29,889 bases of DNA, from IMG/VR virus record IMGVR_UViG_3300018080_000454, positions 1-29,889 of that record. One strand, given 5' to 3'. Positions within the stretch are counted from its first letter, which is position 1, and each line of letters begins with the position of its first letter. Both the position numbers and the translations under genes were made by a program. This document shows, piece after piece, positions 1-29,889 of this stretch. The notes under the pieces were generated by a model, which was not told where the DNA came from, searched no databases, and was given only the letters and a program-made list of their open reading frames with translations. This stretch comes from a virus.

Positions 1-15
1 AAGGATTGAAATACA

Positions 16-192
16 ATGCAATTAACAGTGAAACAATTAGAATATATTGATTCTCCGGGTAGTGGTGATCCAACTTACAGATATAAAATCATCGAGATAG
101 TTGGTACGACAAGATTTCTGATTGGAGATGTTATTTCCAAAGAAGTGTTGGATTCCCATATGAACAGTGGGATGACAATTATTATAACATAG
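16..192 (+). CDS. small hypothetical protein, 58 aa
   Basis: I do not recognise this protein. The reading frame begins at an ATG preceded by AAGGA at the very edge of the window and encodes 58 residues (MQLTVKQLEYIDS... to ...MTIIIT). It has no membrane segment, no cysteine motif and no repeats. It ends 9 bp before the next gene, whose Shine-Dalgarno site overlaps this stop, so the two are probably co-transcribed. It is the first of a run of short plus-strand genes typical of phage accessory regions. It was identified from start, ribosome-binding site and spacing only. The reality of the gene is fairly likely; the function is unknown. Confidence 0.6.
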   Translation: MQLTVKQLEYIDSPGSGDPTYRYKIIEIVGTTRFLIGDVISKEVLDSHMNSGMTIIIT

Positions 193-201
193 GAGATTGT
201 T

Positions 202-708
202 ATGTCGGCCATTAAAAAAGAAGATTTTGACGATTTGGTTGAACAGTTTGAGAGATATCAAGAAAAAGAATCATTGGTTAGTGATAGGATCGGTGAGATA
301 ATTGGGTTGATCGCTCGTGTTTGTGGTGTAATTTTAGATGCATGGGAATTTCCCGACTGTACTTTCTCTTTTTCTGGAATATTTGACGAAAATGAGACCG
401 ATATTCAGTATTCTTTTTATGGCAGCAGTATCACACAATCAGAAACTGACAATTGTTTGTATGGTAGCAGTATCACACAATTAGAAACTGACAATTGTTC
501 GTATGGAGAGTGTTTTCCAAAATGTTTTCTGTTTATGTCTAATGATGAAATTGAGAAGATAATTACTTCACAAATAGAGGCAACCAAGTTAAAAGCCGAA
601 GAAAAGAAAAGAAAGAGGAAAGCAAAAAAGAAAGAGAAAAATGCTAAGAAAAAGGCTATATTGGACAAATTAACTCCAGAAGAAAGAAGTATTCTCGGTC
701 TCAAATAG
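202..708 (+). CDS. hypothetical protein with internal 14-residue repeat and basic C-terminal helix
   Basis: This 168-residue protein is of unknown function. A good AGGAGA site precedes its ATG. Residues 1-60 look like a helical and then mixed globular segment. Residues 73-100 are two near-identical copies of a 14-residue unit (YGSSITQxETDNCx), with a partial third start after them. Residues about 120-155 form a very lysine-rich, probably coiled helix (KKRKRKAKKKEK...). The C-terminal LTPEERSILGLK resembles short tails seen on small phage proteins. The next gene starts 10 bp downstream, so it sits in the same small-gene run. The basic helix could bind nucleic acid, but that is inference. Confidence 0.8.
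   Translation: MSAIKKEDFDDLVEQFERYQEKESLVSDRIGEIIGLIARVCGVILDAWEFPDCTFSFSGIFDENETDIQYSFYGSSITQSETDNCLYGSSITQLETDNCSYGECFPKCFLFMSNDEIEKIITSQIEATKLKAEEKKRKRKAKKKEKNAKKKAILDKLTPEERSILGLK
418..501 (+). repeat. in-frame tandem repeat, two 42-bp units
   Basis: Two adjacent 42-bp units (418-459 and 460-501) differ at only three positions, all C/T changes. Each encodes a 14-residue block of the surrounding gene. The high nucleotide identity points to a recent duplication. A truncated third copy (TATGG) follows. Confidence 0.9.
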
Positions 709-717
709 GATATTTAT

Positions 718-1020
718 ATGTATATAATCAAAAATGGCAATAAAACACTGTGTCGTTCTGAATCTGGTTTTACACTTAAAGTATGTCTAGATGGTTGTTC
801 GGATATTATGTTTTTCAAACATAAATGTAGTGCGCAAGAAATTGCTGAATTGATGGCTGATTGGCAGATTATCCAGGTGTGTCGTGTGGAATATTGTGGA
901 TTATATTTGTGTTATGATGGTAGATTTAGTCTTTATGTTGAAAATGGCGGGTGGTTTACGCCAGAATCGCTAAAACATAAGACATTCTTGCCTTCTGGTG
1001 TTGTGCTTGTTTGGGAATAA
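718..1020 (+). CDS. hypothetical protein, 100 aa
   Basis: I do not recognise this 100-residue protein. It has an ATG start with AGGA about 8 bp upstream, and begins 9 bp after the preceding stop. It is cysteine-rich (Cys at about residues 12, 23, 27, 37, 55, 60 and 65), but the cysteines are not arranged as a clear zinc-binding pair. The sequence looks like alternating beta strands ending in VVLVWE, so it is probably a small globular cytoplasmic protein. No homology can be claimed from sight. It is followed by the first clear intergenic gap of the window, which holds a candidate promoter. Confidence 0.75.
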   Translation: MYIIKNGNKTLCRSESGFTLKVCLDGCSDIMFFKHKCSAQEIAELMADWQIIQVCRVEYCGLYLCYDGRFSLYVENGGWFTPESLKHKTFLPSGVVLVWE

Positions 1021-1088
1021 TAAAGTGTAGATTGATAAAAATTTAATGTTTTATTGATGCGAATATTTAGAACAACATCATCATCTCC

Positions 1089-1097
1089 ATGTATAAT
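1089..1097 (+). promoter_or_regulatory. candidate -10 element ATGTATAAT
   Basis: In the 109-bp gap between genes at 1020 and 1130 lies ATGTATAAT, with TATAAT at 1092-1097. The predicted transcript start, near 1104, falls just before the GGGAGG ribosome-binding site of the next gene. No TTGACA-like -35 is visible 16-18 bp upstream. It belongs to a recurring set of similar elements in this window. Confidence 0.5.
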
Positions 1098-1129
1098 TGT
1101 GTGTTGATGTGGATAATGGGAGGCAACGA

Positions 1130-1324
1130 ATGAAGAAGATACATCATGTTGGTGGTTGTTGGAGAGCATCGGTTAATACCACGAATGACTGGGACAAAGT
1201 TACCTGTGAATTGTGTTTAAGACACAAGCACATAAAGAAGGTGCATAACATTGTTAGACCAAGTCCTACCGGTAGATATACTGGTGAAAGAGCACAACTA
1301 GGTTTTAGTGATACGAGGATATAA
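1130..1324 (+). CDS. small CxxC-containing hypothetical protein
   Basis: This is a protein of about 64 residues, MKKIHHVGGCW... to ...FSDTRI. I start it at ATG 1130 because GGGAGG lies 7-8 bp upstream; an in-frame upstream TTG at 1097 lies within the candidate promoter. It contains His5-His6, Cys10 and a CELC motif followed by RHKH, so it could be a small zinc-binding fold. The family is not recognised. It ends 1 bp before the next gene, suggesting translational coupling. Being small, basic and possibly metal-binding, it may bind nucleic acid or a host protein; that is inference only. Confidence 0.65.
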   Translation: MKKIHHVGGCWRASVNTTNDWDKVTCELCLRHKHIKKVHNIVRPSPTGRYTGERAQLGFSDTRI

Positions 1325-1325
1325 A

Positions 1326-1550
1326 ATGGCTAAAGCACCGATATACAAAGAAGGTTGTGTCGAACACCCAGAGTTGTTGCAGCAATTGAGGGATGCTGTC
1401 GAAGAACTTGAGTTGCAGATGCAAGCATCTGTTCCTATAAAAAAGGAACATCGCATTGTAGGTTTTGGTGTTAGCAAGACAAAAAGAGGAATAGCTATTG
1501 ATGCCATAATTTCTATAGCTAAGGCTATTAAGTCTCAGAGAGGATGGTAA
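1326..1550 (+). CDS. hypothetical protein, 74 aa
   Basis: This protein is unrecognised. ATG 1326 is chosen because GAGG at 1315-1318 lies 7 bp upstream, whereas the in-frame GTG at 1308 has no such site. The product starts MAKAPIYKEGC. It has a helical segment with coiled-coil character at about residues 13-33 (HPELLQQLRDAVEELELQMQ), then a VGFGVSKTKRG turn and a second helix. It is likely a small cytoplasmic oligomeric protein. It lies between a CxxC mini-protein and a small helical protein, and shares their transcript. Confidence 0.65.
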   Translation: MAKAPIYKEGCVEHPELLQQLRDAVEELELQMQASVPIKKEHRIVGFGVSKTKRGIAIDAIISIAKAIKSQRGW

Positions 1551-1552
1551 TT

Positions 1553-1780
1553 TTGAAAACAAACAAAACCTTGAATGCTGACTTAATAAAAAGTATTAAG
1601 CTTGCTGTTGAGATATGTGGTGGGGATGCTTCTAAATTCAATCTTGGATCAAAAGGGAAAATAACACAAGATGAAGCAAATTTTTTGAGAATATGTTTGA
1701 AATATATTCAGTTGGATTTAGAGGCGTCTCGTCGTGAAATTGTTAGATTGCGTAAATTGTTGCAGATAGACGATAGTTAA
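1553..1780 (+). CDS. small helical protein, paralogue of the gene at 8404-8622
   Basis: The product is about 75 residues and of unknown function. The start is ambiguous: ATG 1544 overlaps the preceding stop but sits directly against AGAGAGG, whereas TTG 1553 has that site at a normal distance of 9 bp, so I prefer 1553. The C-terminal half reads FLRICLKYIQLDLEASRRE, followed by a basic helix. The minus-strand gene at 8404-8622 has FRDLRIYIKYTLLDLEATKRE at the same place, so the two are probably paralogues. All-helical composition suggests a small dimerising protein. It is followed 10 bp later by the next gene, which has an AGGAGA site. Confidence 0.65.
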   Translation: MKTNKTLNADLIKSIKLAVEICGGDASKFNLGSKGKITQDEANFLRICLKYIQLDLEASRREIVRLRKLLQIDDS

Positions 1781-1790
1781 GGAGAAACTT

Positions 1791-1985
1791 ATGAAGACTG
1801 GTGATATGGTTACTGTAGTTAAGTGCGATGTATGTCCAAGTGTCGTTGGGAAGACTGTTGCTGTTAAGCGTGTTGAGGAGGGTGCTCGAACAGCAGAACT
1901 TAATTTTGGTAAAGGTCGTCCACCAAAGGGGCGTCCAGGGGTGTTTAGTTTCGACGACTTGTCTCTGGTTGTTGAGAAGGATTAA
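1791..1985 (+). CDS. small beta-barrel-like hypothetical protein
   Basis: A 64-residue protein starts with MKTGDMVTVVKCDVCPSVVGKTVAV, with AGGAGA a few bases before the ATG. The GD-V-V...G...V pattern, followed by further predicted strands and a final DDLSLV, recalls small KOW or SH3-like barrels in which the protein consists of one domain. The CDVC pair may bind metal. I cannot name a family. It is followed by a gene starting 1 bp after its stop, so the two are translationally linked. The gene is likely real; the fold suggestion is weak. Confidence 0.65.
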   Translation: MKTGDMVTVVKCDVCPSVVGKTVAVKRVEEGARTAELNFGKGRPPKGRPGVFSFDDLSLVVEKD

Positions 1986-1986
1986 T

Positions 1987-2478
1987 ATGGAATCTGGGGA
2001 CACTTTTAGGCTTAATCTTGGAACATTTGATCGTTGTGTTCTGAATGTTTTCGACCGTTCCAGAGGTGTTGGACTAGATAATTGTCGCATTTATGCTCCA
2101 GATTGTACTGCATTGTATTACGACCGTAATGGTGGAGCTATCAAGCATCGACATGTTGAAACAAATTTTATTCCAAATCTTTTTAGTGTTGGGGCGGCGA
2201 CTGAAATTGGTGGAGTTGACGATCAATATGCTGTATTTGATGTCGCTGCCTCAATTCAATTATTTGTTTTTCGTATGATAGAAAAACTCATTGAAGAGTC
2301 TAGAAATTTTGGTACGTTTTCTTTGAATGACATAACTGTTGTTATTGGGGAAACACGGATATTTAACAACGATGTTCAGGGTGGATGTTATGGTTCTGCA
2401 GATGTTGGCATAGTGCTTGTTATTCCACCAGAGAGAGTAAATCAACAGACAAAAAAACAATGTTGGTATGGTTCATAA
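1987..2478 (+). CDS. hypothetical protein, 163 aa
   Basis: I start this at ATG 1987, which has AAGGA 7 bp upstream; an open extension back to 1828 only overlaps the previous gene in another frame. The product (MESGDTFRLNLGTFDRC...) looks like a globular alpha/beta protein without signal peptide or membrane segments. A central segment FDVAASIQLFVFRMIEKLIEESR is helical, and the C-terminal part has a strand GIVLVIPPER. I do not recognise the family. It closes the run of small cytoplasmic-type genes before the genes for exported proteins begin. Confidence 0.75.
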   Translation: MESGDTFRLNLGTFDRCVLNVFDRSRGVGLDNCRIYAPDCTALYYDRNGGAIKHRHVETNFIPNLFSVGAATEIGGVDDQYAVFDVAASIQLFVFRMIEKLIEESRNFGTFSLNDITVVIGETRIFNNDVQGGCYGSADVGIVLVIPPERVNQQTKKQCWYGS

Positions 2479-2489
2479 AGGATTAATAT

Positions 2490-2684
2490 ATGAAAAAGTT
2501 TTTGCAAATATTAGTGTGTTCTTCTATGTTGTTTGTTGGACCATGTGTCCTAGATTCGTGGAATTTAGCATTTGGTCCGATGGTTAATGGAGAGACGCTA
2601 TATGGTGGTGTCGAATTAGAATTCAGTAATGGTATAGATTTCATTGTCCCACTAGCGGAGTTGGGCGACAATCTCAACAATTAA
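2490..2684 (+). CDS. small exported protein
   Basis: This 64-residue protein has a typical N-terminal export signal: MKK, then a hydrophobic stretch (FLQILVCSSMLFVGPC) of about 16 residues. Cys19 follows VGP, which is not a standard lipobox, so a cleaved Sec signal or a retained membrane anchor is as likely as a lipoprotein. The rest is short and acidic (ELEFSNGIDFIVPLAELGDN). AAGGA precedes the ATG. It lies 12 bp upstream of the large collagen-like secreted protein and may be co-expressed with it, for example as a small cell-surface partner; that link is inference. Confidence 0.7.
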   Translation: MKKFLQILVCSSMLFVGPCVLDSWNLAFGPMVNGETLYGGVELEFSNGIDFIVPLAELGDNLNN

Positions 2685-2696
2685 AGGAGACAATAT

Positions 2697-4289
2697 ATGA
2701 AAATACGATTTTTTGCTTGTTTGTTGTTTTGTTCGCTGATTCTTGGTTTTGCTAGAGATGTTGTGGCATGTCATCATTCAATTACTTCGGTTACATTGTC
2801 TCCGACAACAGCATGTCCTGGGGATGAGGTGCAGGTTGCGGTTAATGTGGAATTGAATGGTAGGTCATATAATGTTCAGAGATGGGGCAGTACCAGTATT
2901 GATGGAGTGTGTTACGATAATGCCGATCACTTCAGCAACAATGGTCGCCGCCGTTTTTCTGAGACATTTACAATTAATGCTGCCGATGTTATTGGTCTTG
3001 GCAGTGTAGAAGTTAAGACTTTCGCCTACAACAACTGCCTCTACATGAGAGATACAGAAACTGTTGATTTAAATGTTATTCAGTGTTGCCCGACATGTGA
3101 GGATGGAGATGATTGTACCATTGAACGGTATGATACATTTGTTGCAATCACCTGTGGAGATACTGTTGCATATTTATATGACGGTGAAGACGGTGAAGAT
3201 GGGGACGATGGACTTGACGGAGCCCCTGGACCACAAGGAGAACCAGGACCACAGGGGATTCCAGGACTTTCTTGTACTGTAGAACAGGTTGGATTGTGCG
3301 CAAACATTTTGTGTGAAGATGGTACAAGTGCTGTTGTTTGCGATGGAGAACAGGGACCACCAGGGGATGATGGCAGTTCGTGTACTGTTTCCCAGGATGG
3401 CGATTGTGCAATTATTGTTTGTGGGGATGGTACTACGTCAACTGTTTGTGACGGAGAAGATGGCGTTGATGGAACATCGTGTTGGGTAGAGAATAGACCA
3501 CGTAAGTCAATTATTCACTGTGGTGAATCTCAGGCTGTAGTGTGGAATGGACTGAGTTGTTGGGATCTTAATGAAAATAATCGTAAAGATTTTTGTAGCC
3601 CAGCACTTCGTCAGTTGTCCGATGGAGAATGTCCAACAGAATTTACACATGAATATGAGTGTGAGAATATTGATGGGTTAAGTTCAAAGGCTTGTGTGAC
3701 AGCTAGAGTGTATGAAGGACATATGTGTCGAGTAGATGTTAGCTGTTCAGAATATCTGATGATTAAACTTGCGGTAAGTGAAGAGGTTGCGGTTCAGATG
3801 TGTGAGTTTACAGAAGATCTTAATCTGGATGGTGTTGTCGATGTTCTAGACTGTAGGGGCACCGATGGTATTGATGGATCAATTGGTCCACAGGGTCCGG
3901 GAGGTGTTGATGGTCAAGATGGTGTTGACGGAGTAGATGGACAGGACGGTCGAGATGGTATTGATGGTGTTGATGGCGTAGATGGTGTAGACGGAGTTGA
4001 TGGAATAGACGGTACTGACGGGATAGATGGGGTTGATGGTGCCAATTGTAGTGTTACAGACAATGGTGATGCTACATGTTCTGTTGTCTGCGTAGATTCT
4101 GAGGTACTGATCTACAATTGTGGTGTTGGTGCTGAGCCAGAGGAAATATTGGTTGTTACATCGACAGAGGTGTTGGAAGAAGATGTACCAAATATCGCAC
4201 CTTGTGGTGCTTTTGGTGGGGTCACAATCGTGGCGATGTTGTTGCCTCTCGGCATCATTCGTTCACGTTCTCGGAAGTACCCTAAGTAG
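2697..4289 (+). CDS. secreted collagen-like protein with C-terminal membrane anchor
   Basis: The product has 530 residues. Residues 1-25 are a Sec signal peptide (MKIRFFACLLFCSLILGFA...). Residues about 26-130 look like an extracellular Ig-like domain (SVTLSPTTACPGDEVQVAV). Two collagen-like Gly-X-Y tracts follow, near residues 161-193 (containing GPQGEPGPQGIPG) and about 385-450 (GVDGVDGQDG type, Asp-rich). Between and around them a cysteine module recurs (SCTV...C...CxDGT...VCDG). The C-terminus (PCGAFGGVTIVAMLLPLGII, then RSRSRKYPK) is motif, membrane helix and basic tail, the plan of a surface-sorting signal. AAAGGAGA lies upstream of the ATG. It could be a host-surface protein made during infection or a virion fibre; the signal peptide and anchor favour the host envelope. 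Confidence 0.85.
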   Translation: MKIRFFACLLFCSLILGFARDVVACHHSITSVTLSPTTACPGDEVQVAVNVELNGRSYNVQRWGSTSIDGVCYDNADHFSNNGRRRFSETFTINAADVIGLGSVEVKTFAYNNCLYMRDTETVDLNVIQCCPTCEDGDDCTIERYDTFVAITCGDTVAYLYDGEDGEDGDDGLDGAPGPQGEPGPQGIPGLSCTVEQVGLCANILCEDGTSAVVCDGEQGPPGDDGSSCTVSQDGDCAIIVCGDGTTSTVCDGEDGVDGTSCWVENRPRKSIIHCGESQAVVWNGLSCWDLNENNRKDFCSPALRQLSDGECPTEFTHEYECENIDGLSSKACVTARVYEGHMCRVDVSCSEYLMIKLAVSEEVAVQMCEFTEDLNLDGVVDVLDCRGTDGIDGSIGPQGPGGVDGQDGVDGVDGQDGRDGIDGVDGVDGVDGVDGIDGTDGIDGVDGANCSVTDNGDATCSVVCVDSEVLIYNCGVGAEPEEILVVTSTEVLEEDVPNIAPCGAFGGVTIVAMLLPLGIIRSRSRKYPK

Positions 4290-4298
4290 CAAGGTGTG

Positions 4299-4321
4299 GT
4301 TCCCCCAGTTATTGGGGGAAC
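4299..4321 (+). terminator. perfect 8-bp hairpin after the collagen-like gene, no U tract
   Basis: GTTCCCCC (4299-4306) pairs exactly with GGGGGAAC (4314-4321) around a 7-nt loop. No run of T follows, so it is not a canonical intrinsic terminator. It may partly terminate or protect the 3' end of the upstream message. The next gene starts at 4354. Confidence 0.5.
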
Positions 4322-4353
4322 TCCGGTGACACGGCACTTTGTTGGAGAATAAG

Positions 4354-4548
4354 ATGAAGAGAAATTTCGCAGAAATCAGTATTGTATTTAAGGGAGATAA
4401 TGCCGAAAAAAATCGTGCTGCATTTATTGAACATATGGATACAATAGAAGGCATAGGTGGTTTGGTTGAGGGTATTAAATTTCATGGAGGCACAGTAGAT
4501 AGTATACATGATGATGTTAATCAAGACATCATAATTGTAAATGGTTAG
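4354..4548 (+). CDS. hypothetical protein, 64 aa
   Basis: ATG 4354 is chosen over an in-frame TTG at 4339, because GGAGA ends 6 bp before it. The product (MKRNFAEISIVFKGDNAEKN...) has a beta-alpha-beta look, with strand AEISIVFKG, helix AEKNRAAFIEHMDTI and strand QDIIIVNG. No family is recognised. It lies just after the hairpin that follows the collagen-like gene. The following gene can start inside its last codons or 28 bp after the stop. Small globular cytoplasmic protein; function unknown. Confidence 0.65.
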   Translation: MKRNFAEISIVFKGDNAEKNRAAFIEHMDTIEGIGGLVEGIKFHGGTVDSIHDDVNQDIIIVNG

Positions 4549-4576
4549 TTATAACAGCTTGTGTGGGAGATATTCA

Positions 4577-4819
4577 ATGGATGATGATCCGAGAGATAGG
4601 GCTGAAGAAATGATTGTTGCTTTGTGCAATAGGGTTGAAAGAGTTTGTAGGTATTCATCTCTAAATGACGAAGAGGTAGATGAATCATCCATGACGGATA
4701 GAGAAATAGTTTTAAAGTTGTATGAATATTATAAGGATAAGGGAAACAATGAAGAAGAAGCTGGTAGATTGGCTAGGGTTCAGGCTATCAGATTAATATG
4801 GAACGAGATGTTTGCATGA
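4577..4819 (+). CDS. hypothetical acidic helical protein, 80 aa
   Basis: I prefer ATG 4577 (MDDDPRDRAEEMIVALCNRVERV...), which has GGGAGA 7 bp upstream. An alternative ATG at 4541 overlaps the previous stop but lacks a clear site. The protein is all-helical and acidic, with no membrane segment, and ends ARVQAIRLIWNEMFA. It is not recognised. A tRNA-like gene begins 22 bp after its stop, suggesting that the RNA is processed from the same transcript. Confidence 0.65.
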   Translation: MDDDPRDRAEEMIVALCNRVERVCRYSSLNDEEVDESSMTDREIVLKLYEYYKDKGNNEEEAGRLARVQAIRLIWNEMFA

Positions 4820-4841
4820 CACAGATATGGTCTGTATTTAT

Positions 4842-4936
4842 GGGGCAATGGTCTAAACGGAATAAGAACGTCTTCTTAACCAAAAGTGTCGCGCGGCGCT
4901 AAGAAGAAGATCTGGGTTCGAATCCCTTTTGCCCCA
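4842..4936 (+). tRNA. non-canonical tRNA-like gene, identity unclear
   Basis: A perfect 7-bp acceptor stem (GGGGCAA 4842-4848 with TTGCCCC 4929-4935), T8, a D loop with the usual GG (4859-4860) and a TTCGAAT T loop (4917-4923) mark a tRNA. The middle is odd. One model is a class I tRNA whose anticodon stem TCTTC/GAAGA (4871-4875 with 4903-4907, extendable to 8 bp) encloses a 27-nt loop instead of 7. The other is a class II tRNA with loop CTTAACC, anticodon UAA (Leu), long variable region and an imperfect anticodon stem. The T stem has only three good pairs. No CCA is encoded. It could be a degraded tRNA. Confidence 0.55.
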
Positions 4937-4984
4937 GTAGGCATACAAAACAGTGGGGGTGGAAAATTGACAACAAGATGGATC

Positions 4985-5770
4985 ATGCAAACTAACTTGG
5001 GTTTGATCGAGTCCGAAGTCTATGCCATTGCTGATGAAGTTGTTAAGCAGGGACACATCTTCAATGGTGTACCATATACCCCTGGGACTGATATTAAGTT
5101 AGATGTGGACGATGACGAATGTGTAATTTGTTATGGTGGTATTGATTTTGTGCGGCAGATACAAAGGTATACAAGATTTATTCCCGGTGTTTGGTGCAAT
5201 TTCACAAACATGAAATGTAGTACATATTATGCTTATTTTGGCGACATGCTTTTAAATCGAAATTATGTCATGATGCCAATAGTGGAGCTAGAAAGAAGAT
5301 GGAATTCTGTGTGTTTTGGCAGAATGTTTGTAAGACCAGATAGTGGAGCCAAACCATTTGTCGGTCAAATTATTGGACCAAAAGAATTGCACAAAATCCA
5401 ATCGCTATCACAAGCGGTTGGCCCAGAAACTCTTGTTGTCATATCTAAAGAAAAGAAAATATCAGAAGAATATCGTCTTGTAGTGTGTGACAGGAAGATC
5501 GTTGCTGCTTCAAGATATTTCCCGGAGGAGTTGCGAATTGATGTATTTGATTTACCCCGTCCCCTTTTCTGTCTGGCGTCTTCTGTATGCGAAATTGGGT
5601 GGCAACCAGATCTTTGTTATACTTTGGATATTGCTATACATGATGGAAGACCTTATGTTTTGGAGGTAAATAGTTTCAGTTGTTCTGGTTTTTATGAATG
5701 CGATATCTCAAGTATTGTCTCACATGCTAGTTCAGTTGCGTTGATGGAGTACGAATCATATAAACCGTAA
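4985..5770 (+). CDS. ATP-grasp protein, probably R2K/CDC123-like clade
   Basis: The product is about 261 residues. The C-terminal two thirds follow the ATP-grasp plan. FVRPDSGAKPF is a nucleotide-binding basic/glycine segment, LVVISKEKKISEEYRLVV carries a Glu ahead of the next strand, and DLCYTLDIAIHDGRPYVLEVNSFSCSGFY is the metal-binding D...E.N core. The pattern matches phage ATP-grasp proteins assigned to the R2K clade (DUF4343-like), predicted to ligate amino acids or peptides to proteins. The substrate is unknown. The start is uncertain: TTG 4967 has a better purine-rich site (GGGGGTGGA) than ATG 4985; an open extension to 4886 runs into the tRNA and is unlikely. A 19-codon membrane peptide gene follows. 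Confidence 0.7.
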   Translation: MQTNLGLIESEVYAIADEVVKQGHIFNGVPYTPGTDIKLDVDDDECVICYGGIDFVRQIQRYTRFIPGVWCNFTNMKCSTYYAYFGDMLLNRNYVMMPIVELERRWNSVCFGRMFVRPDSGAKPFVGQIIGPKELHKIQSLSQAVGPETLVVISKEKKISEEYRLVVCDRKIVAASRYFPEELRIDVFDLPRPLFCLASSVCEIGWQPDLCYTLDIAIHDGRPYVLEVNSFSCSGFYECDISSIVSHASSVALMEYESYKP

Positions 5771-5787
5771 ATTAAAGGAGGGGATTT

Positions 5788-5847
5788 TTGGATTATTGGT
5801 TAATTTTGGTTCTTTGTGTTGTGTTATTTTATTTGGGAGAACGGTAA
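5788..5847 (+). CDS. 19-residue single-span membrane peptide
   Basis: A very strong site AAAGGAGGGG (5775-5784) is followed at normal distance by TTG 5788 and an open frame of 19 codons. The frame encodes MDYWLILVLCVVLFYLGER, one hydrophobic helix with acidic start and charged end. Its TAA is directly followed by the ATG of the next gene at 5848, so the two are translationally coupled. The strength of the ribosome-binding site, without another start to serve, is the main argument that the peptide is made. It may be a small membrane regulator or an aid to export of the next protein. No homologue is recognised. Confidence 0.55.
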   Translation: MDYWLILVLCVVLFYLGER

Positions 5848-7872
5848 ATGGGAAAAGTCTTTTTTGTATTTGCGTTAGTAATTTCGATGTTTTTTGCAAA
5901 TGAGTGTTATGCTGTTGATACTGACTGTAAGGCCGAAATATACGATAACTATGACTATATGTCGTCTTGTCAAATTGGGGATGACACCAATGGTAACGAA
6001 AGATTTGTATATACATATCTTGATGATTCTGACGACACCTATTATGCAAGAGTTGCAACAGTGGTTTCTGGTGCTGTTGTTCTTGGGTCGAGTACTTCTT
6101 GGGGCGATTTTGGTTGTTTCGTGACTGATCTTGGTGCATCAAGCCACGAGTCAGATACTCACGCCGTAGCTCCATTGGATACAAATACTTTTATGTTGGT
6201 ATATAGAGAGGCAGATACCGGGACCAACACATATATGGTTGGTGTGGTTGGTACCGTGACTGGGTTGAGTTCTTCTGCATCCATTTCGTTCGATACTACG
6301 AACCAGTGTACTTACGACGAAGGCCCACCAGCGAGCGGCGAATTAGAATATCGTTTCAGCAAGTTTAATATTGATGTTGAAGCACTGAGTTCAACAAAGG
6401 TTATTGTTTTTGGTCGACAGAGGGCTGCTGACACATATCAGGCTAGAGCTATGTCGTTTATCCTTAATGTTGCTAGTGGATCAACTGTTTCTGTCGGAAG
6501 TAGCTGGCAGCAGTACATCCCCGATGATACTTCGTATGATCCAGCTTATCTAAACAGAAGTTCCATTCAACATGTTGTAAAGAAGCTAACTAGTAGTAGT
6601 GTAATCATGTCTTATTCTCGGGGAGAATATGGGTCAACTTGTCGGTTTGTTGTTGGAAATGTTGGAGATACTGCTCCAAATATTGATCGCATGTCGTGGG
6701 GTGATCAAGCATACCTCGAAGACAGCAGTAGCGACAAGATTAGGGATATTCAAGGAAGAGATATTGTTGTTCTTGACTCCAGTCGTTTTGCCGTAGTTTA
6801 TCGTGGTGATGATACTGACCAGGATGATACTCATGCTATTAGAGTTGTGATTGGAGAAATTGATGGTAACGACGATATTACATTTGGTGACATCGTTGAT
6901 ATTACGGATGAGGTCGACGTTTCATTTGACCCAGATTGTTACACATGTAGTTTGAGACTACCCAAGGCCACATTTGTAGAAGCAGACAATGGTTCTCATG
7001 ATGGTAAGTTTATGGTGTCATTTACCAGTGAGACTCACTGTGGTGCTCATGGTGAATTTTATATGTGTACTGTTACCAATGGAACAGACACAACCGTAAC
7101 ATGTGAAAGTACCCCAGAAACCATGTTTGACGATACTGACTACGATGTTTCTTTTGATGATATTTATCTTCTGGATAGTGATGACATACTAGCAGTGTAT
7201 CGACAGTGTGACGAGGATAATACTCCAGATTGTGCTGTTGCTGTTGATATCTTGGATGATTCTACTCTTGAGGAGTGTGCCTGGGCTATTGAGCCAGATT
7301 CTCCACATGATGTTAAGAAGAATCGATATGTGTCTTTTAGTGTTGAGAATCCTCTCGATCAGTCTGTTGCATTTAAAATTAGCATGACTGATTCGGAAAT
7401 TTTTCCAGATGATGAGGGCGACCTAGGATATGTTGGAGAACCAGATGACGATGGTTTGTCTAGGGTCGTTAGTACTCCTTATTATAGCGATGATTGGCCA
7501 GAAGTTATTCATGTTGGAGATTGTTGTATTGTTCCTCGTTCAGAATATGAGATTTCTGGCACATTAGACAATTCTTCTTTTGGAACAGGATTTGAAGTAG
7601 AGACGGCGGAGAAGCCTGGAGCAAAAGAATGGTGTGATGTCGTTGGTGCATTTGTTACAGGAGTTGGGTGGGCTCCACCAGAAGGCAATATGTCTATGAA
7701 TGATTTGACTGCTATTATGCAGTCAATAAGTCAGGCTTCGACGGCTCCCCACTGGACTTGGACAGATGTCCATCCAGAGGTTCCAAATGGTGTGGTTAAT
7801 AGCAGTGATACACAGACAGGCGTTAGTGCTTTTCAGGGAAATGATTATCCGTTCACCTTTTGTGATGATTAG
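5848..7872 (+). CDS. secreted beta-propeller-like protein with dockerin-like C-terminus
   Basis: The product has 674 residues, with a signal peptide at residues 1-22 (MGKVFFVFALVISMFFANECYA). From about residue 25 to 490, a module recurs about every 60-70 residues with the core [FV]-x-V-x-YR or similar (TFMLVYREA, VIMSYSRG, RFAVVYRGD, DILAVYRQC). This is typical of blades of a beta-propeller, perhaps seven. The last 70 residues (NMSMNDLTAIMQSI... VVNSSDTQTGVSAFQGNDYPF) resemble the duplicated dockerin-like tail of large secreted Planctomycetota or Myxococcota proteins. The protein is very acidic. It probably sits on the cell surface. GGGAGA precedes the ATG and a strong terminator follows 27 bp after the stop. 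Confidence 0.8.
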   Translation: MGKVFFVFALVISMFFANECYAVDTDCKAEIYDNYDYMSSCQIGDDTNGNERFVYTYLDDSDDTYYARVATVVSGAVVLGSSTSWGDFGCFVTDLGASSHESDTHAVAPLDTNTFMLVYREADTGTNTYMVGVVGTVTGLSSSASISFDTTNQCTYDEGPPASGELEYRFSKFNIDVEALSSTKVIVFGRQRAADTYQARAMSFILNVASGSTVSVGSSWQQYIPDDTSYDPAYLNRSSIQHVVKKLTSSSVIMSYSRGEYGSTCRFVVGNVGDTAPNIDRMSWGDQAYLEDSSSDKIRDIQGRDIVVLDSSRFAVVYRGDDTDQDDTHAIRVVIGEIDGNDDITFGDIVDITDEVDVSFDPDCYTCSLRLPKATFVEADNGSHDGKFMVSFTSETHCGAHGEFYMCTVTNGTDTTVTCESTPETMFDDTDYDVSFDDIYLLDSDDILAVYRQCDEDNTPDCAVAVDILDDSTLEECAWAIEPDSPHDVKKNRYVSFSVENPLDQSVAFKISMTDSEIFPDDEGDLGYVGEPDDDGLSRVVSTPYYSDDWPEVIHVGDCCIVPRSEYEISGTLDNSSFGTGFEVETAEKPGAKEWCDVVGAFVTGVGWAPPEGNMSMNDLTAIMQSISQASTAPHWTWTDVHPEVPNGVVNSSDTQTGVSAFQGNDYPFTFCDD

Positions 7873-7898
7873 TTTGTTTTAGATGTTGATGTATTTAA

Positions 7899-7937
7899 CC
7901 GCGCAGCCCCAACATTGTTGTGGCTGTGCGGTTTTTT
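7899..7937 (+). terminator. intrinsic terminator
   Basis: CCGCGCAGCC (7899-7908) pairs with GGCTGTGCGG (7922-7931), ten pairs with one G-U, around a 13-nt loop, and is followed by TTTTTT (7932-7937). It ends the plus-strand unit carrying the propeller gene; the next gene starts at 7950 with its own AGGAG. Confidence 0.9.
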
Positions 7938-7949
7938 GAGGAGAATAAT

Positions 7950-8402
7950 ATGAAATATCTAACTAGATTGTTGAGTAAATTTTGGTTGTTTTTAAACTAT
8001 GAGAAAAATGATTTTTATCTTGGTGGTCCAATGAGGAATTATCCAGATTTGAATGCTCCGCTGTTTTCTTCTGTGTCTCATATGCTAAGAATCAAAGGAT
8101 TTAAGGTGTGGAATCCATCTGAGCATGGTAGTTATCTTGATACGTCTTTTGCAAAGTGTATGACGGACGATTTAACAGCAATTATCCGTGATTGTAGGAA
8201 GATTGCTCTGCTCCCAGGGTGGCAAAAGTCTTTGGGTGCTAACATGGAAGCTTTTGTAGCTTTTGCATGTGGCAAAGAAGCTGTTGAGGTTGTTATGAGC
8301 GAGAATGGTGCTTCGTGCGAACTAATTCCTTTTGATTTGAGTAAATATTTGTTGCCATACGATGGAGTTAATACGAGTAAGTTTAATCCACATGAGGAAT
8401 AA
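7950..8402 (+). CDS. DUF4406 / nucleoside deoxyribosyltransferase-like protein
   Basis: ATG 7950 has AGGAG upstream, directly after the terminator. The product has 150 residues. After a short N-terminal helix comes FYLGGPMRNYPDLNAPLF, then a G-[FY]-x-V-x-NP segment (GFKVWNPSEH), DLTAIIRDCRKIALLPGWQKSLGANMEA. This order (GGPM, NP, D..I..C, LPGW..S.GA..E) is the signature of DUF4406 proteins, small Rossmann-like relatives of nucleoside 2-deoxyribosyltransferases that are common in phages and often near DNA-modification genes. The Glu in GANMEA is the likely active-site residue by analogy. It may act in nucleotide salvage. It ends 1 bp before the convergent minus-strand gene. Confidence 0.8.
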   Translation: MKYLTRLLSKFWLFLNYEKNDFYLGGPMRNYPDLNAPLFSSVSHMLRIKGFKVWNPSEHGSYLDTSFAKCMTDDLTAIIRDCRKIALLPGWQKSLGANMEAFVAFACGKEAVEVVMSENGASCELIPFDLSKYLLPYDGVNTSKFNPHEE

Positions 8403-8403
8403 T

Positions 8404-8622
8404 CTATTCTTCCGATGTCGTGTCGTCTTGGGATGAAAGTTTATTTTTTGCCTCAGCTAATTCTCTTTTTGTTGCTTCTAGATCAAGGAGGGTGTATTTA
8501 ATGTAAATTCTTAAATCTCTAAAAGCTTGTTCCATCTTAATATCTTTGCGTATTCCTGCGTTTGTTATGTCGCTGATAAGTTCTTGCAATTTTATGCTGA
8601 ATTCATTTTCGCCCATACTCAT
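8404..8622 (-). CDS. small helical protein, paralogue of the gene at 1553-1780
   Basis: The product has 72 residues starting MSMGENEFSIKLQELISD, with AAAGG 8 bp before the ATG on the minus strand. An in-frame extension to 8694 only runs back through the upstream gene. The central LRIYIKYTLLDLEATKREL matches the plus-strand gene at 1553 (LRICLKYIQLDLEASRREI), so the phage carries two copies on opposite strands. It is all-helical with a polar, acidic tail. It is the last gene of the minus-strand operon, begins 5 bp after the previous stop, and meets the plus-strand DUF4406 gene tail to tail with a 1-bp gap and no terminator. Confidence 0.7.
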   Translation of the reverse strand: MSMGENEFSIKLQELISDITNAGIRKDIKMEQAFRDLRIYIKYTLLDLEATKRELAEAKNKLSSQDDTTSEE

Positions 8623-8626
8623 TTTA

Positions 8627-9226
8627 TTACCTTTCGGTATTTCTTGAATCCCAGACAACAGAAAAAGCCTGTGTTCCGACAATATCATCAGCAACTATTG
8701 TTAATCTCCCAAGTCGTTTTTTCTTTTCGATGGTTTCTGGATAGCAATAATCTATTAGCTCTGTACAGCTAAATCTTACGGTCTCACAAAAATCAAAAGA
8801 AAAATCATATTGATGACCAACCACACTTTTTGCCCTGCGTACTGCCTCCAAAATTGTTTCAGGATTTTTGGGTCTTAGGACTATCATATGGTCAGTTCTC
8901 ATAAAATCGATTAGATCTTCAACAACAATTCCATCGCTTATTGCATGTATGATTTTGTGTGGTTTGTTGTCCATTGTTCCAACATATATGCCTGCGTGAT
9001 TCCACCACCCAGGAATAAACCATTTGTCGACATATCCCTCGAATCTGCGTATAAGAATATCTCCGTGGTGGATAATATTCTCAAGAGATCTATAGTGTTT
9101 ACCCTTAAGTCTAAAGGTGGGGGCGTTTATTGTGAACCACATTGGTCTTAGTATTCCAGACCACTTAATGTCGCCAATAAATGTGAACAACAATCTTTTT
9201 ATTTGGTACAATATAGAGTTCTGCAT
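8627..9226 (-). CDS. YiiX/YebB-like permuted NlpC/P60 cysteine hydrolase
   Basis: The product has 199 residues from ATG 9226, which has GGTGA just upstream; a GTG at 9250 lies inside the previous gene. Motifs in order are HHGDILIRR (about residues 53-61), WWNHAGIYVG with His77, HAISDGIVVEDL (94-105), and YDFSFDF...FSCTELIDYCY with Cys154. Histidine before cysteine is the circularly permuted papain-like arrangement of the YiiX/YebB group. Members act as amidases, peptidases or lipid hydrolases; some phage forms are suggested in envelope attack. No signal peptide is clear, although residues 5-20 are hydrophobic. The role may be lysis-related or anti-host. Confidence 0.75.
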   Translation of the reverse strand: MQNSILYQIKRLLFTFIGDIKWSGILRPMWFTINAPTFRLKGKHYRSLENIIHHGDILIRRFEGYVDKWFIPGWWNHAGIYVGTMDNKPHKIIHAISDGIVVEDLIDFMRTDHMIVLRPKNPETILEAVRRAKSVVGHQYDFSFDFCETVRFSCTELIDYCYPETIEKKKRLGRLTIVADDIVGTQAFSVVWDSRNTER

Positions 9227-9242
9227 ATAATCACCAAAGGTG

Positions 9243-9674
9243 TTATACACATTCGGAATAGTCTGTGGCTAAATTTTCATATTTGTCTATTGATGCATCT
9301 GCCTGGGCGTGACATGATTTGCATAGAAACAATAACAAAAATGGTCGATCATGATCTGGGTGATGTGCTTCTATGGCCCCTTCTGCACCGCATAGTTCAC
9401 ATTCTTCTATTGGTATTATTTTGCCGGATTTGATTGCCTGACGCACAAGTGATCTTGCTGAGTTTTTTTCTGGAAATTTTTCCTTATCTCTGCGTGTGTT
9501 GGCTGCGTTATCTGTTGTTGGTTCACACTTCCTTGGTTCATTGGCCAATTTGGACGAACAAGCTCGGGAGCACGTATGCTGTTGACCCAGTTTCTCACTT
9601 TCGTTGATTCTTTTTATTGCTTTCTCGAATTGTTTTTTACACCATGCACATGTTACTATTTTTGATTTTGACAT
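9243..9674 (-). CDS. HNH-type protein with N-terminal zinc finger
   Basis: The product has 143 residues. The N-terminal part has CAWCKKQF (Cys9, Cys12) with HTCSRACSS about 25 residues later, a C4 zinc-finger-like unit. The C-terminal part has CELCGAEG, EAHHPDHDRP and LCKSCHAQAD, the arrangement of the small phage HNH family (CxxCG...HHxDxxxP...LCxxCH). The usual final His after CH is not obvious, so nuclease activity is uncertain. It may be a homing-type or packaging-associated endonuclease, or a DNA-binding relative. It starts on the TAATG overlap with the upstream gene, so it is an integral member of this operon rather than an evident insertion. Confidence 0.75.
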   Translation of the reverse strand: MSKSKIVTCAWCKKQFEKAIKRINESEKLGQQHTCSRACSSKLANEPRKCEPTTDNAANTRRDKEKFPEKNSARSLVRQAIKSGKIIPIEECELCGAEGAIEAHHPDHDRPFLLLFLCKSCHAQADASIDKYENLATDYSECV

Positions 9675-9916
9675 TATTCTGCTATCTCTTGTTTGATCCT
9701 GTCCATTATGAATTTTGCCGTTTCTTCTATGTTTTTTATTAGTTTTATTTCAGTTGCAGAAAAACTTCTGTGTAGTTTTTTAAATTGTCCATCTGAAATT
9801 TCCACCAATATTGATACAAACAACATATTTTGATAATAAGTGCTTTTGAATATCCAAGATTTGGGAGAGCATGCCCATAAGATGTTTTCAAATTTTTGTA
9901 CTATTTCTGGTTTCAT
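9674..9916 (-). CDS. hypothetical protein, 80 aa
   Basis: I start this at ATG 9916, which overlaps the upstream stop as TAATG, the same arrangement as at its own 3' end; the in-frame ATG at 9943 lies inside the upstream gene with its AGGAG too close. The product (MKPEIVQKFENILW...) has a mixed strand part (MLFVSILVEI) and a long C-terminal helix (SATEIKLIKNIEETAKFIMDR). It is not recognised. It lies between the Nudix-like and HNH genes and depends on translational coupling. Confidence 0.65.
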   Translation of the reverse strand: MKPEIVQKFENILWACSPKSWIFKSTYYQNMLFVSILVEISDGQFKKLHRSFSATEIKLIKNIEETAKFIMDRIKQEIAE

Positions 9917-10350
9917 TAAATATTGTTCCAATGTCCGGCCCATTCTCCTGGGTATTGGTCATAATGCTGCATCAAATACGCTATATACATAATACTAGAA
10001 TTTATGTGGGGGGCCAAACTTTGTCCTAAAGCATACATTTCTGGAAGTGTAAACCATCCAATTCCTGCGATGTTGTTTGTCGACGTATATGGTTCGCCAC
10101 TCCATCTATTGCAACATAAAACTATATTTTCGTAATTGTTTGTGAGTATTCTGCACAATTGTTTAAATGATGTTCCAGATACTCCTATATTTTTTAGTCC
10201 CTGTTTTGCTGCTAGTTCTGGTATGCTATTTGGTTCGAAAAATTTACATTCTGGCAAAGTCCATGAATATTCGTTGTGGTGGAATTCAGATTGTTGGACA
10301 AGTAGTAGTCTGTTATTACTTCTTATGATTGTCCATATAGTTTTGGTCAT
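9916..10350 (-). CDS. degenerate Nudix-fold protein
   Basis: The product has 144 residues. The N-terminus (MTKTIWTIIRSNNRLLLVQQ) and the following YSWTLPECKFFEPNSIPELAAKQGL look like the first strands and Nudix box region of a Nudix hydrolase. The box consensus Gx5Ex7REUxEExGU is not kept: the Gly is Cys and the REUxEE glutamates are missing (AAKQGLKNIG). A later AGIGWFTLPEM matches the usual W-[FV]-x-L-E-E strand. So I read it as a Nudix fold that has probably lost pyrophosphohydrolase activity and might bind a nucleotide as a sensor. Its own promoter element lies just upstream at 10395-10403. Confidence 0.6.
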   Translation of the reverse strand: MTKTIWTIIRSNNRLLLVQQSEFHHNEYSWTLPECKFFEPNSIPELAAKQGLKNIGVSGTSFKQLCRILTNNYENIVLCCNRWSGEPYTSTNNIAGIGWFTLPEMYALGQSLAPHINSSIMYIAYLMQHYDQYPGEWAGHWNNI

Positions 10351-10394
10351 GGTGTTTTTCTACCAATCTTTTGAACAACAAAACCGACTGGATG

Positions 10395-10403
10395 ATTATA
10401 CAC
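10395..10403 (-). promoter_or_regulatory. candidate promoter element GTGTATAAT
   Basis: On the minus strand GTGTATAAT lies in the 61-bp gap between the MazG-like and Nudix-like genes, about 45 bp before the ATG at 10350. It is identical to copies at 13564, 21438 and 29294. It should start a second message inside the minus-strand operon. Confidence 0.6.
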
Positions 10404-10411
10404 ATGATGTT

Positions 10412-10978
10412 TTATCTGTTGTCTCCATCCCCTTTGATAACTCCCCTATTTTTTCTATCCAACAATTTGTTTATATTAGCTTCATAAACATCGGCCAGCC
10501 CAGAAGATAACCTTTTTGATAATTCTTCAATACATATTAAGATTTTTGATATGTTGTTGTGTATGCTGTGTAAATCCCGATATTTATTATGACCATCGCA
10601 GTCGTAGTATCTCTCAGCCAGCACTCTAGCTATTTCTGATGCAATAATATTCATATGTAGGGTCAGTTGGACTATATTCATTGATTTTGCCGCATATTTG
10701 AATGATCCTCTCATATCATACATAAGCTGGAGATCTATATTGGCGTCGGAACACACATTTGCTACATACCAACAACAGTCACCAAGTTCAGCCAATATAG
10801 ATGAAGATCTCTCTTCCGTCATTTGACCATCACAGTCTCTAAGTAGTTTTTTGATTTTTTCGGCAACTTCGCCACATTCGCCAACCAGTCCAAGGAGTGG
10901 ATATATCATTGCATTCGATGGTTTTTCTAAGTAAACGGCAGTTGTTCTTGCGATATTTTGAAATTCTCTACTATTCAT
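10412..10978 (-). CDS. MazG-like nucleoside triphosphate pyrophosphohydrolase
   Basis: The product has 188 residues. Near residues 27-43 is YPLLGLVGECGEVAEKIKK, followed by AELGDCCWYVANVC; together these are the ExxE...ExxD metal-binding signature of the all-alpha MazG/dUTPase-like superfamily. The C-terminus (NKLLDRKNRGVIKGDGDNR) is the typical tail of phage MazG-like proteins. It is longer than the minimal ~100-residue unit because of a helical insert at about residues 90-160. Such enzymes hydrolyse NTP or dNTP to monophosphate and pyrophosphate; in phages they may adjust nucleotide pools or ppGpp signalling. It starts on a TGATG overlap with the ClpP-like gene. Confidence 0.85.
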   Translation of the reverse strand: MNSREFQNIARTTAVYLEKPSNAMIYPLLGLVGECGEVAEKIKKLLRDCDGQMTEERSSSILAELGDCCWYVANVCSDANIDLQLMYDMRGSFKYAAKSMNIVQLTLHMNIIASEIARVLAERYYDCDGHNKYRDLHSIHNNISKILICIEELSKRLSSGLADVYEANINKLLDRKNRGVIKGDGDNR

Positions 10979-11682
10979 CAATCTCTATCCCCCTCTTGGT
11001 TAGATTCTCTTTTGCAAAGTTTCATACCATCCTTCCATTTAGCATTAGGTTCATTAGTGGCACAAAACTCATATGGATCATTCAATGTCTCAAGAACCCA
11101 ATCAGCCAATCCATAATCCACAGCCTCTTGTGCGTTGTATATTGTATCTTTAGAACATAATTCTTCTATTTTCTTTGTTGTAATTCGGGGTTTTGCAGCC
11201 CTCATTCTTTGATGGTATATTTCGTACATTCGTTTTTGCAAATTCGTGTTGTGTTGAGCCCATGACTGAACCCTCTTGGTTGTCCCGCTAAGCGTATCGG
11301 TGCTTTCGTGTATCATAAATGTACAGTGTTGAGTTACTATTCTTGAATCACACGCCTGGATTATTATTGATCCCATGCTCATTGCATAACCCCAACATAT
11401 TCCGTATACATGAGCCTTAGATGCTCTTATAGCGTCATACATTGCCATGCCATGATACCAGTCTCCACCAAGATTGTTCATGTGTATTATTATTGGCTTA
11501 TTTGACATGGAGTTTAAATGAAGCATTGCTTTAAGAAAAAATTCAGACATTTCGCAGTCTGTCCCGGATTCTTCTCCATCGGCAGTTTCTGCGTTATGAG
11601 ATCCAACGAAAATGATTCTTTTAGTAGGCATATAGCTATATTGGAACCATTTGTCTATATCCCACTTGGAATAATTAGTCAT
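10978..11682 (-). CDS. ClpP-like serine protease
   Basis: The product has 234 residues. PIIIHMNNLGGDWYHGMAMYDAI (from residue 63) matches the ClpP oxyanion-hole region. YAMSMGS holds the nucleophile Ser102, FMIHES holds His125 and CSKDTIYNAQEAVDYGLAD aligns with the E. coli ClpP acid, giving Asp179. So the triad is complete and the family length normal. N-terminal residues 1-40 differ from ClpP and have no axial-loop motif that I can see. Phage ClpP-like enzymes often serve as prohead proteases, but this gene lies with nucleotide and DNA-modification genes, and another capsid protease is at 24670. A role in host or phage protein turnover is therefore more likely. It overlaps the upstream gene by 8 bp. 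Confidence 0.88.
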   Translation of the reverse strand: MTNYSKWDIDKWFQYSYMPTKRIIFVGSHNAETADGEESGTDCEMSEFFLKAMLHLNSMSNKPIIIHMNNLGGDWYHGMAMYDAIRASKAHVYGICWGYAMSMGSIIIQACDSRIVTQHCTFMIHESTDTLSGTTKRVQSWAQHNTNLQKRMYEIYHQRMRAAKPRITTKKIEELCSKDTIYNAQEAVDYGLADWVLETLNDPYEFCATNEPNAKWKDGMKLCKRESNQEGDRD

Positions 11683-12037
11683 TGACAGACCCTTCCTGCT
11701 CTATGTTTAATATCTGTGATATTTTTTCAACCACTAGTCTAAAATGTTCGAAGTATAGGTAGATATAATCAGCTCTTTGCCACTGAAAACCATTCATTAG
11801 AGATGGATCACTTTTGATGATGTGGGATAGTTCTGGCAATTCAGATGATAGATCATTCTGTATGCGTATTTGTTCGTCGTTTGTATGTACATCAAAAACA
11901 ATATGCTCGCCGTGGGTTCTTTTTATTCTTCCAGACAGCCCCCCACAATCTTCGGCCTTTTCCATCCATATCAGTTCCGCATCATCTAATAGTGACGTCC
12001 ATCTTCGCAATAGTAACTTTATTTTTGTGATATCCAC
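11675..12037 (-). CDS. hypothetical protein, 120 aa
   Basis: This is a 120-residue protein with a GTG start that overlaps the upstream stop as TAGTG, with AGGAG in the upstream gene's last codons. It is mainly helical (DITKIKLLLRRWTSLLDDAELIWMEKA; ADYIYLYFEHFRLVVEKISQIL), with a middle strand segment GEHIVFDVHTNDEQIRI. No family is recognised. It overlaps the ClpP-like gene by 8 bp; such tight coupling next to a ClpP might indicate an adaptor or substrate, but there is no direct evidence. Confidence 0.7.
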   Translation of the reverse strand: MDITKIKLLLRRWTSLLDDAELIWMEKAEDCGGLSGRIKRTHGEHIVFDVHTNDEQIRIQNDLSSELPELSHIIKSDPSLMNGFQWQRADYIYLYFEHFRLVVEKISQILNIEQEGSVND

Positions 12038-12699
12038 TATTCTTCTCCTTTGTTGTTTTCGTCCAACAATATGTCCACCAATATTTGTCTATTTTGTTGT
12101 ATTTCGTCTGGGGTTGATCCAGCAATTGTTAATTCTGTTAATATGCTGCTCAAAAAACAATATAATGTTGGATACATTGTCAATTTTGCTGGATTATCTG
12201 ACGGTTCTTCGCGTGGATCTTCTGCATTAAAACGTGGGTTGATTCGTATTGGTATATCTGCTATATTGTTAATTGAGGTGAATTCTACCGCAATCCGTGT
12301 TTCCTTATAGCACTCTGGCGTACATACGTGCTCCTCATCAAACAACGAAGCTGGACAATGGCTATTAATTCCGAACAACAACATCAAATTTTGCATTGAA
12401 GCTAAATTTTCTGGACCATCAACAAAATACCAAGCAAGTTCCAGGAAGTCAATAAAATCAACAAAGTCTTCATCTTTGGGCATATTAATTGTTTTTACGA
12501 ATGTTTGGAATTTTGACATACCCATGGCCGATGATAGATTGGGCATCATTTTATTGGCAGATTGTATCAACATAAATATGTCGCGTAGTGTTACGTCATC
12601 CGCGATGTCGACTACACTTCTTGGCAGGTCTATTGGTAGAAAATTGTCTCGGCAATATTCTTTTGTTATTTCAATTGTTTTAATCGCCTTGGCTTTCAT
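12037..12699 (-). CDS. hypothetical protein, 220 aa
   Basis: The product has 220 residues; AGGAG sits 5-6 bp before its ATG, inside the 3' end of the methyltransferase gene, which it overlaps by 20 bp. It is mostly helical and acidic. Cys-containing parts (SHCPASLFDEEHVCTPECYKE) might bind metal. The N-terminal half includes DDVTLRDIFMLIQSANKM and DFVDFIDFLELAWYF. It is not recognised; there are no signal peptide, membrane spans or catalytic motifs. It sits second in the operon and is co-expressed with the DNA methyltransferase. Confidence 0.75.
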   Translation of the reverse strand: MKAKAIKTIEITKEYCRDNFLPIDLPRSVVDIADDVTLRDIFMLIQSANKMMPNLSSAMGMSKFQTFVKTINMPKDEDFVDFIDFLELAWYFVDGPENLASMQNLMLLFGINSHCPASLFDEEHVCTPECYKETRIAVEFTSINNIADIPIRINPRFNAEDPREEPSDNPAKLTMYPTLYCFLSSILTELTIAGSTPDEIQQNRQILVDILLDENNKGEE

Positions 12700-13411
12700 A
12701 TTGTACTCCTAGATGTTGTGACGTTTTTTGAATAGTTGGTTCACTTATTTCTATTCCTATGCATTTTATTCCCATTTTTTGACAGATTATGGCGGTTGTT
12801 CCGGTGCCCAAAAATGGGTCTAAGACACATCCTCCACTAATGCAATGTCCCAGGACTATTCTCTCGACCATTTGTTCGGGCAATTGTGTTGGAACCCAAG
12901 ATCTTCTTTCTTTGAATGACCCACATATGCGGGAAAATTCCCACACATTTTGGGGTAATTTACCTCCAGGAGATGCTCTTTTATCTTTGTATTTTAATTG
13001 TCTTGCACTCGGTACCTTGATTAGATCTGCATTGATGTGTGGGGAGTTTAACCAATATACTGGCCTGTAGCATAGCGCATATTTGCCATTTCTTGTTTGG
13101 TCTTGTCCAAATGTATAGTGCCACTGTAATCTTTGTACTATGTCTATTCCGAGATCAAATATTGCCGCCTCGACGCTTGATGTCCATTTTTCGTTAAAAG
13201 TGAAAAAAATTGGTCCTTTTGTTAGATTGGTCATTGTGTCTAGCCAATCATATATTTTATCTTCATACACCCAACCCGGTTCATTATCGGCAAATCCATC
13301 GTATTTAAGTCCAATATTATCTGGTGGGTCAGCTACTATTAGGTCTATTTGTGTGTTTTGAAGTGTGGTCGCAGCTACTTGGACGAAATCACCATGTATT
13401 AGTTTAATCAT
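12680..13411 (-). CDS. DNA methyltransferase, beta-type N4/N6 family, with DPPD motif
   Basis: The product has 243 residues from ATG 13411; a GTG at 13447 would sit at the predicted transcript start. Motif IV appears early as IVADPPDNIG (about residues 26-34). The SAM-binding motif I appears late as VLDPFLGTGTTAI, followed by IGIEI. IV before I is the beta arrangement of cytosine-N4 and adenine-N6 enzymes. The usual aromatic residue after PP is Asp here (DPPD). A target-recognition segment lies between. No restriction gene is adjacent, so it may be an orphan enzyme protecting phage DNA. It is the first gene of the minus-strand operon. Confidence 0.85.
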   Translation of the reverse strand: MIKLIHGDFVQVAATTLQNTQIDLIVADPPDNIGLKYDGFADNEPGWVYEDKIYDWLDTMTNLTKGPIFFTFNEKWTSSVEAAIFDLGIDIVQRLQWHYTFGQDQTRNGKYALCYRPVYWLNSPHINADLIKVPSARQLKYKDKRASPGGKLPQNVWEFSRICGSFKERRSWVPTQLPEQMVERIVLGHCISGGCVLDPFLGTGTTAIICQKMGIKCIGIEISEPTIQKTSQHLGVQYESQGD

Positions 13412-13450
13412 TCCACTTATCTCACTTCTAGTGTGGTTTTGTTCCACGTC

Positions 13451-13459
13451 ATTATACCC
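13451..13459 (-). promoter_or_regulatory. candidate promoter element GGGTATAAT for the minus-strand operon
   Basis: On the minus strand TATAAT occupies 13456-13451 within GGGTATAAT. A transcript would start near 13444 and give a leader of about 33 nt to ATG 13411. It stands back to back with the plus-strand element at 13564, in a 179-bp divergent intergenic region. No -35 is evident. Confidence 0.5.
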
Positions 13460-13563
13460 AATAGTGGGTGATGTGTTCTAAAATAAAAACAAAAAAAATT
13501 CAACATTTGTTAGATTTTGCACTCTCTATCTTTGTAGGGGTTATGTTAATATCGGACCTTATT

Positions 13564-13572
13564 GTGTATAAT
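13564..13572 (+). promoter_or_regulatory. candidate promoter element GTGTATAAT with very strong ribosome-binding site
   Basis: GTGTATAAT lies 6 bp before GGAGGTGATC (13578-13587), a full match to the anti-Shine-Dalgarno region. The GTG start follows at 13591. The leader must be very short. TTGACA is absent at the -35 position. The region 13412-13590 otherwise holds only AT-rich DNA. Confidence 0.6.
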
Positions 13573-13590
13573 TGCGCGGAGGTGATCAAA

Positions 13591-13758
13591 GTGAGTGAAA
13601 AAAGAATCAAGGTTGACTGTCGTTTGACAACAAAAGGTGATGCTTCTGTTGACAGGAAAATCATTGAAGACCTTGCTGTTGAAGACCCGGATATGGCCAT
13701 GGGCGAGTGCATTATCAAAAAGTTTGTTAAGAAAGATGATAGTACAGATGACAGTTAG
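13591..13758 (+). CDS. small hypothetical protein, first gene of the packaging operon
   Basis: The frame is open upstream to 13468, but GTG 13591 is the evident start: GGAGGTGATC ends 3 bp before it and a promoter element sits further upstream. The product has 55 residues (MSEKRIKVDCRLTTKGDASVD... ) with a charged, acidic end (KKDDSTDDS). It is not recognised. As the first gene behind the strongest ribosome-binding site of the window it is likely made in high amounts. The next gene starts within its 3' end. Confidence 0.65.
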   Translation: MSEKRIKVDCRLTTKGDASVDRKIIEDLAVEDPDMAMGECIIKKFVKKDDSTDDS

Positions 13759-14299
13759 TGATGAATTATTAAATAAGGCTTATCCGATTATAGATAAATT
13801 GGCTAAATCCAGAAGCGCCAATGGTGCTTTTGCATATTACGAAAAAACAGACGTTTATCAAGAAATCTGGGCCTTGTGTTTAGAGGCTATGGATAGATAC
13901 AATCCAGACATTGGTCCGATTGAAAATTATCTCGTTAGACATGTTACCAACAGGATGAAAAATTTGAAAAGAGACAAATATTTTCGTCCAGGATGTGATG
14001 TTTCTACTTCTGGATTAGCAAAGACGAGGATGAACTTAGTTAATGCTTTATCTTTGGGGATTTGTGAAACTGCGAATCAGGGTACGCTGTTGGGGTCTAG
14101 CGTTGTCAATGTAGACCCGGTTGAGCACATGTTGTGTTGGGAAACATTGTTTTATATAAGAGAAAGACTACCACAAGATTTGATTGGTCCTTTCGATGCT
14201 TTAGTTGAAAACAATAAGGTTAGGAGCGCTGTCGTTTCTGATATTCGACACAATATAGCGGAAATTTTGGCCGAAAGAGATGAAGATGCAAAAACCTAA
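13748..14299 (+). CDS. sigma-70-like protein (region 2 homology)
   Basis: The product has about 183 residues. Residues 35-77 (DVYQEIWALCLEAMDRYNPDIGP... ENYLVRHVTNRMKNLKRDKYF) match the layout of sigma factor region 2: the acidic DVxQEx core-binding start, the RYNP-x-x-GP turn and a basic helix that would read the -10 element. A C-terminal helical part (LPQDLIGPFDALVENNKVRS...) could be a reduced region 4. It probably directs RNA polymerase to phage promoters, as T4 gp55 does. It precedes the packaging and head genes, which carry -10-only promoter elements. Start choice: ATG 13748 overlaps the previous stop; ATG 13736 is possible. Confidence 0.65.
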   Translation: MTVSDELLNKAYPIIDKLAKSRSANGAFAYYEKTDVYQEIWALCLEAMDRYNPDIGPIENYLVRHVTNRMKNLKRDKYFRPGCDVSTSGLAKTRMNLVNALSLGICETANQGTLLGSSVVNVDPVEHMLCWETLFYIRERLPQDLIGPFDALVENNKVRSAVVSDIRHNIAEILAERDEDAKT

Positions 14300-15188
14300 G
14301 TATCAGAAATTATCAAAAAACAAGAAGGCATGCACAATTTTGTCAGAGTGTGTTGAGCAGGGATTTTCAGATAAACAAATACAGCAAAGACTAATCCAGG
14401 AATGTGGATATAAATGGGCAGTAGAGACGATTAGTAGACATAGGAGGTCCATGAAGACTTCCGATGAGTTGACAGATGCTGATAAATATGATGTTTCCGT
14501 CCTGACAATGCCACCTCCAGGTTTGTCCGAACATGAGAAAATGCAATGGTTCGTTGATCAATTTAAAAAAACCAATATGTTTGTGACCATAAAGAGACAG
14601 TTTGAGCCAGACGAAGTATGTGTGTATCTTGATAATTTTGGATCATTGTGTTGTCAGTTTGAAGATATAGTTGTTAGTGAATTTATGCAAATTGATGATT
14701 TTTTGAAACATAGAATTTTAATAGACAGACAACTGATTTTAGCAAGAACTATTGGCAGGGAGGTTGCTGCACTGAATGAGTGGTTTGCAAAAAATCCACC
14801 ACAAGAGGGTGAAGACAAGGATACTATTAGATCTCGATTGGCCCAACAAAGACAGGTGAATGATAAATACAAGGAATTGAAGGGTGTGCAGGATCGTTAC
14901 GATGCATTGGTGAAGGAGCGACAAAAAATTCATACCAGTCTAGCTGCTACCAGAAAAGACAGATTGGATGAATTGAGAGGTGGCAAAGAAACATTTCTTG
15001 ATTTGGTTGCTCAACTACAGCATTCGCAAGAGGAAAGGACAAGGCAGGGACATTTGGCTGAGTTGACTAAACTGGCTTCAGAAGATGTAAAGAAAGAATT
15101 TAGGAAGCCAATAGAATTCCCTGATGGAAGTGTTGATCCCATTATTATGGATAGTGATACAGATTTTGGAGAAGAACCAGATGAATAA
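14280..15188 (+). CDS. putative small terminase subunit or terminase-associated protein
   Basis: The product has 302 residues, starting at ATG 14280 (or 14286) inside the end of the sigma-like gene. Residues about 17-55 (ACTILSECVEQGFSDKQIQQRL... WAVETISRHRRSM) form a helix-turn-helix, as in small terminases. Residues about 125-250 are long helices with coiled-coil character (ALNEWF..., DKYKELKGVQDRYDALVKERQKI), suited to a ring oligomer. The tail is acidic. TerS proteins are too divergent to assign by sight. Position is only moderate support, because four genes separate it from TerL. Confidence 0.5.
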   Translation: MKMQKPKYQKLSKNKKACTILSECVEQGFSDKQIQQRLIQECGYKWAVETISRHRRSMKTSDELTDADKYDVSVLTMPPPGLSEHEKMQWFVDQFKKTNMFVTIKRQFEPDEVCVYLDNFGSLCCQFEDIVVSEFMQIDDFLKHRILIDRQLILARTIGREVAALNEWFAKNPPQEGEDKDTIRSRLAQQRQVNDKYKELKGVQDRYDALVKERQKIHTSLAATRKDRLDELRGGKETFLDLVAQLQHSQEERTRQGHLAELTKLASEDVKKEFRKPIEFPDGSVDPIIMDSDTDFGEEPDE

Positions 15189-16266
15189 GTGTGCATTATT
15201 TATACCAAGACCTGGGGATAACTACAACATGATATGTCGTGGTTATGTTATGGCCTTGAGAGCTATGGGGTGGAGAGTGTATGTCGAAGATCCAAAAACA
15301 AAGCTTGGGTGTCGGTCTATAATAGAAAAACATGGTATTTCTTTTATATTCACTCATTCTAGGTATGGTGTTAGACAATTGCCCATCGACATTATAAACA
15401 AAAACGATGTTACCGTGTTTGTTGATGTTCTCCCTCTGAATGATGATGAACTAACAATAGATGGGGCTTATGAGATGGCTCACTCAGATGAGCCAGATGT
15501 TCTTAATCAGGTAAATTCTTTGGTTCTTCACACAAAGATAGAAAAACATTTGTGGGATTCTTATTTCAAAACATGGTTGGAGAATTACGACATTGTTCAC
15601 CTTCCTGCTGCTGCAGACATAATGAATGCACTACCTGATACATGTAGTCCAATGGTTGATATGGCAATGATAGCAAATTTTGCCAACAAACAGGGTGTTA
15701 TGAAGTATGTAATAGAGCCCCTGTGTAGGCGTATAGACCTGTTGGGATATTCATATGCTGGATTTGGGGATGAGATTTGGGCAAGAGCAGGGTTGTCTTA
15801 TCAGGGCCATATGTTGTTGTGTGGGAATAATTTTGCCAATATTTATGCAAATGCTGCAGTATGCCCTAATGTACACACAGAACAACAGGTTAAGTTAAAT
15901 GCCCTGATAAATGAAAGATCTTTTATGATATCGTTGTGTGGTGGGATTCAAATTTCTGACAATCCGCTTACTGGACGCTATTTGTCGGATAGTAGTGAAT
16001 TTGCTTCGAGTATAACAGATTATATCAACAAAGTTATCAAAAGTATTGAATGTCAACATGATCGTTTCGACAGAATTAGGGTTGGCGTAAAACATGTTGC
16101 AAACAATCATACGTATTTTAATAGATTGAGAGATTTGTTTGATGTTGCTGCTTTTACAGGACTATGCGATGAAATTGAGAAGTTTGGGAACAGAAAAGCA
16201 TTTAGTCATTGTGCTGAAATGGATGCAAAAATTAATCTAGAGACACAAGGAGCTACTCATGGGTAA
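15181..16266 (+). CDS. CgeB-like family glycosyltransferase
   Basis: The product has 361 residues; ATG 15181 overlaps the previous stop (ATGAATAA). The N-terminus (CALFIPRPGDNYNMICRGYVMALRAMGWRVYVED) is the first beta-alpha unit of a GT-B fold with a glycine-poor loop. Near residues 250-300, NALINERSFMISLCGGIQISDNP followed by DSSEFASSITDYI matches the nucleotide-sugar binding region of CgeB-type family 1 glycosyltransferases (RxFE...cGg...D...). Together with the dehydratase two genes on, it could put a GDP-mannose-derived sugar on a virion protein, on DNA or on the host envelope. The acceptor is unknown. Confidence 0.65.
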   Translation: MNKCALFIPRPGDNYNMICRGYVMALRAMGWRVYVEDPKTKLGCRSIIEKHGISFIFTHSRYGVRQLPIDIINKNDVTVFVDVLPLNDDELTIDGAYEMAHSDEPDVLNQVNSLVLHTKIEKHLWDSYFKTWLENYDIVHLPAAADIMNALPDTCSPMVDMAMIANFANKQGVMKYVIEPLCRRIDLLGYSYAGFGDEIWARAGLSYQGHMLLCGNNFANIYANAAVCPNVHTEQQVKLNALINERSFMISLCGGIQISDNPLTGRYLSDSSEFASSITDYINKVIKSIECQHDRFDRIRVGVKHVANNHTYFNRLRDLFDVAAFTGLCDEIEKFGNRKAFSHCAEMDAKINLETQGATHG

Positions 16267-16522
16267 GAAGTCAAAGCAACGCAGTATTGCGAGAAGAATA
16301 TCTGGAGTAACTATGCCCATAAGAAGGAAGCGAATAAAATGGAATAGGAACTGGAAGTGTTTGTGTGGCAGTAATCGAAAATATAAGAATTGCTGTATGA
16401 AAGATCTAGATACCCTAAGTTCGTCCGATGGTAATATGGTTGTTCGGGATGTTCCTGAAGATGTTCATGAATTGGTAAATCTAATAAAAGAACAGCAAGA
16501 GAATGAAGAGGAGACAAAATAA
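16259..16522 (+). CDS. SEC-C motif mini-protein
   Basis: The product has 87 residues, basic at the N-terminus (MGKKSKQRSIARRISG...) and acidic at the C-terminus. At about residues 38-50 it reads CLCGSNRKYKNCC, a textbook SEC-C zinc-binding motif (CxCGSGxKYKxCC), as found at the end of SecA. The motif mediates binding to SecB, ribosome or other partners. The start overlaps the glycosyltransferase stop by 8 bp and has AAGGAG upstream; the stop overlaps the next start as TAATG. It is likely a small adaptor or nucleic-acid-binding protein. The partner is unknown. Confidence 0.75.
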   Translation: MGKKSKQRSIARRISGVTMPIRRKRIKWNRNWKCLCGSNRKYKNCCMKDLDTLSSSDGNMVVRDVPEDVHELVNLIKEQQENEEETK

Positions 16523-17535
16523 TGGATAAAAAGGCATTAGTTACTGGTGTGACAGGACAAGATGGTAGTTATTTGGCCGAATCACTTCTCGCAAAGGGAT
16601 ATAAGGTATATGGTCTAATTAGAAGATCTTCCACGGACACAACCGAACGAACAAGGGGGTTTATTCACCACCCACATTTTGAGTTTATAGAGGGGGATAT
16701 TACTGACGCATCGTGTATGAGTAGAATAGTTTCTGGGATTAAGTTTGATGAAATATACAATCTAGCAGCGATGAGTCACGTCGGCACTTCGTTTGATCAA
16801 CCAATGACCACATGCAGTATTGATGCAATTGGTCCCCTCAATATACTTGAAGCAATTAGGCAATTTTCTCCAAAGACGAAATATTATCAGGCAAGTACAT
16901 CTGAATTGTTTGGAGACACGTTGGATGCACCCCAATCCGAAAGTACCGCATTTAATCCTAATTCGCCGTATGCTGTTGCTAAATTGTATGCACATCATCT
17001 TGTAGCCCTTTATCGTCGTGCATATAATATTTTTGCTTGTGCTGGAATATTGTTCAATCATGAAAGTGAACGTCGCGGAGAAACTTTTGTGACGAGGAAG
17101 ATAACGAAATACGTAGCTATGTTGCAAAGATGGATGGATGTGAATGATGGGTTTCCAAAAGTCGATGTTGATGTATTTCCGCTAGCGTTGGGGAATATTG
17201 AAGCAAAGAGGGATTGGTCTCATGCTATTGATATGGTAGAAGGAATGTGGATGATGTTGCAGCATGAAAGTCCAGATGATTATGTGTTGGGTTCTGGAGA
17301 AACCCATTCGGTAAAAGATTTTCTAGAATTGGCTTTCGGCACTATAGGATTATCTTATAAAGATTATGTTGTTGTTGATCCAAAATTCTATCGTCCAGCA
17401 GATGTAAATTTGTTGCATGCAGATCCATCAAAAGCAAAAACTGTTTTGGGGTGGAATCCCACTATAAGTTTTGGCGAAATGATTGATATGATGGTTCAAA
17501 ATGATTATAGGATTGAGTCAGAATGCCGCGTTTAA
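16522..17535 (+). CDS. gmd: GDP-mannose 4,6-dehydratase
   Basis: The product has 337 residues, the usual length for the family. The NADP-binding glycine motif is GVTGQDGSYL (residues 9-18). Catalytic residues are in YQASTSELFG (Thr126, Glu128) and SPYAVAKLYAHH (Tyr150, Lys154). The family signatures LFNHESERRGETFVTRKIT and LGNIEAKRDWSHA are intact. It converts GDP-mannose to GDP-4-keto-6-deoxymannose, precursor of GDP-fucose, GDP-rhamnose or GDP-perosamine. No reductase or epimerase that would finish such a sugar is seen in the window, so host enzymes or genes outside must complete it. Its neighbours are a glycosyltransferase and the terminase. Confidence 0.95.
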   Translation: MDKKALVTGVTGQDGSYLAESLLAKGYKVYGLIRRSSTDTTERTRGFIHHPHFEFIEGDITDASCMSRIVSGIKFDEIYNLAAMSHVGTSFDQPMTTCSIDAIGPLNILEAIRQFSPKTKYYQASTSELFGDTLDAPQSESTAFNPNSPYAVAKLYAHHLVALYRRAYNIFACAGILFNHESERRGETFVTRKITKYVAMLQRWMDVNDGFPKVDVDVFPLALGNIEAKRDWSHAIDMVEGMWMMLQHESPDDYVLGSGETHSVKDFLELAFGTIGLSYKDYVVVDPKFYRPADVNLLHADPSKAKTVLGWNPTISFGEMIDMMVQNDYRIESECRV

Positions 17536-18059
17536 TTTTACCAAGTTATACTGTTATCAGGGATACTAGAGAACAACCGGGCCATGGTTGGACGTTTACT
17601 GCTCATTCTCCAGATCATCGTTCTCCAAGGTGTGATGGAACCCTTACAAATACTTTAGAGACCGGAGATTATAGTTTATTGGGGTATACAGACATCCTTG
17701 CGGTCGAGCGAAAATTTGCATTTTCTGAGTTATGGGGGAATTACAGCAAAGCAAAAAGACCGGCATTTGAGAAAGAAATGGAAAGAATGTCGGAGATGAA
17801 ACACGCATACATTATAATTGAGTCGTTGTTTACTCCAGACATTTTAGAATTATCTCCACCTCAATTTTCAAAGGGTGTCCCAGGCAAGTCTATGGTTAGA
17901 TGGTTGATGTCTTTGTCTGCCAAATATGGGGTTAAAATTATTCCGGCAGGTGCCTGTGGTAAAAAAATAGCTCAAATGATTTTTGAGGAAGTTGTTCGAG
18001 TTGAAAAAGATAGGTGGATTGCTCAAAAAAGACGAGGGGGAGATATAATTGGCGGATAA
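17523..18059 (+). CDS. ERCC4-type nuclease
   Basis: The product has 178 residues; its start lies within the last codons of gmd. RDTREQPG (residues 13-20), LETGDYSLLGY (45-55) and VERKFAFSELWG (61-72) form the ERCC4/XPF nuclease core (GD...ERKxxxD). A later HAYIIIE strand fits the same fold. In the ERK motif the usual Asp is not at +4: Ser68 is there, with Glu69 next, so the metal site may be altered. No helix-hairpin-helix tail is present. Such nucleases cut branched DNA. Directly next to TerL it may clear replication forks or junctions during packaging. It overlaps TerL by 11 bp. Confidence 0.8.
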   Translation: MPRLILPSYTVIRDTREQPGHGWTFTAHSPDHRSPRCDGTLTNTLETGDYSLLGYTDILAVERKFAFSELWGNYSKAKRPAFEKEMERMSEMKHAYIIIESLFTPDILELSPPQFSKGVPGKSMVRWLMSLSAKYGVKIIPAGACGKKIAQMIFEEVVRVEKDRWIAQKRRGGDIIGG

Positions 18060-21000
18060 GGTAACACTTCAAGAACTGATGCATGGTGATCAGGGCGAAT
18101 ATGGATATCTATTTCCATTTAGAAAAAGAGTCCCAACGATAAAGGATCATATATTTACCAATTTGAAGCAATCTACTCGTCCTTTAGATCATGTTGTTGT
18201 TGATCATATGCTAAATATTGATTATATTGGGTGGACGGCCAAAGTTATTCTTGGATTAGATTTGTTTCCAATCCAGATAGCAACACTGCAGACTATGTGG
18301 AATACTCCATTCCCGATGCTGATTGCCTGTCGCGGCGGCAGTAAGTCGTTTATGTTGGCGGTATATTCTGTCCTGAGGGCTCTGCTTGATCCAGGGACCA
18401 AGATAGTCATTGTTGGTGCTGGGTTAAGACAAGCACGACTGGTTTTTAATTACATAGATACCATTTGGAACAATTCTCCGGTATTAAGGAGTATTGTCGG
18501 TGGTGGGAAAAAAGCTGGACCAAGACAAAGTGTTGATCTATGTTACTTCAAAATAGGTGATTCAATTGTGTACGCTCTGCCTTTGGGCGATGGGTGTGTG
18601 TCTGGAGACACACTAACACTTTACAATGATTGTTTCGGAACAATATCTGATGATCAAGATTTTGGCCAAACCGAGAAAACCATTGTTGATCGAGATAGAG
18701 AAATATGGGGTAATGGCAAATTTAGAACCAGCGATGAATCATACTGTAATGGAAGAACTCTGACTAAAAAAATTGTTACAAGTAAGGGTTTCGAGATAGA
18801 GGGAACACATAATCATAAGATTAAGGTTCTGCGAGACGCAAAAGTACGATGGATAAGATTTGACGAAATGGTTATAGGGGATAGGGTGTTAATCGACCGT
18901 TCTATTAGGTGGCACAGTGGTTCGACAGATGTGACAATAGATGAGGGATACGCTCTTGGATTACTTGTTGGTGATGGGTGTTTTACATATTCAGATCGCC
19001 TTTCTTTCGCTACTGCCGATAAGGAATTGCTATCTGCCATGGAATGTATTGGAAAATTTGTTAAAGTAGACAGATCAGCCAAGTCTTATGAATATTATTG
19101 TTATGGCGGGAAAAAATCAAAACAGCAATTTATGGATAAGTTTGGGGTTAACCCAGTTTTGTCGTACAATAAAACTATTCCATCCACAATAATGCAATCC
19201 AGCAGAGAAGTTATGTCTGGTTTTATTCGCGGATTGTTTGACAGTGATGGTGGAGTGCAGATTGTTCGCCCAAACACAACTTCAATTGGAGGACAGATTC
19301 GCCTTACCAACACTAGCAAAAAATTACTTCAACAAGTTCAATTTATTTTACTGCATTATGGGATTATTTCGTCAATCAAAAAAAAGAAGGGCAATGAAAA
19401 ATCTCGTCACCAATGTTATGATTTGAGCATTTGTGGAAAAAATATCAAATTATTTGCAGACTATATAGGTTTTGGTCTAAAAAGAAAACAAGATATTCTT
19501 GATCAGATTATTAATGAGAAAAAAGCATACAAAGACCGTGATGATGTTGTTCCAGGAATTAATGGGTTTATGTCAAACATAGCTAAAGAATACAAGCACG
19601 GTCTAGTGGGGAAAGAGCGATTAGCGTTTAATACGATGATGTGCCGTATCCGCAATGGCAAGCAAAGCCGTTCACAGGCCATAAGATTCCTAGAAGTGTT
19701 TAAAAATGTTGATGATGAACGATTAACCATAATACAAAATTTGGTTGATGACGATATTTATTATGACGATATTATGGAAATTTGTGACGATGAATGCGTA
19801 ACATTTGATGTTCATGTTCCAGACAACCACGAATATTGTGCAGGGGGCTATTACAGCCACAATACAAAAATTCGTGGCTTCAGGGCTAATGTCGTCATTG
19901 CAGACGAATTTGCGTCGATTCCTGAAGACATATTTGATGTTGTTGTTCGTGGTTTCGCTGCTACTGCAAAAACCCCAGTAGAAGAAGCCAAAAAGATTGC
20001 GTTCAACAAAACATTATCAGATATGGATATTCCCAAAGACATAAAGAAAAAATTGCTGACAGACGACGGGAAAATGCATGGTAACCAGATAGTATATTCT
20101 GGTACTGCATATTATGCTTTTAACCATTTTGCGCTGAAATATCAGATGTGGTTGGATATCATAAGTAGTAAGGGAGATCCAGATCGTGTTGCACAAATTT
20201 TTGGTGGAGAAAATTTGGTACCAGATGAGTTCAATTACAAGGATTATTCAGTTATTCGTATTCCACACACCCACTTACCTGCTGGTCTTTTGGACGCTAG
20301 ACAGTTAGCTCATGCCAAGGCTACGCTACCCAAGAATATTTATCTTATGGAGTATGGTGCTGTTTTCGTAAAAGATTCGGATGGATTTTATCCACGAAGT
20401 TTAATAGAGGGGTGTACGGTTGGTCCAAATAGACCAATAGATACACCAGATGGTCAAGTTACATTTACTCCTTTGATGAGAGGCCAATCCGGTAGGAAGT
20501 ATGTTATGGGAATTGATCCTGCTGCAGAAAAGGATAATTTGGCGGTAGTAATCATAGAGGTTTGGAAAAATCATTATAGGATAGTTCATTGTTGGGCCGT
20601 CAACAAAAAGGAGTTCATAAGACGTAAGAAATTGGGGTTTATCACCGATGACGATTATTATGCTTATTGTTGTTCTAGAATACGTGAAATAGTAAGAATT
20701 TTTAACCCAATAAGAATAGAGATGGATAGTCAGGGTGGTGGCTATGCCGTTTCCGAAATGTTAAGAAACAAAAAATTACTAAATATTCCAGATGGTGATT
20801 TCCCGATTTATGAGGTTATTGATTTTGATAATCCAAAAGATACTGATGGAGAAACAGACGGAAGACACATATTACATTTGGTTCAACAAAGTAGTGAATA
20901 TAACCAAAACGCGAATATAGCATTACATAAAAGTCTTGAGACTAGAACCCTATTATTTCCAGCATTTGATAGTGTAAAAATGTTTTCATCACTTCAAGCA

Positions 21001-21417
21001 GAAAAATCTGAAGGGATAATCGTAGATACATATGAAGAGAATGTTTTTAATATTGAAGAATTGAAAAACGAATTATGTACTATACAGATGAGCGAGACCA
21101 CCACTGGAAGAGAAAGATTTGATACACCTACTGTAATTCAGCCAGGGGCAGTTGAAGGCAGGACACGAAAGGGTAGGCTCAAGAAGGATAGATATACAGC
21201 ACTAATGTTAGCCCACAAATTTATTTACGATACAGAAGTAACTCCGAATTATGATATTGATTATGAGGATGTGGCCGGAAACGTTGAAAAACGATCAAAA
21301 CCCGGTGAAGATAAGGCATTGTATCGTGGTCCTGGTGTTGGAAGAATGAGAAACAGCAGTGGTGCCAGGGAGGGAAATTTATTTGGTGCATTAAAACGTG
21401 GAGAAAAATTTAGATAA
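18049..21417 (+). CDS. terL: terminase large subunit, interrupted by an intein
   Basis: The precursor has 1122 residues; after removal of a 423-residue intein (residues 183-605) the mature protein has 699. ATPase: a variant Walker A CRGGSKS (94-100) and Walker B VVIADE (Asp619, Glu620 in precursor). Nuclease: YVMGIDPAAEKD with Asp823, IEMDSQGGG with Asp893 and KDRYTALMLAH with Asp1047, the acidic triad of the RNase H-like domain. It drives ATP-dependent DNA packaging into the prohead and cuts the concatemer. The start is TTG 18049, with AGGGGGAGA upstream, overlapping the nuclease gene. The next gene, portal, is its docking partner and has its own promoter. Confidence 0.93.
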   Translation: MADKVTLQELMHGDQGEYGYLFPFRKRVPTIKDHIFTNLKQSTRPLDHVVVDHMLNIDYIGWTAKVILGLDLFPIQIATLQTMWNTPFPMLIACRGGSKSFMLAVYSVLRALLDPGTKIVIVGAGLRQARLVFNYIDTIWNNSPVLRSIVGGGKKAGPRQSVDLCYFKIGDSIVYALPLGDGCVSGDTLTLYNDCFGTISDDQDFGQTEKTIVDRDREIWGNGKFRTSDESYCNGRTLTKKIVTSKGFEIEGTHNHKIKVLRDAKVRWIRFDEMVIGDRVLIDRSIRWHSGSTDVTIDEGYALGLLVGDGCFTYSDRLSFATADKELLSAMECIGKFVKVDRSAKSYEYYCYGGKKSKQQFMDKFGVNPVLSYNKTIPSTIMQSSREVMSGFIRGLFDSDGGVQIVRPNTTSIGGQIRLTNTSKKLLQQVQFILLHYGIISSIKKKKGNEKSRHQCYDLSICGKNIKLFADYIGFGLKRKQDILDQIINEKKAYKDRDDVVPGINGFMSNIAKEYKHGLVGKERLAFNTMMCRIRNGKQSRSQAIRFLEVFKNVDDERLTIIQNLVDDDIYYDDIMEICDDECVTFDVHVPDNHEYCAGGYYSHNTKIRGFRANVVIADEFASIPEDIFDVVVRGFAATAKTPVEEAKKIAFNKTLSDMDIPKDIKKKLLTDDGKMHGNQIVYSGTAYYAFNHFALKYQMWLDIISSKGDPDRVAQIFGGENLVPDEFNYKDYSVIRIPHTHLPAGLLDARQLAHAKATLPKNIYLMEYGAVFVKDSDGFYPRSLIEGCTVGPNRPIDTPDGQVTFTPLMRGQSGRKYVMGIDPAAEKDNLAVVIIEVWKNHYRIVHCWAVNKKEFIRRKKLGFITDDDYYAYCCSRIREIVRIFNPIRIEMDSQGGGYAVSEMLRNKKLLNIPDGDFPIYEVIDFDNPKDTDGETDGRHILHLVQQSSEYNQNANIALHKSLETRTLLFPAFDSVKMFSSLQAEKSEGIIVDTYEENVFNIEELKNELCTIQMSETTTGRERFDTPTVIQPGAVEGRTRKGRLKKDRYTALMLAHKFIYDTEVTPNYDIDYEDVAGNVEKRSKPGEDKALYRGPGVGRMRNSSGAREGNLFGALKRGEKFR
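18595..19863 (+). mobile_element. intein with LAGLIDADG homing endonuclease inside terL
   Basis: The element encodes 423 residues. Splicing blocks: A starts CVSGDT with Cys1; B is EGTHNHKI with Thr71 and His74 (intein numbering); F is CVTFDVHVPDNHEYC; G ends YYSHN, followed by Thr as the +1 residue. The endonuclease has both dodecapeptide motifs, ALGLLVGDG (120-128) and GFIRGLFDSDGG (209-220), so it looks active. The insertion lies between LPLGDG and TKIRGFRA, just ahead of Walker B, a highly conserved part of terminases, as expected for a homing element. Splicing should restore a continuous ATPase domain. Confidence 0.93.
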
Positions 21418-21437
21418 TTATTTGTCTGTGACGAGTT

Positions 21438-21446
21438 GTGTATAAT
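21438..21446 (+). promoter_or_regulatory. candidate promoter element GTGTATAAT before portal gene
   Basis: GTGTATAAT lies in the 72-bp gap between terL and the portal gene. The predicted transcript start (about 21453) leaves a leader of roughly 37 nt that contains the GGGGGA ribosome-binding site. No -35 hexamer is seen at the right distance. Confidence 0.6.
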
Positions 21447-21489
21447 CAATTGGACTACAATCGTATTGTGATTTGAATGTGGGGGAAAT

Positions 21490-23589
21490 ATGTCTGACGA
21501 CAAAAAAGAACGTAAATTATACACTCGCGGCGAAAAGAGTATTGAAAATCACGTTTTACCAGAGGTGTGTCACAGGAATGGTGGTCTTCCCAGCAGGTCT
21601 CTAGCGGCGGATGTTAATCTTAGGACTGGAAATAATAGGTTTGACTATGATAGAGATAGGCCACACGATAAAATTCCAACAGAACACGCAGATATAATTA
21701 AAGCATGTCAATCGGTATATAGAAAAGTCGGCATGGTAAGGAATATTATAGATTTGATGACCGATTTTGCATCAGAGGGGCTAGAATTACAGCATACCAC
21801 GAAAACACAGGAGAGGTTTTTTAGAGAGTGGGCCAGAAGAGTCGATTTGGCCGGGCGAGCACATGACTACATGAAGTTGTTGATGCGAGATGCAAATGTA
21901 ATAGTACGTAGGAAAAATGCCGTAATCACTTTGCCTGTCGCTAGAGATATGGCTAAAGGTGAAGTTGTTTCTATAGACATGGTCGATGAGACAGATGTTG
22001 CAGAAATACCAGAGAAGATAAAGAAATCAAAGAAAAAATTTAGAAGAAGAGAAATTCCTTGGAAATACACATTTCTATCTCCCGTATTAATAGAAAAAAT
22101 TGGTGGAGAAGTTGGTAAATTTTTTGGGTCAGATGATATGGGCATGCGTATCCCAGCATCATTATCGAGAGCCATACAAAAGCCAAGGACTGATGCCGAG
22201 AGAGATTTTGTCAGCAAATTACCTGCCGAAGTCATTCGTGCAGCAAAGACCAGTGCATCCATAGTTAAATTAGACATGGATAAAATTTATGTAGCTTACT
22301 ACAAAAAGGATGATTGGGAAGATTGGGGAACACCATTCTTGTATGGTGTTCTAGAAGATATAATGTTTAAGGAGAAAATGAGACTCGCAGATATGGCGGC
22401 TCTTGATGGTGTTATTAACGTTATACGTTTGTGGAAATTGGGTAATTCAGAACAACAAATTCTTCCCACATCTGCTGCTGTTGACAAATTAATCGATATT
22501 TTGCAACATAATACTGGTGGCGGCGTGATGGATTTGGTTTGGGATGATATGATTGATCTTTCTGTTGAATATCCGCCCACGGAAAAAATTCTTGGTCCAG
22601 AGAAATATGTTGGGGTTAATGGAGACATTGTTCGTGGAATAGGTATTCCAGATTCTTTGGTCGGTGGAGCAGATTTGGGGACCAGGAACGCACAATCGGC
22701 ATTTGTTCAATTAAAAACTCTTGTTGAGAGACTTGAGTATGTTCGCAGTAGTGCCATAAAGTGGATTAGAGGAGAACTTAAGCTTGTTGCAGATGCGATG
22801 GGATTTAAAAAAATTCCAGAAATTAATTTTGGCATTATGTCGTTAAGGGACGAGGCTGCAGAAAAACAATTGATGATTCAATTGCTTGATCGTGGAATAA
22901 TTTCTTCAGAAAAGGCGACTGAGGTTTTTGGCGTAAATTATATGATAGAATTAGAGCGTATGAAGTCGGAACAGACAATACGAGAAGATAATCCAGGTGT
23001 CCTAGAGAAGTCAAATCCATATAATAGACCATTCTCTGTTTTGGAGAAACAAAATGAATTAGCCATAGAATTAGAAAAAGTAAAACAATCCATTAACAAT
23101 TCTGGTGGAGACAATGGTGGTGGAGATAATCCACGAGGGGATCAGCCAAAGGATGATGGAGACAACAATGTTGGTAGGCCACCATCGACCAAGGATACGA
23201 AGCCAAGAGACGAGAGAACGCCAAGGACAATATCTGTCCTTAATGCTCTTGCGGATGGTTTTATGGATGAAATAGATGGTTTGATAGATAATAGTTATTT
23301 GGAGCAACACGGGATAAAAAATATGAGATCGATTACCAAAACCCAGAGAGCCGAACTGGATGGGACAAAACGAGCCATCTTGGCTGTCTTGCGTCCAAGT
23401 GACATCGTATCAAAATCACTGATTTCCGACAGATTAACAAAATCGTCTGATTCTGTTAAGAAGATGGAAAGTATTTTTAGTCTGTTGATAACCGACTTTA
23501 GATCATCGACACAGAGAGAACCAACGATTAGGGAACGTCGCATGTTGACATCATTGTCGTGGGCAACACTAATAGACCCAAGAGGATAA
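21490..23589 (+). CDS. phage portal protein
   Basis: The product has 699 residues. Position right after TerL and before the capsid protease, length and sequence features support portal: VYRKVGMVRNIIDLMTDFASEG near residue 80, RDANVIVRRKNAVI, and a long C-terminal crown/stem segment (VRGIGIPDSLVGG... RNAQSAFVQLKTLVERLEYVRSSAIKW), typical of portals that resemble the HK97/SPP1 groups. Residues about 535-575 are a low-complexity Gly/Asn/Asp linker (GGDNGGGDNPRGDQPKDDG). The C-terminal 120 residues form a separate helical domain of unknown role. Twelve copies would form the vertex ring through which DNA enters. Confidence 0.85.
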   Translation: MSDDKKERKLYTRGEKSIENHVLPEVCHRNGGLPSRSLAADVNLRTGNNRFDYDRDRPHDKIPTEHADIIKACQSVYRKVGMVRNIIDLMTDFASEGLELQHTTKTQERFFREWARRVDLAGRAHDYMKLLMRDANVIVRRKNAVITLPVARDMAKGEVVSIDMVDETDVAEIPEKIKKSKKKFRRREIPWKYTFLSPVLIEKIGGEVGKFFGSDDMGMRIPASLSRAIQKPRTDAERDFVSKLPAEVIRAAKTSASIVKLDMDKIYVAYYKKDDWEDWGTPFLYGVLEDIMFKEKMRLADMAALDGVINVIRLWKLGNSEQQILPTSAAVDKLIDILQHNTGGGVMDLVWDDMIDLSVEYPPTEKILGPEKYVGVNGDIVRGIGIPDSLVGGADLGTRNAQSAFVQLKTLVERLEYVRSSAIKWIRGELKLVADAMGFKKIPEINFGIMSLRDEAAEKQLMIQLLDRGIISSEKATEVFGVNYMIELERMKSEQTIREDNPGVLEKSNPYNRPFSVLEKQNELAIELEKVKQSINNSGGDNGGGDNPRGDQPKDDGDNNVGRPPSTKDTKPRDERTPRTISVLNALADGFMDEIDGLIDNSYLEQHGIKNMRSITKTQRAELDGTKRAILAVLRPSDIVSKSLISDRLTKSSDSVKKMESIFSLLITDFRSSTQREPTIRERRMLTSLSWATLIDPRG

Positions 23590-23609
23590 GAATTATTCGG
23601 AGATTAGGA

Positions 23610-24263
23610 ATGATTGAAGCACCAATTTTAAATTTTGATCGTTGTGACACTTATATGTATTTCGCGTCAAATATGCTGCCAGCGAACCCGGTAATAGTGG
23701 AAGTGGGATCTATACACGGTGCGCATGGAATTAAATTATGCAAAAAATTTGATAATAAGTTGACAATGATTGCGTATGAAGCTGGGCGGGAAAATAATGC
23801 AAGTCTTGTTGCCGGGATATCCGGGACACCCATTATCGCACATCGTGCTGCTGTTACTGGTTCCGATGGTACTGTAGATTTTTATGAATTTGTCGAGGAG
23901 TCATCTAACAGTGTTTACCCTCGACATGAGGGTGAGGGCAGAAGATTACGAAGAACAAGCAAGGTTCGTTCTGTTGGTTTAGAGACAATTATGGCAGAAA
24001 ACGATTGTTCTCGTATTGATTTGTTGTTTCTCAATTGTGAAGGTGCAGAACTTGGAATATTGGAAGAAGTTCTCAGAAACCAAAGCTTGCGAGACAGATT
24101 AGGACAGTTATGTGTTTCTTTTCATGGTGGTCGCATTTATCCACAAACAGACACCATTGAGAAAGTACGACAAATGTCTGAATTTTTTTGGGTGGTTGAG
24201 GAGCAGAATGACTGGCCTTGCCATCTTTTTGTGAACAAAGGTATTGATATAATTGGGAGGTAA
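23610..24263 (+). CDS. FkbM-type methyltransferase
   Basis: The product has 217 residues from ATG 23610, which has GGAGATTAGG upstream; longer in-frame starts overlap the portal gene. VIVEVGSIHGAHG (residues 28-40) is the SAM-binding glycine loop. IAYEAGRENN, AVTGSDGTVDFYEF, SVGLETIMAENDCSRIDLLFLNCEGAE follow, the order seen in FkbM family O-methyltransferases. Such enzymes often methylate sugars. With the dehydratase and glycosyltransferase upstream it could methylate a virion or cell-surface glycan. An unusual place, between portal and capsid protease genes. It is followed 2 bp later by the next gene. Confidence 0.75.
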   Translation: MIEAPILNFDRCDTYMYFASNMLPANPVIVEVGSIHGAHGIKLCKKFDNKLTMIAYEAGRENNASLVAGISGTPIIAHRAAVTGSDGTVDFYEFVEESSNSVYPRHEGEGRRLRRTSKVRSVGLETIMAENDCSRIDLLFLNCEGAELGILEEVLRNQSLRDRLGQLCVSFHGGRIYPQTDTIEKVRQMSEFFWVVEEQNDWPCHLFVNKGIDIIGR

Positions 24264-24265
24264 TT

Positions 24266-24595
24266 ATGGCTATTGTTAATGTTTCTTTGGATACGTCAAC
24301 ACGACAGGTCGCTTTAACGGTCAATGGAGTATTGGTTCCACATTCTGAGTGTCAAATTTTTAAATATACTTATGATGGAGAGGAATTTATTGAGTTTAGT
24401 TATACATCTGAGCAGATCAATGCCGAAGGTTTTAAAACAGTACATAGAGTTTTTCTTCCATCGGTCAAAGAACTTGCTTCGTTAGCGAGCGAAGACATTG
24501 ATGAAAATGGTTTTGCAACAAAAGCATTACATGATTCAGAAAAAGCTAAAGCAGATGTTGTTGAATTTTTGAGAAATAGAAAAACAAAAAGATAA
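24266..24595 (+). CDS. hypothetical protein, 109 aa
   Basis: A 109-residue protein (MAIVNVSLDTSTRQVALTVNGVLVP...) starts 2 bp after the FkbM-type gene, with GGGAGG directly upstream. The first 70 residues are beta-rich (VALTVNGVLV, FIEFSYTSE, TVHRVFLPS), the rest helical. Position among head genes suggests a minor structural or assembly protein, but I do not recognise a family. It is followed by a 74-bp gap that contains a promoter element. Confidence 0.75.
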   Translation: MAIVNVSLDTSTRQVALTVNGVLVPHSECQIFKYTYDGEEFIEFSYTSEQINAEGFKTVHRVFLPSVKELASLASEDIDENGFATKALHDSEKAKADVVEFLRNRKTKR

Positions 24596-24640
24596 TTATA
24601 TTCTTTATTTTGAATTTTTTTATTGTTTTTTTTAAATGTT

Positions 24641-24650
24641 GTGTATAAAT
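24641..24650 (+). promoter_or_regulatory. candidate late-type promoter GTGTATAAATA region
   Basis: GTGTATAAAT at 24641-24650, followed by A, contains TATAAATA (24643-24650 by its eight bases), the T4 late-promoter consensus. It sits after an extremely T-rich stretch (24601-24635). The predicted start near 24655 is just before GGAGG and the GTG at 24670. It drives the protease-scaffold, decoration and capsid genes. Confidence 0.6.
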
Positions 24651-24669
24651 ATTACAACTGGAGGTTTTA

Positions 24670-26121
24670 GTGAAAATTTATCAAGCTGAAAAAAAAGACG
24701 GTATTGATTTATCACTAAATGGTGAAGGTAATTCGTCTATATTTCTTACCTCACAAGCGAAAATTGGTGATATTCAGCGATACTGTGAAAACATGTCTGT
24801 TGCGGATATGCTTGATGCAGATTCCGCTGTTCAGACTGTCGAAGAACTTTTGGGTAGTGATCAGCCTGATTTAGCACTGGTAGTAGCTATACTTGTTAGT
24901 ACTGGGTGGAATTTAAACGATGATATTTTTACTCCAGAAGAAGTGTGGGCTGCAAGATCAACCCCATTACACAAGCCAATGAATGACAATCATCAAGCGG
25001 AGAAAATTCTTGGCCACATTGTTAAAGCAAGAGCGTTAGACAAAAATGGTGATGAGATCGAAGGAGACACTCCACCATCTGAGTTTGACATAGAGGTTGC
25101 TGGGGTTTTATATAAAGCTTTTGAACCATTAGCTGATAGAATTGAAGAGATTCTTGCGAAAGCTAAGGCTGGAGAATTGTTTGTTTCTATGGAAGCTTGG
25201 TTTCCAGATTTTTGTTATGGTTTAATAGATCCGTCTACTGGACAAACAAAATTAATAGAAAGAAATGAAGAAACCGCCTTTTTGACCAAACATCTAAGAA
25301 TTTATGGTGGAGAGGGTCAATATCAGGGGTATAGAATTGGTAGAGTTTTAAAAAATATTGTGTTTGGTGCTCAGGGGTTTGTGGAAACACCGGCTAATCC
25401 TGAGTCTGTAATAAAGGTTGCGGCCAATAAAATGGACGTTTCGGATGTTTTTGTGACTGCTGAATTGAGTGAATTGTCGGAAGGAGGTGTAGAAGACGTG
25501 GATGCTAAAGAATTGAAAGAACTTCAGGCAAAGCTTGAAGAGGCTCAGGCGAGTCTAGAGAGCAAAGTTGGAGAGATCGCTGAACTGCAGAAGGCTGCTG
25601 AAGAGGTGAAGGCCAAGAATTATGAGGGGCAAATTGCTACTCTTGTTGAGAAGGTCGATGAACTATTAGCTAGTTCGCAGGAGGCGTCGGAAAAGATTGA
25701 GGCTGTCGAGGCTGAGAAGGCTGAACTTCAAAAGCAACTCGATGAGGCGACACAACGCGCTGAAAAGAGTGATGCGGAATTGGATGAAATCCGTAAAACA
25801 GATATGGCCCGTGATCGTCTTGGGAAATTGTCAGATGTTAAAGAAATTACAGATGAAGAGGCAACTCTTGCTGAACTTCGTGACATGACTGACGAGACAT
25901 TTGAATTGGTTCTAAAGTATGCTGGAGAAAATAGCAAAGGTGAATCTGTTGAGACAGAAGATGTTGAAACAGAGGAGACTAAGGCAGAAGCAGCTTTGGA
26001 GAGTGTAGAAGAAGAGAATGATGCTGAATTTACTGCTACAGAAGATGTCGCCAAGACTGAAACTGATCAGTGGGTATCAACCGCACACGCGCTATTGAAG
26101 CGCTCAGAACAGAAAGATTAA
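24670..26121 (+). CDS. capsid maturation protease fused to scaffold
   Basis: The product has 483 residues and a GTG start with GGAGG upstream. Residues about 65-265 look like a herpesvirus/T4 gp21-type prohead serine protease: STGWNLNDDIFTPEE, PMNDNHQAEKILGHIV (His108) and GELFVSMEAWF (Ser173) fit the catalytic His and Ser. Residues about 270-385 are a long heptad-rich coiled coil (ELQAKLEEAQASLESKVGEI...), typical for scaffold. A helical and acidic tail follows, ending VSTAHALLKRSEQKD, which may bind the capsid. The scaffold guides shell assembly and is digested by the protease. The decoration and capsid genes follow at 14-bp spacing. Confidence 0.8.
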   Translation: MKIYQAEKKDGIDLSLNGEGNSSIFLTSQAKIGDIQRYCENMSVADMLDADSAVQTVEELLGSDQPDLALVVAILVSTGWNLNDDIFTPEEVWAARSTPLHKPMNDNHQAEKILGHIVKARALDKNGDEIEGDTPPSEFDIEVAGVLYKAFEPLADRIEEILAKAKAGELFVSMEAWFPDFCYGLIDPSTGQTKLIERNEETAFLTKHLRIYGGEGQYQGYRIGRVLKNIVFGAQGFVETPANPESVIKVAANKMDVSDVFVTAELSELSEGGVEDVDAKELKELQAKLEEAQASLESKVGEIAELQKAAEEVKAKNYEGQIATLVEKVDELLASSQEASEKIEAVEAEKAELQKQLDEATQRAEKSDAELDEIRKTDMARDRLGKLSDVKEITDEEATLAELRDMTDETFELVLKYAGENSKGESVETEDVETEETKAEAALESVEEENDAEFTATEDVAKTETDQWVSTAHALLKRSEQKD

Positions 26122-26135
26122 GGAGGTGAGTAGGA

Positions 26136-26615
26136 ATGGCTTTAAAACCAGATCGTGAGTATAATGAGGTAACAGACATAACTAATTTCTGGACCACAGT
26201 TGCTGCTGAAAAGGGTGGAATAGCTAGTGTCGTTACACAGGGATCGGGTGCTGCAATTGGTACTAACATTACCGATCAGGCTAATGTTGTTGGGTATCTT
26301 GCAGATCCATCTGGTGCTATAGCGAAGGGTGTTCTTCTTCAGACTGTAGCTGCCGCCATGAGTGCTACTCGTGATTTCCCCAATTTTGAAAGTGGAGAAA
26401 TTCGTCCAGGAGATAAATGCACTTTGGTCAAAAAAGGATTTGTAGTAACAGATATGATTCCATCAGGCGTTACACCAACTGCTGGTGCCGCTGCATATCT
26501 AGCTGCAAGTGGGTATATTAGTTCATCGCAAGCTACTGGTGCTCCTCAGGTTGGTCGGTTTGAGACCACGAAGGACGCCAATGGATTTGCTCGGGTTTCT
26601 ATTGATATAACATAA
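26136..26615 (+). CDS. capsid decoration (head-stabilising) protein
   Basis: The product has 159 residues with a strong AGGAGGTGA upstream. Its beta-rich pattern (IRPGDKCTLVKKGFVVTDMIPSG ... GAAAYLAASGYIS ... VGRFETTKDANGFARVSI) resembles capsid cement or DUF2190-like proteins, in which a barrel is built around PGD...G.....V and a final G-x-x-x-V strand. It lies directly before the major capsid gene, the usual place for head decoration. It would bind to the outside of the expanded capsid. Assignment is by context and pattern. Confidence 0.7.
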   Translation: MALKPDREYNEVTDITNFWTTVAAEKGGIASVVTQGSGAAIGTNITDQANVVGYLADPSGAIAKGVLLQTVAAAMSATRDFPNFESGEIRPGDKCTLVKKGFVVTDMIPSGVTPTAGAAAYLAASGYISSSQATGAPQVGRFETTKDANGFARVSIDIT

Positions 26616-26629
26616 GGGGGTGAAGAAGA

Positions 26630-27658
26630 ATGAAGCGCAATAAAATTCAAAAGCCTACTCAAGAGCAAGTTGAACTTTTGAGACGTACTGGTTCAGCCGA
26701 TAGGTCTGAAGCAATGCAGGCTATGTCGGAGCTAGCTAAAGCTCTACAAATTCCTCTGCGTTCTGCGCTGTTGGATGGAGATATTTTGAGTGGAATCTTT
26801 ACTCCCGAAGTTCTCGATCCAAGTGCTACTGCTGAATATCCATTGGATCTTTATCAGACCGCAAATGAGGGTGACTATGCTGCATATATGATTCCTAGTG
26901 AGGGTGCTCTACCACAGCGTACAATCTCTGGGGATGCAGTAACTATCAACACGTATGACGTTGGTAATGCTATCGATTGGCCTCTGAAATACTCTTTCTC
27001 TGCACGGTGGAACATCGTAGCACGTGCAATGGAAGTCCTTGAAGCAGGATTTGTTACAAAGATGAATACTGACGGATGGAGAGTTATTTTGGCTGCTGGT
27101 GCTGGCCGTACCGACTATGCGGGTGGGGCTCCACTGGTTTATGACAGTGCTGCTACTGCTGGTCAATTCACAAAGAGACTAGTTTCTCTGATGAAGACCA
27201 CAATGACTCGTCTTGCCGGTGGAAACAGTGCTTCGCTCAACCGTGGCAAGCTGACTGACCTATATCTAAGCCCAGAGGCTATTGAAGATATTCGTGAGTG
27301 GGATGCTGATGAGGTTGATGAAGTAACTAGGAGAGAAATCATGACTGCAGAGGATAGTGGTGGTACACTGTCTCGCATTTATGGTGTCAATCTACATCCA
27401 CTAGATGAGCTTGGTGAAGGCTATGAACTTCAGACATACTTTGATACACTTGGTCTTAGTATGGGTACCAGTGACGTTGAGGTCGTAATTGGCCTAGATC
27501 TCTCCAAGGATGACTCGTTTGTCATGCCAGTAAAAAGAGAGTTGGCCATTTTTGAAGACGACACTCTTCACAGACGCCAGAAGGCTGGGTTCTACGGTTG
27601 GCAAGAACATGGTTTTGCAGCCCTAGACGGACGAAGAGTTCTCTTGGGTAGCTTCTAA
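26630..27658 (+). CDS. major capsid protein
   Basis: The product has 342 residues. Context (protease-scaffold and decoration genes upstream, terminator right behind) and pattern support an HK97-fold capsid protein: N-terminal helix, SALLDGDILSGIFTPEVL, an E-loop-like AAYMIPSEGALP, spine helix (WNIVARAMEVLEAGFVTKMNTDGW), then GKLTDLYLSPEAIEDIREW and a P-domain-like end (HGFAALDGRRVLLGSF). GGGGGTGA lies upstream of the ATG. The codon composition is noticeably richer in C-ending codons than that of the neighbours, as expected for the most abundant protein. Confidence 0.88.
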   Translation: MKRNKIQKPTQEQVELLRRTGSADRSEAMQAMSELAKALQIPLRSALLDGDILSGIFTPEVLDPSATAEYPLDLYQTANEGDYAAYMIPSEGALPQRTISGDAVTINTYDVGNAIDWPLKYSFSARWNIVARAMEVLEAGFVTKMNTDGWRVILAAGAGRTDYAGGAPLVYDSAATAGQFTKRLVSLMKTTMTRLAGGNSASLNRGKLTDLYLSPEAIEDIREWDADEVDEVTRREIMTAEDSGGTLSRIYGVNLHPLDELGEGYELQTYFDTLGLSMGTSDVEVVIGLDLSKDDSFVMPVKRELAIFEDDTLHRRQKAGFYGWQEHGFAALDGRRVLLGSF

Positions 27659-27698
27659 ACCACGGACAACAAAAGACTTGTGTTTTTTGTTAATACAA

Positions 27699-27729
27699 GG
27701 GGGGAGGGTAAAACCTTCCCCCTCTTTTT
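27699..27729 (+). terminator. intrinsic terminator after the capsid gene
   Basis: The arm 27699-27709 (GGGGGGAGGGT) pairs with 27713-27723 (ACCTTCCCCCT) with two G-U pairs and a 3-nt loop. TTTTT (27725-27729) follows. It ends the head-gene message 40 bp after the capsid stop. Confidence 0.88.
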
Positions 27730-27757
27730 ATTGTGTGCAACAAATATTCAAGTAGGA

Positions 27758-27765
27758 TGTATAAT
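27758..27765 (+). promoter_or_regulatory. candidate promoter TGTATAAT-type, leaderless arrangement
   Basis: ATGTATAAT lies at about 27757-27765, with TATAAT at 27760-27765. The ATG of the next gene (27771) is 5 bp after it, so transcription would begin at or just beyond the start codon. No ribosome-binding site is seen at normal distance. Confidence 0.45.
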
Positions 27766-27770
27766 ACTAT

Positions 27771-29219
27771 ATGAGGCCAGCAAACATTGACGAAGACAGA
27801 TGGATAGACTTATATGTTAACCAGAAATTGACCGCGAAGATGTGCGCCTCCATGTTGGGCGTAAGTCAATCGACTCTTGTTAGACGTTTGAAAAAACTTG
27901 GCGTTTCGATTAGATCGCCGACAAAACGGTTGATTGAGGATGTTTCAGACGAGCAAGTTGTCGATTTGTATTGGAATAAAAATTTTAGCATAGCAAGAAC
28001 AGCGGAGGAACTAGGGAAAAGCTGTGGTTTTGTTAAGGGAAGGTTGAAAAAATCTGGACATGGAACAAGGACGGTCCGAGATGGAGTAAGATTGTCTAAG
28101 GGCAGCGATGAAATAAAAAATGAACAATTAATTTATATGCACGACACTCTGGGCTGGTCTTGTGTAAAAATATCAAAACATTTCGGTAAAACTGAAGAAT
28201 TTGTTAGACAAAGATTTATTTCTATTGGGAAGGATAGAAGGAAAAATATTGGACAACACAATGGTTCGTGGAAAGGTGGAATAACTAATATAAGAAATGC
28301 GGTAAGATCATGTGCCGCAATGTTGAAATGGAGAGACGATGCTTTTGCTAGAAGTGATTACAAAAGCGAACTTTCCGGAGAGACCGGAGTATTGAATTGT
28401 CATCACATATATCCTTTTAGAAATATTCTAAAATCTTCAATCCGTAAACATTCCTTTCTCCCAGCAGAATATAGAGATGTCGCAATAGTTCATGATGCAA
28501 GATTTTGTGACAATAATAACAGCCTCGTCGTAACCAAAAGTGAGCATGATGAAATAGAGAGGTGTCACAACAATGCAAATCAATGGTGGAAGATATGGAG
28601 GTTGAATGCAGATGTAGCAATTGATAGGAGTGGAATGTCAAATGAAGATTTTAATTTATTTGATAGTAGTGGAATGATTACGGTGAATGAATATCGTGTT
28701 GTTGAAGCACAAAAGAGTGAAATAGAAGATATTATTAGATACGAACATTATATTGGTACAATTCCAGTGTCAAAAATAATTTTAACAGCAAAAGTAGGCG
28801 GGATTATTGTTGGTATTGCTACTTTTGGGTCTGGCACCAACAAGCATACCAAAATGGGAGAAATAGAGTTAACTCGATTATGTGTTCCATCATATGTACA
28901 CAGACATTTTTCGTGCTGTTTTTTGAAACAGTGTCGTCTATACATTAGACAACATTATCGATGCATCAAAAAAATAGTAGCATTTGCAGACCATTCTGTT
29001 GGTCACGATGGTGGTGTTTACAGAATGGCTGGATGGAAGAAATGTGGAAAAACTCAGCCTAGTTATGTTTATTTTGATCCAACAACCCTTTCTGTTAGAC
29101 ACAAAGCCGCATGTAGAAGAATTAAGGGTGTTGACAAAACAGAGAAAGAGCTGGCAAAAGAAAGGGGCTGGATCAGGATTACCACACAATACAAGTATAA
29201 ATATTCAATTTCAACATAA
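27771..29219 (+). CDS. HTH-HNH-Mom-like fusion protein
   Basis: The product has 482 residues. Residues 1-155 hold three related helix-turn-helix units (around 21-45, 72-96 and 125-150), each with A-x-x-LG or I-x-x-xFG before the recognition helix. Residues 165-265 are an HNH-type nuclease without the CxxC pairs: GSWKGG, WRDDAFARSDY, CHHIYPF (His211, His212), NNNSLVV and SEHDE (His259). Residues about 317-436 match Mom-like GNAT-fold proteins (GEIELTRLCVP, VAFADHSVGHDGGVYRMAGWKKCG). Mom of phage Mu modifies adenine. It stands alone between a terminator and a promoter, like a free-standing homing gene. The domain order is clear; the function of the last domain is inference. Confidence 0.7.
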   Translation: MRPANIDEDRWIDLYVNQKLTAKMCASMLGVSQSTLVRRLKKLGVSIRSPTKRLIEDVSDEQVVDLYWNKNFSIARTAEELGKSCGFVKGRLKKSGHGTRTVRDGVRLSKGSDEIKNEQLIYMHDTLGWSCVKISKHFGKTEEFVRQRFISIGKDRRKNIGQHNGSWKGGITNIRNAVRSCAAMLKWRDDAFARSDYKSELSGETGVLNCHHIYPFRNILKSSIRKHSFLPAEYRDVAIVHDARFCDNNNSLVVTKSEHDEIERCHNNANQWWKIWRLNADVAIDRSGMSNEDFNLFDSSGMITVNEYRVVEAQKSEIEDIIRYEHYIGTIPVSKIILTAKVGGIIVGIATFGSGTNKHTKMGEIELTRLCVPSYVHRHFSCCFLKQCRLYIRQHYRCIKKIVAFADHSVGHDGGVYRMAGWKKCGKTQPSYVYFDPTTLSVRHKAACRRIKGVDKTEKELAKERGWIRITTQYKYKYSIST

Positions 29220-29293
29220 CATTTTTAGATTATAATCGCAATCAACACACAACATTACCAATTCTATAACACGTCAAGCACAAGGTAGCTATG

Positions 29294-29302
29294 GTGTATA
29301 AT
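29294..29302 (+). promoter_or_regulatory. candidate promoter element GTGTATAAT
   Basis: GTGTATAAT lies in the 145-bp gap between 29219 and 29365. A transcript from about 29309 would carry a leader with the inverted repeat at 29320-29338 before the AAGGGGCG ribosome-binding site. No -35 hexamer is evident. Confidence 0.6.
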
Positions 29303-29319
29303 CTATTGATAGATACGTA

Positions 29320-29338
29320 GTTATTTTGTTAAAATAAC
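29320..29338 (+). repeat. inverted repeat in the 5' leader
   Basis: GTTATTTT (29320-29327) and AAAATAAC (29331-29338) are a perfect 8-bp inverted repeat with a 3-nt centre. It lies just downstream of the predicted transcript start, so it could be an operator or an AT-rich leader hairpin. Confidence 0.6.
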
Positions 29339-29364
29339 ACTTATAAAAGATAAGGGGCGATTAT

Positions 29365-29691
29365 ATGACGATTGTAGAATTTAATTTTTGTCCAGAAGCA
29401 GCACCTTCGGTGGTTGGAACACTGGTCACTGGCGGGACGGTGAACATAGAGTTGTGGGAAAATGGTGTAAGCGTTATTCCGTCGTCTAGTGGATGCACTG
29501 AAATTGGTAATACTGGAAATTTTAGTTGGTCTACAAGTGGACTACCAACTTTGACGTCTAGCAGACAACAGTTTCATTGGAGAATGTCTGATGGGTCGAA
29601 TACAGATGAGGGTGATTTTGTATTAATATCTATTGAAAATTATGATGGAGGAATGCCATCTTTGGATGATAAAAGTTCATATTTAGTATAA
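29365..29691 (+). CDS. hypothetical structural-module protein, 108 aa
   Basis: The product has 108 residues (MTIVEFNFCPEAAPSVVGTLV...). It is beta-rich and Ser/Thr-rich (TVNIELWENGVSVIP, GNTGNFSWSTSGLPTL, QQFHWRMSDGSN), like an immunoglobulin-like or beta-sandwich domain of a minor head or fibre protein. It has no signal peptide. It has its own promoter element and ribosome-binding site and is followed 19 bp later by another beta-rich gene, so it probably opens a new structural operon. No family is recognised. Confidence 0.75.
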   Translation: MTIVEFNFCPEAAPSVVGTLVTGGTVNIELWENGVSVIPSSSGCTEIGNTGNFSWSTSGLPTLTSSRQQFHWRMSDGSNTDEGDFVLISIENYDGGMPSLDDKSSYLV

Positions 29692-29710
29692 GGTTTAAGG
29701 AGTCGGGATA

Positions 29711-29889
29711 ATGTCTATTGATACCGCAGCACACACATGGGGAGAAAATGGAGATAATCAGTGTAATATACCTGTACCAAATTCTGGCTACGTGAATGTA
29801 GCTGCTGGCGGTCAATCTACTACATATTTGAGGGACAATAATACAATATCCGTATCTGGCAGTAATGGTGTCGGTCAATGTGATGTTCC
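29711..29889 (+). CDS. partial CDS, structural-like protein, cut by window end
   Basis: ATG 29711 has AAGGAG about 11 bp upstream and an open frame to the window edge (59 codons; MSIDTAAHTWGENGDNQC...). The visible part is Gly-, Asn- and Ser-rich with short strands (GYVNVAAGG, TTYLRDNNTISVSGSNG). This suggests a virion surface or decoration protein. The C-terminus is missing and the function is not assignable. Confidence 0.65.
   Translation, partial: MSIDTAAHTWGENGDNQCNIPVPNSGYVNVAAGGQSTTYLRDNNTISVSGSNGVGQCDV

Follow-up and report, generated by a model that had tools for sequence, protein, structure and literature searches.

A viral gene joining helix-turn-helix units, an HNH nuclease and a Mom-family domain at a variable site beside a probable major capsid gene

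Why should a phage nuclease carry a DNA-modification domain in its own polypeptide chain? The question is raised by an open reading frame (ORF) in a viral sequence of 29,889 nucleotides (IMG/VR record IMGVR_UViG_3300018080_000454), the whole of which is referred to here as the window. The initial annotation, made from the DNA letters, had described three helix-turn-helix (HTH) units, an HNH core formed by His211, His212 and His259, and a C-terminal Mom-like pattern in this one protein. The 482-residue chain carries the HTH units in its N-terminal third, the HNH domain in the middle and the Mom domain at the C-terminus, with the following coordinates:

27771..29219, + strand: HTHx3-HNH-Mom gene, 482 aa, ATG start; ORF bounds exact
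27792..27899, + strand: HTH unit 1, residues 8-43 (Pfam HTH matches, helices in the AF2 model)
27948..28052, + strand: HTH unit 2, residues 60-94 (Sigma70_r4 at 62-94, AF2 model)
28119..28226, + strand: HTH unit 3, residues 117-152 (weak HTH_23 match at 119-146, AF2 model)
28242..28601, + strand: HNH nuclease domain, about residues 158-277 (conserved core residues, fold match)
28680..29216, + strand: Mom-family GNAT domain, residues 304-482 (PF25680, 8bv8 match, residue table)

The three HTH units were recovered by Pfam, in which Sigma70_r4 matches the ORF in two stretches (9.1e-6) and other HTH models match more weakly, and by the AF2 model, which contains three tri-helical units (residues 8-42, 60-94 and 117-152). 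Further HTH-like sequence lies in frame in L001-L005 and L008, N-terminal to the aligned part. HNH was not called by Pfam itself in this ORF, and PHROG_8446 (HNH) matches residues 7-219 of the protein. The proposed core histidines are all present, and H211, H212, N250 and H259 are invariant in an alignment of 18 homologues. Because the HNH part fell below 50 pLDDT in the full-length AF2 model, the domain was folded alone with the 18-sequence alignment. The fold of the resulting model (AF2, pLDDT 82) matches HNH nucleases, which make up most of its higher-ranked structure matches; the best is the GVE2 HNH endonuclease (5h0m, Z 9.1), followed at lower rank by T5 SciA, McrA-type, Cap5 and Cas9 HNH domains. 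The position of the last histidine of the H-x3-H motif is occupied by Glu263, whereas the other HNH genes found at the same site have histidine there.

An IMG/VR search with the ORF returned the further HTH-HNH-Mom proteins that the initial annotation had suggested looking for: the layout is kept in 8 homologues of 52-58% identity, and the architecture is real and well supported. Within this family the mean pairwise identity is highest for Mom (0.67), followed by HNH (0.63) and HTH (0.53). The gene is under strong purifying selection, with a dN/dS of about 0.09 for Mom in the pair L001/L003, a value that is only rough because dS is high. Relatives of the ORF were detected neither among 50,697 phage records at 1e-5 nor in the bacterial and archaeal genome contigs searched. 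An artefactual fusion through a missed stop codon was considered and dropped, given that the 8 homologues keep the layout and that a TAG between the halves occurs only in L006. A SAM-dependent type IIG restriction enzyme was likewise dropped, as profile searches returned no methyltransferase match for the ORF. The L006 codon (L006:5829-5831) is an in-frame TAG, replacing the Trp of the relatives and parting HNH from Mom.

The C-terminal match to Mom is, as judged from sequence profiles, far beyond chance. Pfam PF25680 (Mom) covers residues 308-478 with an E-value of 1.5e-14 (score 54.5 bits, cut-off 27.1), PHROG_1384 (Mom-like DNA modification protein) covers residues 301-477 at 1.5e-21, and the pattern noted earlier reads FADHSVGHDGGVYRMAGW. 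The C-terminal domain does not have an unrelated fold, since the model of residues from about 304 to 482 is closest to phage Mu Mom: the Mom part of the full AF2 model has 8bv8 (phage Mu Mom) as its best structure (Z 13.3, 2.6 A, 138 aligned), with generic GNAT structures ranking below it (Z 11.8 or less). The GNAT fold and most of the conserved active-site residues are thus common to Mu Mom and to the protein studied here. Numbering Mu Mom on its 231-aa sequence, the equivalent pairs are H326/H48, Y327/Y49, E366/E98, R369/R101, D407/D139, G414/G146 and Y417/Y149, several of which we take to be catalytic. The equivalents of H48, E98, R101, D139, G146 and Y149 are invariant across the family. 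A difference lies at one further position. The title of the 8bv8 entry names an inactive mutant, S124A, whose Ala corresponds to S114 in the 231-aa numbering; whereas the stand-alone Mu Mom has Ser at this position, the fused domain has Cys382, and Cys is found in 8/8 family members. Among the matches listed, the same position is Ser or Thr in 59/59 stand-alone Moms and in 35/35 other nuclease-linked Moms, and the active-site positions are retained in nearly all of the latter 35. The HNH and Mom sites are accordingly nearly complete, with one consistent substitution each (Glu263 and Cys382). In the Mom domains of the classic Hef homing endonucleases, unlike in the present family, the active site is partly lost (Tyr49 lost, Asp139 partly lost). 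The Cys in place of Ser here and the active-site loss in classic Hefs are a warning that activity may be lost or changed in some of these proteins. The same two features would be expected if Mom were a catalytically dead or altered module for DNA binding or adenine recognition, serving only to help the nuclease find its site. We consider this unlikely in view of the six invariant positions, the Ser/Thr of all 35 other nuclease-linked Moms among the matches listed and the strong purifying selection.

The position of the gene was evaluated through the following features of its surroundings:

26630..27658, + strand: probable major capsid gene anchoring the site (position in the gene order, following portal and cement genes)
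27699..27723, + strand: terminator-like hairpin, ending the upstream gene immediately before the element
27735..29288, no strand assigned: stretch missing from the empty allele of L010 (local alignments, both flanks)
29365..29691, + strand: conserved gene flanking the site at its other end

The upstream anchor gene probably encodes the major capsid protein, an assignment based on gene order; its product was recognized by neither Pfam nor PHROGs and had no match among the phage records. All 8 IMG/VR homologues (8/8) sit directly downstream of the same probable capsid gene. A search with the capsid gene yielded 24 loci, to which occupants were assigned by reading each locus. The HTH-HNH-Mom gene is present in 2/24 (L013 and L020, on the contigs of L008 and L003), an HTH-HNH gene without Mom in 12/24, and a small HTH gene alone in 7/24, while the site is empty in 2/24 (L010 and L017); the remaining locus, L014, ends at the contig edge with the start of similar HTH sequence visible. 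L010 has a capsid protein 96% identical to that of the window and a next gene 91% identical, and in it 44 bp of unrelated sequence replace 27735-29288, leaving an intergenic gap of 201 bp. One of the alternative occupants, L011, shares 44% identity with the present protein across residues 1-262, and such same-site genes (L011, L015, L033 and others) have the HTH array and HNH domain in common with it but lack Mom. This polymorphism, with its alternative HTH-HNH occupants, looks like that of free-standing homing endonuclease genes. The empty site of L010 and the Mom-less HTH-HNH genes of relatives therefore make the gene a likely free-standing homing-type element, and they support the earlier suggestion that a homing-type nuclease joined to Mom forms a mobile gene.

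Other genes in the region and the window were also noted. Most relatives (L011-L033) have at the site a short, conserved gene whose product of about 115-140 aa consists of HTH sequence only (PHROG_323, D5-like); the window lacks it. At 18049-21417 an intein carrying a LAGLIDADG homing domain interrupts the terminase large subunit (PF14528 3e-21, PF14890 3.2e-7), and a GDP-mannose 4,6-dehydratase gene lies near the terminase gene at 16522-17535 (PF16363 1.6e-117). On the minus strand are a small endonuclease gene (9243-9674; PHROG_2340, HNH-like motif HHPDHD...CKSCH) and an N6/N4 DNA methyltransferase gene (12680-13447; PF01555 3.5e-29).

Viral contigs were scanned with two DNA patterns followed by ORF analysis, the counts of the first scan being lower bounds, and Mom domains were found C-terminal to several nuclease types. 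Vsr/DUF559/MTES_1575-like nucleases precede Mom in at least 27 ORFs according to a small custom HMM, with weak Pfam support. HNH is joined to Mom in L088 and L220 by Pfam PF01844 and in L191, L206 and L209 by motif alone; LAGLIDADG is joined to Mom in L215 by PF14528 and in the identical L221. The L201 ORF contains HTH units, NUMOD3 and a further region that we suspect, from its sequence, to be PD-(D/E)XK; Pfam returns a weak match to DUF790. In Geobacillus phage PK3.6 (L171:1848-3030), HNH and Mom-like genes are separate, overlapping and adjacent. A tree was built from 105 Mom domains; its bootstrap is incompletely settled, and in it one branch with support of 98/92 parts the 46 nuclease-linked domains from the 59 stand-alone ones. 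Single genomes hold at least two nuclease-Mom genes whose Mom domains are 37-66% identical, and within a 427-kb contig and within a 242-kb contig the copies are tied to different nuclease types. These data bear on the possibility that the Mom of a homing nuclease protects the entire phage genome from host restriction by modifying it, the parasite gene thereby paying its way. Phages commonly encode stand-alone Mom proteins, and the active-site residues of the fused domains are mostly retained; however, several diverged copies per genome would be redundant, the fused Moms form a clade of their own and the gene is missing altogether from the close relatives L010 and L017, so that we regard this explanation, too, as improbable.

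Comparison with known systems indicates which part of the arrangement is new. The Hef-like homing endonucleases (phage U5 Hef, PHROG_3339, and those of Campylobacter phage IBB_35, Klebsiella phage RaK2 and Escherichia phage PC3, the last three being full-length or nearly full-length PHROG_3339 members) consist of a nuclease followed by a Mom-like C-terminus, as here. They are encoded in intergenic positions next to genes for capsid, tail or topoisomerase, as the present gene is next to a probable capsid gene; in PC3 and Vibrio phage Bakedbeans, too, a Hef-like gene immediately follows the capsid gene. The N-termini differ, however, being DUF7487 in Hef-like proteins and matching Vsr/DUF559/MTES_1575-type nucleases in PC3 and in the viral-contig relatives, as opposed to the HTH array and HNH domain found here. 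Positions 365-523 of the PHROG_3339 profile ('homing endonuclease') match residues 309-470 at 2e-11, which is its C-terminal part only; its N-terminal DUF7487/nuclease region has no match in the protein, where HNH stands instead. PHROG_559, likewise a Hef-like 'homing endonuclease' family, also matches the protein with its C-terminal part only. In jumbo phages, Mom is reported to be fused to REase-fold nucleases (PMC7824862), which resemble the present protein in uniting Mom and an endonuclease in one chain and differ in nuclease fold and in being read as restriction-modification rather than homing. T4 mob (HNH) homing endonucleases, as described in PMC2988022, also place HNH in intergenic DNA beside a conserved gene; there HNH is fused to a distinct, presumably DNA-binding, C-terminal region, in a description that includes no Mom domain. 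The principle of a nuclease-Mom fusion is therefore already known from the Hef-like/PHROG_3339 proteins and the jumbo-phage fusions (PMC7824862), and the statement of the initial annotation that no such fusion is established holds only for the HNH form, which was not found in the literature searched. The spread of Mom over several nuclease types was not found there either, and its generality is apparently unreported so far. A restriction-modification weapon without homing, in which Mom marks phage DNA and the nuclease degrades host or superinfecting DNA that lacks the mark, follows the same domain logic as proposed for the jumbo-phage fusions (PMC7824862) but is quite doubtful, as the fixed insertion site with its empty allele, the alternative occupants without Mom and the positions beside genes for capsid, tail sheath and topoisomerase are more in keeping with homing.

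The best explanation, which we advance tentatively and at somewhat less than an even chance, is that of a free-standing homing-type endonuclease gene carrying its own DNA-modification domain, which protects the donor. The HTH array would locate a target within the conserved region of the capsid gene or close to it, and the HNH domain would cut or nick that target in a co-infecting relative lacking the gene; repair of the cut relative would copy the gene across. In such intronless homing the target of the donor would stay uninterrupted; free-standing phage homing nucleases cut at least hundreds of bp from their own gene according to PMC2988022, and the donor target would hence be intact. Under this proposal the fused Mom would acylate one or more adenines at or near the same target on the donor, and a donor target so marked would escape self-cutting. 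A single Mom clade with varied nucleases, several copies per genome and preserved active sites would appear to fit a partner role of this kind better than a genome-wide anti-restriction coat. Against the explanation, caution is called for by the Cys at the Mu Ser position, Glu263 in H-x3-H, the decay of Hef Moms and the L006 TAG. The site is also held by HTH-HNH genes without Mom, and Mom is thus dispensable for its occupancy.

More broadly, and with a lesser degree of confidence, the nuclease-linked Moms could represent a general class of homing endonucleases that immunise themselves, in which one Mom lineage has been placed on at least four nuclease types (Vsr/DUF559-like, HNH, LAGLIDADG and one that is possibly PD-(D/E)XK), each copy guarding its donor. 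Since the target of a free-standing homing nuclease stays intact in the donor, the donor's escape from cutting calls for an explanation. A modification domain common to unrelated nuclease types would be a direct one and would tie homing to restriction-modification; if the class is real, the logic of restriction-modification has been merged into homing. A further implication is that an overlooked base-modifying enzyme may be present in many proteins annotated as 'homing endonuclease', and such nuclease-linked Moms could provide site-directed adenine acylation.
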